The notes beneath the pieces were generated by a model that did no database searches, was not told where the DNA came from, and saw only the letters and a program-made list of their open reading frames with translations. From Salipiger sp. H15 (GTDB lineage Bacteria > Pseudomonadota > Alphaproteobacteria > Rhodobacterales > Rhodobacteraceae): DNA of 64,000 bases. How positions within the stretch are numbered: the stretch's first letter is position 1; every line of letters starts with the position of its first letter. The position numbers were made by a program, and so were the translations under genes. The DNA lies in assembly GCF_040409955.1 (NCBI RefSeq), contig NZ_CP123385.1, forward strand, positions 186,001-250,000. Direction: 5' to 3'. Positions 1 to 64,000 of the stretch are shown here, piece after piece.

Positions 1-1357
1 GCTTGGTGGTGAAGAGCGGGTCGAAGATGCGGCCGCGGATGTCCTTCGGCACGCCCGGACCGTCGTCCGAGACACGCAGCTCGACCCTCTGCGCGGCGGG
101 ATCATGGCTCAGCGCGATGTCGATGCGCCCGCCCGTGCCGCTTTCGCGGATCGCCTGATCGGCGTTGGTGACAAGGTTGATGACCACCTGCGCGATCTGG
201 TGGGCGTCGCCGCGCACCGGCGGCAAGTCCGGCGCGACGGCGACATGCACCTCGGCCCCCAGCCCCTCGGCGCTCTGCTGGAGCGCGCCCACCGCGGTCT
301 CGACCGTCTCGGCAATGTCCATGGGCACCAGCCGCGCGGGCTGCTGCCGGGCCATGGCGAGGAAGGATTTCACGATCCGGGCGCAGCGCTCGGCGGCATC
401 CGAGATCTTCTCGACCCGGCGCAGCACGTCATCCGAGATCTCCTCGTCGCGCAGCATCAGCGCGTGACCGACGACCACCGACAGCGGGTTGTTGAGCTCA
501 TGCGCCACCCCCGCCAAGAGCTCGCCAAGCGCCGACATCTTCTCGGCCTGGAAGATCTGCTCGCGCTGCGCGGCGAGGCGGCGGCGCAGGTCGACTTCCT
601 TGGACACGTCCACCGTCGACGAGACCAGCACGTCCTCGCCCCGGTACTGGATCAGCCGCGCCGAGACGAGGCTGGGAAAGCGCGCGCCATCCGCCCGCAC
701 GCCGGTCACCGGCATGTCGTCGACCCGCCCGTCGGGCAGCACGGCGGTGATGAAATCCGCCCGCTCGGCGCGCGAGGCGAAATGCGCGTGGGTGTGGGCG
801 GCGGTGCCCAGAAGCTCGGTGGCGGCGGGCGAGCGGTAGATCACCTCGCCGTCGCCGACGCGCGACATGATGATGTTGGCCGGGCAGCTTTCCAGCACCT
901 TGCGCACCAGCTGGTCGGCGGCGCGCTCGGTCTCCTCGAGCGCGCGGCGCTCGGTGACGTCGGTCTGCACCAGCACGAAGCCGCCCGCCGCGGTGCTGCG
1001 CAGCAGGAACTCGCTGTCGCGGTCACTGCTTGCGACCTCGAGCGGCGTCACCATCCAGTCACCGCCCGCCAGCCGCGCCTCCATGAAGGAGAGCCGCTCG
1101 GCATCCTCGGCGCGCAGCCCGCCGCGCAGCACCCATTCGCGCAGCAGCAGCGACCAGTCGAGCCCCTCGGACAGCAGGTCGGCGACGGCGGGGTTCATCT
1201 CGGCAAAGCCCGCGTTGAAGCGCAGCAGCACGGCGTTCTCGTCGAAGATCGCCAGCCCCTCGGACAGCGCGTCGATCACCTCCTCGAGCATGTCGGCGGG
1301 GCGGCGGCGCGATCCGTCCCCCGCTTCCGGCACCGAGGGATCGAAGCGCACCGCCAT
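1..1357 (-). CDS. PAS-domain sensor histidine kinase (3' end outside window)
   Basis: The visible 452 residues begin with ATG one base after the stop of the cyclase gene, so the two are almost certainly co-transcribed. The N-terminal half reads as two PAS-like sensing modules (about residues 20-125 and 140-240; 'VLVQTDVTERR' and 'VLVSSTVDVSKEVDL' are typical PAS ends). Then follow a dimerisation/phosphotransfer helix with the H-box 'GVAHELNNPLSVV', an N-box 'QVVINLVTNADQAI', the G1 box 'DDGPGVP' and 'RIFDPLFTTK', where the window ends. No membrane segment or signal peptide is seen, so it should be a cytoplasmic kinase. The partner regulator is not in the window. Its position after a globin and a cyclase suggests that it reads a gas or redox signal; that is inference. 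Confidence 0.93.
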   Translation of the reverse strand, partial: MAVRFDPSVPEAGDGSRRRPADMLEEVIDALSEGLAIFDENAVLLRFNAGFAEMNPAVADLLSEGLDWSLLLREWVLRGGLRAEDAERLSFMEARLAGGDWMVTPLEVASSDRDSEFLLRSTAAGGFVLVQTDVTERRALEETERAADQLVRKVLESCPANIIMSRVGDGEVIYRSPAATELLGTAAHTHAHFASRAERADFITAVLPDGRVDDMPVTGVRADGARFPSLVSARLIQYRGEDVLVSSTVDVSKEVDLRRRLAAQREQIFQAEKMSALGELLAGVAHELNNPLSVVVGHALMLRDEEISDDVLRRVEKISDAAERCARIVKSFLAMARQQPARLVPMDIAETVETAVGALQQSAEGLGAEVHVAVAPDLPPVRGDAHQIAQVVINLVTNADQAIRESGTGGRIDIALSHDPAAQRVELRVSDDGPGVPKDIRGRIFDPLFTTK

Positions 1358-1358
1358 C

Positions 1359-2408
1359 TCAGCGCTCCTGCGCCGCGCGCATCTCGGCGGCGATGCGGAA
1401 CACCGTCTCCTCGCGCCCGTCGGACAGGGTGATGCTGCCCGTCTCGGTGGCCGAGAACTGGTCGTCGAGCCGCTCGACCACCTCGCGGTTGCCGCAGATG
1501 GTCATCGGCTCGGCCTTGTAGCGCAGCTGGCTGGCGGTGATCACCGCCGGGCCGAAGACGTCGTAGATGTACTTCTGCACGCCGACGACCGAGCCCACCA
1601 CCGCGCCCGAGGCGATGCCGACCCGGCAGCGCCACTGGATCGGGTGGCTGGTGTTGCGCTGGTTGAGATAGCGCATGAATCGGATCGCGGCATTGGCCGC
1701 CGCCTGCGCATGGTCCTCGGTGGGATCTGGCAGGCCCGCGACGCCGATGTAGAGATCGCCCACCGCGCGGATCCGCGCGCAGCCGAACTGCTCGCCGATG
1801 CGGTCGAAGGCGGTGTAGATGTCGTTGAGCTCCGAGACGATCACCGCGGGCTCGTGCGCGCTGACCATCTCGGAAAAGCCGATGAAGTCGATGCAGACCA
1901 CCGAGACCGGGTCGTAGAGCCGGGGGGTGACGATGCCGAAGGTCTTGTATTCCTCGTAGACCGAGCGCGGCATCATGTTGAGCAGCAGCTTCTCGACCTG
2001 CTCCTTCTCGCGCTTGATCTCGCGGGTGTTGCGCTCGACCATCATGGAATAGCTGTCGATCATCGACTCCAGCTCCTTGATGCGCGAGATGTTCTGGCAC
2101 ACCAGCACCGCGATCGGCTCGTCCTCGTCGAGCGCCCGGTTGAAATCCATCGCCACGGTCATCGTGCGGCGGCGCAGGCGGAAGGTGGTTTCCGTGGTGT
2201 AGCGCCCCTCGGACGCGAGCGCGGCACGCAGCGCCTCGGTGTCGAAGTCCCGGAACTGGTCGAGCAGCTTCGAGCCCACCTCGATCTCGCCGAACCAGCC
2301 GCGGAACGTGTCGTTGCAGAAGCGCAGGCGCAGGCTCTGCAGGTCCAGAAGCGCAACCCCGACCCCGATCGCCCTCAGCAGCTGCTCGTTGATCGCGGCG
2401 ATGGTCAT
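1359..2408 (-). CDS. PAS + class III adenylate/guanylate cyclase-like protein
   Basis: 349 residues. The N-terminus (about 10-110) is a PAS-like fold, followed by a helical linker (about 110-150) and a class III nucleotide cyclase homology domain (about 160-300). The metal-binding aspartates are visible as Asp174 in 'VCIDFIGFSE' and Asp218 in 'AVGDLYIGV'. Asp283 in 'YDVFGP' corresponds to the base-selecting Asp of adenylate cyclases and Arg214 takes the place of the usual Lys. By hand alignment the transition-state Asn and Arg positions are Ile290 and Gln294, so normal activity is in doubt. No membrane segments. It lies 4 bp after the globin gene and 1 bp before the kinase. The product (cAMP or cGMP) cannot be decided by reading. 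Confidence 0.9.
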   Translation of the reverse strand: MTIAAINEQLLRAIGVGVALLDLQSLRLRFCNDTFRGWFGEIEVGSKLLDQFRDFDTEALRAALASEGRYTTETTFRLRRRTMTVAMDFNRALDEDEPIAVLVCQNISRIKELESMIDSYSMMVERNTREIKREKEQVEKLLLNMMPRSVYEEYKTFGIVTPRLYDPVSVVCIDFIGFSEMVSAHEPAVIVSELNDIYTAFDRIGEQFGCARIRAVGDLYIGVAGLPDPTEDHAQAAANAAIRFMRYLNQRNTSHPIQWRCRVGIASGAVVGSVVGVQKYIYDVFGPAVITASQLRYKAEPMTICGNREVVERLDDQFSATETGSITLSDGREETVFRIAAEMRAAQER

Positions 2409-2412
2409 GGCG

Positions 2413-2769
2413 CTACTCCGTCACCAGCCTGCGCCGCGCCTCGAAGGCGGCTAGGATCGCCTCCTGGTCCTCGGGCGAGACGCCGTGATCGGCGAGCGTC
2501 GCGCGCAGGAGGGACTGGAGCTTGTCGAAATGCAGCTGATGGATCTCGAGATGCGCGTGCATCTTGCGGATCTGCTCGTCGGTGTAGGAGGCCGGGCCGC
2601 CCATCAGCGACGAAACGAACTTGGTCTGGTGATCGACGATGCGCGCCATGTCGATCTCGTCGAAGAACGGGCCGACATCGTCGTCGTCGAGCAGCCGGTC
2701 ATATAGGTCGAGGACGATCTTGCTGACGACGGAGAAGCCGCCGTACTTGTCGAAAAGGGATTTCTCCAT
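2413..2769 (-). CDS. Group I truncated hemoglobin
   Basis: 118 residues, the usual length of a group I (N-type) truncated globin. The proximal haem ligand is His71 in 'RKMHAHLEI'. The distal pocket shows Tyr23 (B10) in 'LYDRLL' and Gln48 (E11) in 'DHQTKF', the pair typical of O2/NO-handling trHbN proteins. The family's Phe pair is in 'GPFFDEI' and 'LMGGP' ends helix E. The chosen ATG has a strong ribosome site (GGAGG, 5 bp away); a longer frame exists upstream but has no such site and would add a non-globin tail. It is the first gene of a three-gene operon with a nucleotide cyclase and a PAS kinase, which suggests a sensory or signalling role rather than plain NO detoxification (inference). 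Confidence 0.93.
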   Translation of the reverse strand: MEKSLFDKYGGFSVVSKIVLDLYDRLLDDDDVGPFFDEIDMARIVDHQTKFVSSLMGGPASYTDEQIRKMHAHLEIHQLHFDKLQSLLRATLADHGVSPEDQEAILAAFEARRRLVTE

Positions 2770-2937
2770 CGCCACCTCCCCCGGGGCACGGCGCCCCTCG
2801 GCACAAAAATTCGTTGTCTGGTAATCTGATGCAAACATGCGGGATCTTGCACCTCTGTGGCAAGGATTTCGTCCGGCGGCGGATCCCCAGCCTTTGCGCT
2901 TGCCGTTTCAGGCGCGTGTCGCTTTGGGGGCGCGCGT

Positions 2938-2952
2938 GTTTCGATTGTTTCA
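2938..2952. promoter_or_regulatory. Direct-repeat operator candidate, copy A (GTTTC-N4-GTTTC)
   Basis: Two GTTTC units start 9 bp apart (2938 and 2947) and are followed by AGCGC. The same arrangement occurs at 5799 and 6852. This copy lies about 170 bp before the globin gene on one side and 114 bp before a small plus-strand gene on the other. A third, single GTTTC lies at 2905. Tandem sites at a near-helical period fit an activator binding as a dimer on one DNA face; the regulator is unknown. Confidence 0.5.
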
Positions 2953-3065
2953 GCGCGGGCGCGAGGCGCCGATACCGTGGATACATTTCGACCCCCCGCG
3001 CGACATCGGGTTGAAACCGCGGCGGGCGAAGGTGGCGCATCCCCCCTTGATGAAGGACACCCCGG

Positions 3066-3215
3066 ATGAAGGCCCTGAACGAACTCCACGATGCCCTGCA
3101 ACAGCGCCGCGCCGAGCGCCGCCTCCGCCGCGCCCTGCGCAGCCTGCCCGGCGGCAGCGACGCAGAGATCGAGGCGGAGATGCGCCGCATCTACCGGCGG
3201 CTGAGCGGCTGCTGA
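3066..3215 (+). CDS. Small arginine-rich protein of unknown function
   Basis: 49 codons beginning MKALNELHDALQQRR and ending in a helix-like stretch with many Arg residues (13 of 49). There is a weak AAGGA-like ribosome site about 10 bp upstream and a clear hairpin 20 bp after the stop, so it could form its own transcript. It starts 114 bp after direct-repeat copy A, divergent from the globin operon. No domain is recognised. The composition suggests a short amphipathic helix that could bind nucleic acid or an acidic partner; it could also be a chance open frame. Confidence 0.5.
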   Translation: MKALNELHDALQQRRAERRLRRALRSLPGGSDAEIEAEMRRIYRRLSGC

Positions 3216-3234
3216 TCCCGACCCCGAAGCGACG

Positions 3235-3261
3235 AAGGGCCCGCCACCATGGCGGGCCCTT
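3235..3261. terminator. Hairpin terminator
   Basis: A perfect 12-bp stem (arms 3235-3246 and 3250-3261, AAGGGCCCGCCA and its complement) with a 3-base loop. It follows the small 3066 gene and lies past the end of the minus-strand monooxygenase gene, so it can serve both directions. U-tract is poor on the plus strand. Confidence 0.65.
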
Positions 3262-3324
3262 CCGCTTTCCGACTGCCTTCCGCCGAAAGGGCGCGCGCCC
3301 GGCGGACCGGGCGCGGCGCGTGTC

Positions 3325-4458
3325 TCAGGCCAGTTCGAGGGCCGCCTCGCGCTCCCCGGCGATCCAGCCCTGGTTCGCCTTCATCGCGCGGTTGAGTTGC
3401 TTGTGCAGCCCGGCGAGCTCGTCCATCGACCACTCGAAGCTGGCGATCCGGTTCGAAAGCTCGAAGATCGGGGCCGAGAGCCGGTCGCGCCGCGCCTCGT
3501 AGCCGCCGAGCGTGCCCTCGATCACAGCCTCGGCCAGCAGCGCGGAGTCGCGGAAGGCGTCGGTGATGCCATGCGCGGTGATCGGATCGCGGAACCAGCT
3601 GGCATCGCCGACCAGCGCCCAGCCCGGCCCGGCGCAGCGGCGCATGTAACCCGGCAGGCCGGCGAAGATCACCCGCGCTTCCGAGGGTTCAGATCCTTCC
3701 ATCTCCTCGGCCATGCGCGGCATGTGACGCGCGGCCAGCTCCTGCACCGACGCGCTGCGCAGCTCCGCCGCGGCGCCCTGCGGCAGGGCGACGAAGACGC
3801 AGCTGCCGCCACCGTTGGTCGGGATGATCCCGCCCGCCGCGCCGGGCGCGAAATGCCAGCGGAAGCCGGTGTTGGGCAGGCCCGAGACGTACTGATAGGC
3901 GCAGGTGACCGTGTGCCGCGCTTGCCGCGTCACCTCGGCCCCGACGAGCCGCGCGACGCGCGAGCGCTTGCCGTCGGCGCCGATGACCAGCCCGGCCGAG
4001 ACCTCGCGCTCGGTCCCGTCCGGCAGCGAAAGCCGCGCGCCGCGCACCCGGCCACCGCCGTGGACCAGCCCGGTGCAGCTCGTCCTGAAGCGGACATCCG
4101 CACCGGCCGCGGCGGCGGCCTCGGCGAGCATCCGGTCGAGCAGGAAGCGGCGCGGGGCCATCAGCGCCTCGACGCCATGCTCGGGGCGGATCGCGATGTC
4201 GATCGCCTCGTCGCCGTAGATGAAGCCGGTGCGGCGCACCTGCGGCGTGCCGGCGGCGCGCAGCGGCGCGGCCAGCCCCCAGCGCTCGAGCAGCATGACC
4301 GCGCCGCGCATCAGCGCGTGGGTGGACATGGTATCGCTGCCAGGGGCGGCGCTGTCGATCAGCAGCACCTTCGCGCCCTGCCGGGCAAGTTGCAGCGCCG
4401 TGGCGGCACCGGCGCAGCGGGCGCCCACGATGATCGCGTCGTAAGTCTCGATGGTCAT
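3325..4458 (-). CDS. FAD-dependent monooxygenase/oxidoreductase
   Basis: 377 residues. The N-terminus has the Rossmann FAD motif 'YDAIIVGARCAGAATA' followed by an acidic-end strand 'VLLIDS'; near residue 150-165 'GLVIGADGKRSRVARLVG' is the DG motif of the aromatic-hydroxylase class, and near residue 285 'WALVGDASWFRDPITAHGI' is the GD motif that binds the FAD ribityl/diphosphate. Length fits the UbiH/geranylgeranyl-reductase-like single-component group. The ATG chosen has AGGAG 7 bp upstream. It starts 16 bp after the stop of the preceding flavin monooxygenase gene, so both act in one operon. Substrate unknown; neighbours hint at oxidation of a small hydrophobic compound. Confidence 0.88.
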   Translation of the reverse strand: MTIETYDAIIVGARCAGAATALQLARQGAKVLLIDSAAPGSDTMSTHALMRGAVMLLERWGLAAPLRAAGTPQVRRTGFIYGDEAIDIAIRPEHGVEALMAPRRFLLDRMLAEAAAAAGADVRFRTSCTGLVHGGGRVRGARLSLPDGTEREVSAGLVIGADGKRSRVARLVGAEVTRQARHTVTCAYQYVSGLPNTGFRWHFAPGAAGGIIPTNGGGSCVFVALPQGAAAELRSASVQELAARHMPRMAEEMEGSEPSEARVIFAGLPGYMRRCAGPGWALVGDASWFRDPITAHGITDAFRDSALLAEAVIEGTLGGYEARRDRLSAPIFELSNRIASFEWSMDELAGLHKQLNRAMKANQGWIAGEREAALELA

Positions 4459-4474
4459 GGGAAAACTCCTTCTG

Positions 4475-5722
4475 TCAGGCGGCAAGGGAAAGGCCCCGGC
4501 GCAGGCCGGCGGCGATGAGCGAGGCGAGGTCTTCGGCATCGCGCCCGACCCCGTGGATGAAGGCCGAGGCGCGGTGGCGCAGGAACGGCAGGCCGATGGC
4601 GTAGAGACCGGGCACGGCGGTGAGCCCGCCCTGCGTCTCGATCTCTCCGGCGGCGTTCAGCACCGGCAACTGCAGCCAGGGATAGGCGCGGCGGAAGCCG
4701 GTGGCCCAGACGATGGTCTCGATACCCTGCCCCACGAGATCGAGCCGTTCGGGCCCGCTGCGCGGCAGGTCGGGCGCGTGCCAGGCGTCGGGGTCGGCGG
4801 GCAAGGTGCTGCGCGTCTCGGCAAGGTGGGTCTCGAGATGGGTGAGGATCTTGCGCCGCCGCCGCTCGCCCGCGTCGATCTCTGCCCCAAGCCCCGGATC
4901 GAGGCGCAGCACGCCGCGCTCGACCCCGAGCGCCCGGCCGACCAGCCGCACGCCCATGGCCCGCAGCCGGTCGAGCCCCAGCGCCCCGCCGCCGTTCGAG
5001 CCGGTGAGCTGCAGCGAGGGCAGCGCCATCAGCTGCGCCGGACCGGCATCGGCGGGACGCGGCGCATCGAGGAAGCCGCTCCGCGACAGCAGCTCGAAGA
5101 TCTCGCGCCCGCGGTAGTGGCGCGGCGTGCGGACATGGCGCCCGACGGCGAGCGTGACCTCCCGGCCCGAGGCGCGGATCTCGGCGGCAAGCTGCACGCC
5201 GGTGGCCGAGGCCCCGACGACCAGCACACCTCCCTCGGGCAGGTCCGCGGCGCCGCGGTAGCGCGTCGGCACGACCTGGGTGATCCGCTCCGGCAGTGCG
5301 GCGGCCCAGCCCGGCACCGCGGGCAGATCACAGGCGCCGGTGGCGATGACCACCGCGCGGGCGAACCACTGCCGCCCGCCCGCGACGACGCGGAAGCGGC
5401 CGTTCTCGTGTTCGACGGACTGCACTGCGCAGCCGGTCACCACCGGCGCGGCGATGGCGCTGGCGTAACCTTCCAGCCGCGCCGCGAAACCGGCGGCGGA
5501 CATGAAGCCCTCGGGGTCGCTCTCGGACCACGGCCCCGGCAGGCGGTTCATCCAGTTCGGCGTCAGGAGGTGCAGGCCGGGCCAGCGCTCGGTGGTCCAG
5601 CGCGCGCCGACCTGCCCCCGTTCGAGCAGGACGTGGTCGATGCCGCGGCGCGACAGCGACCAGCTGAGCGCGAGCCCGGCCTGGCCGGCTCCGAGGATGA
5701 TGACGCTGGTTGCAGTGCTCAT
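4475..5722 (-). CDS. Flavin-containing monooxygenase (FMO/Baeyer-Villiger-like)
   Basis: 415 residues. FAD-binding motif 'VIILGAGQAGLALSWSL' at the N-terminus, a second Rossmann motif for NADPH 'GGVLVVGASATGVQLA' near residue 175, and 'IVWATGFRRAYPW', the late ATG motif of FMO and BVMO enzymes. 'RWTTERWPGLHLLTP' is typical of the putative flavoprotein group related to CzcO. Cytosolic. The start has GGAGAA 7 bp upstream. It is followed 16 bp later by a second FAD monooxygenase and preceded by the repeat copy at 5799. Two flavin oxygenases in tandem suggest successive oxidation of one compound, but the substrate cannot be named. Confidence 0.9.
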   Translation of the reverse strand: MSTATSVIILGAGQAGLALSWSLSRRGIDHVLLERGQVGARWTTERWPGLHLLTPNWMNRLPGPWSESDPEGFMSAAGFAARLEGYASAIAAPVVTGCAVQSVEHENGRFRVVAGGRQWFARAVVIATGACDLPAVPGWAAALPERITQVVPTRYRGAADLPEGGVLVVGASATGVQLAAEIRASGREVTLAVGRHVRTPRHYRGREIFELLSRSGFLDAPRPADAGPAQLMALPSLQLTGSNGGGALGLDRLRAMGVRLVGRALGVERGVLRLDPGLGAEIDAGERRRRKILTHLETHLAETRSTLPADPDAWHAPDLPRSGPERLDLVGQGIETIVWATGFRRAYPWLQLPVLNAAGEIETQGGLTAVPGLYAIGLPFLRHRASAFIHGVGRDAEDLASLIAAGLRRGLSLAA

Positions 5723-5798
5723 GGGTCTTCTCCGTTGCGGGTTTCCGGCAGACTGCCGGGCCGGGGTTTCGCGGATGCATCGCGGAAGCGGCTTTCGC

Positions 5799-5813
5799 GT
5801 TTCGACTGTTTCA
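5799..5813. promoter_or_regulatory. Direct-repeat operator candidate, copy B (GTTTC-N4-GTTTC)
   Basis: GTTTC units at 5799 and 5808, 9 bp apart, followed by AGC; 17 of the 19 bases match copy A. It is 77 bp before the flavin monooxygenase start on the minus strand. Same motif again at 6852. Confidence 0.5.
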
Positions 5814-5843
5814 GCCGCCCGCCCGGTGGCCCCCGGCAACGCA

Positions 5844-5875
5844 GACGGCCCGCAGCGCAAAGGCGGCGGGCCGTC
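5844..5875. terminator. Hairpin between small gene and monooxygenase operon
   Basis: Arms GACGGCCCGC (5844-5853) and GCGGGCCGTC (5866-5875) form a perfect 10-bp stem with a 12-base loop. It lies just after the stop of the minus-strand 56-residue gene and before the monooxygenase promoter region, so it probably ends the OsmC transcript. Confidence 0.6.
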
Positions 5876-5908
5876 CGGGAGGAGCGGAGGAAGGGAGGAA
5901 GCGCCGGG

Positions 5909-6079
5909 TCAGGCGGCCATCGGCAGGGAGGCGGGTTTCACCTCCGCTGCCGGGGTTTCGGCGAGCAGGCAGGAGCGGTCCCACCAGGCGCGGAAGTCGG
6001 CGAAGGTGTCGCGCATCGCGACGCGATCGAAGCCGGAGCCGTAGCTGGGCCGGGCGGCGGGGGCGGAGAAACGGGGCAT
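5909..6079 (-). CDS. Small protein of unknown function (56 aa)
   Basis: 56 codons starting MPRFSAPAARPSYGSG with a good AAGGA ribosome site 8 bp upstream. The centre 'DTFADFRAWWDRSCLLAE' contains a Trp pair and one Cys and probably forms a helix; the rest is rich in Ala and Pro. No signal peptide or membrane span. It lies 88 bp after the OsmC-like gene on the same strand and before a hairpin, so the two are likely co-transcribed. I recognise no family. Conserved operon position next to flavin oxygenases would suggest an accessory or partner protein (inference). Confidence 0.7.
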   Translation of the reverse strand: MPRFSAPAARPSYGSGFDRVAMRDTFADFRAWWDRSCLLAETPAAEVKPASLPMAA

Positions 6080-6167
6080 GGGTCTGTCCTTTCGGCAAAA
6101 GGGGTGTGGGGGGATTGGGGGGATTGGCCCGCGCCCCGGTCGGCGCGGGCGGTGCGTGTCGGAGGGA

Positions 6168-6746
6168 TCAGGCGGCCATCTCGACCGAGACCGGCACGCC
6201 GTTGCTGAGCACGTCGAAGACGGCGGAGCGGGCGACCGACTGTTCGACGATCTCGCGCAGCTTCTCCTGCGGGGCGTCGCCGCGGATCTTCACCGCCATG
6301 CGGATGCCGGCGAAGCCGTTGCGCACGGTCTTGTCGAGGCCGAGGATGCCGTTGAGGTTGATGTCGCCCTCGACCGCGGTCTCGACCGCGTGCAGCTTGA
6401 CCTGGCGGATCGAGGCGATGTTGCCGATCCCGGCGGTGATGCAGGCGGCGAGGCCCGCCAGCAGCAGCTCGACCGGGGTCACCCCGTTGTCGGCGCCGCA
6501 GAGCACCTGCGGGTGGTCACATTCGACGGCGTAGTCGCGGCGGTGCTGCATCTCCTGCATGGCGCCGTGGAAGCCGGTGAAGGCGGTGCGGCTGTGCGTG
6601 CCCGAAAGCCATTCGCCATTGGCGCGGAAGGTGAACTTGGCGATGTCGGGGGTGTCGCCGACCACGCCGAGCGTGGCGAGGAAGGTCGGGACGTCGACGC
6701 CGTTCATGGCGGTCTTGGCGGGCTTGTCGAGGGTCTGGGTGGTCAT
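6168..6746 (-). CDS. OsmC/Ohr-family protein
   Basis: 192 residues with the OsmC core: 'NGVTPVELLLAGLAACITAGI' is the central helix carrying the first conserved Cys. The second, peroxidatic-type Cys position near the C-terminus reads 'ARSAVFDVLSN', where Ser/Ala replaces Cys, so a classical organic-hydroperoxide cycle is unlikely; another Cys pair ('VECDHPQVLC') lies just before the central helix. N-terminal 45 residues extend beyond the usual domain. ATG has AGGAG 8 bp upstream. First gene of a minus-strand unit with the 56-aa gene and preceded by repeat copy C. A role in thiol or electrophile stress linked to the neighbouring oxygenases is plausible. Confidence 0.87.
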   Translation of the reverse strand: MTTQTLDKPAKTAMNGVDVPTFLATLGVVGDTPDIAKFTFRANGEWLSGTHSRTAFTGFHGAMQEMQHRRDYAVECDHPQVLCGADNGVTPVELLLAGLAACITAGIGNIASIRQVKLHAVETAVEGDINLNGILGLDKTVRNGFAGIRMAVKIRGDAPQEKLREIVEQSVARSAVFDVLSNGVPVSVEMAA

Positions 6747-6851
6747 CTGAAACTCCTGTCCATTCTGTGCTGTTGAAGCTCGTCGGGCGCTGTGCCCTTC
6801 CGATGGAGAGAAGTTCTGACGCCCGCGCGTTTCAGGCCGATTGCGCGTGCT

Positions 6852-6866
6852 GTTTCATTCGTTTCA
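6852..6866. promoter_or_regulatory. Direct-repeat operator candidate, copy C (GTTTC-N4-GTTTC)
   Basis: GTTTC units at 6852 and 6861, again 9 bp apart, with an extra single unit at 6829 (GTTTCAGGC, the same nonamer as at 2905). It sits midway between the divergent OsmC (106 bp) and DUF1330 (108 bp) genes and could serve both. Confidence 0.5.
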
Positions 6867-6973
6867 TGCGCGGGACCGGTGCCGCAGGGGCGGCGGCGGC
6901 GCAGGTCTTCCCGACCGCGCCCCGGCGCGCTAGACCTCCTCCCGAGACGATCCGAACAGGGAAGGACGACCCC

Positions 6974-7267
6974 ATGAAGGGCTACTGGCTGGTGCTCGGC
7001 ACCAATGTGACCGACGTCGAGGCGCAGGCGGAATACGGGCGGCTCTGGGCCCCCGTCGCCGCGAAATACGGGGCGCGGGTGCTGCGCGGCGACGACGCGC
7101 CGAAGATGCTCGAGGCCGGGGACAAGTCGCGGATCCTGCTGGTGGAGTTCGAGAGCCTCGCCGTCGCGCAGGCCTGCTACGACGATCCCGACTACCAGGC
7201 CGCCCGCGCCTTCGCGATGAAGGCGGCCCGGCGCGAGCTGGTGATCTTCGCGGCCGAGCTCGGCTGA
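6974..7267 (+). CDS. DUF1330 family protein
   Basis: 97 residues: 'KGYWLVLGTNVTDVEAQAEYG' start, 'YGARVLRG' and 'RILLVEFESLAVAQACYDDPDYQ' are the DUF1330 hallmarks (a ferredoxin-like alpha+beta barrel fold related to dimeric Dabb/EthD proteins). Function of the family is not established. AAGGA ribosome site 8 bp before the ATG. Divergent from the OsmC gene and separated by the direct-repeat element, so it may be co-regulated. A strong terminator follows. Confidence 0.9.
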   Translation: MKGYWLVLGTNVTDVEAQAEYGRLWAPVAAKYGARVLRGDDAPKMLEAGDKSRILLVEFESLAVAQACYDDPDYQAARAFAMKAARRELVIFAAELG

Positions 7268-7288
7268 ACCGCTCCCGGCGAGCCTTGC

Positions 7289-7324
7289 GCGCGGGTCCCG
7301 GCAACGGGGCCCGCGCTTTTGTTT
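7289..7324 (+). terminator. Rho-independent terminator after DUF1330 gene
   Basis: An 11-bp stem (7289-7299 with 7306-7316, one G-T pair), 6-base loop, then TTTTGTTT. Well-formed and in the right place for the plus-strand gene. Confidence 0.85.
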
Positions 7325-7367
7325 GCGCCCCGTGCCATCGGGCTTGACGCGCCTTGGGTGAAGCGTT

Positions 7368-7383
7368 CATTCATATGTGAGTA
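7368..7383. promoter_or_regulatory. Predicted IclR-type operator before CoA-transferase gene
   Basis: CATTC-ATATGT-GAGTA, matching the CATTC-N6-GAATG pattern found at 10595, 10614 and 11432. It is 27 bp before the ATG of the CoA-transferase gene, the expected place for a repressor site. Confidence 0.6.
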
Positions 7384-7410
7384 ATCCCTTCACGGAAGAA
7401 TGAGCGCAAG

Positions 7411-8604
7411 ATGACCGCGATCCCCCCGACGACCACATCCCGCAGCCCGGCGGCGACCCTGCCCGAGCGCCCGCTCGAGGGGCTGCTGGTGGTCGATCTC
7501 AGCCAGTTCCTGTCCGGCCCCTACTGCTCGCTGCGGCTGGCCGACCTCGGCGCGCGGGTGATCAAGATCGAGCGCGCGGGGGCCGGCGACCTGTCGCGGC
7601 AGCTGTACCTCTCGGACACCGAGATCGGCGGCGACTCGACGATCTTCCACGCCATCAACCGCGGCAAGGAGAGCCTCGCGCTCGACCTCAAGGACGAGCG
7701 CGATCTGGCGGCGCTGAAGAGCCTCGTGGCGCAGGCCGACGTGATGATCCAGAACTTCCGCCCCGGCGTCGCGGCGCGCATCGGCGTCGGCTGGGAGGAG
7801 ATGCACGCGCTCAACCCCCGGCTCGTCTACGGCTCGATCTCGGGTTACGGCGACGACGGCCCCTGGGTGAAGTTCCCCGGGCAGGACCTGCTGGCGCAGG
7901 CGCGCTCGGGGCTGATGTGGCTGACCGGCGACGCGGCGCAGGGGCCGGTGCCGATGGGGCTCGCGGTGGGCGACATGTTCGCCGGCGTCGCGCTGTCGCA
8001 GGGCATCCTCGCGGCGCTGGTGAGGCGCGGCATCGACGGCATCGGGCGGCACATCGAGACGAGCCTGCTCGAGGCGCTGGTCGACCTTCAGTTCGAGGTG
8101 CTGACCACCTGGCTCAACGACGGCCGCCGCCTGCCCACCCGCTCGCAGACCAACGGCGCCCATGCCTATCTCGGCGCGCCCTACGGCGTCTACGCGGCCA
8201 AGGACGGGCATTTGGCGCTGGCAATGACGCCGCTCGACAAGCTGGCCGCGCTGATGGACCTGCCGGATCTGGCGGGACGCCCCGCCAGCGACGCCTTCAG
8301 CGCCCGCGACGCGATCAAGGCGCGGCTCGCCGGGCGCGTGGCCGAGAAGACCGTCGCCGAGTGGCTCGCCATCCTGCAGCCCGCCGACATCTGGTGCTCG
8401 GACGTGCTGAACTGGTCGGACCTGATGGAGGCCGAGGCCTTCAGGCGGCTTGACCTCTTGCAGACCGTGACCCGCGACGACGGCGTCAGCATCGACACCA
8501 CCCGCGCGCCGCTGACCATCGACGGCCGCCGCCCGGCGGGCCGCCGCGCCGCGCCGCGCGTCGGCGAGCACTCGGCCGCGATCCGCAAGGAGTTCGGACT
8601 ATGA
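7411..8604 (+). CDS. CaiB/BaiF family CoA-transferase
   Basis: 397 residues, the usual length. N-terminal 'LEGLLVVDLSQFLSGPYCS' and 'ADLGARVIKIER' are the family's nucleotide-like CoA fold. The catalytic Asp that forms the acyl anhydride is Asp159 in 'PGQDLLAQARSGLM', followed by 'TGD..GPVPMGLAVGDMFAG'. The enzyme moves CoA between carboxylic acids. Ribosome site is weak. Its stop overlaps the next gene by 4 bp. An IclR-type box stands directly upstream, which ties it to the importer and dehydratase genes further right. The acid it activates is not known; a product of the dehydratase/lactonase steps is possible. Confidence 0.92.
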   Translation: MTAIPPTTTSRSPAATLPERPLEGLLVVDLSQFLSGPYCSLRLADLGARVIKIERAGAGDLSRQLYLSDTEIGGDSTIFHAINRGKESLALDLKDERDLAALKSLVAQADVMIQNFRPGVAARIGVGWEEMHALNPRLVYGSISGYGDDGPWVKFPGQDLLAQARSGLMWLTGDAAQGPVPMGLAVGDMFAGVALSQGILAALVRRGIDGIGRHIETSLLEALVDLQFEVLTTWLNDGRRLPTRSQTNGAHAYLGAPYGVYAAKDGHLALAMTPLDKLAALMDLPDLAGRPASDAFSARDAIKARLAGRVAEKTVAEWLAILQPADIWCSDVLNWSDLMEAEAFRRLDLLQTVTRDDGVSIDTTRAPLTIDGRRPAGRRAAPRVGEHSAAIRKEFGL

Positions 8605-9704
8605 TCTCCCTCAAGGGCATGACCTGGGACCACCCGCGCGGTTACGACCCGCTCGCCGCGCTCTCGCGCGAGTGGCAGGCGCGGCACGGTGTGGCGATCA
8701 GCTGGGACCGCCGCTCGCTGCAGGATTTCGAGAGCTTCCCGGTGCTCGAGCTGGCCAAGGCCTACGACCTTGTCATCATCGACCACCCGCATGTCGGGCA
8801 GATCACCGGCGAGGCCTGCCTGCTGCCGCTGCCGGATGCGCCGGAGATCGCCGGCGGATCGCTCGGACGCTCCTACGAGAGCTATACCTGGGAAGGCAGC
8901 CAGTGGGCCTGGCCGGTGGATGCCGCCGCGCAGGTGCAGGCGGTGCGGCCGGACCTCACCGCGCCGGTGACGGGTTGGGACGGCGTGATGCGCCTTGCCG
9001 CCGAGGGGCGCGTGATGATCCCGCTGCGCCCGCCGCACGTGCTGATGAGCTTCTACACGCTTTCCGCCAACCTCGGGCACCCGTGCAGGGTGGGAGCAGA
9101 CGAGGCCTTCGTCGACCGCGCGGGCGGGATGCGTGCGCTGGAGCTGCTGCAGGCGCTGGCGGAGAAGGTCGACCCGGCCTGCTTCGGCATGGACCCGATC
9201 GCCGTGCTGGGCGAGATGGCGTCCGGGAACCGCATCGCCTGCGCGCCGCTCATCTACGGCTACATCAGCTATTCCCTGCCGGACGCCGCGCCGCACCGCG
9301 TGACCTTCCACGACATCCCCGAGGCCGCGCCCGGCGCGGGCCCGCGCGGCAGCGCGCTCGGCGGGACGGGGCTTGCCGTCTCGGCCTTCTGCCAGCACCC
9401 CGAGGAGGCGATCGCCTTTGCCCGCCACGCGGCGGGACCGGAGGCGCAGGCCGGGCTCTGGGCCTCGGCCGGCGGACAGGCGGGGCACCGCGATGCGTGG
9501 ACCTCGCCGATCTGCGACGCGGGCGCCGGAGGCTTCTACTCGGGCACGCTGGCGACGCTCGACCGGGCGTGGATGCGGCCGCGACACGACGGCTACATGC
9601 CCTTCCAGGAGGACGCCTCGGAACGGATCAACGCCGCGCTGAAGGACGGGAAGTTCGAGGCCGCCATGGACGACCTCGACAGGATGTTCGCGGCTACCTT
9701 CTGA
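8601..9704 (+). CDS. Extracellular-solute-binding-like protein without signal peptide
   Basis: 367 residues with the two-lobe family 1 solute-binding pattern ('YDLVIIDHPHVGQI', 'SYTWEGSQWAWPVDAAAQ', 'GGTGLAVSAFCQHPEEAIAFARHAAG'), but the N-terminus 'MISLKGMTWDHPRGYDPL' is not a signal peptide and begins at once with the first strand of the domain. The ATG overlaps the CoA-transferase stop (ATGA), so the start is fixed by coupling and the protein should stay in the cytoplasm. It may bind the CoA-transferase substrate or act as a partner subunit. Possible alternative: a degenerate transporter subunit recruited for another role. Confidence 0.85.
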   Translation: MISLKGMTWDHPRGYDPLAALSREWQARHGVAISWDRRSLQDFESFPVLELAKAYDLVIIDHPHVGQITGEACLLPLPDAPEIAGGSLGRSYESYTWEGSQWAWPVDAAAQVQAVRPDLTAPVTGWDGVMRLAAEGRVMIPLRPPHVLMSFYTLSANLGHPCRVGADEAFVDRAGGMRALELLQALAEKVDPACFGMDPIAVLGEMASGNRIACAPLIYGYISYSLPDAAPHRVTFHDIPEAAPGAGPRGSALGGTGLAVSAFCQHPEEAIAFARHAAGPEAQAGLWASAGGQAGHRDAWTSPICDAGAGGFYSGTLATLDRAWMRPRHDGYMPFQEDASERINAALKDGKFEAAMDDLDRMFAATF

Positions 9705-9732
9705 GACCGTCCGACACCTTCCGGGGTCTCAG
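9701..9732. terminator. Convergent hairpin containing both stop codons
   Basis: CTGAGACC (9701-9708) pairs with GGTCTCAG (9725-9732). The TGA of the plus gene and the TGA of the minus gene both lie inside the arms. No U-tract, so it may slow or stabilise transcript ends rather than terminate strongly. Confidence 0.5.
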
Positions 9733-10574
9733 AGCTTCCAGATGCGCGCCGCGTTCCCGGCATAGAGCCCGGCGCGTTCCTCGGCGCTCCACCCGGCAAA
9801 GATCGCGCGGGTGGCGGCAACCCACGTGGAAAGCCCGCCGCCCAGCGTGTTGACCGGCCAGTCGCCGCCCCAGCAGATGCGCCCGGGGCCGAAGGTCTCG
9901 GCGGTGTAGCTCACCCAGCGGCTCAGCTCGTCCAGCGTCCAGCCGGCGCCGCCATAGGCGACGACGCCCGAGATCTTGGCGCAGACGTTGGGGCGCTTGG
10001 CGAGTTCCGCGAGGTCCCGCGCCCAGTCGTCCCACTGCCCGCCCGCGATGTCCGGCACGCCGCAATGGTCGAGCACGAAGCGCGTGTTGGGGGCCGAGTC
10101 GATGAGCTCGATCGCCAGCGGCAGCTGCCGGGCGAGCATGCAGATGTCAAAGGGCAGGTCCGGGCCCGAGAGCAGGCGGATGTTCTGCCGGAAGAGGTCG
10201 CTTTGCGAGACGCCATCGGGCACCACGTGCAGCACGCGGCGGAAGCCGACGACCATCTGCCGCGCGGCCGAGCGTTCGAGGAAGGCGGGAAACTCCGGGT
10301 CCTCGGGGCGGCAGGCGGCAATCGCGCCGAGGATGGGGAAGCTGCCGCTCGCGGCCAGCTCCTCGATCCAGCCGGTCTCGTCCTCGATCCGCGCGTCGGC
10401 GACGTCGACCTCCATGTGGATCGCCCCGCCGATGCCGACCCGGCGCGCCTCGGTAGCGTAGCTCTCCAGCGACCAGTCCCGGTCCAGCGCGGGCGCGCCG
10501 GACAGCCACGGGTAGTCGAGCCGCGTGCGGTCGACGAGATGCAGGTGGCTGTCCAGAATCGCAGGCTCTTGCAT
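9729..10574 (-). CDS. Amidohydrolase family protein (probable sugar-acid lactonase, COG3618 type)
   Basis: 281 residues, TIM-barrel metal hydrolase. The HxH metal motif is 'DSHLHLVD' at the N-terminus, a later ligand His is in 'FVLDHCGVP', and the catalytic Asp is in 'ICWGGDWPV'. This pattern fits the amidohydrolase-2 group that includes L-fucono- and L-rhamnono-lactonases and PDC hydrolase. The start has GGAGGAG 5 bp away. The gene begins 39 bp after the IclR stop, with an IclR-type box in between. Together with the fuconate-dehydratase-like gene it supports a sugar-lactone to sugar-acid step. Confidence 0.88.
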   Translation of the reverse strand: MQEPAILDSHLHLVDRTRLDYPWLSGAPALDRDWSLESYATEARRVGIGGAIHMEVDVADARIEDETGWIEELAASGSFPILGAIAACRPEDPEFPAFLERSAARQMVVGFRRVLHVVPDGVSQSDLFRQNIRLLSGPDLPFDICMLARQLPLAIELIDSAPNTRFVLDHCGVPDIAGGQWDDWARDLAELAKRPNVCAKISGVVAYGGAGWTLDELSRWVSYTAETFGPGRICWGGDWPVNTLGGGLSTWVAATRAIFAGWSAEERAGLYAGNAARIWKL

Positions 10575-10594
10575 GTGCTCCTCCCTGAGCAAAT

Positions 10595-10629
10595 CATTCA
10601 CCCAAGAATGGATCATTCAGATGCGAATG
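10595..10629. promoter_or_regulatory. Tandem IclR-type operators
   Basis: Two perfect inverted repeats CATTC-N6-GAATG at 10595-10610 and 10614-10629, their centres 19 bp apart. The first is 21 bp before the amidohydrolase start on the minus strand; the second covers the last codons of the IclR gene. Confidence 0.65.
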
Positions 10630-11410
10630 TCTCCCCCTCCGCACCATATCCGGCAAAGCGCGACAGGGCGGCGGTCGTCTCGACCAGCGCCGCGCAGGCC
10701 TCTTCGGGGCTGGGGGCGGATTCGCTGTCGACCAGCGGCAGGTAGGGGATGGTGACGGCGGCGATGGCCTCGCCGCTCGGCGCCAGCACCGGGGCCGAGA
10801 GGTTGGTGACGCCGACGGTCTGCGCCGAGGGCTTCACCTCGTAGCCGCGCGCGCGGACCATCTCGAACCGCGCCTCGAGCTCGGCCGGGATGACGCGCGC
10901 CGGGGCGCCGGTGTCGCTGTTCTCGGCCACCATGGCAAGGCGCCGCTCAGGGCTGGAGAAGGCCAGCAGCACGTTGCCCGAGCCGGTGTCGAAGAGGTTG
11001 ATGTGGCTGCCGACGCGGATCGAGATGCCCCAGTAGCCGGGCGCCTCCTGCTGGGCGATGACCACGGCGCTGCCCCGGTCGAAGACCACCAGCTGGTTTG
11101 CCTGCCGGGTGCGCGCCGCGAGGTCGCGCAGCAGCGGCGTCGCCAGCGAGGCCAGCCGCCGGGTCGGCGCGTGGAACTGCGCCATGCCGAACATCTTCAG
11201 CGTCAGCGCGTAGCGGTCGCCGTCGATGCGCGCGACATAGCCGCGCCGGGCGAGTCGCTCGAGCATGCGGTAGAACTCGTTGGGAGAGCGGCCGAGCGCC
11301 TTGGCGATCTCGGCCTGGGTGAGCCCGCCCTCGATCCCGGCCAGCAGTTCGAGGATGTCGAGCCCCTTGTCGAGGGCGGGCGCCCGGTAGCGGTCAGAAG
11401 TGTCGGTCAT
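10613..11410 (-). CDS. IclR family transcriptional regulator
   Basis: 265 residues. N-terminal winged helix (about 8-75) with 'LTQAEIAKALGRSPNEFYRMLERLARRGYV', then the IclR effector domain with 'SHINLFDTGSGNVLLAF' and 'YLPLVD'. The ATG at 11410 has GAGGGC 6 bp upstream; two further in-frame ATGs lie 21 and 24 bp upstream inside the predicted operator. The gene lies between the amidohydrolase and the divergent ABC importer, with its own box 22 bp upstream, so it should be autoregulated and control the island. The inducer is presumably the imported sugar acid or a breakdown product (inference). Confidence 0.93.
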   Translation of the reverse strand: MTDTSDRYRAPALDKGLDILELLAGIEGGLTQAEIAKALGRSPNEFYRMLERLARRGYVARIDGDRYALTLKMFGMAQFHAPTRRLASLATPLLRDLAARTRQANQLVVFDRGSAVVIAQQEAPGYWGISIRVGSHINLFDTGSGNVLLAFSSPERRLAMVAENSDTGAPARVIPAELEARFEMVRARGYEVKPSAQTVGVTNLSAPVLAPSGEAIAAVTIPYLPLVDSESAPSPEEACAALVETTAALSRFAGYGAEGETFASE

Positions 11411-11431
11411 GCTGCCCTCTGTGAATTTCAT

Positions 11432-11447
11432 CATTCATATAAGAATA
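11432..11447. promoter_or_regulatory. IclR-type operator before the iclR gene
   Basis: CATTC-ATATAA-GAATA, one mismatch from the perfect CATTC-N6-GAATG inverted repeat, 22 bp before the regulator ATG. Confidence 0.65.
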
Positions 11448-11472
11448 CACTCTGCGCATCCAGCGGAATTCC

Positions 11473-11526
11473 TTGACAGGTGCCGCGTCAACGTCTTTGT
11501 ATATGAATAGATTATCCATAAGTGAG
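11473..11526 (+). promoter_or_regulatory. Promoter/operator region of the ABC importer
   Basis: A consensus TTGACA at 11473-11478 is followed by an AT-rich stretch with TATATG near 11500. A reversed half-site TATTCATAT is readable on the minus strand around 11500-11508, and TATCC-ATAAGT-GAGGG at 11513-11528 resembles the IclR boxes in about 11 of 16 positions. The -10 spacing is not ideal, which would fit an activated promoter. Confidence 0.45.
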
Positions 11527-11561
11527 GGGATAGCCCTCACGGATCTTCAGGGAGGAGACCC

Positions 11562-12866
11562 ATGAAACTTATGACGACCGCTTCGGCGGCGGTGCTCGCC
11601 TTGGCCACCGCCGCATCGGCGCAGGACCTGCCCGGCAAGTTCGAGGGCGTGACCATCCAGGCCAAGCTCATCGGCGGGCAGCAGTACGAGCCGCTCTACG
11701 CGCGCATCGCCGAATGGGAGGCCGCAACCGGCGCCAAGGTCGAGGTGATCTCGAAGAAGAACCACTTCGAGCTCGACCGCGAGATCAAGTCCGACATCGC
11801 GACCGGCCAACTCAGCTGGTGCGTCGGCTCGAACCACTCGTCCTTCGCGCCGCAGTACCCGGGCATCTACGTCGACCTGCACCAGTACCTGCCGGACGAG
11901 GCGCTGGCCGATTTCGTGCCGGGCAACATCCAGTCGGCGACGCTTGACGGCAAGCTGGTGATGCTGCCGCGCGCGCAGTTCGACGTCTCGGCGCTCTACT
12001 ACCAGAAGGACATCTACGAGAAGGCCGACGCCGCCGCCTTCGAGAAGGAATACGGCTACCCGCTGGCCGTGCCCGAGACCTGGGCGCAGGTCGCCGACCA
12101 GGCCAAGTTCTTCGCCGACGCGCCGAACTTCTACGGCACGCAATACGCCGGCAAGGAAGAGGCCATCGCCGGCCGCTTCTACGAGATCCTCGTGGCCAAC
12201 GGCGGGCAGTTCCTCGACGGCGACGGCCGCCCGGCCTTCAACTCCGAGGCCGGCGTCGAGGCGCTGAACTGGTTCGTCGATCTCTACCAGGCCAAGGCCG
12301 TGCCGGCGGGCGTGCCGAACTATCTCTGGGACGACCTCGGTCAGGGCTTCGCCTCGGGCACCGTGGCGCTGAACCTCGACTGGCCGGGCTGGGCCGGCTT
12401 CTTCAACGACCCCTCCGCCTCCAAGGTCGCGGGCAACGTCGGCGTCGCGCCGCCGCCGAAGGGCTCCGCGGGCATCCGCTCGGGCTGGTCGGGCTTCCAC
12501 GGCTTCTCGGTCACCGAGGACTGCGCCAACCCGGAGGCCGCCGCCTCGCTGGTCTGGTTCCTGACCAACGAGGACAGCCAGATCCTCGAGAGCTCGGCCG
12601 GCCCGCTGCCCTCGCGCCAGTCGGTGTGGGAGCACGTGATCACCGCCGCGGAGGGTGACGCCTACCGCACCGAGGTGCTGAAGGCCTTCCAGACCGCCGC
12701 CGAGACCGCCTTCCCGGTGCCGCAGACGCCGAGCTGGATCGAGATCACCAACGTGCTCTACCCGGAACTGCAGGCCGCCATCCTTGGCGACAAGTCCGCG
12801 CAGGAGGCTCTCGACACGGCCGCCGACGAGGCGACCGCCATCCTCGAGGACGCCGGCGAGCTCTGA
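11562..12866 (+). CDS. ABC transporter substrate-binding protein (sugar type, family 1)
   Basis: 434 residues with a clear signal peptide ('MKLMTTASAAVLALATAASA' then QDLPG), so periplasmic. The body is the family 1 sugar-binding fold: 'YVDLHQYLPDEALADF', 'VMLPRAQFDVSALYYQKDIYEKA', 'NLDWPGWAGFFNDP', 'GFHGFSVTEDCANPEAAASLVWF'. GGAGGAG ribosome site 6-12 bp before ATG. First gene of an importer operon that ends with the dehydratase gene. The ligand is unknown; the downstream enzymes suggest a deoxy-sugar, sugar acid or related polyol. Confidence 0.93.
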   Translation: MKLMTTASAAVLALATAASAQDLPGKFEGVTIQAKLIGGQQYEPLYARIAEWEAATGAKVEVISKKNHFELDREIKSDIATGQLSWCVGSNHSSFAPQYPGIYVDLHQYLPDEALADFVPGNIQSATLDGKLVMLPRAQFDVSALYYQKDIYEKADAAAFEKEYGYPLAVPETWAQVADQAKFFADAPNFYGTQYAGKEEAIAGRFYEILVANGGQFLDGDGRPAFNSEAGVEALNWFVDLYQAKAVPAGVPNYLWDDLGQGFASGTVALNLDWPGWAGFFNDPSASKVAGNVGVAPPPKGSAGIRSGWSGFHGFSVTEDCANPEAAASLVWFLTNEDSQILESSAGPLPSRQSVWEHVITAAEGDAYRTEVLKAFQTAAETAFPVPQTPSWIEITNVLYPELQAAILGDKSAQEALDTAADEATAILEDAGEL

Positions 12867-12878
12867 CCCGCGCCCTCC

Positions 12879-12904
12879 GACGGGCCGCGTTCGCGCGGCC
12901 CGTC
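12879..12904 (+). terminator. Attenuating hairpin after binding-protein gene
   Basis: GACGGGCCGCG and CGCGGCCCGTC form a perfect 11-bp stem with a TTCG tetraloop. It sits between the binding-protein gene and the permease genes with no T-run, the usual arrangement that protects the upstream message and lowers permease expression. Confidence 0.75.
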
Positions 12905-12924
12905 TCCCCTGATTGGAGAAGACG

Positions 12925-13821
12925 ATGAAGGCCCTGCGCCTCCCCCCTCACGTCCTGCTGCTGCTGCCCGCGGTGATCGTGCTTGCCGCCGTGGTGGTGG
13001 TGCCGCTGCTGCTGTCGCTGTGGTCGAGCTTCACCCCCTTCCGCCTGACCAAGCCCGAGACGGTCTACCAGTTCACCGGCATCCGCAATTACCAGCGCAT
13101 CTTCACCGACCTCGACTTCTGGATCGCCTTCGGCCGCACCGTGGTGCTGCTCACCGTGGCGCTGAACCTCGAGATGCTGATCGGGCTCGGCCTTGCGCTG
13201 CTGGTCGACCGGCAGACCCGCGGCCAGCGGCTGCTGCGCACCCTCCTGATGTTCCCGATGATGTTCTCCCCCATCCTCGTCGGCTTCCAGTTCAAGTTCA
13301 TGTTCAACGACAATGTCGGGCTCGTGAACAACGCCCTGCAGTCGCTGGGGCTCACCGACAAGGCGATCCCCTGGCTGATCGACGGCAAGCTTGCCTTCCT
13401 CGCCATCGCCGCCGCCGAGATCTGGTCCTCGACCGCCGTCTTCGCGATCTTCATCCTTGCCGGGCTCATGGCCATGCCGCGCGAGCCGCAGGAGGCCGCG
13501 CGGGTCGACGGCTGCACGCCGTGGCAGACCTTCCGCTATGTCACCTGGCCCTTCCTGATGCCCTTCGCCTTCATCGCGATGACCATCCGCAGCCTCGACG
13601 TGGCGCGGGCCTATGACATCATCAAGATCATGACCGACGGCGGCCCGGCGGGCCGGACCGAGGTGCTCTGGACGTTGATCGCGCGCACCGCCTATTCGGA
13701 CGCGCGCATGGGGATGGCCAATGCCATGGCCTATGTCGCGATCCTGCTCTCGGTCGCCTTCACCGCCTATTTCTTCTCAAAGCTCGGCAAGGCCCGGGCG
13801 CAGGTCGCGGGGGACTGGTGA
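12925..13821 (+). CDS. ABC sugar transporter permease (MalF/UgpA type)
   Basis: 298 residues with six predicted membrane spans, the first from 'HVLLLLPAVIVLAAVVVVPLLL'. The EAA loop that contacts the ATPase is 'EAARVDGCTPWQTFRYVTWPFL'. ATG has GGAG 8 bp upstream; a TTG 12 bp earlier is in frame but lacks a better site. Its TGA overlaps the next ATG by one base. Confidence 0.93.
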   Translation: MKALRLPPHVLLLLPAVIVLAAVVVVPLLLSLWSSFTPFRLTKPETVYQFTGIRNYQRIFTDLDFWIAFGRTVVLLTVALNLEMLIGLGLALLVDRQTRGQRLLRTLLMFPMMFSPILVGFQFKFMFNDNVGLVNNALQSLGLTDKAIPWLIDGKLAFLAIAAAEIWSSTAVFAIFILAGLMAMPREPQEAARVDGCTPWQTFRYVTWPFLMPFAFIAMTIRSLDVARAYDIIKIMTDGGPAGRTEVLWTLIARTAYSDARMGMANAMAYVAILLSVAFTAYFFSKLGKARAQVAGDW

Positions 13822-14687
13822 TGGACGCGAATGCCTCCGCACGGCTGAAGAAGCGCGGCTCCGCCTGGGCGCTGAACGTCGCGCTCTTCCTCGCGATGCT
13901 GATCATCTGCCTGCCCGGGCTCTGGATCGTGCTCAACTCGCTGCGGCCCACGGTCGAGATCATGGCCAAGCCGCCGGTCTGGATCCCGCGCGAGCTGTCC
14001 TTCGACGCCTATGTCGACATGTTCTCGGGCGTGGGACAGGGCGGCATCCCGGTGATCGAGTATTTCCGCAACTCGGTGATCATCGCGGTGACCTCGACGG
14101 TCATCTCTCTGGCGATCGGCATGTCCGGCGGCTACGCCTTCGCGCGCTATCGCTTCAAGGGCAAGTCGGCGTGGTTCCTCGGGCTCATGCTGACCCGCAC
14201 GGTGCCCGGCATCGCGCTGTCGCTGCCGCTGTTCTTCCTCTACGCCAAGACCGGGCTCATCGACACCCACGCGGGCATGATCATCGCCTATACCGCGCTC
14301 AACGTGCCCTTCACCATCTGGCTGATCGACGGCTTCTTCCGGCAGGTCCCGCGCGATCTGGCCGAGGCCGCCCAGATCGACGGCTGCACCCGCTGGCAGG
14401 CCTTCTGGCAGGTCGAGTTCCCGCTCGCCCGCCCCGGCATCGCCAGCGCCGGGATCTTCGCCTTCCTCACCTCGTGGAACGAGTTCGCGCTGGCGAGCCA
14501 GCTGACCCGCTCCACCGCCAGCAAGACCCTTCCGGTGGGTCTGCTCGATTACACCGCCGAGTTCACCATCGACTGGCGCGGCATGTGCGCGCTGGCCGTG
14601 GTGATGATCATCCCGGCGCTTCTTCTGACTTACGCGGTGCAGAAGCACCTCGTCTCGGGCCTGACCTCGGGCGCGATCAAGGGATAA
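13821..14687 (+). CDS. ABC sugar transporter permease (MalG/UgpE type)
   Basis: 288 residues, six predicted membrane spans. EAA loop 'EAAQIDGCTRWQAFWQVEFPLARPG' followed by 'FAFLTSWNEFALASQL', typical of MalG-like subunits. The start shares its first base with the stop of the first permease; a GTG one codon earlier is also possible. Forms the membrane channel with the preceding gene. Confidence 0.93.
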   Translation: MDANASARLKKRGSAWALNVALFLAMLIICLPGLWIVLNSLRPTVEIMAKPPVWIPRELSFDAYVDMFSGVGQGGIPVIEYFRNSVIIAVTSTVISLAIGMSGGYAFARYRFKGKSAWFLGLMLTRTVPGIALSLPLFFLYAKTGLIDTHAGMIIAYTALNVPFTIWLIDGFFRQVPRDLAEAAQIDGCTRWQAFWQVEFPLARPGIASAGIFAFLTSWNEFALASQLTRSTASKTLPVGLLDYTAEFTIDWRGMCALAVVMIIPALLLTYAVQKHLVSGLTSGAIKG

Positions 14688-14690
14688 GAC

Positions 14691-15782
14691 ATGGCCACGC
14701 TCACCCTCTCCACTCTCGACAAGAAATACGGCGGCTTCCACGCGGTGAAGGGGATCGACCTCGACGTCGCCGACGGCGAGTTCGTCGCCCTCGTGGGCCC
14801 CTCCGGCTGCGGCAAGTCCACCACGCTGCGGATGATCGCCGGGCTCGAGGACATCTCGGGCGGCGAGCTGCGCATCGGCGACCGGGTGGTCAACGACCTG
14901 CCGCCGCGCGACCGCAACATCTCGATGGTGTTCCAGTCCTATGCGCTCTACCCGCACATGACCGTGGCCGAGAACATGGGCTTCTCGCTCAAGATCGCCG
15001 GGCGCGACGCCGGGACGATCGACACGGCCGTCAAGGAAGCCGCGCGCATCCTCGACATCGAGCCGCTGCTGGAGCGCCGCCCGGCGCAGCTGTCGGGCGG
15101 GCAGCGCCAGCGCGTCGCCATGGGCCGCGCCATCGTGCGCGACCCGGACGTCTTCCTCTTCGACGAGCCGCTCTCGAACCTCGACGCCAAGCTGCGCGGC
15201 CAGATGCGCACCGAGATCAAGCAGCTGCACGCGCGGCTGGGGTCCACGGTGGTCTACGTCACCCATGACCAGATCGAGGCGATGACCCTCGCCGACCGCA
15301 TCGTCATCATGAAGGACGGGCGGATCGAGCAGGTCGGCACCCCCGACGAGGTGTTCAACCGCCCCGCCTCGCGCTTCGTCGCGAGCTTCATCGGCTCGCC
15401 GCCGATGAACATGGCCGAGGCGGTGGTCACGAACGGCGCGCTGCGGCTCGCGGATGGCACCACGGTGCCCGTCCCGCCCGCCTTCGCCGTTGCAGAAGGG
15501 CGGCGCGTCGTGCTCGGGCTGCGCCCCGACGACATCTACCCCGAAGGCCACGGCATCCACAGCGAGAGCGGCCACGCGGTGGAAAGCCGCGAGCTGCCGG
15601 TGATGCTGTCGGAACCCTTGGGCAACGAGACGCTGCTCTTCACCGAGTTTGGCGGGCAGAGCTGGACGGCGCGGATGCTGAACCCGCGGGCCGTGAAGCG
15701 CGGCGAGGTGCTGCGCTTCCACCTCGATCTCTCGCGCCCGCATCTCTTCGACGCCGAGACCGGCCTCACCCTGCGCGGCTGA
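14691..15782 (+). CDS. ABC transporter ATP-binding protein (UgpC/MalK type)
   Basis: 363 residues. Walker A 'GPSGCGKSTTLRMIAG', Q-loop 'VFQSYALYPHMTV', signature 'LSGGQRQRVAMGRA', Walker B 'VFLFDEPLSNLD', His-switch 'VTHDQIEAM', then a C-terminal TOBE/OB regulatory domain (about 240-363). This domain order is that of the MalK/UgpC group which energises CUT1-type sugar importers. Three bases after the permease stop. Confidence 0.95.
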   Translation: MATLTLSTLDKKYGGFHAVKGIDLDVADGEFVALVGPSGCGKSTTLRMIAGLEDISGGELRIGDRVVNDLPPRDRNISMVFQSYALYPHMTVAENMGFSLKIAGRDAGTIDTAVKEAARILDIEPLLERRPAQLSGGQRQRVAMGRAIVRDPDVFLFDEPLSNLDAKLRGQMRTEIKQLHARLGSTVVYVTHDQIEAMTLADRIVIMKDGRIEQVGTPDEVFNRPASRFVASFIGSPPMNMAEAVVTNGALRLADGTTVPVPPAFAVAEGRRVVLGLRPDDIYPEGHGIHSESGHAVESRELPVMLSEPLGNETLLFTEFGGQSWTARMLNPRAVKRGEVLRFHLDLSRPHLFDAETGLTLRG

Positions 15783-15791
15783 GGGGGGATC

Positions 15792-16835
15792 ATGGAGACG
15801 CTGAAACAGGACTGGACCCCGCCGACCACCCGCCGACCCATCGTCATCTTCGGCGCGGGCTCGATCGTGCGCGACGCGCACCTGCCCGCATGGGCGGCGG
15901 GCGGCTACGAGGTGGCCGGGATCACCGACCCCGACCACGCCAAGGCCGCGGCGCTGGCCGCCGAACACGGCACGCGGGCGCTGACCGCGGCCGAGGCGCT
16001 GGCGGTGCCGGATGCGGTCTTCGACCTCGCCACCCCGCCCGACGCCCATGCCGGGATCCTCGAGCGGCTGCCCGAGGGCGCACCGGTGCTGATCCAGAAG
16101 CCGATGGGCAGCACGCTGGAAGGCGCGGGCGAGATCCTGCGGATCTGTCGCGAGCGCAAGCTGCTCGCCGCGATGAACTTCCAGCTGCGCTTCGCCCCCA
16201 TGGCCGTCGCGCTGAAGGATGCCATCGACCGGGGCCTGCTGGGACAGGTGGTCGATATCGAGATGCACGGGGTGCTCGCCACGCCATGGGGCCTCTGGAC
16301 CTTTCTCGAGGGGCTGCCGCGGATCGAGATCGCCATGCATTCGATCCACTACCTCGACCTCATCCGCCACCTCGTCGGCGACCCCAAGGGCGTCTCGGCC
16401 CGCACGCTCGGCCACCCGAGCCACGCGGTCGCCCAGACCCGCACCGCCGCGATCCTCGACTATGGCCCCGACCTGCGCTGCCTGCTCTCGGTCAACCACG
16501 ACTGGGACTTCGGCCGCCCGCACCAGGCCTGCGAGCTGCGCGTCGCGGGCACCAAGGGCGCGGCCTTCATGAAGCTCGGCGTGAACCTCGACTACCCCAA
16601 GGGCGAGCCCGACGTGCTCGAGATCAACGACGGTTCTGGCTGGCGCGCCGTACCGCTCACCGGCTCGTGGTTCACCGAGAGCTTCACCGCCCGCATGCAC
16701 AACCTGCAGCGCGCCGCTGCGGGCGAGGAGGCGTTGATCGCCCCCGTCTCGGACGGCTGGCGCACCATGGCGCTGGTCGAGGCCTGCTATGCCGCCTCCG
16801 CCGCGCCGCTGACCCCCATTCAGGAGACCCCGTGA
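15792..16835 (+). CDS. Gfo/Idh/MocA family oxidoreductase
   Basis: 347 residues. N-terminal Rossmann domain 'RRPIVIFGAGSIVRDAHLPA' with the family sequence 'QKPMGSTLEGAGEILRIC' replacing the common EKP motif, and a C-terminal alpha/beta substrate domain containing 'EIAMHSIHYLDLIRHLVGDP'. The family reduces or oxidises sugars, inositols and related polyols with NAD(P). GGGGG ribosome-like site upstream. In operon, its TGA overlaps the next gene by one base. It probably performs the dehydrogenase step on the imported compound. Confidence 0.9.
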   Translation: METLKQDWTPPTTRRPIVIFGAGSIVRDAHLPAWAAGGYEVAGITDPDHAKAAALAAEHGTRALTAAEALAVPDAVFDLATPPDAHAGILERLPEGAPVLIQKPMGSTLEGAGEILRICRERKLLAAMNFQLRFAPMAVALKDAIDRGLLGQVVDIEMHGVLATPWGLWTFLEGLPRIEIAMHSIHYLDLIRHLVGDPKGVSARTLGHPSHAVAQTRTAAILDYGPDLRCLLSVNHDWDFGRPHQACELRVAGTKGAAFMKLGVNLDYPKGEPDVLEINDGSGWRAVPLTGSWFTESFTARMHNLQRAAAGEEALIAPVSDGWRTMALVEACYAASAAPLTPIQETP

Positions 16836-17290
16836 TGGAACGCCCCCGCTACCTTGAAGAGATCGAGATCGGCGAAGTCCGCGAGACCTACGGCCGCACG
16901 ATCACCGAGACCGATTTCGTCGTCCATGCCGGGCACACCGGCGATTTCTTCCCGCACCACATGGACGCCGAGTTCATGGCGAAATCCGAATTCGGCGGCC
17001 GCATCGCGCATGGCACGATGATCTTCGCCATCGGCGTCGGGCTCACCGCGACCGAGATCAACCCGCTGGCCTTCTCCTACGGCTACGACCGGCTGCGCTT
17101 CGTGAAGCCGGTGTTCATAGGCGACACCATCCGCACCCGCGTCACCGCCGCGCGCAAGGAGGACGATCCCAAGCGCCCGCAGTCCGGCAAGCTCTTCGAG
17201 ACGGTGCAGGTGCTCAACCAGCGTGACGAGGTCGTGCTGGCGTGCGAGCATATCTACGTGGTGCAGAAACGGGAGGTCGCCGCGGCATGA
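16835..17290 (+). CDS. MaoC-like hydratase/dehydratase
   Basis: 151 residues, a single hot-dog domain. The hydratase motif is 'HTGDFFPHHMDAEFMAKSEFGGRIAHGTM', with the catalytic Asp and His in place, followed by 'YDRLRFVKPVFIGDTIRTR' (positions quoted in two parts). Such enzymes hydrate or dehydrate acyl-CoA esters. In operon between the Gfo/Idh/MocA gene and the dehydratase gene (ATGA overlap). Its presence with a CaiB-type CoA-transferase indicates a CoA-ester stage in a pathway that otherwise looks like sugar-acid breakdown. Confidence 0.9.
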   Translation: MERPRYLEEIEIGEVRETYGRTITETDFVVHAGHTGDFFPHHMDAEFMAKSEFGGRIAHGTMIFAIGVGLTATEINPLAFSYGYDRLRFVKPVFIGDTIRTRVTAARKEDDPKRPQSGKLFETVQVLNQRDEVVLACEHIYVVQKREVAAA

Positions 17291-18558
17291 CCCGGATCAC
17301 CGGACTTCGGACCTGGGACCTGCGCTTTCCCTCGGAGGGCGGGCTCGACGGGTCGGACGCGATGAACCCCGATCCGGTCTACTCGGCCGCCTACGTGACG
17401 CTCGAGACGGACGGCGCGCATGAGGGCCACGGGCTGACCTTCACCATCGGGCGCGGCAACGAGCTCTGCGTCGCCGCGATCGAGGCGCTGAAGGGACAGG
17501 TGATCGGCCGCGACACCGACGACATCCGCGCCAACCCCGGCCGGTTCTGGCGCGAGATCACCGGCGACAGCCAGCTGCGCTGGGTGGGGCCGGAAAAGGG
17601 CGTCATCCACCTTGCCACCGGCGCGCTGGTCAACGCGGTCTGGGACCTCATGGCGCGCGAGGCCGGGCTGCCGGTCTGGCGCTTCGTCGCCGAGATGAGC
17701 CCCGAGGAGCTCGCCCGCATCCCCGACTACCGCTACATGAGCGATTTCCTCGACCGGGGTCAGGCGCTGGAGCTGCTGCAGGAGGCCGCGCGCGGCAAGC
17801 CCGCCCGCATCGCCACGCTGCTCGATGAGGGCTACCCCTGCTACACCACCTCTGCGGGCTGGCTCGGCTATCCCGACGACAAGCTGCGGCGGCTCTGCCG
17901 CGAGGCCGGGGCGCAGGGCTTCACCCATGTCAAGATGAAGGTGGGGCGCGACCTCGAGGACGACATCCGCCGCCTGACCATCTTCCGCGAGGAGCTGGGC
18001 CCCGAGGTCACGCTGATGATCGACGCCAACCAGGTCTGGGAGGTGGGCCGGGCCATCGACTGGGTGAAGCGCCTGGCCTTTGCGAGGCCCTGGTTCATCG
18101 AGGAGCCGACGAGCCCCGACGACATCCTCGGCCACAAGGCGATCCGCGAGGCCATCGCCCCGGTCAGGGTCGCGACCGGCGAGATGTGCCAGAACCGGGT
18201 GATGTTCAAGCAGTTCATCGCCGCGGGCGCGATCGACGTGGTGCAGATCGACGCCTGCCGGCTCGGCGGGCTCAACGAGGTCTTCGCGGTGCAGCTGATG
18301 GCCGCCAAGGCCGGGCTGCCGGTCTGGCCGCACGCGGGCGGCGTCGGGCTCTGCGAATACGTGCAGCACCTGAGCATGATCGACTACGTCGCCGTCTGCG
18401 GCGAGAAGGACGACCGCCGCACCGAGTACGTCGATCACCTGCACGAGCATTTCACCGCTCCCTGCGTGGTGCGCGGCGGCGCCTACATGGCCCCCTCCGC
18501 CCCGGGCTTCTCGATCGAGATCAAGGAGGCCACGCGCCGGGACTTCGCGCTGTCCTGA
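17287..18558 (+). CDS. Enolase-superfamily sugar-acid dehydratase, L-fuconate dehydratase-like
   Basis: 423 residues. The loop 'GYPCYTTSAGWLGY' (182-195) and 'EEPTSPDDILGHKAIRE' are hallmarks of L-fuconate dehydratase (FucD). Catalytic Lys pair 216/218 in 'VKMKVG', metal ligands Asp246 ('DAN'), Glu272 ('EEP') and Glu299 ('TGE'), and the base dyad Asp322 ('IDACRLGG') with His349 ('PHAGGVGL') are all present. It should remove water from a 6-deoxy sugar acid to give a 2-keto-3-deoxy acid. Last gene of the importer operon. The usual FAH-type lyase or short-chain dehydrogenase of the fucose route is not seen here. Confidence 0.9.
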   Translation: MTRITGLRTWDLRFPSEGGLDGSDAMNPDPVYSAAYVTLETDGAHEGHGLTFTIGRGNELCVAAIEALKGQVIGRDTDDIRANPGRFWREITGDSQLRWVGPEKGVIHLATGALVNAVWDLMAREAGLPVWRFVAEMSPEELARIPDYRYMSDFLDRGQALELLQEAARGKPARIATLLDEGYPCYTTSAGWLGYPDDKLRRLCREAGAQGFTHVKMKVGRDLEDDIRRLTIFREELGPEVTLMIDANQVWEVGRAIDWVKRLAFARPWFIEEPTSPDDILGHKAIREAIAPVRVATGEMCQNRVMFKQFIAAGAIDVVQIDACRLGGLNEVFAVQLMAAKAGLPVWPHAGGVGLCEYVQHLSMIDYVAVCGEKDDRRTEYVDHLHEHFTAPCVVRGGAYMAPSAPGFSIEIKEATRRDFALS

Positions 18559-18565
18559 CCCCGGA

Positions 18566-19771
18566 TCAGAACTGGTAGGCGGCCTGCACCCAGAGCCGCG
18601 TCTTGTCCTGCGGCGTGCTGCCGCCGGGTTTGTCGAGGATGTGCGACAGGGCGATCTCGCCGAGGAAGTTGCCCTGCAGCGTCCGCACGCCCCAGCTGGC
18701 GCTCGACCAGCTGTCCTCCTCTCCGGCGAAGAGCGGGTTGCCCATGTTGCGCAGCCTGCCGCCGTCGAGCCCGACGAAGCCCTGCGTGCGGCGCAGCACG
18801 CCGGTGCTCATGTCCGGGGGCTGGAAGTCATGGGCGAGTTCGACCCGCCCGCCGAAGCAGCGGTCGGCCAGCACGTAGCTGCGGTCGAAGCCGCGCGAGT
18901 AGCCGTTGGTACCGTAGCCGCAGCGCTGCGAGACCGGCAGGCTGTCGCCGGTGACCTGCCCGATCACCCCGGCGTTGACGTATGTCGCGGCCTCGAGCGG
19001 GATCGAGACCTCGGCGCTGAACGACACGCGCAGGAAATCCGGCGTCACCCCGCGCGCGCTCGGCAGCGGGTTTTCCGCAAGCGAGGCCCCGAGGCCCGAA
19101 AGCCCCTTGGTCACCGCCAGCGCCAGCCTGCGCCGGAAGCCGAAGAGCTTTCCCGTCTCGTGCGTCAGCCCGAGCCGGATCAGCCGCAGGTCCTCGTCGG
19201 TCACGTCGAAGCCCAGCACCTCGTCGGTGCGCTGCTTCGCCGCCAGCTCGACCGAGCCGGTGAGCCTGTCCTCGCCCAGCTGCCAGACATGGCGCAGGCC
19301 CACCGCCAGCGTCTTGTGCACCCCCTTCACCTCGAGCGGCATCAGCCGCTCGGTGCCGAGCCGGTAATCGCCGTAGTCGTAGTTGAGGTAGGCCGTCGTT
19401 CCCTCGGCAAGGCCGAGCCGGTAGCCGAATCCGGAGGCGCGCAGCTCGGGCCCGCCGTCGACGTCGGGCCCGCCCAGCACGCCCAGCAGGTCCAGCTGGC
19501 TGCCATGCTCCGTCCCGAAGGGCAGCGACAGCCCCAGCGAGCCCACGTAGCGGCCGATCGGCTCCGAGCCGGTGGAGGAGAGCGTGGCCACGGCGGTGAG
19601 TTCCTCGACCTTGCGGATCTGCGATGTCGAGCCGCGATCGACCCCGGTGACCGGGTCCACCACGAAATCCGCGAAGAATGCCTGTGCATGCAACCCGCTT
19701 GCCGACGACATCAGCGCCATGCAGAGGAAGACAGATCGCAATAGGGTCCAAGGCACAAAACAATTCGGCAT
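18566..19771 (-). CDS. ShlB/FhaC (TpsB)-like outer-membrane barrel without POTRA domains
   Basis: 401 residues. The start at 'MPNCFVPWTLLRSVFLCMAL' gives a signal peptide ending near 'GLHAQAFF'; GAGG lies 4 bp upstream. The rest is alternating beta-strands, and 'GDSLPVSQRCGYGTNGYSRGFDRSYVLADR' (in two parts) followed by 'RVELAHDF' resembles the barrel strand with the conserved region of two-partner-secretion transporters; the C-terminus ends in 'LWVQAAYQF', a terminal Phe as in outer-membrane proteins. Usual TpsB proteins are about 550 residues with two POTRA domains; here these are missing. No TpsA exoprotein is adjacent. Divergent from the regulator at 19862. Confidence 0.75.
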   Translation of the reverse strand: MPNCFVPWTLLRSVFLCMALMSSASGLHAQAFFADFVVDPVTGVDRGSTSQIRKVEELTAVATLSSTGSEPIGRYVGSLGLSLPFGTEHGSQLDLLGVLGGPDVDGGPELRASGFGYRLGLAEGTTAYLNYDYGDYRLGTERLMPLEVKGVHKTLAVGLRHVWQLGEDRLTGSVELAAKQRTDEVLGFDVTDEDLRLIRLGLTHETGKLFGFRRRLALAVTKGLSGLGASLAENPLPSARGVTPDFLRVSFSAEVSIPLEAATYVNAGVIGQVTGDSLPVSQRCGYGTNGYSRGFDRSYVLADRCFGGRVELAHDFQPPDMSTGVLRRTQGFVGLDGGRLRNMGNPLFAGEEDSWSSASWGVRTLQGNFLGEIALSHILDKPGGSTPQDKTRLWVQAAYQF

Positions 19772-19861
19772 GCGCCTCAATATACCAATAAATCGGGATG
19801 GAATATCAATTTCTGCCCATCCATATCGAGTTTTGGTCTTACCGGTGATTTCGGTGGAAGG

Positions 19862-21622
19862 GTGCCAAGGCAAAAAACCTGTGTTACCCTCTGGGCCATC
19901 ACGAATGAGCATTTGACCACCGGCGGAGCTGCCAAGGAATTATTTTCTGAATCAAGGAGTTCTGCCATCACACATGCCGAGCAATTCACCCCGCTCACCT
20001 TTGCCGAAGATTTCAGCATGGCGCAGACCGGTGACGGGCGGACCCTGCGATTCACCCGTTCCGAAGCGCGCACCCTCGCGCTTCTCACCCGGTCCCCGGA
20101 CCGGATCGCCACCCGAGAAATGCTGCTCGACGCGCTCACCGAAATCGGATCGGACCGCGGCGAGCGAAACATTGATTTCGTCATAAACCGGCTGCGCCGG
20201 AAACTGTCCGACGATGCGCGCAATCCGCGCTATATCGCCACGCGCTACGGCGAGGGCTATCTCTGGGTCGGCGGACCACCGGCGATGCGGCGCGATCCGG
20301 CCGGGGCGGACCTGCTGGTCGGCCCGCTGAACGGGCTCGATCTGCTCGGCCCGCTGCGCCCGCGCGCCGAGCAGTTCGCGCGGCGCCTGCGCGACGTGGT
20401 CAAGGAAGACATGCCGGCGGGGCAGAACGTCATCCTGATGCCCGACGCCCAGCCCCGCGCCGGCACCGCGGGCAACGGGCCGAGCAAGATGATCGAACTC
20501 ACCTTCTTTGCCGAGGCCGGAGCGGTGAACTGCGTCGCGGCGGTGAAGCTCTTCGACACGGGTCGAATCCTGTCGATGAGCCGGATCACGCTCGACGAGA
20601 CGCCGGACGACGGGCACGCCGATCCTGCGGCGCTGCGCGATTTCGTGCGCCGCCTGCTCAACGACGCCTGGCGCGCCAAGGCCGGGGCGACGGAATCCGA
20701 CGGCCCGCTGCCCGTCGCGATGTACACCGCCGGGTTCTGGAAGATGAACACCGCCGCCTCCGCCACCGACAGCCTTGCGAAGCTGAACGCCAAGGCCGAG
20801 GCCAACGACCGCAGCTACATGCAGGAATGGCGGCAATCCGAGCGCCGCATCCTCGAGCTGCAGGAGGCCTCGCCCGATGATGCCAGCCTCAGGATCATGC
20901 ACGCCGCGCACCTGCACACGAAATACATCATGCTCGGCCACAAGCTCTTTGCCGACGGCGTCGACGACCGCGCGGCGGACGAGGACCGGATCGAGGCGCT
21001 GGTGCTCTCGGCCCTGCCGCAGGTGCACGCCGAGCCCGACCTTGCGATCATGGCCGCGAAGCTCCTGCATTTCCTCGACCGGGGCTATGGCGAGCTTGCC
21101 CTCGAGATCGCCGAGGAGGCCTACGGCGCGAGCCTTTCCGTCGCCGCGTCTTTGCCGCTGATCGGCCAGCTGCGGGCCTATTCGGGCCGGATCGACGAGG
21201 CGCTTCCCTGCATCGAGCAGGCGCTGCACCTCGTGGAGCCGGGATCGAAGTCGCATCTCTACGCGCTGACCATCAAGTGCCAGATCCTCGTCGCCTCGGG
21301 CAACCGCGAGGGGCTGGGCGAGGCCAAGCGCCTGCTCTACGCCGTCTCGGTGCTTGCGCCGCTCTTCTTCGAGCCGATGTTCGGCGATCCGGACAGCCCG
21401 TCGTTGCGCGGCCGCATCGCGGCCATGGCGATGTCCCGCCGCATGGCCCTGGCCTGCCTGCTGCACACCCATTACGTCTCGGCCCGGCTCTTCTCCGAGC
21501 AGGAGCACCGCGACAACGTGATCCGCAACCAGCTTGCGCTGGTGTGCCGCCGCTTCGGACAGGACGCGGTCCCGCAGGAGATCGCCGGGAACTATCCCGG
21601 GCTGGTGGCGCATTTTGGCTAA
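19862..21622 (+). CDS. Winged-helix (OmpR/CadC-like) regulator with C-terminal helical-repeat domain
   Basis: 586 residues from a GTG start; the true start is uncertain (a TTG at 19913 is also in frame; the ATG at 20018 would cut into the DNA-binding domain). The N-terminal effector domain (about 40-140) has 'LTRSPDRIATREMLLDAL', 'NIDFVINRLRRKLSDDARNP' and 'IATRYGEGYLWVG', the recognition helix and wing of the Trans_reg_C family. The rest (about 300-586) is helical and TPR-like, as in HilA/CadC-type or adenylate-cyclase-like regulators without a receiver. No membrane span. Divergent from the barrel gene, which it may control. The first 130 bases are clearly more AT-rich than the surroundings. 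Confidence 0.8.
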   Translation: MPRQKTCVTLWAITNEHLTTGGAAKELFSESRSSAITHAEQFTPLTFAEDFSMAQTGDGRTLRFTRSEARTLALLTRSPDRIATREMLLDALTEIGSDRGERNIDFVINRLRRKLSDDARNPRYIATRYGEGYLWVGGPPAMRRDPAGADLLVGPLNGLDLLGPLRPRAEQFARRLRDVVKEDMPAGQNVILMPDAQPRAGTAGNGPSKMIELTFFAEAGAVNCVAAVKLFDTGRILSMSRITLDETPDDGHADPAALRDFVRRLLNDAWRAKAGATESDGPLPVAMYTAGFWKMNTAASATDSLAKLNAKAEANDRSYMQEWRQSERRILELQEASPDDASLRIMHAAHLHTKYIMLGHKLFADGVDDRAADEDRIEALVLSALPQVHAEPDLAIMAAKLLHFLDRGYGELALEIAEEAYGASLSVAASLPLIGQLRAYSGRIDEALPCIEQALHLVEPGSKSHLYALTIKCQILVASGNREGLGEAKRLLYAVSVLAPLFFEPMFGDPDSPSLRGRIAAMAMSRRMALACLLHTHYVSARLFSEQEHRDNVIRNQLALVCRRFGQDAVPQEIAGNYPGLVAHFG

Positions 21623-21781
21623 GGCGCGGGTGCGCCGCGGGTGCCAAAACGCAAACTGCAACAATTCGTCGACAATCTCGGTGCAGCCTGACCGCGGAGC
21701 ATAGGGTAGCTTCCGTCCCGCAAAGCTCCAATGGCGATCCGAAGCGCGGCCTCCTTGGTCCAGCTGCGCCTCCGGCTCATC

Positions 21782-21840
21782 GGTCTGCCCGGTGCGAGCG
21801 GCTTCCCGTCAGCTTGCACCCGGGCAGACCAACACACCGA
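21782..21840. terminator. Long hairpin between convergent genes
   Basis: Arms 21782-21795 (GGTCTGCCCGGTGC) and 21826-21840 pair over 14 bp with one bulged C and a 30-base loop. Lies between the regulator end (21622) and the end of the MBL gene (21849), 8 bp from the latter. The remaining stretch 21623-21781 shows no other feature I can name. Confidence 0.55.
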
Positions 21841-21848
21841 AAGCGCGC

Positions 21849-22646
21849 CTAGTCGGGTATCGCGCCCCGCGGCCCACCGTCGAGCCGGAACACATGCGGC
21901 GCCAGCGTGCTCGGGAAGAGCCGCGTCACCAGCGGGTCGTGCCCCGGCACGATCAGCCGCCGCTCGCTGGCCAGCGCCTCGAGCCTGCCGAAGCCGTCGA
22001 GCATGTCCTGCAGGTCGACGACGATCGGGAAGGGTTTGCGGCGCAGGAAGTTCTCGTAGTAGTGCGACGCGTCCGAGGCGAGCACCATCCAGCCCGCGCC
22101 GGTGCGCACGCGCACGCATTGCAGCCCGCGCGAATGGCCGCCGATCCGGTGCACGGTGACGCCCTCGGCGATCTCGGCGTCGCCGTCGTGGAACACCACC
22201 TGCCCCGAGAAGAGCCGCTTCACCGCCTCGCAGACATGATCGCCGGTGAAGGGCATGCGCAGCGTGCCGTGGCACATGCAGGGCCCCGTCGCATAGGCCA
22301 TCTCGGCGGCCTGCATGTGCAGCTTTGCATTGGGAAAGAGGTGCAGCCCCCCGGCGTGGTCGTAATGCAGGTGCGTGACGATCACGCGGGTCACGTCCTC
22401 GGCCGCAAGGCCAAGCGGCTTCAAGGCCTCGCGCGGGTCGAGCAGGATCGGCCGGTCGCGGCGCCTGCCCTCGCCCTCGTCGTAGCCGGTGTCGACGAGG
22501 ATCACCTCCTCGCCCCGCCGCAGCACCCAGAGGAAATAGTCCATCGGGCTTGGCGCCGCGTGGTTGTCGTCGAAGATGAAGCTGTCGGCGCGGCTGCGCG
22601 CCGCGCGCTCCGCATAGCGCAGCGCGTAGACCTCCCACGCGCTCAT
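21849..22646 (-). CDS. MBL-fold metallo-hydrolase (N-acyl homoserine lactonase-like)
   Basis: 265 residues. The metal-binding motif is 'VTHLHYDHAGGLHLFP', with further ligands His in 'IGGHSRGLQCVR', Asp in 'LASDASHYYENF' and His in 'IVPGHDPLV'. 'MDYFLWVLRRGEEVILVDTGYDE' is typical of the AttM/AiiA-related lactonase group. Start chosen at MSAWEVYALRY with GGAG 9 bp upstream; the open frame continues upstream without another good site. It may open lactone rings; whether these are acyl-homoserine lactones cannot be told from sequence. It is transcribed away from the dehydrogenase operon. Confidence 0.88.
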   Translation of the reverse strand: MSAWEVYALRYAERAARSRADSFIFDDNHAAPSPMDYFLWVLRRGEEVILVDTGYDEGEGRRRDRPILLDPREALKPLGLAAEDVTRVIVTHLHYDHAGGLHLFPNAKLHMQAAEMAYATGPCMCHGTLRMPFTGDHVCEAVKRLFSGQVVFHDGDAEIAEGVTVHRIGGHSRGLQCVRVRTGAGWMVLASDASHYYENFLRRKPFPIVVDLQDMLDGFGRLEALASERRLIVPGHDPLVTRLFPSTLAPHVFRLDGGPRGAIPD

Positions 22647-22835
22647 CTGCCGGTCTCCGCCCGATGCCGCGCCGCGTGGCGCGGCGTGCCGCTTGCTGTC
22701 GTCATAATCCCCCGTCTCCTCCCAGAGGTCCCGGTGCCGTTTCCGCCGGGTTGCCCCGCAGGCTACACGGCGCGGTTGCCAGCGCAACCCGGCCCCGCGC
22801 GCCTCGGCACCCCACTCACGGCACTATTGCATAAT

Positions 22836-22851
22836 TTAATGTATGCATTAA
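22836..22851. promoter_or_regulatory. Inverted repeat, candidate GntR operator
   Basis: TTAATG-TATG-CATTAA is a perfect inverted repeat in an AT-rich island (22826-22854) of otherwise GC-rich DNA, 71 bp before the dehydrogenase operon that carries its own GntR gene. Flanking TGCATA/TATGCA arms are also visible. It is the natural place for autoregulation. Confidence 0.55.
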
Positions 22852-22922
22852 TCATGGGCCCGTCAACGAACCAGCCGCCGGGGTCCGCACCGGCCAGACC
22901 AGTGCCGAAGGACGCGCCAGAA

Positions 22923-24011
22923 ATGACCAGACGCTTCGAGATCGCCGTGTTCGAGGGTGACGGGATCGGCCCCGAGATCACCGCCCCGACGGTTTCCCTG
23001 CTGCGCGAACTCGCCGCGCGCTCGGGGGACTACGCGCTCGACTTCACCGACGCCCCGGCCGGGGCCACCCATTACGCCAAGACCGGCGAATCCCTGCCCG
23101 AGACCTCGCTGGAGGTCGCCCGCCGCGCCGACGCGATCCTGCTTTCGGCCATGGGACTGCCGGGGGTGCGCTACCCGGACGGCACCGAGATCTCGCCGCA
23201 GATCGAGCTGCGCAAGCGGCTGACGCTCTTTGCCGGGGTACGCCCGGTGCGGGTGCGGCCGGGCCAGCCGGGCCCGCTCACCCTGCCCGAGGGGCGCGAG
23301 ATCGACTTCGTGCTGGTGCGCGAAAGCACCGAGGGGCTGTTCTACTCGCAGGGCACGGGCGAGGTCACCGAGACCGAAGCGCGCGAGACGCTGAGGATCA
23401 CCCGCGACATCTCGGAAAAGCTCTTCCGCTTCAGCTTCGGCCTCGCGCGGCGGCGCAAGGCCGCGGGGCGCGGGCCGGGCATCGTCACCTGCGTCGACAA
23501 GGCAAACGTCTTCCGCGCCTTCGCCTTCTTCCGCGCGATCTTCGACGCCGAGGCGCGCGCCTTCCCCGAGCTGCAGACCCGCCACGCCTATGTCGATGCC
23601 ACCGCGCTCTGGATGGTGCAGAAGCCCTGGGACTTCGACGTGCTGGTGACCGAGAACATGTTCGGCGACATCCTGTCGGACCTTGGCGCGGGGCTGATGG
23701 GCGGGCTGGGGCTGGCGCCCTCGGCCGACATCGGGCTCGATCACGCGGTGTTCCAGCCCTGCCACGGCTCGGCCCCCGACATCGCCGGGCAAGGGATCGC
23801 GAACCCGCTGGCGATGATCCTCTCGGCGGCGATGATGCTCGAATGGCTGGGAGAGACGCAGGAGGTTCCCGCGATGATCCGCGATGGCGAGCGGCTGCGC
23901 CTTGCCGCCGAGCGCGTGGTGGCCGAGGGGCGCGTGCTGACCCGCGACCTTGGCGGCAACGCCGGCACGGCCGAGGCGGCCGAAGCCGTGCGCGCGGCGC
24001 TCTTCGCATGA
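22923..24011 (+). CDS. Isocitrate/isopropylmalate-type dehydrogenase (tartrate dehydrogenase-like)
   Basis: 362 residues. 'FEGDGIGPEI' is the N-terminal family motif, 'VRESTEGLFYSQG' carries the substrate-binding part, 'VDKANVFRAFAFFR' the catalytic Lys, 'TENMFGDILSDLGAGLMGGLG' the metal-binding Asp pair and 'PCHGSAPDIAGQGIANP' the NAD-binding loop. It oxidatively decarboxylates a 2-hydroxyacid. It is not in a leuCD context and is followed by an oxidoreductase and a GntR gene, so a catabolic hydroxyacid (tartrate- or malate-like) is more likely than leucine synthesis. AAGGA upstream of the ATG. Confidence 0.88.
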   Translation: MTRRFEIAVFEGDGIGPEITAPTVSLLRELAARSGDYALDFTDAPAGATHYAKTGESLPETSLEVARRADAILLSAMGLPGVRYPDGTEISPQIELRKRLTLFAGVRPVRVRPGQPGPLTLPEGREIDFVLVRESTEGLFYSQGTGEVTETEARETLRITRDISEKLFRFSFGLARRRKAAGRGPGIVTCVDKANVFRAFAFFRAIFDAEARAFPELQTRHAYVDATALWMVQKPWDFDVLVTENMFGDILSDLGAGLMGGLGLAPSADIGLDHAVFQPCHGSAPDIAGQGIANPLAMILSAAMMLEWLGETQEVPAMIRDGERLRLAAERVVAEGRVLTRDLGGNAGTAEAAEAVRAALFA

Positions 24012-25024
24012 GCGGCGCGCTGCGCGTCGCCTGCCTTGGCGCGGGTTATTTCAGCCGCTTCCACGCCGAGAGCTGGCGACGAATCGAGGGCGTGGACTTG
24101 GTCGGCCACTGCGACATCGACGCCGCCCGCGCCGCCAGCCTCGGCGCACCACCCTTCACCGGTCTTGGGCGGATGCTCGGGGAGGCCCGCCCGGATCTGC
24201 TCGACATCATCACGCCGCCGCCCACCCATGCCGGGGCGATCCGCACCGCGCTCGCCCACGGCATCCGCCACATCATCTGCCAGAAGCCCTTCTGCCGCGA
24301 CCTTGCCGAGGCGCGGGAAATCACCGCCGAGGCGCAGGCGGCGGGCGCGGTGCTGGTGATCCACGAGAACTTCCGCTTCCAGCCCTGGTACCGCGCGATC
24401 CGCGCGGCGCTGACCGAGGGGCGGATCGGCGCGCCGCTGCAGGCGAGCTTCCGGCTGCGCCCCGGCGACGGACAGGGCCCCGACGCCTACCTCGGCCGCC
24501 AGCCCTACTTCCGCCAGATGCCGCGCTTCCTGGTGCACGAGACGGCGGTGCACTGGGTCGACACCTTCCGCTTTCTCTTCGGCACGCCCACCGCGGTCTA
24601 TGCCGACCTGCGCCGGGTGAACCCGGCGATCGCGGGCGAGGATGCGGGCTTCCTGCTCTTCGACCACCCGGGCGGGATGCGCAGCCTCTTCGACGGCAAC
24701 CGCGCGCTCGACCACGCCGCGGACAACCTGCGCCGGACCATGGGCGAGGCATGGATCGAGGGCACCGAGGGCACGCTCACCCTCACCGGCGACGGCGCCG
24801 TGCACCTGCGCCGCTTCGGCCACCTCGACCGGAAGACCCTGCTCGTCCCCGACGGCTGGGAAGGCTTCGGCGGCGACTGCGTGCACCACCTGCAGCGCCA
24901 CGTGGTCGCGGGGATCACCGGGGGCACACCGATCGAGAACACGGCCCCCGACTACCTGTCTGTCCTCGAGATTGAAGAGGCGATATACCGCTCGGCAGCC
25001 TCCGGCCGGAAGATCGCCCTATGA
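24008..25024 (+). CDS. Gfo/Idh/MocA family oxidoreductase
   Basis: 338 residues, coupled to the dehydrogenase gene by an ATGA overlap. 'LRVACLGAGYFSRFHAESW' is the nucleotide-binding motif, 'DIITPPPTHAG' and 'IICQKPFCRDLAEA' follow in the usual order, and 'RFLVHETAVHWVDTFRFLFG' is the conserved helix with the catalytic His. About 30% similar by eye to the oxidoreductase at 15792 in motif spacing only. Probable sugar- or cyclitol-type dehydrogenase; substrate unknown. Confidence 0.9.
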   Translation: MSGALRVACLGAGYFSRFHAESWRRIEGVDLVGHCDIDAARAASLGAPPFTGLGRMLGEARPDLLDIITPPPTHAGAIRTALAHGIRHIICQKPFCRDLAEAREITAEAQAAGAVLVIHENFRFQPWYRAIRAALTEGRIGAPLQASFRLRPGDGQGPDAYLGRQPYFRQMPRFLVHETAVHWVDTFRFLFGTPTAVYADLRRVNPAIAGEDAGFLLFDHPGGMRSLFDGNRALDHAADNLRRTMGEAWIEGTEGTLTLTGDGAVHLRRFGHLDRKTLLVPDGWEGFGGDCVHHLQRHVVAGITGGTPIENTAPDYLSVLEIEEAIYRSAASGRKIAL

Positions 25025-25698
25025 CCGAGATGACATCCCCCTCCCCGTCGAACGCGCAGCGTGCGCTGACCCTGCTGCGCGAGATGATCGTCACCGGCGA
25101 GCTTCCCGCGGGAACCGACCACCTCGAGGGCGAGCTCGCGGACCGGCTCGGCATGTCGCGCACCCCGGTGCGCGAGGCTTGTGTCATGCTCGAACAGCGC
25201 GGGCTGCTCGAGGTGCGGCCGCGCAAGGGCGTGCGGATCCTGCCCGTCTCGCCCGCCGACATGGCAGAGATCTACGACATCCTGACCGAGATCGAGACCC
25301 TTGCCGCGCGCCGCGCCGCCGAGACCGCCCCCGGCAACGACGCGCTCGCCGGGCTCTCGGCCGCCATCGACGCCATGGATGCGGCTTTGAGCGCCGATGA
25401 CCGCGAGGCCTGGGCCCGCGCCGACCACGACTTTCATCGCGAGCTTGTCCGGCTCGGCGGCAACCGGCGGGCGATGACCATATTCGAGACGATGAGCGAC
25501 CAGGTGGCGCGCGCGCGCAACACCACGCTCTACATGCGCCCGAGCCCCGAGAAATCGAACGCCGACCACCGCGCCGTGCTCGAGGCGATCCGCGGCGGCG
25601 ATGCCGAGGGCGCGGCGGCGCGCCACCGGGCGCACCGGCACCATGCGCGCGACATGCTCGTCGCCCTGCTGCGCAGTCACCGGCTCAACGGGCTCTGA
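25021..25698 (+). CDS. GntR family regulator (FadR/FCD subfamily)
   Basis: 225 residues. N-terminal GntR winged helix 'GTDHLEGELADRLGMSRTPVREACVMLEQRGLL' (in two parts), then an all-helical FCD ligand domain with the metal-type residues in 'ADHDFHRELVRLGGN' and 'NADHRAVLEAI', ending in 'AARHRAHRHH'. ATGA overlap with the oxidoreductase gene, so it is translated with its probable targets. The inverted repeat at 22836 is the likely operator. Confidence 0.93.
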   Translation: MTEMTSPSPSNAQRALTLLREMIVTGELPAGTDHLEGELADRLGMSRTPVREACVMLEQRGLLEVRPRKGVRILPVSPADMAEIYDILTEIETLAARRAAETAPGNDALAGLSAAIDAMDAALSADDREAWARADHDFHRELVRLGGNRRAMTIFETMSDQVARARNTTLYMRPSPEKSNADHRAVLEAIRGGDAEGAAARHRAHRHHARDMLVALLRSHRLNGL

Positions 25699-25701
25699 GC
25701 C

Positions 25702-25732
25702 GGGGCGCGGGACGCGCCACGTGGCGCGCCCC
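25702..25732. terminator. Convergent hairpin terminator
   Basis: GGGGCGCG (25702-25709) pairs with CGCGCCCC (25725-25732); an inner palindrome GCGCCACGTGGCGC offers an alternative stem. Between the ends of the GntR and aminotransferase genes. Confidence 0.6.
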
Positions 25733-25746
25733 TCTTGGCTTAGGGG

Positions 25747-26871
25747 TCAGAGGACCTCGCCCAGCACCTTCTCGAGCCGTGCGACGGTGCCGTCCACGTC
25801 CTTCAGCTTGTCGAGGCCGAAGAGACCCAGACGGAAGGTCGAGAAGCCCGCGGGCTCGTCCACCTGCAGCGGCACGCCGGCGGCGATCTGCGTGCCCTTG
25901 GCGGCAAAGGCGCGGCCCGACTGCACCTCGGGATCGCTGGTGTAGCTCACCACCACGCCCGGCGCGCCGAAGCCCTCGGCCGCAACCGAGACCACGCCCT
26001 TCGACGCCAGCAGCGCCCGCACCTTGGCGCCGAGCTCGAACTGCGCCGCCTTGGCCTTGTCGAAGCCGAACTCGCGGGTCTCGTTCATCGCCTCGCGGAA
26101 CATGCGCAGGCCATCCGTGGGCATGGTCGCGTGGTAGGCGTGCCCGCCCGCCTCGTAGGCCGCGGTGATCTGGCGCCACTTCTTGAGGTCGAGCGCGAAG
26201 CTGTCCGAGGTGGTCTCTTCCAGACGCGCCAGCGCGCGCTCCGACATCATCACGAGGCCGGCGCAGGGGGTCGAGCTCCAGCCCTTCTGCGGCGCCGAGA
26301 GCAGAACGTCGACGCCGGTCGCCTTCATGTCGACCCAGGCGCAGCCCGAGGCGATGCAGTCGAGCACCATCAGCGCGCCGACCTCATGCGCGGCGGCGGC
26401 GAGCGCGGTCACGTAGTCGTCCGGCAGGATGATCCCGGCAGCGGTCTCGACATGCGGGGCAAAGACGATATCGGGCTGCTCTTCGCGGATCCTGGCGGTC
26501 ACTTCCTCGATCGGCGCCGGGGCGAAGGGCGCCTGCGCGCCGTTGCCGGTGGCGCGGGCCTTCATCACGGTGACCTCGCCGCCGAAGCCGCCGGCCTCGA
26601 AAATCTGGCTCCAGCGGAACGAGAACCAGCCGTTGCGCACCACCAGCGCCTTGGCGCCGCGGCCGAACTGGCGGGCCACCGCCTCCATCCCGTAGGTGCC
26701 GCCGCCCGGAACCACGGCGATTCCCGCTGCGCCGTAGACCTCGCGCAGCCCCGCCGAGATGTCGCGCATCACCTGCTGGAAGGTTCCCGACATGTGGTTG
26801 AGCGAGCGATCCGTGAAGACCACCGAGAATTCGTCGAGACCCGTCGGGTCCACATCCTTGCGCAGCGCCAT
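25747..26871 (-). CDS. Class V aminotransferase (alanine-glyoxylate/serine-pyruvate type)
   Basis: 374 residues. PLP fold type I: the pyridoxal Lys is in 'LLSAPQKGWSSTPCAG', the cofactor Asp in 'VLDCIASGCAWVD', and 'PGGGTYGMEAVARQF' is the phosphate-binding turn. The ATG has an excellent AAGGAGGT site; the open frame upstream is not used. Such enzymes move the amino group between alanine/serine and glyoxylate or other keto acids. Two Lrp-type regulators lie directly upstream on the same strand and could control it. Confidence 0.9.
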   Translation of the reverse strand: MALRKDVDPTGLDEFSVVFTDRSLNHMSGTFQQVMRDISAGLREVYGAAGIAVVPGGGTYGMEAVARQFGRGAKALVVRNGWFSFRWSQIFEAGGFGGEVTVMKARATGNGAQAPFAPAPIEEVTARIREEQPDIVFAPHVETAAGIILPDDYVTALAAAAHEVGALMVLDCIASGCAWVDMKATGVDVLLSAPQKGWSSTPCAGLVMMSERALARLEETTSDSFALDLKKWRQITAAYEAGGHAYHATMPTDGLRMFREAMNETREFGFDKAKAAQFELGAKVRALLASKGVVSVAAEGFGAPGVVVSYTSDPEVQSGRAFAAKGTQIAAGVPLQVDEPAGFSTFRLGLFGLDKLKDVDGTVARLEKVLGEVL

Positions 26872-26946
26872 GGCTACCTCCTTTGTTGTTGCGAAGGGGT
26901 TAGCGCGGATCGCGGGGATTGGCAAAACCTCCGATGGTCGCGGGGC

Positions 26947-27402
26947 TCAGAGCGGGCCGGGCCTGCGCTCCTCGGTCAGCACAACGTTGGCCTCGACCCG
27001 GCCCACGCCCGGCAGGGTCATGATCCGCCGCCGCAGCACCCGCTCGAAATCGGGAATGTCGCGCGCCACCACCCGCAGGCGGTAGTCGAAGGCGCCAAGC
27101 ACGTGCTCGACGATCTGCACTTCGGGAATTGCCGAAACGGCCCGCTCGAAGTCCTCGAGGCTGACCCGTCCCTTGGTCGCGAGCTTCACGCCGAGGAAGA
27201 CCGTCACGCCGAATCCCAGCGCCTCGAGGTCGAGGTCGAGCCGCGGCTTGCGGAACACGCCCGCCTCGCGCAGGCGCTGGATGCGCCGCCAGCAGGCGGG
27301 CTGCGAGAGGCCGAGCGCGCGCCCCAGCGCGCCCGCGCTCGCGCCCGCGTCCTGCGCCAGCGCCAGCACCAGCGCGCGGTCGGTGTCGTCCAGGTCGATC
27401 AC
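26947..27402 (-). CDS. Lrp/AsnC family regulator (second of a tandem pair)
   Basis: 151 residues. HTH 'ASAGALGRALGLSQPACWRRIQRLREAGV' (about 20-48, in two parts) and the C-terminal RAM ligand domain 'VQIVEHVLGAFDYRLRVVARD'. It overlaps the preceding lrp gene by 4 bp (ATGA), so the pair is translated together and may form mixed oligomers. Directly upstream of the aminotransferase. Confidence 0.93.
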   Translation of the reverse strand: MIDLDDTDRALVLALAQDAGASAGALGRALGLSQPACWRRIQRLREAGVFRKPRLDLDLEALGFGVTVFLGVKLATKGRVSLEDFERAVSAIPEVQIVEHVLGAFDYRLRVVARDIPDFERVLRRRIMTLPGVGRVEANVVLTEERRPGPL

Positions 27403-27854
27403 AACGGCACCGTCTCGTCGGATTTCACCAGCGCCACGTGCATCAGCGCCTCGATGTCCGAGATATGCGGCAGCGTCAGGATCCGGCCCCGGTAGAGCTG
27501 CTGGTAATGCGTCAGATCCCGCGCGATCACCGCGAGGCGCACGTCGATCGAGCCGAGGAAGGTCTGGATCTCGATCACCTCGGGCACCTGCCGCGCCGCC
27601 GCGATGAACTCGTCGAAGGCCTGCGGCACGGTCTTGTCGAGCGCGACGCGCAGCGACACCTCGAGCTCGTAGCCGAGCGCCGGCCAGTGGATCACCCCGC
27701 GCGTGCCGCGCAGCACGCCCTTCTCGCGCATGACGGCGAGCCGCCGCGCCAGGGTCGAGGGCGTGACCCCTGCCCGCTCGGCCAGTTCGGCCCCGGGCAG
27801 ATCGGGTGCCGCCTGGAACTGGCGCAGGATGCGCCGGTCGGTGTCGTCGAGCAT
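27399..27854 (-). CDS. Lrp/AsnC family regulator (first of a tandem pair)
   Basis: 151 residues, same length as its partner but clearly diverged. HTH 'LAERAGVTPSTLARRLAVMREKGVL', RAM domain 'VIEIQTFLGSIDVRLAVIARD'. Weak ribosome site. Divergent from ilvC, with a perfect palindrome 17 bp upstream of its start, so it may sense a branched-chain amino acid or the aminotransferase product and act on both sides (inference). Confidence 0.93.
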   Translation of the reverse strand: MLDDTDRRILRQFQAAPDLPGAELAERAGVTPSTLARRLAVMREKGVLRGTRGVIHWPALGYELEVSLRVALDKTVPQAFDEFIAAARQVPEVIEIQTFLGSIDVRLAVIARDLTHYQQLYRGRILTLPHISDIEALMHVALVKSDETVPL

Positions 27855-27870
27855 GATTTCGCCGTTAATT

Positions 27871-27889
27871 GATCATTCCGAGAATGATC
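27871..27889. promoter_or_regulatory. Palindromic operator candidate between lrp pair and ilvC
   Basis: GATCATTC-CGA-GAATGATC, perfect 8-bp arms. Only inverted repeat of this quality in the lrp/ilvC intergenic region. Its inner CATTC/GAATG differs from the IclR boxes in having a 3-base instead of a 6-base centre. Confidence 0.55.
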
Positions 27890-29054
<1,165 letters not shown>

Positions 29055-29075
29055 TCAGGTCTTCCCGAAATGGCG

Positions 29076-29107
29076 AAAGGCGCGGGATTTCCCGCGCCTT
29101 TTTCTTT
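29076..29107 (+). terminator. Rho-independent terminator of ilvC
   Basis: AAAGGCGCGGG and CCCGCGCCTTT make an 11-bp stem with a 4-base ATTT loop, followed by TTCTTTT. Confidence 0.9.
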
Positions 29108-29152
29108 TGCGACCGACGATGCGACGCGACGAAAACCGGACGGGCCTGCGCC

Positions 29153-29320
29153 TCAGTCCTCCTTCTTCTTCGCGTCGGATTGCGCCTTCATGCGCGCCAG
29201 AAGCTCTTCCTTGCTGGCCTTGCCGCCGGTGCCGGCCTTGCCGTCGCGCTTGAGGTCTTCCGGCTTGAAGCGCGGCTTGTTCGACCCGGCGCGACCGCCG
29301 CCCATCTTGCTGTAGTCCAT
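29153..29320 (-). CDS. Small charged protein of unknown function (55 aa)
   Basis: 55 codons, MDYSKMGGGRAGSNKPR at the start and a Lys/Glu/Asp-rich tail ending 'AKKKED'. Very hydrophilic, no membrane span; a Gly-rich first third and a helical second half. It has GGAAAGGATCGTGTC upstream of ATG (AAGGA at 9 bp). Such short basic/acidic proteins recur in this bacterial family, but I know no function. Probably real because of the ribosome site and biased composition. Confidence 0.7.
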   Translation of the reverse strand: MDYSKMGGGRAGSNKPRFKPEDLKRDGKAGTGGKASKEELLARMKAQSDAKKKED

Positions 29321-29406
29321 GACACGATCCTTTCCGCTGCCACGAGGATGACGTCACATGCCCGATCCCGCGCCGCTTCACAAGCGGCGCGCGGGACATG
29401 GGGGCC

Positions 29407-29781
29407 CTACTCGAGGGTGAACTTGCAGTTGAGGGTGTTGCTGACGGTGCAGATGGACTTGGCCTCGCGCACCATCTCCCCGGGCAGATCGCCCTCGACC
29501 TTGCAGACCATCGACTCGAGCCGTCCGGGCTCGTCGATCGCCTTTTCGGCGGTCACGGTGATCGCGTAGGCGGGCAGCGCCACCCCGTCGCGCTTGGCGA
29601 GGATGCGCAGCGATTCCACGAGGCAATGCGCCACCGAGGCCATCAGCGTCAGCACCGGCTTGTCGTAGGCCGGATGGGGCAGCGGCGCGCCGCCCTCGTC
29701 CGAGACGAAGCGGACCGCGCCCTCGGGGTCGAAGAGCACCGAGACCGGGCCGAAGCGCTTGGGGCGGAGTTTCAGGGCCAT
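29407..29781 (-). CDS. OsmC-family protein
   Basis: 124 residues. 'TLMASVAHCLVESLRILAKRDG' (two parts) is the helix with the first Cys and 'AKSICTVSNTLNCKF' the region of the second Cys, so both redox Cys positions are filled, unlike the OsmC-like protein at 6168. Shorter than typical Ohr (about 140). Cytosolic, likely thiol-dependent peroxide reduction. The ATG has AAGG 8 bp upstream. It lies between a TRAP remnant and the 55-aa gene on the same strand. Confidence 0.82.
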   Translation of the reverse strand: MALKLRPKRFGPVSVLFDPEGAVRFVSDEGGAPLPHPAYDKPVLTLMASVAHCLVESLRILAKRDGVALPAYAITVTAEKAIDEPGRLESMVCKVEGDLPGEMVREAKSICTVSNTLNCKFTLE

Positions 29782-29797
29782 GTGGGAAAACCTTTCC

Positions 29798-30319
29798 TCA
29801 GAACAACAGGTTGGGCAGCCAGGGCGCGATGACCGGGAAGATCGTCAGCACCACCGGCGCAAGAGGTTGGATGAGCCGGCAGGGCACCGTCGCCGTCGCC
29901 ACCCGGCCGAGGCTGATCTCGTTCCTTGTCAGGCTCGACAGCACCGACAAGTTCAGCCCCACGGGCGGCGTCACCTGCCCGATCTCGATGACGATGGTGA
30001 TGCGCACGCCCACCCGGATCGGATCATATACGAGCCCGGCCAGCGGCGGAAAGACCACCGGCGGCGTCCCGATCCTCAGCCCGATCATCAGCCCCGGCAG
30101 GACACCCGCCATGAAGAGCCTCCCGATCGAGGTCGCGGCCAGCGCGACGGGGATGAGGGTCTTCTGCGCATCGGCGTCGATCGAGATGCGCAGGTGCTCG
30201 GCCCACAGCGTCACCGGCGGCAGGGCAAGAAAGAGCATCGCGCTCAGCATAAGCCCGACCGCGCCCGCACGAAGACCGGGCGCAGCGCCGGCGCGGCGCG
30301 GCCGTGGTCGTTCGACCAC
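29798..30319 (-). pseudogene. TRAP transporter large permease (DctM-like) remnant
   Basis: The C-terminal half 'IGQVTPPVGLNLSVLSSL' to 'FPVIAPWLPNLLF' is the end of a DctM subunit, and 'SIGRLFMAGVLPGLMIGL' belongs near the middle of the same protein; about 200 residues that should lie between them are missing. The segment before it, 'FLALPPVTLWAEHLRISIDA', may come from the small permease subunit. The open frame is thus a fusion of pieces left by deletion, not a working transporter. It overlaps the DctP remnant upstream. Confidence 0.7.
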
Positions 30320-30654
30320 AGCAGGCTCATCTCGACCGTACCGCGCGGCAGCGCGCGCAGCAGGGCGGTGTTCCTCAGCCCCAGCGAGCCGCCGCTATGG
30401 ACCTCGGGCTTGAGGTCCTTGCCGTCGCGCGCCGTCTGCACCTCGTCTGCGACCTGCGCGGTCTCGGGCCCTGTCTCGGGCAGGACGATGTTGAGACGCC
30501 ATTCCCCGGAGATCCCCGGGCTCGCGGCGGCGCCGCTCGGCAACCGAATTTCCGGCGTGATCGATGCCGGCAAGGGCTTGACCTCAGGGCGCAATCCCGG
30601 GTGCGGGTGCGTGCAACCGTCGCGGAGCCCCTTTGCCCTGCGCCCCGTCTGCAC
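30244..30654 (-). pseudogene. TRAP substrate-binding protein (DctP-like) remnant
   Basis: 'AQVADEVQTARDGKDLKPEV' and 'GGSLGLRNTALLRALPRGTVEMSLLW' (two parts) match the first lobe of DctP proteins, but the signal peptide is gone and the other two thirds of the protein are absent. Downstream the frame runs into unrelated sequence and ends. With the DctM remnant this is what is left of a TRAP operon. Confidence 0.65.
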
Positions 30655-30687
30655 TAGGGTTCGCGCAAACTCGATATGGGGGCAGAC

Positions 30688-31977
30688 ATGGATTTCCTTG
30701 CACGCGTGACCGCGATCGTCGGCGGCACAATGGTTCTACTGCGGCGCATGAACGCGCCGGGCACACAGGCGTTCGGGGCAAATCCCAGCATCCCCGAAGC
30801 CAAGAAACAGGGGATCATGACCCTGAAGATGCCGACCGCCAAGGGCTGGGAAAAGGGCCACGTGCCGACCGCCGCGCCGGGGCTCAAGGTCAATGCCTTC
30901 GCCTCGGAGCTGCAGCACCCGCGCTGGATCGAGGTGCTGCCCAACGGTGACGTGCTGGTCGCCGAGGCGATGCAGCAGGGCCGCCCGCCGAAGACGCTCT
31001 ACGACCGGGCCATGCACGCGACCATGCGCCGGGCCCGCGCGCTCGGGATCAGCGCCAACCGCATCACGCTCTGGCGCGACGAGGATGGCGACGGCGTGGC
31101 CGAGCGCCGCGAGGTGTTCCTCGAGAACCAGAACCAGCCCTTCGGCATGGCACTGGTGGACGGCACCTTCTACGTCGGCAACACCGACGGCATCGTCGCC
31201 TTCCCCTACGAAGAGGGCGCCACCAAGCTCACCGGCGAGGGACGCCGGCTGGTCGAGTTCAAGCCGCACGGCCACTGGACGCGCAGCCTGATCGTCTCGC
31301 CCGACCGCACGAAGATCTACGCCGGCGTCGGCTCGCTCAGCAACATCGGCGACGAGGGGCTCGAGGTCGAGGAAGGCCGCGCGGCGATCTGGGAGCTCGA
31401 TCTCGCCACCGGCGCGTCGCGCGTCTTCGCCTCGGGCCTGCGCAACCCGGTCGGCATGGCCTGGGAGCCCACGACGGGCGCGCTCTGGACCGTGGTCAAC
31501 GAGCGCGACGGCTTGGGCGACGAGACGCCGCCGGACTACCTCACCTCGGTGCAGGACGGCGGCTTCTACGGCTGGCCCTTCTGCTACTGGGGGCAGATCG
31601 TCGACGACCGCGTGCCGCAGGACGCCGCGCTGGTCTCGCGCGCGATCCAGCCCGACTACGCGCTTGGCGGGCACACCGCCTCGCTGGGCCTCTGCTGGAT
31701 GCCCGCGGGCACCCTGCCCGGCTTCCCGGACGGCATGGTGATCGGCCAGCACGGCTCGTGGAACCGCTCGACGCTGAGCGGCTACAAGCTGGTCTTCGTG
31801 CCCTTCGAGAACGGCAAGCCCTCGGGCCCCGCGCGCGACATCCTCTCGGGCTTCCTCGCCGAGGACGAGAGCGTCTCCTACGGGCGGCCCGTGGGGGTCT
31901 GCATCGGCCCGGACGGCAAGTCGCTGCTGATGGCCGACGACGTCGGCGACATCATCTGGCGGGTGACCGCAGCCTGA
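30688..31977 (+). CDS. Sorbosone dehydrogenase-like (PQQ-type beta-propeller) protein
   Basis: 429 residues from the second ATG, which has GGGGGC 6 bp upstream; an ATG at 30676 is in frame but lacks a site. The start 'MDFLARVTAIVGGTMVLLRR' looks like a membrane anchor or signal. Propeller motifs: 'HPRWIEVLPNGDVLVAEA', 'NQPFGMALVDGTFYVGN', 'ASGLRNPVGMAWEP', 'DGGFYGWPFCYWG', 'GSWNRSTLSGYKLVFVPF', 'YGRPVGVCIGPDGKSLLMADD'. These define the glucose/sorbosone dehydrogenase family that oxidises sugars in the periplasm using PQQ. No PQQ genes are nearby. Confidence 0.88.
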   Translation: MDFLARVTAIVGGTMVLLRRMNAPGTQAFGANPSIPEAKKQGIMTLKMPTAKGWEKGHVPTAAPGLKVNAFASELQHPRWIEVLPNGDVLVAEAMQQGRPPKTLYDRAMHATMRRARALGISANRITLWRDEDGDGVAERREVFLENQNQPFGMALVDGTFYVGNTDGIVAFPYEEGATKLTGEGRRLVEFKPHGHWTRSLIVSPDRTKIYAGVGSLSNIGDEGLEVEEGRAAIWELDLATGASRVFASGLRNPVGMAWEPTTGALWTVVNERDGLGDETPPDYLTSVQDGGFYGWPFCYWGQIVDDRVPQDAALVSRAIQPDYALGGHTASLGLCWMPAGTLPGFPDGMVIGQHGSWNRSTLSGYKLVFVPFENGKPSGPARDILSGFLAEDESVSYGRPVGVCIGPDGKSLLMADDVGDIIWRVTAA

Positions 31978-32001
31978 GGCTGCGGCAACTTTCGAAACGA
32001 A

Positions 32002-32028
32002 AAGGAGGGGGGCGCTGCCCCCCTCCTT
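32002..32028. terminator. Bidirectional terminator
   Basis: A perfect 12-bp stem (AAGGAGGGGGGC and its complement) with a 3-base loop between converging genes. On the minus strand it is followed by TTTCGTTTCG, so it mainly ends the gene at 32083. Confidence 0.85.
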
Positions 32029-32082
32029 GCATTCCGGCACTGATTTGCCCGAGCCGCGTTCCCGACAGGACGCCCCCGCGGG

Positions 32083-34011
32083 TCACTCCCAGCAGTTGAC
32101 CGCCACGGTCATGTCACGTGCGGCGGCGGTGAGATCCTCGGGCGCCATGACAGCCTCGCCCTGCGAGGCGGTGCCCGAGATGCCCGCGCCGCGCAGGAAG
32201 GCCAGCAGCGCCGAGGCGTCGGTGGCGAAGGCCACACCCTCGGGCAGCTGCTTGCCGCCCGCGTCGCGCGGCATCAGCACGCCGAGCACCGCGCCGCCCG
32301 CGTCGAGCACCGGGCCGCCCGCGTCGCCGGGGGTCGCCTCGACGGCCAGCCGCGCCAGCGTCTCCTCGCCGGCGAGCCCCTTGCTGTCCTCGAGCGCGCC
32401 GAAGGTCAGCGTCGGCGCGCTCAGCACGCCGCCATAGGGGAAGCCCGCGACCGCCACCTCGGAGCCGAGCCGCGGCAGGTCGGTGCGCAGCCGCGCCACG
32501 CCGCGCGGGGCAAGCGCGGAGGTCGGGCGCAGCAGCGCAACGCCAAGCCCGGCGTCGCTCTGCAGGAGCTGCGCGTCGTAGCTGCCGTCGAGCGTGAGCC
32601 GGCTACAGCCCGCGACCGCCGCAGCCGAGGTCAGCACCGTGCCGCGCCCATCGACGAAGACCCCCGCGACGGTCTCGCGCGGCTTGCGGATCGGCAGGCC
32701 GGAGACGAGGTCGAGCGACTGGCCGTCATCGCTCACCGAGGCCGCGTCGAGCAGCCCGGCGGTCGGGCGGAAGCTGGTCTTCATCGTGTTCACCACGCGC
32801 TCGAACCGCGCCTCGTCGCCCGCCGGCCAGACCAGCGTCCAGCCCTTGATCTGCCCGCCCTGCAGCGTGACCTCGGTGTGGCTGGTGATGCTGGCGTTGC
32901 TGCCGGTGAGGGTGAAGCCGTCGCGGCGCAGGCTGCGTTCGCCGCTCACCGGCACGATCGCCAGCGTCTGCAGGATCTCGTAGAGCCCGCTCAGCGCCTT
33001 GCGGTCGCCCGGCTGGCTGATCAGCAGCGCCTGCGCGCCCTCGAGCGTGCCGTTGCCCTTGTAGATCGAGAAGGGCGGCTCGACCCGGTCGAAGGTCAGC
33101 GCGCCCATCGGCATCTCGATCGAGATGCCGGCGCGGTCGTCCTCGACCCGGGTCATGCCGGTGCCCTCGAGCACGGCGTTGTAGCGGCCGAGCAGGTCGG
33201 CGCGCTGGCGGGTCGAGAGGATGCCGGTCACCTCGTAGCCATTGTCGCGCTGCCACGATCCCATGGCCATGCGCGTGCCGTTGCCGAAGGCGCCGTCGAT
33301 GGCGCTGTCGTAATGGCCAGACCAGCGCAGCGCCACCTGCAGCTGCTGGCGTTCGGCGAGCGACAGCGCCTGTTCGCTGCGCCGCGCCTCGGAGACGGAC
33401 TCCTCGGGGATCGTGGTGAAGACCGGCTGCGGCACCGGCTGGGCGGCGGCGAGCTGCTCCGGCGCGGGCTGCTCGGGGGCGGCCTCCACCGGCGCGTCCG
33501 GCTCCAGTTCGGGCCCCTCGGTGCCGGGCTGCGGCGGCTCGCCAAGCTCCTCGGCCAGCGCCTCCGCCAGCGCCGCGGTCTGCTCGGAGGTCTGTTCGGG
33601 TGTCCGCTCGAGGGTCTGCTCGGGCGCGGGGTCGAGCGGCGCGGCGCTCACCGGCGGCTGCGCGGCGCTGCCCGCGATCCCTGCCCCGACCGGCCAGAAC
33701 TGCCGCCCGTATTCCCCCGCCGCGGCGAGGTAGGAATCGCGCGGGATGCGCCCCGAGGCGCGCAGGTTGCGCAACTGCTCGGCGGCGACATCGGGCGCGA
33801 AGGGGCCGAGCGCGATGCCGTACCAGCCGCCGCCCAGCGAGAATCCGTTCACGTCGGTCAGCCCGCGCGCGTAGTCGCGCAGCCGCGCCTCGGCCTCGTT
33901 CAGGCTGGGCTGGGCCTCGATCTGGATGTAGACCACGTCGCCCTGCTGCGCAGCCGCGCCCTGCGCGAGCATCACTGCCGTTGCGCCTGCGAAAAGAATG
34001 GATCTGAACAT
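32083..34011 (-). CDS. SPOR / peptidoglycan-binding protein with inactive trypsin-like domain
   Basis: 642 residues. Signal peptide 'MFRSILFAGATAVMLAQGAAA'. Residues about 22-95 look like a SPOR domain ('GFSLGGGWYGIALGPF'), then a low-complexity Pro/Glu/Ala linker, a peptidoglycan-binding PGBD-type domain ('LQVALRWSGHYDSAIDGAFG', 'RQRADLLGRYN'), a middle domain, and a C-terminal trypsin/HtrA-like fold from about 447. The triad is lost: Ala464 for His in 'VLTSAAAVAG', Gly490 for Asp in 'DAGLGVALL', Ala564 for Ser in 'GDAGGPVL'. It probably binds septal or stripped peptidoglycan and partner proteins rather than cutting them. Confidence 0.85.
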   Translation of the reverse strand: MFRSILFAGATAVMLAQGAAAQQGDVVYIQIEAQPSLNEAEARLRDYARGLTDVNGFSLGGGWYGIALGPFAPDVAAEQLRNLRASGRIPRDSYLAAAGEYGRQFWPVGAGIAGSAAQPPVSAAPLDPAPEQTLERTPEQTSEQTAALAEALAEELGEPPQPGTEGPELEPDAPVEAAPEQPAPEQLAAAQPVPQPVFTTIPEESVSEARRSEQALSLAERQQLQVALRWSGHYDSAIDGAFGNGTRMAMGSWQRDNGYEVTGILSTRQRADLLGRYNAVLEGTGMTRVEDDRAGISIEMPMGALTFDRVEPPFSIYKGNGTLEGAQALLISQPGDRKALSGLYEILQTLAIVPVSGERSLRRDGFTLTGSNASITSHTEVTLQGGQIKGWTLVWPAGDEARFERVVNTMKTSFRPTAGLLDAASVSDDGQSLDLVSGLPIRKPRETVAGVFVDGRGTVLTSAAAVAGCSRLTLDGSYDAQLLQSDAGLGVALLRPTSALAPRGVARLRTDLPRLGSEVAVAGFPYGGVLSAPTLTFGALEDSKGLAGEETLARLAVEATPGDAGGPVLDAGGAVLGVLMPRDAGGKQLPEGVAFATDASALLAFLRGAGISGTASQGEAVMAPEDLTAAARDMTVAVNCWE

Positions 34012-34121
34012 GGCTGTACTCGCTCCTCGGGCCTCGGTCTTCCGGTGGTCTCTTGTTTTCTGCAAGACTCTGTAACAGACGTCCCGCGCGCGTCATCTCA
34101 AAAGATGGTCAGGCTGGCGCA

Positions 34122-34148
34122 TTGACCCTTGACCGTTGCACGCATAAT
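34122..34148 (+). promoter_or_regulatory. Possible glyQ promoter
   Basis: TTGACC (34122) and CATAAT (34143) with a 15-bp spacer; a second TTGACC at 34129 is too close to the same -10. Placed 62 bp before the glyQ ATG. The rest of 34012-34209 shows no other feature. Confidence 0.35.
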
Positions 34149-34209
34149 CAGGCAGCCGACCAATGGACGACGGGCGCCCGCAAGAGCGGCGCGCAAGGGG
34201 AAAGATGCC

Positions 34210-35169
34210 ATGAGCGAGATCCGCAGCGAGAGCAGCAAGCCGCGCAGCTTCCAGGAGATCATCCTGCGGCTGCAGACCTATTGGGCCGCCAAGGGCTGCG
34301 CGGTGCTGCAGCCCTACGACATGGAAGTGGGCGCGGGCACCTTCCACCCGGCCACCACGCTGCGCGCGCTCGGCTCGAAGCCCTGGGCCGCGGCCTACGT
34401 GCAGCCCTCGCGCCGCCCCACCGACGGGCGCTACGGCGAGAACCCGAACCGGCTGCAGCACTACTACCAGTACCAGGTGCTGATCAAACCGAGCCCGCCG
34501 GATCTGCAGGCGCTCTATCTCGGCTCCCTCGAGGCCATCGGCATCGACATGGGCCTGCACGACATCCGCTTCGTCGAGGACGACTGGGAAAGCCCGACGC
34601 TGGGCGCCTGGGGCCTTGGCTGGGAAGTCTGGTGCGACGGCATGGAAGTCTCGCAGTTCACCTATTTCCAGCAGGTCGGCGGCCATGACTGCCACCCGGT
34701 CTCGGGCGAGCTGACCTACGGGCTCGAGCGGCTGGCCATGTACGTGCTCGGCATCGACCACGTGATGGAAATGCCGTTCAACGACCCCGACGCGCCGATC
34801 GCGCTGAAATACGGCGACGTCTTCCGCCAGACGGAAGAGGAATACTCGCGCTGGAACTTCGACGTCGCCAACACCGAGGTGCTGCTGCGTCACTTCGAGG
34901 AGGCCGAGGCCGAGTGCGAGGCGATCCTCGCGCGCACCCATGACGATCCCAAGACCGGCAAGCGCATCGTCATGGCGCACCCCGCCTACGACCAGTGCAT
35001 CAAGGCCAGCCACCTCTTCAACCTGCTCGACGCGCGCGGGGTGATCTCGGTCACCGAGCGGCAGGCCTACATCGGCCGGGTCCGCACGCTGGCGAAGAAA
35101 TGCGCCGATGCCTTCGTCACCACCGAGGCGGGCGGCTGGACGCCGTCAGCGGCGGAGAGCGCCGCGTGA
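34210..35169 (+). CDS. glyQ: Glycine-tRNA ligase alpha subunit
   Basis: 319 residues. '[35 protein letters not shown]' (in parts) is the unmistakable GlyQ start; '[21 protein letters not shown]' (two parts), '[25 protein letters not shown]' (two parts) and '[12 protein letters not shown]' complete the class II catalytic core. Charges tRNA-Gly together with the beta subunit. AAGGGGAAAG ribosome site. The next gene overlaps by 4 bp. The glyS gene that normally follows within one or two genes in this bacterial group is not in the window. Confidence 0.98.
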
Positions 35170-35678
35170 GCGGCAAGATCCTCGCGATCCTCATCGTGGC
35201 GGCCGCGCTGATCTTCGGTGCGGTCGTCTACTACACGCAGGTCTACTATTTCTACGAGACCCTGCCCGCGGACGAGGCGCGCGTCGTGCTGACGCCGCAG
35301 GACCGCGGCGCGCCGCGCGACATTCCCTTCGAGGGTTTCGAGGCGATCGACGCGACCTCCTCGCCGATCCGCTACCGCGCCTGCTTCACCACTTCCGAGC
35401 GTCCGGACACGCTCGACCCGGTGTTTGAGCGCTACGAGGGGGCCGAGCCGCGCAATGCGCCCTTCTGGTTCGGCTGCTTCGACGCGGACGAGATCGGCAC
35501 CGAGATCGCCGCCGGCACCGCGCATGTCTACACCTCGCAGCGCAACATCGAGTTCGGCATCGACCGCGTTGTGGCGATCACCGAGGACGGGCGCGGCTAC
35601 GTCTGGGAAGAGGTCAACGAGTGCGGCGACAAGACCTATGACGGCACGCCGCTCGGCGAGGACTGCCCGCAAAGGTGA
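35166..35678 (+). CDS. Membrane-anchored DUF6446-like histidine kinase-unrelated small protein
   Basis: 170 residues starting with GTG that overlaps the glyQ stop (GTGA). One N-terminal membrane span '[20 protein letters not shown]', then a soluble, probably periplasmic domain with four Cys residues ('YRACFTTSE', 'FWFGCFDAD', '[11 protein letters not shown]', 'GEDCPQR') that could pair. The place after glyQ is conserved in Rhodobacteraceae, hence the DUF6446 assignment, made from context and length. Function unknown; no link to translation is visible in the sequence. Confidence 0.85.
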
Positions 35679-35684
35679 AAGGCA

Positions 35685-35712
35685 GGGCGCGCGCCGATCC
35701 CGGCCCGCGCCC
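35685..35712. terminator. Convergent hairpin
   Basis: GGGCGCG (35685-35691) pairs with CGCGCCC (35706-35712), on the plus strand followed by GCCTCTTCCTCT. Between the ends of the DUF6446-like and hemC genes. Confidence 0.5.
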
Positions 35713-35723
35713 GCCTCTTCCTC

Positions 35724-36686
35724 TCAGCTTTTCTTCCAGCCGAAGAACCCGTCGCCCGCCCGCTCCAGCAGCTCGCGCGCCAGATCGGCGCCCATGCGCG
35801 CGCCCTCGGTGATCGGGCCGCGGCGCTCACCCGAGAGCGCCTCGCTGCCGTCGGGGCGCAGGATCTCGCCGCGCAGCCACAGCTCCTCGCCGTTCAGCAG
35901 CGCAAGCCCGGCGATGGGCGTCTCGCAGCTGCCGTCGAGCGTGCGCAGGAAAGAGCGTTCCGCGTCGAGCCGGAACTGCGTCGGCCGGTCGTGGATCGCG
36001 GCCAGCATCGCGGCGGCGCGCGCATCGTCGGTGCGGCGCTCGATGCCGATCGCCCCTTGCGCCACGGCGGGCAGCATGTCCTCGGGTGCGATGGGCGTCA
36101 TGTGCTCGCCCGCCATGTTCATCCGGTTGAGCCCGGCCATGGCGAGGAAGCTGCAGGCGGCGACGCCGTCCTCGAGTTTCTTGAGGCGCGTCTGCACGTT
36201 GCCGCGGAACTCGACGACCTGCAGGTCGGGGCGGCGGTGCAGCAGCTGCGCCCGGCGGCGCAGCGACGAGGTGCCGACCACCGTGCCCTCGGGCAGGTCG
36301 GCGATGGCCGAATGCGTGGGCGAGATGAAGCAGTCGCGCACGTCCTCGCGCGGCAGGTAGCAATCGAGGATCAGCCCCTCGGGCTGCTCGGTCGGCATGT
36401 CCTTCATCGAGTGCACGGCGATGTCGATGCCGCCCGACAGCAGCTGCTCCTCGATCTCTTTCGTGAACAGCCCCTTGTTGCCGATCTCCTTCAGCGGCCG
36501 GTCCGCGGCGATCATCGCGCGGTCGTCGCCGGTGGTCTTGATCACCACGATCTCGAAGGCCTCGGCGGGCAGGTCGAAATGCGCGGCCAGCCGGTCGCGG
36601 GTCTCGTGCGCCTGCGCCAGCGCCAGCGGCGAGCCGCGGGTGCCGATCTTCAGCGGTTGGTCGGGAGAGGGCAATTCTCGTGTCAT
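35724..36686 (-). CDS. hemC: Hydroxymethylbilane synthase (porphobilinogen deaminase)
   Basis: 320 residues from '[20 protein letters not shown]'. '[12 protein letters not shown]', '[15 protein letters not shown]', '[17 protein letters not shown]', '[12 protein letters not shown]' and 'VAQGAIGIE' are all in place; Cys in '[12 protein letters not shown]' binds the dipyrromethane cofactor. Joins four porphobilinogens in tetrapyrrole synthesis. Divergent from hemE with 97 bp between, an arrangement common in Rhodobacteraceae. The longer upstream open frame runs into hemE and is not the start. Confidence 0.97.
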
Positions 36687-36783
36687 GGCCAGAGCTTTAT
36701 GTCGCGGGAGAAGCTGTGGCAATGGGGGCCGATTTGACATATTGCCGCTGCGAAGGACACGACGAAGAAAGACGGGGGTTCCC

Positions 36784-37833
36784 ATGACCAAGACGATCCT
36801 GCGCGCGCTGGCCGGCGAGACCCTGCCCACCCCGCCGATCTGGATGATGCGCCAGGCCGGGCGCTACCTGCCCGAGTACCGCGCCACGCGCGAGCAGGCC
36901 GGGGACTTCCTGTCGCTGTGCTACAACCCCGAGCTTGCCGCCGAGGTGACGCTGCAGCCGATCCGCCGCTACGGCTTCGACGCGGCGATTCTCTTCGCCG
37001 ACATCCTGTTGCTGCCGCAGGCACTTGGCCTCGACCTCTGGTTCGTCACCGGCGAGGGGCCGCGGCTCTCGACCATCCAGACCGATGCCGACCTTGCCGC
37101 GCTGAAGCCGGTGGCCGCGATCCACGACACGCTCAGCCCGGTCTACGACACGGTGAAGATCCTCGCGCGCGAGCTGCCCTCCGAGACCACGCTGATCGGC
37201 TTCGCCGGTGCGCCCTGGACCGTGGCGACCTACATGATCGCCGGGCGCGGCACCAAGGACCAGGGCCCGGCGCACGCGCTGAAGGCCGGGAACCGCAAGC
37301 TCTTCGAGGGCATCCTCGACGTGTTGACCCAGGGCACCATCGAGTACCTCAGCAAGCAGGTCGAGGCCGGGGCCGAGGTGGTCAAGCTCTTCGACAGCTG
37401 GGCCGGCTCGCTCGAGGGCGAGGATTTCCGCAAGTACGCGCTGGAGCCCGCCCGGATCATCACGCAGGAAATGAAGGCGCGCTTCCCCGGCCTGCCGGTC
37501 ATCGCCTTCCCGCGCCAGGCGGGTGAGGGTTACATCGGTTTCCATGAGGCGACCGGCGCGGATTGCGTCGCGGTCGACGACAGCGTCACGCCCGAATGGG
37601 CCGCCGAGAACGTGCAGGTCTCGGGCTGCGTGCAGGGCAACCTCGCCTCCTCGCATATGGTGACCGGCGGCGAGGCGCTGGTGCGCGAGACGCAGCGCGT
37701 GGTGAAAGCCTTCTCGAAGGGGCCGCACATCTTCAACCTCGGGCATGGCATCACGCCGGATGCGGACCCCGAGAACGTTCAGCTGATGATCGACACCGTG
37801 CGCTCGTTCGGCCGAAGCACCGTCACCGCCTGA
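36784..37833 (+). CDS. hemE: Uroporphyrinogen decarboxylase
   Basis: 349 residues. '[17 protein letters not shown]' carries the substrate-binding Arg residues, '[21 protein letters not shown]' (two parts) the catalytic Asp, '[14 protein letters not shown]' and '[18 protein letters not shown]' close the family set. Converts uroporphyrinogen III to coproporphyrinogen III in the cytosol. Ribosome site GGGGG 6 bp upstream. A TTGACA at 36734 in the short hemC-hemE gap is a promoter candidate; its -10 is poor. Confidence 0.97.
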
Positions 37834-37847
37834 TCAGCGCCTGACGC

Positions 37848-38852
37848 TCATCTCCTGACGGCGGTGCTGCCGCGCCGCCGTCCCGGCTGCGGCCGCATCC
37901 GCGAGCGCTCGCGCAGGAACACCACCAGCCCCGCCCCGACGATCAGCGCGCAGCCGATCCAGGTGGCCGGGATCGGCCATTCGCCGAACATCAGCCAGCC
38001 CCAGAAGATCGCCAGCGGCAGTCCGACATATTCGAAGGGCGCGACCACGGCGGCATCGGACATCCGGTAGGAGGCGCTCATCGCGTAGCCGACGAAGCCC
38101 GAGATGCAGCCGAGCGCGAGGAACACCAGCGCGTCGTCGGCGCTCGGGATCACCCAGGGGCGCAGCAGGAAGCGCGCCGCGTCGCTGTCGAAGCTCTCCA
38201 TGTAGCGCCCGTCGCCCGCGACGACGTAGAAGCAGATCGAGACCACGAGGAACATCAGCTGCAGGTGCACGGCCAGCGCCGAGGCCCGCGTGGTCACGCC
38301 GAGCTTGCGCGTCAGCACCTGCAGGAGCGCGTAGAGCAGCGCCGAGACCACCGGCAGCAGCAGCACGAGACGCGAGGCCGGAGCGTCTGCTGCCGCCTCC
38401 GCCCAGGGCTGCTGCATGACCACGACCCCGAGGAAGCCGACGCAGACCGCGCCAAGCCGCCACGGCCCCACCCGCTCGCCGAGGATCGGCACCGAGAGCA
38501 GCGTGATGAAGAGCGGCGCCACGAAGAAGAGCGCCGTCGCCTGCCCCAGCGGGATGACCGCGACCGAGGCGTAGAAGCTCATGTTCGCCAGCACCACCAA
38601 GACCCCGCGCGCAAGGTGCAGGAGCGGCGTGTCGCTGCGCAGCAGCTTCCAGCCGCCCTCGAGCTGCAGCAGCACGAGGATGATGCAGAGCCCCACCGCC
38701 GCGCGCGTCGCGACGATCTGGTGCAGCGGGTAGCCGCCCGACAGCAGCTTGATCAGCATGTCGTTGATGGAAATTCCCGTGACCCCGGCGCAGATCAGCG
38801 CGATTCCGAGGCCGGGACGGTGAAGGCTGGGGACGGGTGCGGCGAGTGTCAT
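37848..38852 (-). CDS. DMT superfamily (EamA) transporter
   Basis: 334 residues with about ten predicted membrane spans in two EamA repeats: 'GIALICAGVTGISINDMLIK' opens repeat one, 'FFVAPLFITLLSVPILGERVG' and 'VAPFEYVGLPLAIFWGWLMFGEWP' (parts) hold the typical Pro-Glu ends of repeats one and two. The tail is a short basic stretch. Probable exporter of amino acids or other small metabolites. Stop 14 bp from the hemE stop, convergent, with no terminator between them. Confidence 0.92.
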   Translation of the reverse strand: MTLAAPVPSLHRPGLGIALICAGVTGISINDMLIKLLSGGYPLHQIVATRAAVGLCIILVLLQLEGGWKLLRSDTPLLHLARGVLVVLANMSFYASVAVIPLGQATALFFVAPLFITLLSVPILGERVGPWRLGAVCVGFLGVVVMQQPWAEAAADAPASRLVLLLPVVSALLYALLQVLTRKLGVTTRASALAVHLQLMFLVVSICFYVVAGDGRYMESFDSDAARFLLRPWVIPSADDALVFLALGCISGFVGYAMSASYRMSDAAVVAPFEYVGLPLAIFWGWLMFGEWPIPATWIGCALIVGAGLVVFLRERSRMRPQPGRRRGSTAVRR

Positions 38853-38900
38853 GCGCTGGCTCTAGCCCGGCGCCGCGCCCGGCGCCATATCCAAACGCGT

Positions 38901-38946
38901 GCACCCTACCTCGAAGAAGGGTGCAAATCTCTTCGAAGAGATTTGC
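38901..38946. repeat. Back-to-back perfect palindromes
   Basis: GCACCCT/AGGGTGC (38901-38907 with 38918-38924) forms one hairpin, and 38923-38946 is a 24-base perfect palindrome with GAAGAGATTTGC as its right half. The two share the bases GC and could form alternative structures. They lie in the 221-bp gap between the DMT gene start and the ABC exporter start, nothing else being recognisable there. The core CTTCGAAGA is also half present in the loop of the first hairpin (CTCGAAGA). Confidence 0.75.
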
Positions 38947-39073
38947 CCGCCACCGCCACTCCTGCCGGAAACTGTCAGCAGGCGCGCCGCGCACAGTGTG
39001 CCGTGCGGGATCACACGTTGCGCTTTGCGCGCGCAAGCCTAGGTTTGCGCTCACACGAGACGGAGGAAGTCCC

Positions 39074-40002
<929 letters not shown>

Positions 40003-40006
<4 letters not shown>

Positions 40007-40764
40007 ACCTACGTGGCGTCTGGGCCATCTACCGCTACGAGATGGCCCGCTTCTTCCGCACCCTGCTGCAGAGCTTCATCTCGCCGGTGATCTCGACCTC
40101 GCTCTATTTCGTGGTCTTCGGCGCCGCCATCGGCTCGCGCATCGACGAGGTCGAGGGCGTCAGCTACGGCGCCTTCATCGTGCCGGGGCTGGTGATGCTC
40201 TCGGTGATCACCCAGGCGATCTCGAACGCCAGCTTCGGCATCTACTTCCCGAAGTTCATCGGCACGATCTACGAGCTGCTCTCGGCCCCGGTGAACTTCC
40301 TCGAGATCGTCATCGGCTACGTCGGCGCGGCGGCGACGAAGGCGCTGTTCATCGGGCTGGTGATCCTCGGCACGGCGACGCTCTTCGTCGAGCTGCACAT
40401 CGCGCACCCGCTGGCGATGGTGGCCTTCCTGCTGCTCACCTGCATCAGCTTCTCGCTCCTGGGCTTCATCATCGGCATCTGGGCGGGCAGCTTCGAGCAG
40501 CTGCAACTGGTGCCGCTGCTGGTGGTCACGCCGCTGATCTTCCTCGGCGGCAGCTTCTACTCGATCTCGATGCTGCCCCCGGTCTGGCAGACGATCACCC
40601 TCTTCAACCCGGTGGTCTACCTGATCTCGGGCTTCCGCTGGGCCTTCTTCGGCCTTGCCGACGTGCCGATCGGCCTCAGCCTGCTGGCCATCGCCGCCTT
40701 CACCGGGCTCTGCCTCACGGTGATCTGGTGGATCTTCCGCACCGGCTGGCGCCTGCGCAGCTGA
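40003..40764 (+). CDS. ABC-2 type exporter permease
   Basis: 253 residues, six predicted spans; '[20 protein letters not shown]', '[20 protein letters not shown]', '[19 protein letters not shown]' and '[12 protein letters not shown]' match the YadH/ABC-2 permease family. Membrane partner of the ATPase upstream. A strong GC hairpin follows 16 bp after the stop. Confidence 0.94.
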
Positions 40765-40780
40765 GCGATCCCCCCCTCGC

Positions 40781-40809
40781 GGCGCGCCGCCCGACCGGGC
40801 CGGCGCGCC
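40781..40809 (+). terminator. GC-rich hairpin after exporter genes
   Basis: GGCGCGCCGCCCG pairs with CGGGCCGGCGCGCC with one bulge. No T-run. The rest of the metA leader (40810-40881) was read for SAM-sensing riboswitch cores and none was seen. Confidence 0.55.
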
Positions 40810-40881
40810 CATCCCCGCGTGCCTCTTGAGCAATTGCCCCTGCGGCGATACATCTGCGGGCCTGACCAGAGGACGAATTCC

Positions 40882-41841
40882 ATGCCCATCAAGCTGCCCG
40901 AAGACCTTCCCGCCTACGCCGTGCTCTCGCGCGAGGGCGTGATGGTCATGTCCGAGGACAGCGCCTCGCGGCAGGACATCCGGCCCCTGCGCATCGCGCT
41001 GCTCAACCTCATGCCCAAGAAGATCCAGACCGAGAACCAGTTCGCGCGCCTCATCGGGGCGACGCCGCTGCAGATCGAGTTCAGCCTGATCCGCATGACC
41101 GAGCACCAGACGAAGAACACCGCCGCCGAGCACATGGAGGCCTTCTACCGGCCCTTCGCCGAGGTCGAGGCCTCGGGCGAGAAGTTCGACGGGCTGATCA
41201 TCACCGGCGCGCCGATCGAGCATCTCGAGTTCGCCGACGTCACCTACTGGGACGAGCTGCGCCGGGTCTTCGCCTGGACCCAGACCCACGTGCACGCCAC
41301 CTTCGGCGTCTGCTGGGGCGGCATGGCGATGATCAACCACTTCCACGGCGTGCAGAAGCACATCCTCGACCACAAGGCCTTCGGCTGCGTGCGGCACCAG
41401 AACCTTGCACCGGCCTCGCCCTTCCTGCGCGGCTTCTCGGACGACATGGTGATGCCGGTCTCGCGCTGGACCGAGATGCGCCGCGACGAGATCGAGGCGG
41501 CGGGCCTGCCGGTGCTGATCGACTCCGCCGAGACCGGCCCCGCGCTGGTCGAGGACAAGGCGCACCGCGCGCTCTACATCTTCAACCACCTCGAGTACGA
41601 CAGCACCACGCTGAAGGACGAGTACGACCGCGACGTCGCGGCCGGAAAGCCGATCAACGTGCCGGCGAACTACTACCCGAACGACGATCCCAGCAAGAAG
41701 CCGCAGAACCGCTGGCGCAGCCACGCGCACCTGCTCTTCACCAACTGGATCTCGGAGATCTACATGACCACGCCCTTCGACGTCGCGCGCATCGGCAGCG
41801 AGTCGACCGACTGGCGGACCACCGCGAAGGTCGGGGCCTGA
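40882..41841 (+). CDS. metAA: Homoserine O-acyltransferase (MetAA, probable acetyltransferase)
   Basis: 319 residues. The catalytic Cys144 in '[10 protein letters not shown]', His236 and Glu238 in 'IFNHLEYD' are all present. The residue known to decide the acyl donor, in '[10 protein letters not shown]', is Glu113; in the family Glu there goes with acetyl-CoA and Gly with succinyl-CoA, so this should be homoserine O-acetyltransferase despite its frequent name MetA (succinyltransferase). First specific step of methionine synthesis, cytosolic. AGAGGA lies 12 bp before the ATG. Confidence 0.95.
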
Positions 41842-41845
41842 GCCC

Positions 41846-42790
41846 GTGTGGCAGGCGCTGCTGCCCGCTGCCGCGCTGGCGCTGGCGGGCTGCGGCCTGA
41901 CCGGCAGCCGGGCGACGAAGATGGAGGCGGCCGCCGAGGCCGCCTTCCCGCCCGAGGGACGCTTCCTGCAGGTGGAGGGCCGCCGCGTGCATTACGTGGA
42001 GGCGGGCGAGGGTCCGGCGCTGGTGCTGATCCACGGCGCCAGCGGCAACCTGCGGGACTGGACCTTCCGCGCGGTTGACCGCCTTTCGGCGCAGTACCGC
42101 GTCATCGCCTTCGACCGGCCCGGGCTCGGCTACACCGAGGCCGAGGCGGACGGCGACACGATCTTCGAACAGGCCGAGCTGCTCTCCGCCGCCGCCACGC
42201 AGCTCGTCGCGACGCGGCCGATCGTGCTCGGCCAGTCCTACGGCGGCGCGGTGGCGCTCGCCTGGGCCGCCGATCACCCCGAGCGGGTCTCGGCGCTGGT
42301 CCTGCTGGGCGCCGCCTCGCAGCCCTGGGAGGGCGGGCTGCCGTTCTTCTACAAGATGACCGCCGGGCCGCTCGCGCCGCTCGCCAATCCCGCCATCGCC
42401 GCCTTCGCGCCGGACAGCGCCGTGCAGGACGCCATCGCCGACGTCTTCCTGCCCAACCCCGTCCCCGAGGGCTATGCCGCCCATATCGGCGCGCCGCTCA
42501 CCCTGCGCCGGGCCAGCCTCGACGCCAACGCCCGCCAGCGCGCCAGCCTCAAGGCCGAGATCCGCGCCCTCGCCCCGCGCTACCCCGCGCTCGACCTGCC
42601 GGTCGAGCTGATCCACGGCGAGGCCGACACCACGGTGGGGCTGCAGATCCACTCGGTGCCCACCGCCGCGCAGATCCCCGGCGCCAACCTCGTGACCCTG
42701 CCCCGCATCGGCCACATGCCCCAGCATGTCAGCCCCGCGCAAATGGATGCCGCCATCGCCCGCGCGGCCCATCGTGCGGGTTTGCGCTGA
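41846..42790 (+). CDS. Alpha/beta-hydrolase lipoprotein
   Basis: 314 residues from a GTG start 4 bp after the metAA stop. '[11 protein letters not shown]' is a lipobox, so the protein should be lipidated and anchored on the periplasmic side. The hydrolase fold shows '[12 protein letters not shown]' (oxyanion), the nucleophile Ser in '[14 protein letters not shown]', the acid Asp in '[10 protein letters not shown]' and His in 'IGHMPQHVS'. Substrate unknown; esterase-like. Short spacing suggests co-transcription with metAA without a clear functional link. Confidence 0.88.
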
Positions 42791-42845
42791 ACCGCGCGAC
42801 GCGCCATATTGGTGCAGAGATTTCAACACGAAGGACCAGCCGCCC

Positions 42846-43724
42846 GTGTCCAAGTCGTCCAAGCCCTTCGACGGCGCGATCAGCGCCTATTTCGAGAAGA
42901 CGGCCCCGAAGGATATCCGCGAGGCCATCCACCGCGCCGACAAGGACGAGGTCCTGTCGCCCAGCTATCCCTATTCCGAGGAGATGAAGGGCAAGACCTA
43001 CGACAAGCAGATGAAGGCGCTGCAGATCGAGCTGATGAAGCTGCAGCGCCACGTCAAGGCCAGCGGCGAGCGCATCGCCATCCTCTTCGAGGGGCGCGAC
43101 GCCGCCGGCAAGGGCGGCACGATCAACCGCTTCACGCTGAACCTCAACCCGCGCGGCGCGCGGGTGGTGGCGCTGTCGAAGCCCTCGGACACCGAGGCGA
43201 CGCAATGGTACCTGCAGCGCTACATCGACCACCTGCCCGCCGGTGGCGAGATCGTCTTCTTCGACCGCAGCTGGTACAACCGGGGCGTGGTCGAGAAGGT
43301 CTTCGGCTTCTGCACCGAGGAGCAGCGCGAGCATTTCTTCGCGCAGGTCCCCGACTTCGAGAAGATGCTGGTCGAGGAGGGCATCAAGCTCTTCAAGCTC
43401 TGGCTCAACGTCGGACGGGCCGAGCAGCTGCGCCGCTTCCTCGAGCGCGAGAGCGACCCGCTGAAGCAGTGGAAGCTCTCGTCCATCGACGTCGAGGGGC
43501 TGAAGCTCTGGGACGAGTACGGCGCGGCGATCCGCGAGACCCTGTCGCGCACGCACAGCGCCGCGGCGCCCTGGACGGTGATCCGCTCGGACGACAAGAA
43601 GCGCGCCCGCATCGCCGCGATCCGCCACGTGCTGAGCCATCTCGACTATGACAACAAGGACGAGGCCAATGTCGGCGTGCCCGACCCGAAGATCGCCGGA
43701 GGTCCCGAAGTCTGGGATGGCTAA
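42846..43724 (+). CDS. ppk2: Polyphosphate kinase 2
   Basis: 292 residues from GTG, with an AAGGA-like site in 'cgaaggacc' 13 bp upstream. Walker A '[15 protein letters not shown]' (81-95), '[19 protein letters not shown]' with the Walker B Asp-Arg, and the lid '[17 protein letters not shown]' are typical of single-domain class I PPK2. It makes nucleoside triphosphate from polyphosphate (or the reverse). The last 8 bp overlap the start of a TetR gene, an unusual pairing. Confidence 0.94.
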
Positions 43725-44334
43725 ACGCGGCTACCACCACGGAAATCTCCGCCAGGCCCTGGTCGAGGCGGCGCTGGAACTGATCGAGGAAAAGGGCCCG
43801 GCCGGCTTCACCCTGTCGGAGGCGGCGAAACGCGCCGGGGTCACCCCCGCCGCGGTCTACCGGCATTTCTCGGGGCGCGAGGATCTCATCGCCGAGGCGG
43901 CCCGGCAGGGCTACGAGATCTTCGGCGACCTCATGCAATACGCCTATGACAGCGGCCAGCCCTCGGCGCTCTCGGCCTTCGAGGCGACGGGCCGGGCCTA
44001 TCTCGCCTTCGCCCGCCGCTACCCGGGGCACTACATCGCCATGTTCGAAAGCGGCGTGTCGGTGAACCACTCGCCGGAACTGGCCGCGGCCTCGCGCCAT
44101 GCCCGCGGCGTGCTCGAGCGCGCCGCCTCGGATCTGTCGCAGCACATCCCGCCCGAGAAGCGCCCGCCCGCCTCGATGTTCTCGGCCCATATCTGGGCGA
44201 TGAGCCACGGCGTGGTCGAGCTCTTCGCGCGCAACTCGCCCGGCACGCAGTCGCCCTTCCCGGCGGACGAGCTGCTGGAATCGGGCATCGGCATCTACCT
44301 GCGCGGCCTCGGGCTGATCCCGCCCGACCAGTAG
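43717..44334 (+). CDS. TetR family regulator
   Basis: 205 residues. HTH '[31 protein letters not shown]' (parts, about 28-60), then a helical ligand domain of the WHG/TetR_C type ('[18 protein letters not shown]'). It begins inside the ppk2 gene with an 8-bp overlap and a GGAGG at 43698. No obvious operator was found; the target may be ppk2 itself. Confidence 0.92.
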
Positions 44335-44422
44335 AGTTTTCCTCCCTGCGGAACTATCCCGGGGACGCCGCCCCCGGCGGCGGGGGCAACGCCTCCGACG
44401 AGCCCAGCACCAGGACCGGACC

Positions 44423-45286
44423 ATGACCCAAAAGACCTTCTTCCTCGGCCTCGGCGGCCAGAAATGCGGCTCCACCTGGATCCAGGCCTACCTGAACCGG
44501 CAGGAGGGCAGCGACTTCGGCCGACTCGGCGAATACCAGGTCTGGGAACACCAGCTCGGCGGCGTCTTCGCCCGCTACAGCGTGCCCGTGCCGCCGCTGA
44601 GGGAGCGCCTGCGCGCCGGGATCAAGACCCGCTTCGGCGCGGACGAGCCCGCGCAGCACCTGCGCTGGCGGCTGCAAGCCGACCCCGAGGCCTATTTCGA
44701 CTATTTCGCCGGGCTGCTCGAGCGCCCCGGCACGCTGCGAACCGGCGACATCACCCCCTCCTACGCCGCCCTGCCCGCCGAGACGCTGGCACGCATCCGC
44801 GACGGGTTTGCCAGGCGCGGCATCGCGGTGAAGGCGATCTTCTCGATGCGCGACCCGGTGGACCGGCTGCGCTCGCACCTGCGCATGGAGATGGAAAAGG
44901 GCCGGCTGCCGCTGGCGCAGGACAACACCGACCCGCTGCGCGCCTTCTACGCCTCGCCCGAGGCCGAGGCCCGCAGCCGTTACGACCGCACGCTTTCGGC
45001 GCTCGAGCAGGTCTTCTCGCCCGCCGACCTGCACCTGCCGCTTTTCGAAACGCTGTTCACCGACGCGGGCATCGCCGCGCTCGCGAGTTTTGCCGGGGTC
45101 CCGGCCGAACGCGGCAGCGGCACGACCAAGGTCAATGCCCGCTCCACCGGCAGCAAGGTGCCCGAGGCGCTTGCAGCCGAGATCGCCGCGCATTACGCCC
45201 CGGTCTACGCGGCCGTCTACGCACGGCTTCCCAATGCCCGCGAGCTCTGGCCCTCGGCCCGGCTGCTCGACCGCCCCGGAGAGTGA
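44423..45286 (+). CDS. Sulfotransferase-like protein
   Basis: 287 residues. The 5'-phosphosulfate loop is 'GLGGQKCGSTWIQAYL' at the N-terminus and the 3'-phosphate region 'SMRDPVDRLRSHLRMEME' near residue 145; together they define PAPS-dependent sulfotransferases. The rest of the protein is not close to a specific subfamily. Followed 1 bp later by a second, different sulfotransferase, so it is likely that both modify the same surface glycan. ATG follows GGACC, a weak site. Confidence 0.82.
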   Translation: MTQKTFFLGLGGQKCGSTWIQAYLNRQEGSDFGRLGEYQVWEHQLGGVFARYSVPVPPLRERLRAGIKTRFGADEPAQHLRWRLQADPEAYFDYFAGLLERPGTLRTGDITPSYAALPAETLARIRDGFARRGIAVKAIFSMRDPVDRLRSHLRMEMEKGRLPLAQDNTDPLRAFYASPEAEARSRYDRTLSALEQVFSPADLHLPLFETLFTDAGIAALASFAGVPAERGSGTTKVNARSTGSKVPEALAAEIAAHYAPVYAAVYARLPNARELWPSARLLDRPGE

Positions 45287-45287
45287 G

Positions 45288-46073
45288 ATGATCCTCAGCC
45301 ACAAGCACCGCTTCATCTTCCTGCACTGCCGCAAGACCGCCGGAAGCTCGATCTGCGTGTCGCTGGCGCGTGTGCTGGGGCCGGACGACCTGCAGCTGAG
45401 CGGACTTCAGGAAAGCTTCGAGGCCGGGATCGCCACCCCCGCCCGCGTGCTGCGCGAGGCGAAGGACGAGCTGAAGAGCGGCGGCGGCAGCCTCAAGGAC
45501 CGGCTCGCGCTGGAGGGGTTGCTTGGCGGCGCACGGCAGAACAAGGCGATGATCCGGCTCATCAAGGCGCATTACGAGCCGAGGCTCGGCGCGCGCCCGC
45601 AGCACGCCCATGCCTCCGAACTCAGGGCCTGCTTCCCGGAGGAATGGGAGCGCTACGCGAAGTTCTGCGTGGTGCGCAATCCCTGGGACAAGACCGTCTC
45701 GGACTACTTCTGGCGCACCAAGGGCCGCAGCGATCCGCCGAGCTTCGAGCGTTTCGTCCACGCGCTGCGCGACGGCGACGAGCTCGGCGGGATGGTGCTG
45801 CCGGAGTACCACGACAACTGGCCGCTCTACACCATCGATGACCGGATCGTCGCCGACCGGGTGGTGCGTTTCGAGACCCTCGCCGAGGATCTCAAGGACA
45901 CCTGCGCCGCGCTGGATATCCCCTTCGACGGCTGGCTGCCGCGCGCCAAGGGCTCGTACCGGCCGAAGAGCGGCAAGACCGGCGACACCCGCAGCCTCTA
46001 CACCCCCGAGCTGCAGCGCATCGTCGGCACGCTCTACGAAAAGGAAATCGAGGCCTTCGGCTACACGTTCTGA
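45288..46073 (+). CDS. Sulfotransferase family 2-like protein
   Basis: 261 residues. 'FIFLHCRKTAGSSICVSLAR' is the PAPS loop as in heparan/chondroitin-type sulfotransferases, and 'FCVVRNPWDKTVSDYFWRTK' the second PAPS motif, 'VVRFETLAEDL' the conserved strand. Gene starts one base after the previous stop. Its 3' end overlaps the converging glycosyltransferase by 13 bp. Golgi-type in eukaryotes; here probably a cytosolic enzyme of exopolysaccharide or lipid sulfation. Confidence 0.85.
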   Translation: MILSHKHRFIFLHCRKTAGSSICVSLARVLGPDDLQLSGLQESFEAGIATPARVLREAKDELKSGGGSLKDRLALEGLLGGARQNKAMIRLIKAHYEPRLGARPQHAHASELRACFPEEWERYAKFCVVRNPWDKTVSDYFWRTKGRSDPPSFERFVHALRDGDELGGMVLPEYHDNWPLYTIDDRIVADRVVRFETLAEDLKDTCAALDIPFDGWLPRAKGSYRPKSGKTGDTRSLYTPELQRIVGTLYEKEIEAFGYTF

Positions 46074-47140
46074 GCCGGGGCCGCGGACGCAGGCGTTTCG
46101 GGCCAGAGCATCAGCCCGCAGTCGATCAGCTGCCGCGGGTCCTCGTAGACGGTGCTCGCCGGGGAAAGGAAGGCGTCCGGCGCCTCGGCCATGGCCGCCA
46201 GCAGCCGCGCGTAGCCGTGGTACTTGCGCGAGCCGTTGGCATAGCTGCCCCAGTCCATCGCCCGCCGGATCTTCGCCGCGAACTGCGCGGTAAAGACGAA
46301 ATGCGCGATCACCGGCATCACCGTCGCGCTCGGCGCACGGTTGGTGTTGTGGGTGCCGACCATGTAGGTCTCGGCGGAATGGCAGACGATCGGCGTCTTG
46401 TGCCGGGGCGAGCCGAAGGGCTGTGGCGCCGGGCTACGGCCGAGCAGCCGGTTCAGCCAGCCCTTCGGCGCCTCGGGCTCCGGCTCGATCCCGAACCGCG
46501 CCATCAGCGCCATGGACTTGCTGGGCGCGACGAACTCCGGCCGCACCGCCCCCGGCGCCAGCTTCAGCAGCGGCTCGGCCTCGAAACAGGGTGAGGCGCG
46601 CAGCAGGTCCGCCAGGTTCGCGGGCGGGCGCGGATCGTCGAAGGCCGAGAGGTCGCGCGGGAAGAACTCAACCACCGGCGCCACCGCCGCCACGTCGCCC
46701 GCGGCGGCAAGGTGTTCGGCCAGCGCGCCGATCGTCGCGACCCCCGGCGGCAACAGCAGGAACTCGTCGGCATCGACGTAGGTGACGAAACGCCCCGGCA
46801 TCAGGAACAGCGGGATGGCGCCCTTGAAGTAGATCCCCGCGCGGGTCTTCTTGCGCTTGCCCTCGGGGTCGCGGACCTCGATCGGGTCGCCGTAGCGCAG
46901 GTCCGAGCGTATGCGGATGCAATCGGGCTGGGCGTCGAGATAGTCTGTGGTCCCGTCCGTCGAGCCGTCATCGACGATGATGAACTGCGTGACGCCGATA
47001 CTGCGGTAATGGTCGAAGAAGGCCGGGGCGAAATACATCTCGTCCCGAAAGATCGAGAAGACCGTGGTCCGCTCCGGGTCGACCGCCGGACCGATCAGCT
47101 CGAGATGCGCGCCGACGTCCTTGAACTCGAGAGGTTGCAT
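46061..47140 (-). CDS. Glycosyltransferase family 2-like protein
   Basis: 359 residues. 'QFIIVDDGSTDGTTDYLDA' is the nucleotide-sugar site and 'FVTYVDADEFLLLPPG' the DxD metal site; 'TVFSIFRDEMYFAPAFFDHY' is the N-terminal strand typical of GT2/GT92-like enzymes. No membrane spans. C-terminal part with 'NRAPSATVMPVIAHFVF' is specific to this group. Upstream 115 bp before the next gene; the ends of this gene and the sulfotransferase overlap. Suggests a surface glycan locus. Confidence 0.88.
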   Translation of the reverse strand: MQPLEFKDVGAHLELIGPAVDPERTTVFSIFRDEMYFAPAFFDHYRSIGVTQFIIVDDGSTDGTTDYLDAQPDCIRIRSDLRYGDPIEVRDPEGKRKKTRAGIYFKGAIPLFLMPGRFVTYVDADEFLLLPPGVATIGALAEHLAAAGDVAAVAPVVEFFPRDLSAFDDPRPPANLADLLRASPCFEAEPLLKLAPGAVRPEFVAPSKSMALMARFGIEPEPEAPKGWLNRLLGRSPAPQPFGSPRHKTPIVCHSAETYMVGTHNTNRAPSATVMPVIAHFVFTAQFAAKIRRAMDWGSYANGSRKYHGYARLLAAMAEAPDAFLSPASTVYEDPRQLIDCGLMLWPETPASAAPAQNV

Positions 47141-47255
47141 TGGGCTCCACGCATCCGTTGTTCTGGCGAACCTCATACGCCATCCGGGGGCCGGAGCGCC
47201 ACCGCCGCGGGCGAAGTTTTTCCGCGGGTCGCGGCACGCGCGGTCAGGGACGCGG

Positions 47256-48068
47256 TCAGGGGCGTGACAGCGGCCGCGGCGCGGGCGCCTTCGGAACCTC
47301 CGGCACCGGCCAGCCGGCGCGGCGGCGCCGCATGAGCCATTGCACCGCCCAGGGTGCAAGCGCGATGAGCCGCGCCATGCGCCGCCACTCCGCCCGCTTG
47401 CGCGTCTTGCGCCCGAGGTTCTTGTAATGCAGCACCTTGCCGGTGCGCCGTGCGGTGTCGTTGTAGACGCGCGCATCGAGCCGCGCGAGCGACAGCCCGT
47501 CCACCGTCTCGAGCCCCGGCGCGGGCACCATCTCCCACGCCTCCAGCAGCTGCGACATGGCGCGCTGGTCCGACATCTCGCTCCCGGCACAGAGCCGGGC
47601 CCATGTGTCGAGCATCTTCTGCGCGGGTTCGGTCGCGGCAAAATAGAGCAGCCCCGCGTTGATCGTGCCGTTGTCGGCAAGCTGCTCGCGGGCGATCTCG
47701 TTGGGGTGGCGCGGCGTGACCGCGAGGTCGGCACCGAGAAAGTCGGCGGGGGTCAGCGGCTCAGTCAGCAGCATGTCGGCGTCGAGATAGAGGCAGGCCC
47801 TGCCCGTCCGGGCAATGGCATGGCGGATCGCCCCGGGCTTGTGGGTGGTCCGGATGAAGCCCTTGGGATCGAGCGCCTTGTACGAGGCATCGGTGTCGAT
47901 CCGCACCAGCTCGGAGCGGAGCTGCGCGCGCTGCGCCTCGGTCATCCCGAGGTCGTAGATCACCGGGTAGCGGCCCTGGATGCGCAGGACGTTGTCCTCG
48001 AACACCTGCACGACCTCGAAGAAGCCCGAGTCGGCGCAGGTGATGATGTCCAGATCCGACGCTGCCAT
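47256..48068 (-). CDS. Putative nucleotide-diphospho-sugar (glycosyl)transferase
   Basis: 270 residues. 'IITCADSGFFEVVQVFEDN' begins the fold, 'ACLYLDADMLLTEPLTPADF' holds the DxD motif, and 'DNGTINAGLLYFAATEPA' the typical acceptor part, as in GT8-like nucleotide-diphospho-sugar transferases. A GGGAGG site is 7 bp before the ATG. Same strand as the GT2 gene, 115 bp upstream of it, so they probably form one transcript. Confidence 0.83.
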   Translation of the reverse strand: MAASDLDIITCADSGFFEVVQVFEDNVLRIQGRYPVIYDLGMTEAQRAQLRSELVRIDTDASYKALDPKGFIRTTHKPGAIRHAIARTGRACLYLDADMLLTEPLTPADFLGADLAVTPRHPNEIAREQLADNGTINAGLLYFAATEPAQKMLDTWARLCAGSEMSDQRAMSQLLEAWEMVPAPGLETVDGLSLARLDARVYNDTARRTGKVLHYKNLGRKTRKRAEWRRMARLIALAPWAVQWLMRRRRAGWPVPEVPKAPAPRPLSRP

Positions 48069-48093
48069 GTGATCCTCCCGCATGGCCGACCCC

Positions 48094-48134
48094 CCAAAAC
48101 GAAACAAGGGCCACGTCGCGAAACGAGGCCCTTG
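48094..48134 (-). terminator. Terminator of rplM-rpsI
   Basis: Read on the minus strand, CAAGGGCC pairs with GGCCCTTG around a 14-base loop, followed by TTTCGTTTTGGGGGG. It lies between rpsI and the start of the glycosyltransferase gene. Confidence 0.8.
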
Positions 48135-48156
48135 CTCTTTGGAATGTCCCGTAAGC

Positions 48157-48645
48157 TTAGCGCTTCGAGAACTGGAAGCTGCGGCGAGCCTTGCGCTTAC
48201 CGAACTTCTTACGCTCGACGACGCGGCTGTCGCGGGTCAGGAAGCCTGCGGCTTTCAGCGCGCTGCGCAGCGACGGATCGAAGAGCTGCAGGGCTTTCGA
48301 GATGCCGTGCTTGACTGCACCGGCCTGGCCCGAGAGACCGCCGCCCTTGACGGTGGCGTAGACGTCGAACTGGTCCTCGACACCTGCGATGGTGAAGGGC
48401 TGGCGCAGGATCATCTGCAGCACGGGGCGTGCGAAGTAGACGGACTGTTCCTTGCCGTTCACCACGACCTTGCCGGAGCCCGGCTTGATCCAGACGCGGG
48501 CAACCGCGTCCTTCCGCTTGCCGGTCGCGTAGGAACGGCCGAGCGCGTCACGGACGGGCTCGCGCGGGGTTTCGACGACTGCGGGAGCAGTTTCGATGCC
48601 GGCTGCGGCGCCGAGCTCTTCCAGGGAGTTGATCTGATCGGCCAT
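48157..48645 (-). CDS. rpsI: 30S ribosomal protein S9
   Basis: 162 residues, with the alphaproteobacterial N-terminal extension (about 30 residues). '[18 protein letters not shown]' and the tail '[11 protein letters not shown]' that reaches the P-site tRNA are typical. Two bases after rplM, as in most bacteria. Confidence 0.99.
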
Positions 48646-48647
48646 GA

Positions 48648-49106
48648 TTACACCCGGGTGTTTTTCTTGTTCATCGACTTGACGTCCAGCACTTCCGGCG
48701 ACTGTGCCTCGTGCGGATGCGCCGCGCCTGCGTAGATGCGCAGGTTGGTCAGTTGCTTGCGCGACAGGCGGTTGCCCGGCAGCATGCGCTTGACGGCCTG
48801 GAACACGACGCGCTCGGGGTGTGCACCCTCGAGGATCTGGGCCTTGGTGCGGGACTTGATGCCGCCCGGGTGGCCGGTGTGCCAGTAGAAGTGCTCTTCA
48901 CGCTTCTTGCCGGTCATCTGCACCTTGTCGGCGTTGATGACGATGACATTGTCGCCCATGTCCATGTGCGGGGTGAAGGTGGCCATGTGCTTGCCGCGCA
49001 GACGCATGGCGATGATCGAGGCGAGACGGCCGAGAACGACGCCTTCCGCGTCGATCACGATCCATTTCTTCTCGATGTCTGCAGGAGTCGCAGAGAAGGT
49101 TTTCAT
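48648..49106 (-). CDS. rplM: 50S ribosomal protein L13
   Basis: 152 residues from '[15 protein letters not shown]'; earlier starts add only unrelated residues. '[20 protein letters not shown]', '[18 protein letters not shown]' and '[13 protein letters not shown]' are conserved. First gene of the L13-S9 operon; a consensus promoter lies 63 bp upstream. Confidence 0.99.
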
Positions 49107-49168
49107 CGTGGTTGCCCTTGAGCTGTTCAAAGAGGACCCGCCTGGGGGGCCCGAATTCCGATGGGCGG

Positions 49169-49196
49169 GTTATAAGGCCGCCCACGGCACAGTCAA
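49169..49196 (-). promoter_or_regulatory. rplM-rpsI promoter
   Basis: On the minus strand TTGACT (49196-49191), 16 bp, TATAAC (49174-49169). Strong match to the sigma-70 consensus and well placed. An A/T-rich tract with two GTTTTTGC repeats lies just upstream (49221-49244) and could act as an UP element. Confidence 0.8.
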
Positions 49197-49244
49197 GCGG
49201 GTTGTTTTTTGATTTGTTTAGCAAAAACAGTGTCTTGCAAAAAC

Positions 49245-49258
49245 GGTATCAAAATACC
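49245..49258. promoter_or_regulatory. Inverted repeat GGTAT-CAAA-ATACC
   Basis: Perfect 5-bp arms, 49 bp upstream of the rplM -35. It shares 12-13 of 14 bases with the GTATCAATATACCC site in front of the MocR gene, so the same protein may bind both. Confidence 0.4.
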
Positions 49259-49284
49259 CCAACTATTTTCGGTGCCACCCCGCG

Positions 49285-50712
49285 TCAGACGATCATCTGC
49301 TCGGGCGGATCGTCCAGCAGACGCCGCAGCCGCAGGATCGCCTTCTCGAATTCCGCCAGCGGCACCTGCCCGTTCATGCCGATGCGCACCGCGTGCGGCG
49401 CAAAGGCGTCGCGCAGCGCGAAATCCTCCGCCGGGCGCACCTGCACCCCCTGCGCCTCGGCCGCCATGCAGAAGGCCGCCGCCCGCCAGCCCGCCGGCAG
49501 CCGCAGCCAGACGAAGGGCGCCTCCTCGCTCCAGCGCAGCTCGTGCCCGCCGAGGAAATTCACCGTGCTGCGCACGTAGAGCGCGTTGCGCTCGCGCACC
49601 GCCCGGACGATCTGCTTGGTCTCCTCGCGTGCCAGCAGGTCGGCGACGAGATCGGCAAGCGGCAGCGCGAGGCCGAAGAAGCCATACTCCGCCGCCCGCC
49701 GCAGGTCGCCCCGCCGCGCCCGGGGCGCGATGGCAAAGCCGACGCGCAGCCCCGGCGTCAGCGTCTTCGAGATCGACGAGACGAACCAGCCGAGGTCGGG
49801 CAGCATCGCCCGGTAGGTCTCGCAGCGCGCCTCGCCGAGGAAGGTGCTGTCATCCTCGAGGATGTGCAGCCCGCAGCTGCGCGCGACGTCGGCGATCTCG
49901 CGCCGGCGCTCGGGCGGGGTGACGATGGTGGTCGGGTTGTGCAGTTCGGGCGAGGTGCACAGGAGCTGCGCCTCGTGCTTGCGCGCCAGCTCCTGCAGCG
50001 CGTCGGGACGGATGCCCTGCGCATCCATCGGCACCGGCACCGGCTCGGCGCGCAGCAGCTCGGCGGCGCGGCGGAAACCGGGGTAGCAGAGCTCCTCGAC
50101 CAGCACCACCGGGCGCCGCCCGCGCAGCACCGCCTGCATGACCAGCGAGATGCCGTTCTGCGCGCCGTGGCTGAGCACCAGATCCTCGTGGTGCACCGGG
50201 CCCAGCGGCACGTCCGACAGCCAGTCGAGCGCCACCTGCCGCGCCGGCGCGAAGGCGCGGGTCGAGGGGTAGTTCATCAGCCCCGGCGCCGGGCGCACGG
50301 CGATCCGCGCCAGCGCCTCGCGCACCAGCGCGACCTGCCCGAGGTCGGGAATGCGCCCGGTGAAGAGGCTCACCATCCGGTCGCCCGACTCGGTCACCTC
50401 GCGCGGGCCGCTCTCGATCAGCAGCGGCGCGGCCTTCTGGAGCTCGCCGCGCACGAAGGTGCCGCGCCCGACCTCGGCGACCAGCGCGCCCTCGTCGGTG
50501 AGGATTGTATAGGCCCGCGCCACGGTGCCCGGCGTCATGCCGAGTCGCCATCCGAGGTCCCTCACCGGCGGAAGCCGCGTTCCGGCGGGCAGGTTCCCCT
50601 GCGTGATCCCCTCTCGCAAAGCGCCTGCGAGAGCACGATATTTCGGTCCGGATGCCTGATTTTCGAACAGTTCGAAAATTGTATCGGTGACAATGTTTTG
50701 CTCGACGGTCAT
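49285..50712 (-). CDS. MocR-type GntR regulator with aminotransferase domain
   Basis: 475 residues. N-terminal GntR winged helix 'LPPVRDLGWRLGMTPGTVARAYTIL' (parts, about 45-75) joined to a fold-type I PLP domain: Asp in the nucleotide pocket, the Schiff-base Lys in 'VSSISKTLTPGLRVGFAIAPR' (two parts), 'ELHNPTTIVTPPERRREIA' as substrate loop. MocR proteins use PLP as effector instead of catalysing transamination. ATG at 50712; longer open frame starts upstream at a GTA-rich region. Divergent from a DUF1127 gene with operator-like repeats between, a pairing common in alphaproteobacteria. Confidence 0.93.
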   Translation of the reverse strand: MTVEQNIVTDTIFELFENQASGPKYRALAGALREGITQGNLPAGTRLPPVRDLGWRLGMTPGTVARAYTILTDEGALVAEVGRGTFVRGELQKAAPLLIESGPREVTESGDRMVSLFTGRIPDLGQVALVREALARIAVRPAPGLMNYPSTRAFAPARQVALDWLSDVPLGPVHHEDLVLSHGAQNGISLVMQAVLRGRRPVVLVEELCYPGFRRAAELLRAEPVPVPMDAQGIRPDALQELARKHEAQLLCTSPELHNPTTIVTPPERRREIADVARSCGLHILEDDSTFLGEARCETYRAMLPDLGWFVSSISKTLTPGLRVGFAIAPRARRGDLRRAAEYGFFGLALPLADLVADLLAREETKQIVRAVRERNALYVRSTVNFLGGHELRWSEEAPFVWLRLPAGWRAAAFCMAAEAQGVQVRPAEDFALRDAFAPHAVRIGMNGQVPLAEFEKAILRLRRLLDDPPEQMIV

Positions 50713-50766
50713 TGGGGCACAATGTATCAATATACCCATGAGATCAAGATAATTGTACCGATACAA
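50679..50766. promoter_or_regulatory. MocR/DUF1127 operator region
   Basis: Three related inverted repeats: GTAT-CAAT-ATAC (50724-50735), TTGTA-CCGA-TACAA (50753-50766) and TTGTATCGGTGACAA (50679-50693, imperfect, inside the MocR coding start). Centres of the first two are 30 bp apart. The intergenic DNA here is AT-rich. Confidence 0.6.
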
Positions 50767-50782
50767 AACTGGAGACTTACCG

Positions 50783-51010
50783 ATGGCACTCGCCGCCCAT
50801 GCCCCGCTGATCGCCTATCTCGACGCGCAGAAACCGCTGCCGCCGTTTGCCGCGCTGGCGCTGCGCGTGGCGGTGGTGAGCGCGCAATGGTCCGAGCGTC
50901 GCCGCACCCGCCGTGCGCTGGTCGACCTCGACGATCACCTGCTGCGCGATGTCGGACTCGAACGGACCGCCGCCCTCCGGGAGGCGCGCCGCATGTTCTG
51001 GCAGGGCTGA
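50783..51010 (+). CDS. DUF1127 small protein
   Basis: 75 residues from the ATG with GGAG 9 bp upstream. 'ERRRTRRALVDLDDHLLRDVGLERTAALREARRMFWQ' (parts) is the DUF1127 core, an arginine-rich helix-turn-helix seen in phosphate- and virulence-related small regulatory proteins; some bind RNA. N-terminal half is an alanine-rich helix. Divergent from MocR, which probably controls it. Followed by a strong terminator. Confidence 0.92.
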   Translation: MALAAHAPLIAYLDAQKPLPPFAALALRVAVVSAQWSERRRTRRALVDLDDHLLRDVGLERTAALREARRMFWQG

Positions 51011-51040
51011 TCCCCGGACCTGACAGGACCTCTTCCCCTG

Positions 51041-51072
51041 GGCGCGAGGCACACCCTCGCGCCTTTTTTCTT
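51041..51072 (+). terminator. Rho-independent terminator after DUF1127 gene
   Basis: GGCGCGAGG/CCTCGCGCC with a 5-base loop, followed by TTTTTTC. One of the best in the window. Confidence 0.9.
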
Positions 51073-51135
51073 TTCCGCCCCTGCCCGCCCCCGCCAGCCC
51101 CTGCCCGGCGCCGCGCCGCCCGCACTGCCGGGCAG

Positions 51136-51157
51136 GCGTATTTGGAAAGAGAAGAAG
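51136..51157 (+). repeat. Dispersed intergenic motif, copy 2
   Basis: GCGTATTTGGAAAGAGAAGA followed by AG. Identical over 22 bases to the copy at 62547, 88% like the copy at 55513 on the opposite strand. Confidence 0.7.
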
Positions 51158-51244
51158 CCGGATGCGGCGCCGCCTTTTGCGGCGTGACCCGCGCCGCGCG
51201 CCGGGCTATGCTCGGCCGGTTTCCGCAGCAGCAGCACCCCCGCC

Positions 51245-51547
51245 ATGGATCACCCGCTCATCGACCTGATCAACGCCCGCATCGCCAAGGCCGAGGCCGA
51301 GGGCGCCTTCGACAACCTGCCGGGCGCGGGCCGGCGGTTGCCCGACTGCGACGATCCCGAGAACGCCGTGCTGACCCGCATCCTCAAGGACAACGGCGCC
51401 GTGCCGCAGGCGGTGGCGCTCTCGCGCGAGCTCGCCGCGCTGCGCGAGGAGCTGCGCGAGGCCTCGGACCGCGACGCGCGCCGGCGGCTCATCCAGGACA
51501 TGTCGCTGCTCGAGACGAAGCTGGAGATCGCACGCAAGTCTCGATAA
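51245..51547 (+). CDS. DUF1992 (DnaJ-associated) protein
   Basis: 100 residues: 'LIDLINARIAKAEAEGAFDNLPGAGRRLPDCDD' (in parts) and 'VLTRILKDNGAVPQAV' match the DUF1992/DnaJC28 N-terminal domain; the C-terminal half is a coiled-coil-like helix. No J-domain is present. Function unknown. The region 51158-51244 before it shows nothing I can name. Confidence 0.88.
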   Translation: MDHPLIDLINARIAKAEAEGAFDNLPGAGRRLPDCDDPENAVLTRILKDNGAVPQAVALSRELAALREELREASDRDARRRLIQDMSLLETKLEIARKSR

Positions 51548-51602
51548 AGCTTGGTTTATCCTCCCCGCCATGCCAGAGTTCGCGCAAGGCAGGGGAGCGC
51601 GC

Positions 51603-52796
51603 ATGGTCACGGTAAAAGAGCAGTACGAGAGTTTTCCCTACCCCGCGCGCGACCCGAAGGACGAAGAGACAAGGCTGATCACCGGCTCGCCGTCGCACCC
51701 GTTCGAGATGGACCACTGGCTCTGGCAGGGCGGCCGCGACTGGTCGAAACCGCTGCGCGTGCTGGTCGCCGGCGGCGGCACCGGCGACGGGCTGATCCAG
51801 CTGGCGACGCTGCTGGCCGCCGCGCGGAAAGCTTACGAGATCACCTATCTCGACCTCTCCACCGCCTCGCGCGCCGTCGCCGAGGAGAGGGCAAGGGTGC
51901 GCGGCCTCACCGGCATCAGCTTCCACACCGCCAGCCTGCTCGACGCGCCCGCGCACGGGCCTTTCGACTACATCGACTGCTGCGGCGTGCTGCACCACCT
52001 GCCCGACCCCGCGGCGGGCTTCCGCGCCCTGCGCGCCGCGCTCGCCCCCGGCGGCGGCATGGGCTTCATGGTCTACGCCCCCTATGGCCGCTCCGGCGTC
52101 TACCCGCTGCAGGAGGCCTTCGGCGCGCTCTTCGACGGGCTGCCGCCGCAGGAGCGCCTCGCCCGCGCGCGGCGCATCGTGGCGGCGCTGCCGAAGGGCC
52201 ATCCCTTTGCCGCCAATATCAACCTCGGCGATCACCACGCCTCGGACGCGGGCTTCTACGACCTGCTGCTGCACGGGCAGGACCGCAGCTTCTCGGTGCC
52301 CGAGCTGCTGGAAACGCTTGCGGAGACCGGCTGGCGGCTCGCCGGCTTCACCACCCCGGCGCTCTACGACCTTGCGCAGATCACCGAGGTGCCCGAGGGC
52401 ATGGACCCGGCAGAGCAGATGGCGCTCGCCGAGAAGCTGCGCGGCACGATCCGCATGCACACCGCCTATGCGGTGCCCGCCGAGGCCGGCGAGACCCGCG
52501 CTAAACCCACCGACCGCAGCCTCGTGCCGCAGCTGCGCGGCGTGCAGCGCGCGGCGCTGGCGCAGGCCGTGGCGCAGGGCCGTCCGCTGCCGGTGAAGAT
52601 GGGCGGGGTCGAGACCACGCTGACCCTGCCGCGAAGCAGCGCGCCGATCCTCGCCGGGATCGACGGCCGCCGCAGCCTTGCCGCGATCGCGCAGGCCGCG
52701 AAGCTCGACCCGATCAGCTTCGGCACCGCCTGGGCGCAGGTCCACAGGGCGCTCGAGCCCTGGGGCCTGCTGCTCTACTCGTCGCTGCTGCGCTGA
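51603..52796 (+). CDS. Class I SAM-dependent methyltransferase
   Basis: 397 residues from the ATG with GGGGAG 7 bp upstream. 'VKEQYESFPYPARDPKDEE' starts the protein; 'LRVLVAGGGTGDGLIQLATLL' (two parts) is motif I binding SAM and 'YIDCCGVLHHLPDPAAGFRAL' the post-motif. The C-terminal 150 residues form a separate domain with a PqqD/winged-helix look ('ILAGIDGRRSLAAIAQAAKL'). The 'YP' sequences resemble methyltransferases that act on peptides or on tetratricopeptide proteins. Target unknown. Confidence 0.88.
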   Translation: MVTVKEQYESFPYPARDPKDEETRLITGSPSHPFEMDHWLWQGGRDWSKPLRVLVAGGGTGDGLIQLATLLAAARKAYEITYLDLSTASRAVAEERARVRGLTGISFHTASLLDAPAHGPFDYIDCCGVLHHLPDPAAGFRALRAALAPGGGMGFMVYAPYGRSGVYPLQEAFGALFDGLPPQERLARARRIVAALPKGHPFAANINLGDHHASDAGFYDLLLHGQDRSFSVPELLETLAETGWRLAGFTTPALYDLAQITEVPEGMDPAEQMALAEKLRGTIRMHTAYAVPAEAGETRAKPTDRSLVPQLRGVQRAALAQAVAQGRPLPVKMGGVETTLTLPRSSAPILAGIDGRRSLAAIAQAAKLDPISFGTAWAQVHRALEPWGLLLYSSLLR

Positions 52797-52824
52797 GCGC
52801 CCAGCCTTTCGAAGAGCGGCCCGC

Positions 52825-54057
52825 TCACTCGTAGCTGCGCGCGTCCTCGATCACCACGCCGTCGCGCGGCAGCCCGCCCGGCGGCACCAGTTCGACCTTG
52901 CCCTTGAGCTTCAGGAGCTCCGCCACGCTCGCCTCGAAGGCCCCGGCATCGGGCGCGCTGCCCTCTCCCGAGGTCTCGATGCGCACGGTCATCACGTCCA
53001 TCTCGCCCTCGCGGCTGGCCACCACGCGGGCCCGGCCGATCTCGGCATGGCGCGCGACCAGCGCCGCCACCTGCTCGGGGCGCACGAACATGCCCTTGAT
53101 CTTGGTGGTCTGGTCGGCGCGGCCCATCCAGCCCTTGATGCGCATGTTCGACCGCCCGCAGGGGCTCACCCCCGGCATCACCGCGGACATGTCGCCGGTG
53201 GCGAAGCGGATCAGCGGGTAGTCGGGGTTTAGCGTGGTCACCACCACCTCGCCGACCTCGCCCTCGGGCACCGGATCGCCGGTGCCGGGCGTCACGATCT
53301 CGACGATCACCCGCTCGTCGACGATCATCCCCTCCATGCTCGGCGTCTCGTAGGCGATGAGCCCGAGGTCCGCCGTGGCATAGCATTGCAGGCAGGCGAT
53401 GCCGCGCCCCTCGTAGAAGGCCCGCAGCGACGGGAAGAGCGCGCCGCCCGAGACCGCCGCCTTGGTGATGCCGAGCGCGACGCCCATCTCGTCGGCCTTG
53501 TCGAGGATGATCTTGAGGTAATCGGGCGTACCCGCGTAGGCGGTGACGCCCACATCCGCCGCCGCCTGCACCTGCAGCTCGGTCTGGCCGGTGCCGGCGG
53601 GCAGCACCGCCGCCCCCACCGCCCGCGCGCCGCTCTCGAAGATCATCCCGGCCGGCGTCAGGTGATAGCCGAAGCAGTTCTGCACGATGTCGCCCGCGCC
53701 GATCCCCGCGGCGTGCAGGAAGCGCCCGAGCCGCCACCAGTCGTGCTCGGCCCCGCCCGGCTCGTAGATCGGCCCGGGCGACTGGAAGACATGGGCAAAG
53801 CCCGAGGCGGGCCGGGTGGTGAAGCCGCCGAATGGCGAGGCCGCCTTCTGCGCCTTGCCGAGCCCCGACTTGCGCAGCACCGGCAGGGTCGCCAGCGCCG
53901 CGCGCGTGGTGATCGCGGCGGCATCCACGCCCGCCAGCGTGTCGGCATAGCCCGGCAGCGCCTGCGCCCGGGCGATCTGCGCGGGCAACGCCTCGGCCAG
54001 CGCGGCGGCGCGCGCCTCGGCGCTGCGCGTCTCCAGATCGTCGTAATACCTGCTCAT
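52825..54057 (-). CDS. AMP-forming ligase, phenylacetate-CoA ligase-like
   Basis: 410 residues, shorter than ATP-grasp ligases but typical of PaaK-like proteins. 'QNCFGYHLTPAGMIFESGAR' (two parts), 'ITKAAVSGGALFPSLRAFYE', 'CYATADLGLIAYE', 'LIRFATGDMSAVM' and 'MGRADQTTKIKGMFVRPEQV' follow the order of the family (AMP-binding and C-terminal domain). It activates an aryl or acyl acid with ATP and CoA. Last gene of the minus-strand importer operon, so it may act on the imported acid after or instead of the ligase at 60365. Confidence 0.9.
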   Translation of the reverse strand: MSRYYDDLETRSAEARAAALAEALPAQIARAQALPGYADTLAGVDAAAITTRAALATLPVLRKSGLGKAQKAASPFGGFTTRPASGFAHVFQSPGPIYEPGGAEHDWWRLGRFLHAAGIGAGDIVQNCFGYHLTPAGMIFESGARAVGAAVLPAGTGQTELQVQAAADVGVTAYAGTPDYLKIILDKADEMGVALGITKAAVSGGALFPSLRAFYEGRGIACLQCYATADLGLIAYETPSMEGMIVDERVIVEIVTPGTGDPVPEGEVGEVVVTTLNPDYPLIRFATGDMSAVMPGVSPCGRSNMRIKGWMGRADQTTKIKGMFVRPEQVAALVARHAEIGRARVVASREGEMDVMTVRIETSGEGSAPDAGAFEASVAELLKLKGKVELVPPGGLPRDGVVIEDARSYE

Positions 54058-54081
54058 CCGAGCCTCCCTTCCAGCCCAGTC

Positions 54082-54657
54082 CTATCCCGTTCCGCCGACG
54101 GCAGCGCCGGGCGGTGGCGGCAGCGCATAGGCCGCCAATGTCTCGTAGACCGCCCCCTCGGGGGTCAGCGTCGAGGCGACGAGCCGCAGCTCCTCCGCCT
54201 CCTCCGCCCCGGTGGCGAGCGCAACCTGCCCCGCCACCGCCCGTTCAAACCGCGCCATCGCCTCGCCGCGCAGCCCGGCACCGAAGCGCACGAGCGTCAC
54301 GTGCGGGCGGAAGCGCCGCCGCTCGAGCTCGATCCCCGCGGCCCGGCAGGCGCGCACCACGCGCCCGTGCAGCGCGACCAGCCCGGGCTCCGCGGCGATC
54401 TCCGCCGCCAGCAGCCGCGGCGACCGACCCCCGAAGCTTTCCAGCCCGGCGACCCGCAGCCGGCAGCCCGGCAGCGCCTGCCCCTCGAGCTCCATGTGCA
54501 GCTCCTGCAGCGCCGCCTCCCCGACCTCGCCGAGGAAGGCCAGCGTGACGTGCAGGTTCTCCTCGGGCACCGCGCGCCCCACCGGCACCGCCTCCTGCAC
54601 CGCCAGCAGCGCGGGCAGCAGCGCCTCGGGCAGCGGCAGGGCAAGAAAGCAGCGCAT
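54082..54657 (-). CDS. thpR: RNA 2',3'-cyclic phosphodiesterase
   Basis: 191 residues of the 2H phosphoesterase superfamily. The two HxTx motifs are 'LHVTLAFLG' (near residue 38) and 'PHVTLVRFG' (near residue 123). 'RCFLALPLPEALLPALL' is the typical start. Cleaves RNA 2',3'-cyclic phosphate or related cyclic phosphates. In the operon between livF and the PaaK-like gene, 3 bp after livF; its link to transport is unclear. Confidence 0.9.
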   Translation of the reverse strand: MRCFLALPLPEALLPALLAVQEAVPVGRAVPEENLHVTLAFLGEVGEAALQELHMELEGQALPGCRLRVAGLESFGGRSPRLLAAEIAAEPGLVALHGRVVRACRAAGIELERRRFRPHVTLVRFGAGLRGEAMARFERAVAGQVALATGAEEAEELRLVASTLTPEGAVYETLAAYALPPPPGAAVGGTG

Positions 54658-54660
54658 GGC

Positions 54661-55515
54661 TCACGCCAGCCACCGCTTGCGGCGGCGGTAGGAGCGCACG
54701 TCGCGGAAGGACTTGCGCCCCTCGTCCGACATGCCGAGGTAGAATTCCTTGACGTCCGGGTTCTCGCGCAGCGCCTGCGCCGGCCCGTCCATCACCACCC
54801 GGCCATTCTCGAGGATGTAGCCCTCATGCGCGTAGCGCAGCGCCACGTTGGTGTTCTGCTCGGCCAGCAGGAACGAGACCCCCTCGCCCTCGTTGACCGC
54901 CCGGACGATCTCGAAGATCTGCTCGACGAGCTGCGGCGCAAGCCCCATCGAGGGCTCGTCCAGCAGCACCATCTCGGGGCGCGACATCAGCGCGCGGCCG
55001 ATCGCGCACATCTGCTGCTCGCCGCCCGAGGTATAGCCGGCCTGGCTCTTCCGCCGCTCCTTCAGCCGCGGGAAATAGTCGTAGACCATCTCGAGGTCGC
55101 GCTGCACCGCCGCCTTGCCGTCGCGCCGGGTGAAGGCGCCGGTCATCAGGTTCTCTTCCACCGTCAGGTGCTCGAAACAGTGCCGCCCCTCCATCACCTG
55201 GATCACCCCGCGCTTGACCAGTGCCGCCGGGTCGAGGTCCTGCACCCGCTCGCCGCGGTAGGAGATCGTGCCCTTGGTGACCTCGCCGCGCTCGGACTGC
55301 AGCAGGTTCGAGATCGCCTTGAGCGTGGTGGTCTTGCCCGCGCCATTGCCGCCGAGCAGCGCCGTGATCCCGCCGCGCGGCACGGAGAGCGAGACCCCCT
55401 TCAGCACGAGGATCACGTGGTTGTAGATCACCTCGATATTGTTGACCTCGAGCAGGGTCTCGCGCGCCTCGCCGTCACGGGCAGAGGTCTCGTCCGGTCG
55501 CACTCCGTCCAGCAT
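54661..55515 (-). CDS. livF: Branched-chain amino acid-type ABC transporter ATP-binding protein LivF
   Basis: 284 residues. Walker A 'LLGGNGAGKTTTLKAISN', 'VIQVMEGRHCFEHLTVEENL', signature 'YTSGGEQQMCAIGRALM', Walker B 'MVLLDEPSMGLAPQL', 'SFLLAEQNTNVALRYA'. The insertion of a longer start ('MLDGVRPDETSARDGEARETL') precedes the usual LivF domain. The ATG lies at the end of the dispersed motif at 55513, whose GGAAGAGAAGAAG also serves as its ribosome site. Energises uptake with LivG. Confidence 0.93.
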   Translation of the reverse strand: MLDGVRPDETSARDGEARETLLEVNNIEVIYNHVILVLKGVSLSVPRGGITALLGGNGAGKTTTLKAISNLLQSERGEVTKGTISYRGERVQDLDPAALVKRGVIQVMEGRHCFEHLTVEENLMTGAFTRRDGKAAVQRDLEMVYDYFPRLKERRKSQAGYTSGGEQQMCAIGRALMSRPEMVLLDEPSMGLAPQLVEQIFEIVRAVNEGEGVSFLLAEQNTNVALRYAHEGYILENGRVVMDGPAQALRENPDVKEFYLGMSDEGRKSFRDVRSYRRRKRWLA

Positions 55516-55537
55516 CTTCTTCTCTTCCCAAATACGC
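55513..55537 (-). repeat. Dispersed intergenic motif, copy 3
   Basis: On the minus strand GCGTATTTGGGAAGAGAAGA followed by AGATG, where the ATG starts livF. Same motif as at 51136 and 62547 with one extra substitution. Confidence 0.65.
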
Positions 55538-55580
55538 GAAATCCGGCGGCGACACCTGCGCCGCCGCCGGAAGTGTCAGC

Positions 55581-56885
55581 TCAGCCGCCGCAGCTGTCGT
55601 TCACCGGCCAGGGCTGGTTGGCATCGGCGTATTCCATCGCCGCCTTCTCCTCGAGCGGGGCGATCATGTCGGAATCCGGCATGATGAGGTCCGAGGCCTT
55701 GACGAACTTCTCGCCGTCCCATTCGAGGATCCAGCCGCCCGAGTGGCCGGTGTGGTTGTCGCAGGAGGTCGAGAACGGCGGCACCATGCCGGTCATCCCC
55801 AGCTCGTCGAGCCGCGCCTCGGTGATCTCGAGGTTCTCGAGCCCCCAGCGCAGGTCCGCCGGCGAGATCTCGGCCTTGCCCGCGTGTTCCTGCGCCACCC
55901 GGATGCCCTCGCCGAGGATCATCGAGATGACGAGGCCGCGCGAGTAGAAGACACCCGACATCTCCTCGGCGTTGCTCAGCGTCTTGCCCGGCTCGACCAC
56001 GTATTTCTGCAGGTCGGCCATGATCGGGGCCTCGGGGTTCGGGAAGGACCAGCTGACGGACTTGTAGCCCTTGCCCGCCTCGCCGACGATCTTGAGGTCG
56101 GCGTCATGCCCGGCCCACCACACGCCCAGCATGTTCTCCATCGGGAACTTGGTCTTCACCGCCTCGGTGATCGCCCCGGCGTTCATCGCGCCCCAGCCCC
56201 ACATGATGACGTAGTCCGGGCGCTCGCGGCGGATCTGCAGCCATTGCGCCGACTGGTTCTGCATCTCCTTGAGACCGACCGGGATCGGCAGCAGCTCGAA
56301 GCCCTGCGCCTCGGCCTCGGCCTCGAGGAAGGGCAGCGGCTCCTTGCCGAACGGGTGGTCGAGGTGCAGGAAGGCGACCTTCTTGCCCTTCAGGTCGCCC
56401 TGCGCGGCGATGTACTTGATCAGGATCGAGGCGCCGTCCCAGTAGCTCAGCGGCGTGTTGAACGCCCACTGGAACACCTTGCCGTCGGCCATGGGCGAGA
56501 AGCCGTAGCCCGGCGCGAGGATCGGGATCTGGTCGACGTTGGTCTTCGGCAGCACCTGCAGCGTGATGCCCGTGGACCAGGGCTGGGTCACGATCGCCTT
56601 GCCCTTGGTCTTCTCGTAGCACTCGACGCCCTTCTCGGTGGAATAGCCGGTCTCGCACTCGTCGAAGTCGATCGGGACGCCGCCGATGCCGCCGTCGCGC
56701 GCGTTCATCAGCTCCATGTAGTCCTTCTGCCCGTTCATCAGCGGGATGCCGGTGGCGGCAAAGGGCCCGGTGCGGTAGGCGAGGTTCGGCGCGTAGAGGC
56801 TCTCGGCCATCGCGCCCCCGGCGATCGTTCCGGCCATCAGCGCACCCAGCGCCGCGGCCCCCGCCAGTCTGGTCAACGTCTTCAT
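55581..56885 (-). CDS. ABC transporter substrate-binding protein (branched-chain amino acid type)
   Basis: 434 residues. Signal peptide 'MKTLTRLAGAAALGALMAGT' ending near 'GGAMAESLYAP'; periplasmic. 'VPIDFDECETGYSTEKGVEC' and 'YEKTKGKAIVTQPWSTGITL' follow the Leu/Ile/Val-binding family but the ligand pocket is not of the classic amino-acid type, as in proteins that bind aromatic or acyl acids. An 'SCDNHTGHSGGWILEWDG' near the end with two Cys is characteristic of this subgroup. Part of the operon with the acyl-CoA ligase. Confidence 0.92.
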   Translation of the reverse strand: MKTLTRLAGAAALGALMAGTIAGGAMAESLYAPNLAYRTGPFAATGIPLMNGQKDYMELMNARDGGIGGVPIDFDECETGYSTEKGVECYEKTKGKAIVTQPWSTGITLQVLPKTNVDQIPILAPGYGFSPMADGKVFQWAFNTPLSYWDGASILIKYIAAQGDLKGKKVAFLHLDHPFGKEPLPFLEAEAEAQGFELLPIPVGLKEMQNQSAQWLQIRRERPDYVIMWGWGAMNAGAITEAVKTKFPMENMLGVWWAGHDADLKIVGEAGKGYKSVSWSFPNPEAPIMADLQKYVVEPGKTLSNAEEMSGVFYSRGLVISMILGEGIRVAQEHAGKAEISPADLRWGLENLEITEARLDELGMTGMVPPFSTSCDNHTGHSGGWILEWDGEKFVKASDLIMPDSDMIAPLEEKAAMEYADANQPWPVNDSCGG

Positions 56886-56938
56886 CCTGTCTCCTCCCTG
56901 AGATCTTCGATGATGTGGAAAGCCCCGCCCGCGCCTCC

Positions 56939-58015
56939 TCAATGCGGGAAGGGCCAGATGATCAGCTTCTCCCGGATCAACGCCCAGAGACGCGCGAGCC
57001 CGTGCGGCTCGATGATCAGGAAGAAGACGATGAGCGCGCCGACGATCATGATGTTGAGGTGCTCGACCGTGGCCGAGCTGATCGACAGCCCCAGCGCCTG
57101 CGGCACCGTGCCCAGCACGACCGGCAGGCCGACGATGAGGATCGCGCCCAGGTAGTTGCCGAGGATCGAGCCCAGCCCGCCGATGATGGCGATGAACAGC
57201 ACCCGGAAGCTCAGCGGAATGTCGAAGAGGTTGGGCTCGGCCGCGCCGCGCCACATGAAGACGAAGAGCGCGCCCGCCACCCCCACGACGTAGGACGAGA
57301 CGGCGAAGGCGGTCAGCTTCGAGCGCATCAGGTTGATGCCGATGAGCTCGGCCGCGATGTCCATGTCGCGCGTCGCCTTCCAGGTCCGGCCAAGGTTGCC
57401 GCGGGTGAGGTTGATGCAGAGCACCGTCATCAGCGTCACCACCGCCAGCACCACGTAATACTGGGTGATCGAGCTCGCCTGCGGCCCGGCGACGTAATGC
57501 CCGAACATCTCGAGGTTCGGCACCTGGATCGCGCCCGAGGCGTTGTAGTTGTAGAGCCAGCCCCATTTCTCGAAGAGCCAGACCAGGAAGAACTGCGCCG
57601 CCAGCGTCGCAATTGCGAGGTAGAACCCCTTGATCCGCAAGGAAGGAATGCCGAAGGCCACGCCCACGCCGGCGCTGAAGACGCCCGAGAGCAGGATCGC
57701 CACGACCGGGTTCATCCAGGGGAAGAGCGTCACCAGCTTGTAGCAGGCATAGGCCCCCACGCCCATGAAGGCGGCGGTCCCGAGCGAGAGCTGCCCGGCA
57801 TAGCCCGTCAGGATGTTCAGCCCCTGCGCCGCCAGCGCGTAGATCAGGATCGGGATCAGCAACGTCTGGAAGGCGAACTCGCTGGCGGTCAGCGGAAAGA
57901 CCACCCAGGCAAAGCCGAGGATCACCATCAGCAGCACCGCGTCCTGCCGGACCGGGAACAGCGCCATGTCCGACTTGTAGCTCGTCTTGAATTGCCCCGC
58001 CGTGCGATAGAGCAT
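56939..58015 (-). CDS. livM: Branched-chain amino acid-type ABC transporter permease LivM
   Basis: 358 residues, about eight membrane spans. 'VILGFAWVVFPLTASEFAFQ' opens, 'LNILTGYAGQLSLGTAAFMGVGAY' (parts) is the conserved LivM motif and 'GLGSILGNYLGAILIVGLP' the C-terminal one. Preceded by the small membrane protein gene with 107 bp between. Confidence 0.94.
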   Translation of the reverse strand: MLYRTAGQFKTSYKSDMALFPVRQDAVLLMVILGFAWVVFPLTASEFAFQTLLIPILIYALAAQGLNILTGYAGQLSLGTAAFMGVGAYACYKLVTLFPWMNPVVAILLSGVFSAGVGVAFGIPSLRIKGFYLAIATLAAQFFLVWLFEKWGWLYNYNASGAIQVPNLEMFGHYVAGPQASSITQYYVVLAVVTLMTVLCINLTRGNLGRTWKATRDMDIAAELIGINLMRSKLTAFAVSSYVVGVAGALFVFMWRGAAEPNLFDIPLSFRVLFIAIIGGLGSILGNYLGAILIVGLPVVLGTVPQALGLSISSATVEHLNIMIVGALIVFFLIIEPHGLARLWALIREKLIIWPFPH

Positions 58016-58122
58016 CGGTCTCTCCCTCTCCCGGCGCGCCCGGCGCCGCTCCGTCTGGCGCTTCCGCCGCCGGGGCTCCTCCTGCCCGGGCGCGCGGTCC
58101 CGCCGGTCTGCGTCGTCCGCCC

Positions 58123-58356
58123 TCAGGCGGTCTCGTGTGTCTCTTCGGGGTAGGCCCGTTTCGGCGCGGCCGCGTAGCCCGTCGCCTCCGAGTGCCGCAC
58201 CAGCCAGAACCAGGCCCAGAGCCCCGCCGCGCCGCCCGCCGCCGCCAGCAGCAGCGCCGGCAGCACATGCGCGCCGCTCCCGGTCAGGGCGAGGTAGCCG
58301 AAGGCCCAGAAGCCCGCCCAGGCCACCACGTTCAGGATCGCCACAAGTTTCGCCAT
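58123..58356 (-). CDS. Small two-span membrane protein in Liv operon
   Basis: 77 residues from 'MAKLVAILNVVAWAGFWAFG'. Two predicted membrane helices (about 4-23 and 32-53) separated by a Gly/Ser turn, then a short charged tail. The frame runs further upstream into the dispersed motif, but the ATG at 58356 with GGAGGACGG before it is better. Located between livH and livM; a similar small gene is known in related importer clusters. Possible accessory or assembly factor; not proven. Confidence 0.8.
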   Translation of the reverse strand: MAKLVAILNVVAWAGFWAFGYLALTGSGAHVLPALLLAAAGGAAGLWAWFWLVRHSEATGYAAAPKRAYPEETHETA

Positions 58357-58400
58357 TCCGCCGTCCTCCTCCCTTCCGCGAAAGCCCGCCTCCCGCAGAC

Positions 58401-58432
58401 CTTCATCTTTCCTCAAATACTCCCGCCGGAGG
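58401..58432 (-). repeat. Dispersed intergenic motif, copy 4
   Basis: On the minus strand GAGTATTTGAGGAAAGATGA followed by AG; flanked by CCTCCGGCGG. It lies between the livH stop and the small membrane gene. Confidence 0.6.
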
Positions 58433-58453
58433 CGTCCTCCGCCGGGAGAAGTG

Positions 58454-59407
58454 CTAGACCCTTTCGATGATGCGCTCCCCGAACAGCCCCTGCGGGCGGA
58501 ACAGCAGCACGATCAGCGCCAGCACGAAGGCGAACCAGGTCTCGGTATTGCCGCCCATCAAGGGCTGGCCCCAGTAGATCTCGAAGAGCTTTTCCAGCAT
58601 GCCGATCATCAGCCCGCCGATGATCGCCCCGGTGATGCTCTCGAGCCCGCCCAGCATGAGAACCGGAAGCGCTTTGTAGGCAATGACTTCCAGCGCAAAG
58701 CTCACACCCGCCCGGGCGCCCCAGGCGATGCCGGTGACCAGCGCGATGATGCCGGCGATGAACCAGACCAGCACCCAGATCGTCTGCAGCGAGATGCCGA
58801 CCGACAGCGCCGCCTGGTGATCGTCGCCAAGCGCGCGGATCGCCCGGCCCATGCGGGTCTTGCCGAGGAAGAGCAGCAGCGCCACCACCAGCAGCCCCGC
58901 GACGATGACCGCCGTGATGTCCTTCTGCTCGAGGATCAGCAGCCCGCCCCAGGGCTCGAAGGTCACCGAGTCCGTCGGGATGCCCAGCTCCTCGGTGATC
59001 ATCACCTTGTTCTCGCCGCCGAAGATGATCTCGCCGAAGCCGATGAGGAACAGCGTGATGCCGATCGTCGCCATGAAGAGGATGATGTCGGGCTGGCCCA
59101 CCAGCGGGCGCAGCACGACCCGCTCGATCGTCACCGCCAGCACGAACATCACCGCCAGCGTCAGCGCGACGCTGACCCAGGCCGGCACACCCATGGCGTG
59201 CAGCCCGACGAGGGTCAGCGCGGCAAAGACCACCATGATCCCCTGCGCGAAGTTGAAGATCCGGCTCGAGCGGTAGATCAGCACGAAGCCGAGCGCGATC
59301 AGCGCGTAGAGGATGCCCGAGACGAGCCCCTCCCAGAGCACCTGCAGCAGGAAGTCCGGCGCGGCGAACATGTCGGCGAAGGGCTGGATGAAGATGTCGT
59401 TCAGCAT
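58454..59407 (-). CDS. livH: Branched-chain amino acid-type ABC transporter permease LivH
   Basis: 317 residues, eight predicted spans. 'WEGLVSGILYALIALGFVLIYRSSRIFNFAQG' (in parts) and 'GGLESITGAIIGGLMIGMLE' are the LivH signatures. The ATG at 59407 was chosen because the longer frame begins in repeated sequence; no ideal ribosome site is seen at either. Confidence 0.93.
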   Translation of the reverse strand: MLNDIFIQPFADMFAAPDFLLQVLWEGLVSGILYALIALGFVLIYRSSRIFNFAQGIMVVFAALTLVGLHAMGVPAWVSVALTLAVMFVLAVTIERVVLRPLVGQPDIILFMATIGITLFLIGFGEIIFGGENKVMITEELGIPTDSVTFEPWGGLLILEQKDITAVIVAGLLVVALLLFLGKTRMGRAIRALGDDHQAALSVGISLQTIWVLVWFIAGIIALVTGIAWGARAGVSFALEVIAYKALPVLMLGGLESITGAIIGGLMIGMLEKLFEIYWGQPLMGGNTETWFAFVLALIVLLFRPQGLFGERIIERV

Positions 59408-59492
59408 GTCGCGTCCCCTGCCTCGCTGCGCGGCTCGGATGCATGATGTGTGCATGCGGTGTGCATCGGATGTGTCCTCCTCTTTCCGCCGC

Positions 59493-60368
59493 TCAATGCG
59501 CCACGCCGAGATAGGCGTCGATCACGTCCTGGTTCGCCCGGACCTCTGCCGGCGCGCCGTCCCCGATCTTCTTGCCGTAGTCCATGACCACCACCCGGTC
59601 CGACAGGTCCATGACCACGCCCATGTCGTGCTCGATGAGGCAGATGGTGGTGCCGAACTCGTCGTTCACGTCGAGGATGAAGCGGCTCATGTCCTCCTTC
59701 TCCTCGACGTTCATCCCCGCCATCGGCTCGTCGAGCAGCAGGAGCGACGGCTCCGCCGCCAGCGCCCGCGCCAGTTCCACCCGCTTCTTGAGCCCGTAGG
59801 GCAACCGCCCCACCGGCGTCTTGCGGATGTTCTGAATCTCAAGGAAATCAATGACTTTCTCGACGATCTCGCGATTGGCGATCTCCTCGTCGCGGGCGCG
59901 GCCCCACCACAGCGCCTGGCTGGCGATGCCCGCCTTCATGTGGGTGAGCCGCCCGGTCATGACGTTGTCGAGCACCGTCATCCCTTCGAAGAGCGCGATG
60001 TTCTGGAAGGTCCGCGCCACGCCGAGCCGCGCCACCTCGTAGGGCTTCATCGGCGGACGCTTGGCGCCCTTGTACCAGAGCTCGCCCTCGGACGGCGTGT
60101 AAAAGCCCGAGATGATGTTGAGCATCGAGGACTTGCCCGCCCCGTTCGGCCCGATGATCGCCCGGATCTCGCCCTCGCGGATGTCGAAGGAGATGTCCTT
60201 GATCGCGACAACCCCGCCAAACTTAAGGGTAATATTGCGCAGCTCCATCAGCACGCCGCCGATCTGCCGCCCGTCCTCGGTGACGTAGCCCCCGTCCTTG
60301 CTGGCATCCTTCACGGCGACCTGCCTTTCCTCGTTCCCCGAAATACCCAGATCCGACCCGTCCATCAT
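59493..60368 (-). CDS. livG: Branched-chain amino acid-type ABC transporter ATP-binding protein LivG
   Basis: 291 residues. Walker A 'IGPNGAGKSSMLNIISGF', signature region 'PYGLKKRVELARALAAEP', Walker B 'LLLLDEPMAGMNVEEKED', 'TICLIEHDMGVVMDLSDRV'. The first 40 residues are an extension before 'MELRNITLKFGG'. Start overlaps the acyl-CoA ligase stop by ATGA, fixing the start and operon. Confidence 0.94.
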   Translation of the reverse strand: MMDGSDLGISGNEERQVAVKDASKDGGYVTEDGRQIGGVLMELRNITLKFGGVVAIKDISFDIREGEIRAIIGPNGAGKSSMLNIISGFYTPSEGELWYKGAKRPPMKPYEVARLGVARTFQNIALFEGMTVLDNVMTGRLTHMKAGIASQALWWGRARDEEIANREIVEKVIDFLEIQNIRKTPVGRLPYGLKKRVELARALAAEPSLLLLDEPMAGMNVEEKEDMSRFILDVNDEFGTTICLIEHDMGVVMDLSDRVVVMDYGKKIGDGAPAEVRANQDVIDAYLGVAH

Positions 60369-62338
60369 TCCGCCGCCACCTTCATCGCCGCCACCGGCAC
60401 CACCCGCGCGTCGCGGATCGCCAGCGTTGCCTTGATCCGGCCCTTGCGCCCGTCCTCGTAGGTGACCTCGGTCTCGGTGTAGATGCTCTCCGAGCCGTCA
60501 TAGAGCGCGGTCACGAGGTCGGCGTATTTCTCGGCGATGATGTTGCGGCGCACCTTGCGGGTGCGGGTGAGTTCGCCGTCGTCGGCATCAAGCTCCTTGT
60601 GCAGCACGAGGAAGCGGTGGATCTGGCAGCCCGAGAGCATCTCGTCCCGCGCAACGGAGGCGTTCACCTCCTCGACGTGGCCCTGGATCATCTCGAGAAC
60701 CTTCGGGTGCCCCGCCAGCTCCTGGTAGGAGGCATAGGCGATGTTGTTGCGCTCGGCCCAGTTGCCCACCGCCGTGAGGTCGATGTTGATGAAGGCGGTG
60801 CAGCGGTCGCGGCCGTTGCCGAAGACCACCGCCTCGAGGATGTTGGGGTAGAACTTGAGCTTGTTTTCCACGTACTTGGGCGCGAAGAGCGCGCCGTCCG
60901 CCATCTTGCCCACGTCCTTGGCGCGGTCGATGATCCGCAGGTGGCCCGTCGCCTCCTCGATGAAGCCCGCGTCGCCGGTGGCGACCCAGCCCTCGGCATC
61001 CTTGGTGCTCTCGGTGCTGGCCGGGTTCTGGTAGTACTCCACGAAGACGCCGGGCGAGCGGTAGAAGACCTCGCCGCTCTCGGCGATGCGGATCTCGACG
61101 CCCGGCGACGGCACGCCGACGGTGTCGGGCCGGACCTCGTTGTCGGGCTGCTGGGTGATGAAGACCGAGGCCTCGGTCTGGCCATAGAGCTGCTTGAGGT
61201 TGATCCCGAGCGCCCGGTAGAAATCGAAGATCTCGGGGCCGATCGCCTCGCCGGCGGTGTAGCCGACGCGCACGCGGGAAAAGCCCAGCGTGTTCTTCAG
61301 CGGCCCGTAGACCATGAACTCGCCAAGCGCGTACTTGATGCGGTCGAGCATCCCCACCGGCTTGCCGTCGAGCACCTTGGGGCCGACCACCTTGGCGTGG
61401 TTCAGGAAGTGGTGGAAGAGCTTGCGCTTGACCGCCCCCGCATCCTCCATCCGGATCATGATCTGGGTGAGCTGCGTCTCGAAAACCCTTGGCGGCGCGA
61501 AATAATAACTCGGTGCGATCTCGCGCAGGTCGGTCATCATGGTCTCGGCGGACTCGGGGCAGTTGACGCAGAACCCGTTCCAGTAGGCCTGGCCGATCGA
61601 GAAGATGAAGTCGCCGACCCAGGCCATCGGCAGGTAGGCCAGCACCTCCTCGCCGGGCGTCAGGTGGTCGAACTCGGACGAGGATTTGGCGGTCTCGATG
61701 ATGTTGCGGTTCGAGAGCACCACGCCCTTCGGCTTGCCGGTGGTCCCCGAGGTGTAGAGCATCACGCAAGTGTCGTCGTAGCCAAGCGCCTCGCGGCGGG
61801 CGGTCAGCTCTGCCATCAGCTCGTCGCGGGCGGCGCGGCCCTGCTGCTGGACATGGGCATAGTCGTGCAGCGCGCGGTGGTCATATTTCCGCATCCCGCG
61901 CGGATCGACGTAGATCATGTGCTCGAACTGGTGCAGGTCCGCCTGGATTTCGATGACCTTGTCGACCTGCTCCTGGTCGGCGGCGATCACGAAGCGCGCG
62001 CCGCAATGCTGCAGCACGTATTGCATCTCTTCGGCGACCGCGTCCTGGTAGAGCGGCACGGGCACCGCCCCGACCATCTGCGCCGCGACCATCGACCAGT
62101 AGAGCGTGGGGCGGTTGCGGCCGATCACCGCGACGTGATCCCCCTTTGCCACGCCGAGGTTCAGCAGACCCAGCGCGAAGGCCTCGATCTCTTCCTGCGT
62201 CGCGGCCCAGCTCCAGCTCTGCCAGATGCCGAACTCCTTCTCCCGGTAGGCGGGACGGCCGGCAAAGCTCTCGGCATTGCGCTTCAACAGGGCCGGAACG
62301 GAGCGCAGCCCCGCCGCGCCCTCGGACATGTAAGCCAA
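60365..62338 (-). CDS. AMP-dependent long-chain acyl-CoA synthetase
   Basis: 657 residues. 'CVMLYTSGTTGKPKGVVLSN' is the P-loop of the adenylate-forming family, 'LKQLYGQTEASVFITQQ' and 'GWVATGDAGFIEEATGHLRIIDRAKD' (parts) follow in order, and the C-terminal catalytic Lys region is 'DDGELTRTRKVRR'. The start is probably TTG at 62338, because AGGAG lies 5 bp from it while the ATG three codons later (62329) is too far. First gene of the importer operon; it would trap the imported acid as CoA ester. Length fits the FadD/long-chain class with insertion. Confidence 0.93.
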   Translation of the reverse strand: MAYMSEGAAGLRSVPALLKRNAESFAGRPAYREKEFGIWQSWSWAATQEEIEAFALGLLNLGVAKGDHVAVIGRNRPTLYWSMVAAQMVGAVPVPLYQDAVAEEMQYVLQHCGARFVIAADQEQVDKVIEIQADLHQFEHMIYVDPRGMRKYDHRALHDYAHVQQQGRAARDELMAELTARREALGYDDTCVMLYTSGTTGKPKGVVLSNRNIIETAKSSSEFDHLTPGEEVLAYLPMAWVGDFIFSIGQAYWNGFCVNCPESAETMMTDLREIAPSYYFAPPRVFETQLTQIMIRMEDAGAVKRKLFHHFLNHAKVVGPKVLDGKPVGMLDRIKYALGEFMVYGPLKNTLGFSRVRVGYTAGEAIGPEIFDFYRALGINLKQLYGQTEASVFITQQPDNEVRPDTVGVPSPGVEIRIAESGEVFYRSPGVFVEYYQNPASTESTKDAEGWVATGDAGFIEEATGHLRIIDRAKDVGKMADGALFAPKYVENKLKFYPNILEAVVFGNGRDRCTAFINIDLTAVGNWAERNNIAYASYQELAGHPKVLEMIQGHVEEVNASVARDEMLSGCQIHRFLVLHKELDADDGELTRTRKVRRNIIAEKYADLVTALYDGSESIYTETEVTYEDGRKGRIKATLAIRDARVVPVAAMKVAAE

Positions 62339-62546
62339 AGTGTCTCCTCCCTAGGCTCCCGGTTTCCCGGACGCCCCAAGCCACCTCCTCTGCAGCTTGG
62401 GACGCGCATTTTGCGAGTCAGCCCCATTAAGGGGTTCGCCCAGCCTGACCGTCAATGTTTTCGTGATCTTTGCCTGAATCTAACGAATTGTAACGACAGG
62501 GTGGTTCGCCCCTCCCACGCGCCCCGCCCGTGGCAGCGCCGGATAT

Positions 62547-62568
62547 GCGTATTTGGAAAGAGAAGAAG
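62547..62568 (+). repeat. Dispersed intergenic motif, copy 5
   Basis: GCGTATTTGGAAAGAGAAGA followed by AG, identical to the copy at 51136. It lies in the 309-bp gap between the divergent ligase and kinase genes; the rest of the gap (62339-62546) is moderately AT-rich and holds the two promoters, for which I see no clear -35/-10 pair. Confidence 0.7.
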
Positions 62569-62647
62569 ATGGGGTGCGCGCTGCGACGTCGCGGCGCGCT
62601 TCTCTCCGGCGCCCCGGGGTGCTAGCCCTTGGGACGGAGGAGAATTC

Positions 62648-64000
62648 ATGGACAAGGATGCGCTCACGCAGGCGGGGCTGAACCTGATCCAGCAGGCGCT
62701 CTCGATCTACGATCGGGAGCTGAAGCTGGCCGTCTGCAACCGGCCCTTCGCGCTGATGTTCGACCTGCCCGAGCGGCTGACCCGCCCCGGCGCCAGTTTC
62801 GAGGACACGATCCGGCACCTCGTGGAAGCGGGCGAATACGGCGCGGTCGAGGAGCCCGAGGGCTTCGTGCGCGCGCGCGTCGAGCAGGCCCGCGCCTTTG
62901 CCCCGCATTACATGGAGCGCACCCGCGCCAATGGCCGGACCATCTCGGTCGAGGGAGCGCCGCTGCCGCAGGGCGGCTGGGTCACCGTCTATACCGACAT
63001 CACCGCGGTCAGGGCGCAGGAGGCGCTGCTGCGCACCCGCTCGGAGCTGCTGTCGGAAGAGGTGATCCGCCGCGCCGAGGCGCTCGCCGCCACCAACCGC
63101 CAGCTTGCCGCCACCAATGCCGCGCTCGAGGAGGCGCGGCGCGAGCTGACCGAGATGGAGGCGCGCACCCGGCTCACCACCGAGATGATGCCCGCGCATA
63201 TCGCCCGGGTCGGGGCCGACGGGCGCTACACCTATTCCAACCGCCGCCTGTCGCAGGTCATGCCGGGGCGGCCGTCCGAGATCACCGGGCTGCACGTCTC
63301 CGAAGCGCTGGGGCCGGCCTATGCCAAAGTGCGCCCGCACCTCGCCCGGGCGCTCGACGGCGCGCAGAGCATCTTCGAGTTCACCGACGACGTCTCGTCG
63401 CGGCGCATCCGCGCCGTCTTCACCCCCGACCCGGCCGAGCGCGGCGTCTACATCCTGTCGCTCGACGTGACCGAGGAGACCCAGGCGCGGGCGGCGCTGC
63501 AGCACGCCCGGCGGCGCGAGCTGGCCGCGCAGCTCACCTCGGGGCTGGCGCATGACTTCTCCAACCTGCTGACCATCATCCTCGGCATGCAGTCGAAGCT
63601 CGCGCGCATGGACCTCGCTCCGGAGGCGGCGCAGCTGGCCGCGGGCACGTTGCAGGCGGCGCGGCGCGGCGGCGACCTGCTGGACCGGATCGCCGGGATC
63701 ACCTCGCACCGTGCCTGGACACCCGAGCCGGTCGACCCCGCGAATTTCCTGCGCGACCTTGGCACCCTCACCGGGCCGACGCTGCCGGAGCGTGTCACGC
63801 TGGAGATCGCCGCCGCGCCGGAGGGGGTCTTCCTGCTCGACCGCGGGCTGCTGCAGGACGCGGCGCTGAACCTCGTGCTGAACGCGCGCGACGCCTGCGG
63901 CGCGGCGGGCGGGTGCATCCGCGTGGCGCTGCGCACGGTCAAGGACACCTGGCTCGAGCTCACCGTCAGCGACAGCGGGCCGGGCTTCTCGACCGAGGCG
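62648..64000 (+). CDS. PAS-domain sensor histidine kinase (3' end outside window)
   Basis: 451 visible residues. Two PAS-like modules (about 10-120 with 'GLNLIQQALSIYDRELKLAVC' as PAS_7 type, and 180-285) separated by a coiled coil (about 120-180), then an H-box 'SGLAHDFSNLLTIILG', an N-box 'DAALNLVLNARDACG' and a G1 box 'DSGPGFS', where the window ends. No membrane span. The H-box with Asp-Phe-Ser/Asn resembles hybrid kinases of the PAS_7 group; a receiver domain may follow. GGAGGAG ribosome site. Divergent from the acyl-CoA ligase/importer operon, which it is likely to control. Confidence 0.92.
   Translation, partial: MDKDALTQAGLNLIQQALSIYDRELKLAVCNRPFALMFDLPERLTRPGASFEDTIRHLVEAGEYGAVEEPEGFVRARVEQARAFAPHYMERTRANGRTISVEGAPLPQGGWVTVYTDITAVRAQEALLRTRSELLSEEVIRRAEALAATNRQLAATNAALEEARRELTEMEARTRLTTEMMPAHIARVGADGRYTYSNRRLSQVMPGRPSEITGLHVSEALGPAYAKVRPHLARALDGAQSIFEFTDDVSSRRIRAVFTPDPAERGVYILSLDVTEETQARAALQHARRRELAAQLTSGLAHDFSNLLTIILGMQSKLARMDLAPEAAQLAAGTLQAARRGGDLLDRIAGITSHRAWTPEPVDPANFLRDLGTLTGPTLPERVTLEIAAAPEGVFLLDRGLLQDAALNLVLNARDACGAAGGCIRVALRTVKDTWLELTVSDSGPGFSTEA

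Follow-up and report, generated by a model that had tools for sequence, protein, structure and literature searches.

Fused globin-cyclases, globin-kinases, and stand-alone H-NOX sensors are already known. AfGcHK is a globin-fused signalling enzyme. In the stand-alone H-NOX systems, the partner kinase or cyclase is encoded near the sensor. Soluble guanylate cyclase (sGC), the animal NO receptor, carries H-NOX, PAS, helix, and cyclase on one chain, and its substrate pair is of the guanine type. The layout of PAS, helix, and cyclase is common in bacteria. No globin partner is known to us for the mycobacterial adenylyl cyclase Rv1625c/Cya. Most discussion of truncated haemoglobins treats them as carriers or as enzymes of NO detoxification, and HbN acts as an NO dioxygenase. 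HemAC-Lm is a globin-fused signalling enzyme according to the accessible part of PMC12755159.

The locus analysed here lies in a 64,000-nucleotide stretch (G000:C2:186001-250000), called the window, of the 6.1 Mb genome of Salipiger sp. H15. It encodes a truncated haemoglobin (trHb), a PAS-helix-cyclase protein (CYC), and a histidine kinase (HK). Like sGC, CYC shows the order PAS, coiled helix, and class III cyclase, and haem-based gas sensing is proposed for the locus. Unlike sGC, CYC has no H-NOX domain, and the haem protein is a separate trHb; the substrate positions of CYC are Lys or Arg with Asp instead of the guanine-type pair, and the transition-state residues are lost in the window. 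As in globin-coupled sensors and globin-fused enzymes such as HemAC-Lm and AfGcHK, a globin goes together with an output that is a cyclase or a histidine kinase, but trHb stands on its own chain, is a 2/2 truncated haemoglobin, and has two possible outputs in one operon. As in the stand-alone H-NOX systems, a separate haem sensor is proposed to act in trans on a signalling enzyme. In contrast to those systems, trHb has an unrelated fold, and its partner is a PAS-helix-cyclase at constant adjacency. What appears unusual here is the apparent change of output. No description of the trHb-CYC pair was found in the open-licence literature searched, which misses most papers in subscription journals, nor in the accessible parts of PMC4720485, PMC1592074, and PMC12755159.

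Organization of the Locus

The three genes are arranged in the order trHb, CYC, and HK, all on the minus strand, with gaps of 4 bp (trHb/CYC) and 1 bp (CYC/HK), as described in the earlier note. The trHb gene (2413..2769, 118 aa) encodes a group-I truncated haemoglobin, the proposed haem gas-sensing subunit. CYC (1359..2408, 349 aa) encodes the PAS-helix-class III cyclase protein. HK is cut by the window edge, and its N-terminal 452 codons are in the window (1..1357). The complete HK (L003:9450-11357, 635 aa), completed in adjoining sequence, is composed of PAS-PAS-HisKA-HATPase-REC. With HisKA, HATPase, and REC domains and the catalytic residues, it is a hybrid histidine kinase. HK is followed by genes for an OmpR-type response regulator, a single-domain globin similar to flavohaemoprotein, and a fusion of CysK with glutaredoxin. 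In the tree of trHb and CYC, Salipiger and Alloyangia are the nearest relatives at this locus.

The observation of the earlier note as a whole is partly confirmed. Its statement that the globin alone is preceded by a strong ribosome site is wrong, as all three genes have a purine-rich site of their own. The site of trHb, read from the sequence, is GGAGG, 5 nt before the start. The GGAG site of CYC (2416..2419, minus strand) overlaps the 3' end of trHb and is 7 nt before the CYC start. For HK, the site is AGGAG (1365..1369, minus strand), which is located within the 3' end of CYC and likewise 7 nt ahead of the start. The earlier note also held that a strong promoter or terminator between the genes would refute its reading. 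From the trHb start to the HK end, a simple sigma-70 consensus scan over 5.4 kb detected neither a promoter-like nor a terminator-like site on the two strands. The sole promoter-like site in that scan, where 0.4 is expected by chance, precedes the single-domain globin gene.

Conservation of the trHb-CYC Pair

The family search returned 75 loci from named genomes. Among them, 68 are family members at 50-95% identity. The other seven (L073-L079, 35-40% identity) are distant cyclases, at none of which a trHb match was found, and they were omitted from the family counts. In 68/68 family loci, trHb is directly upstream of CYC, with a spacing of -11 to +18 bp; the trHb of L036 is partial because of the contig start. 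Of 385 genomes drawn across the class, 17, including Salipiger sp. H15 itself, have CYC at E <= 1e-60, and trHb adjoins CYC in all 16 others, where the trHb match ends 8-174 bp ahead of the CYC match. In a phylum-wide draw of 398 genomes, only three contain CYC (E <= 1e-50), all from the same class as the host. In some genomes, for example at L135, L141, L142, and L143, the pair is bounded on both sides by opposite-strand genes, as judged from crude ORF calling.

The reverse search found trHb at E <= 1e-15 in 39 of the 385 class-wide genomes, with 48 matches. Eighteen matches were at E <= 1e-30; 16 of these, including the one in the host genome, are beside CYC, and the two close trHbs in G039 and G310 have no adjoining CYC. 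Loci were obtained for 12 of the 30 weaker matches: 11 are without CYC and one, a broken copy in G027, is beside CYC.

The pair trHb-CYC is the conserved unit, and chance pairing is unlikely with 68/68 loci. As far as a conserved gene pair is concerned, the proposal of a split globin-cyclase with the globin as a separate subunit has good support from the 68 family loci and the 16 class-wide genomes. The earlier note would have taken genes usually apart in relatives as a refutation; trHb and CYC were constantly adjacent, and this test favours the pair. Two distinct reading frames encode the globin and the output, both in the window and at all 68 family loci, unlike the fusions of globin-coupled sensors. 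A joined query for fused trHb-cyclases, scored on the trHb part, gave no hit at E <= 0.001 among 75 candidates, within a reach limited to relatives sharing exact 5-residue words.

Features of trHb

trHb matches PF01152 with 61.4 bits (cut-off 21), and with His71, Tyr23, and Gln48 it is classified as a group-I truncated haemoglobin. Among solved chains, cyanoglobins and HbN come closest. The proximal His71 is kept in 69/69 rows, and both Tyr23 and Gln48 in 68/68 readable rows. The helix names Tyr B10, Gln E11, and E-helix are those we take to apply from HbN numbering.

trHb residues 46-51 (DHQTKF; 2617..2634, minus strand) form the E-helix motif of CYC-linked trHbs and are a candidate docking face. 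The 13 unlinked trHbs available for comparison are those whose locus was returned by the search. DHQ is found in 68/68 readable family rows and 17/17 other linked trHbs (16 class-wide and one phylum-wide), or 85/85 readable CYC-linked trHbs overall, versus 1/13 unlinked trHbs. The longer motif DHQ[TS]K is found in 64/68 family rows, 17/17 other linked trHbs, and 0/13 unlinked trHbs. Judged by these residues, trHb looks dedicated.

Architecture and Active Site of CYC

The predicted model of CYC has PAS at residues 1-106, a helix at 107-145, and the cyclase at about 160-342. The long PAS-cyclase helix, or signalling helix, corresponds to 1974..2090 on the minus strand. The PAS_8 match scores 20.6 bits, just below the cut-off of 21.8, and the PF00211 match of 116.6 bits places CYC in the class III cyclase fold. 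Membership in HNOBA was considered and rejected; the match scores 18.8 bits (cut-off 23.4) and covers the helix part alone. With Foldseek, the ten best matches of CYC were sGC chains. Isolated cyclase domains reached a higher Z, and the likeness to sGC is not exclusive.

The closest solved sequence match of the cyclase domain is Rv1625c, which has no PAS domain matched here. We assume an assignment of the residue classes of cyclases to single residues of Rv1625c. On this alignment, the metal Asp (D174 and D218) and the substrate Asp (D283) are kept in the window CYC, as in Rv1625c. Rv1625c keeps Lys, Asn, and Arg at the other three positions, whereas the window CYC has Arg214 in place of Lys, Ile290 in place of the transition-state Asn (codon 1539..1541, minus strand), and Gln294 in place of the transition-state Arg (codon 1527..1529, minus strand). 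The Asn and Arg pair of a typical adenylyl cyclase is therefore absent. The metal, substrate, and transition-state roles follow the accessible part of PMC4886424. The window CYC is probably catalytically impaired, judging from these residues. The "two outputs" of the earlier note are doubtful in this genome, as both transition-state residues are gone. The term "pseudocyclase" was not found in the open-licence literature searched.

Position of HK and State of the Cyclase Site

The six-residue site was scored as canonical (DKDDNR) or not in 69 loci. HK is directly downstream in 36 loci, divergent upstream in 23, not found within the 12-17 kb stretch in nine, and unscored in one. The unscored locus is L011, whose CYC continues into unrelated sequence and at which HK was not found; its site is not canonical, and it was kept in the 37-locus clade described below. 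L038, which carries an upstream HK and a second HK downstream, was counted as downstream, as were L016 and L052, where the HK match starts within the CYC end. The site is canonical in 0/36 loci with HK downstream, 20/23 with HK divergent upstream, and 9/9 with no HK found.

In the tree based on trHb plus CYC with the six scored columns removed, the downstream-HK clade, with 37 loci including L011, forms one group with support of 100/100. Outside this clade, the site is canonical in 29/32 loci. Position 290 in the clade is occupied by seven different residues (I16, T7, E6, A4, S2, V1, and N1), versus Asn in 29/32 outside. Position 294 is Arg in 20/37 loci of the clade and in 29/32 outside. Asn and Arg are both intact in the 16 class-wide relatives; Lys is replaced by Arg in two of them, and a metal Asp by Gly in one broken copy.

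The tree requires three changes for site loss and three for HK state. The link between HK gain and site loss is not statistically independent, because it comes from a single clade, with one phylogenetically independent pair. HK gain and site loss are also not strictly coupled. Two of the class-wide relatives combine intact Asn and Arg with a related HK in the vicinity, which is divergent at L130 and upstream in the same orientation at L134. Conversely, the other two losses on the tree, one at L024/L025 and one at L063, occurred without a downstream HK, and divergent kinases adjoin these loci.

In a quick, unrooted tree of HK, the downstream HKs are on one side of a branch (36/62 rows), and their sub-clades are largely those of trHb-CYC. 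Four loci (L038, L046, L048, and L051) contain both an upstream HK and a downstream HK. The phospho-acceptor His, the N-box Asn, and the Gly-box residues are present in 36/36 downstream HKs, and the REC domain is missing from 12 of the 36. The downstream kinase, which the earlier note counted as part of the relay, is co-inherited with trHb-CYC in one clade, but its tie is looser, as it is downstream in only 36/69 loci. The interpretation offered in that note is, taken as a whole, partly supported.

Conservation of CYC Inside and Outside the Clade

Mean identity is about equal inside (0.66) and outside (0.67) the downstream-HK clade. Sites conserved at >=90% are distributed differently. They are more frequent inside the clade in PAS (42/106 versus 21/106) and in the helix at CYC 107-158 (47/52 versus 35/52), and less frequent in the cyclase domain (70/141 versus 81/141) and at the C-terminus (1/49 versus 5/49). 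Among the 142 CYC sites conserved at >=90% outside the clade, 12 are conserved at <60% inside. These 12 include 290, 294, 295, and 176, which is two residues past the metal Asp174; none of the others is a known catalytic position. dN/dS of the cyclase domain is 0.04-0.17 in seven overlapping pairs within the clade. The CYC protein is therefore kept. The pattern can be read as CYC in this clade being a retained signalling scaffold whose catalysis may be relaxed.

Discussion

The best explanation of the locus is a split, sGC-like, two-gene gas sensor whose output has moved from cyclic nucleotide to HK; we give it an even chance of being correct. In the ancestral state, trHb would bind gas (O2 or NO) at its haem and dock through its E-helix face. 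Ligand-bound trHb would then move the dimer of PAS and the signalling helix, altering cyclase activity. The Lys/Asp substrate pair makes cAMP the most likely ancestral product. In the window clade, the cyclase fold is probably a nucleotide-binding adaptor that would pass the trHb signal to HK, and HK would act on the OmpR-type regulator; the single-domain globin gene may be among the targets of that regulator.

The historical part of this explanation is more tentative. The kinase may have joined the operon and CYC may have been retired from enzyme to nucleotide-binding adaptor, relaying the haem state to HK; we regard this output switch as a plausible reading held with less than even confidence. 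Living genomes would then preserve a graded series of the pair alone, the pair with a divergent kinase, and the pair with a downstream kinase and altered cyclase, a part of the same reading that we likewise put forward only tentatively. Several observations stand against the best explanation: HK contains its own PAS domains, several of the 12 variable sites are not at known catalytic positions, site loss coincides with a single clade and is not strictly coupled to a downstream HK, Rv1900c is active without the Asn, and the close trHbs in G039 and G310 lack an adjoining CYC.

A different role of trHb is unlikely, although it deserves some weight: it could detoxify as an NO dioxygenase or a peroxidase and be expressed together with a cassette for stress signalling, with the cyclase and the kinase sensing something else. 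trHb would then be an effector and not the sensor subunit of these two proteins. The Tyr/Gln distal pocket is as in HbN, genes for OsmC-like proteins, CysK-glutaredoxin, and flavoproteins recur near the pair, and a second globin is downstream in the window. However, the pair persists in genomes without any such neighbours, and CYC is the constant neighbour of trHb while the detoxification-type genes vary. The E-helix motif of the linked trHbs, lacking in unlinked ones, also argues against detoxification, as does the signalling role of a group-I trHb domain that forms part of CheA in other Alphaproteobacteria.

It is rather improbable that the two outputs work in parallel, as the earlier note proposed, with the window CYC an active but atypical enzyme, perhaps of relaxed specificity, and HK a second output. 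The metal Asp and the substrate Asp are kept, and the cyclase domain is under purifying selection. Activity of the window CYC is conceivable, as the accessible part of PMC4886424 describes Rv1900c, in which His replaces the transition-state Asn, as an active cyclase. In the window CYC, however, both Asn and Arg are lost, and the seven residues at position 290 in the clade are more easily explained by relaxed constraint than by a specificity that is new and fixed.

Mere co-regulation, in which HK senses through its own two PAS domains and trHb-CYC, with its altered cyclase site, is an unrelated or declining passenger in an operon of historical order, is very unlikely: conservation of PAS and the helix in CYC is higher rather than lower in the clade, the pocket of trHb is retained, dN/dS is low, and the trees of HK and trHb-CYC share largely the same sub-clades.

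If the split gas sensor with a changed output is true, the constant sGC-like partner would make this trHb group of Alphaproteobacteria dedicated sensor subunits, and the pair would offer a simple model, with two proteins, of signalling from haem to cyclase. With the three locus states, it could also be tested in living relatives how a signalling enzyme loses catalysis and becomes an adaptor once another output is added.

Gene neighbourhood of the truncated haemoglobin and the cyclase

The neighbours of the truncated haemoglobin (trHb) and PAS-helix-class III cyclase (CYC) pair were counted over positions 3325-5860 of the window and over the flanks of the family loci. Two flavoproteins were observed near trHb-CYC in 38/69 and 33/69 family loci, respectively, and a CysK-glutaredoxin fusion in 31/69. 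An OsmC-like protein is found near the pair in 34 loci by a rough cluster count. An alpha/beta hydrolase or methyltransferase is a further repeated neighbour.

A single-domain, flavohaemoprotein-like globin is encoded 3' of the response regulator, outside the window (positions 8228-8662 of L003, the neighbouring sequence that holds the complete hybrid histidine kinase). The sole promoter-like site in the scan with a simple sigma-70 consensus precedes this gene. It has a match in 14 of the 69 family loci. Besides trHb, this genome encodes a second PF01152 globin, which is located at G000:C2:1260004-1260276 (L004) and scores 29.8 bits.

Inspection of the sequence by eye revealed a 49-codon open frame on the forward strand and, after it, a GC-rich hairpin accompanied by a short T-run (window positions 3066-3262). 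Both occupy the interval that separates the promoter region of trHb from the next gene.

Broken and otherwise unusual loci

In L129, trHb is followed by a 146-aa open frame (roughly 5936-6373, numbered in the orientation of trHb) which, by eye, is PAS-like with a coiled end and is without a cyclase domain. The locus L095, from genome G027, is a broken trHb-CYC copy: it has stops within CYC, in which one metal Asp is replaced by Gly, and its trHb is matched only in part. At L011 of Mangrovicoccus ximenensis, unrelated sequence takes over from CYC, and the kinase was not found in the available stretch, in contrast to the sister locus L010. The break is either a rearrangement or an assembly fault.

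Globin domains within CheA

Chemotaxis kinases CheA with an internal truncated-haemoglobin domain were observed at five alphaproteobacterial loci (L118, L120, L122, L123, and L124). The passages of PMC3770913 consulted contain no mention of such a fusion. The CheA of L124, whose start is missing as the sequence is cut, has two globin domains, the second of which adjoins the CheW domains. The order Hpt, globin, and H-kinase dimerisation domain is seen in four of the five loci, and there the globin occupies the position expected for the P2 domain.
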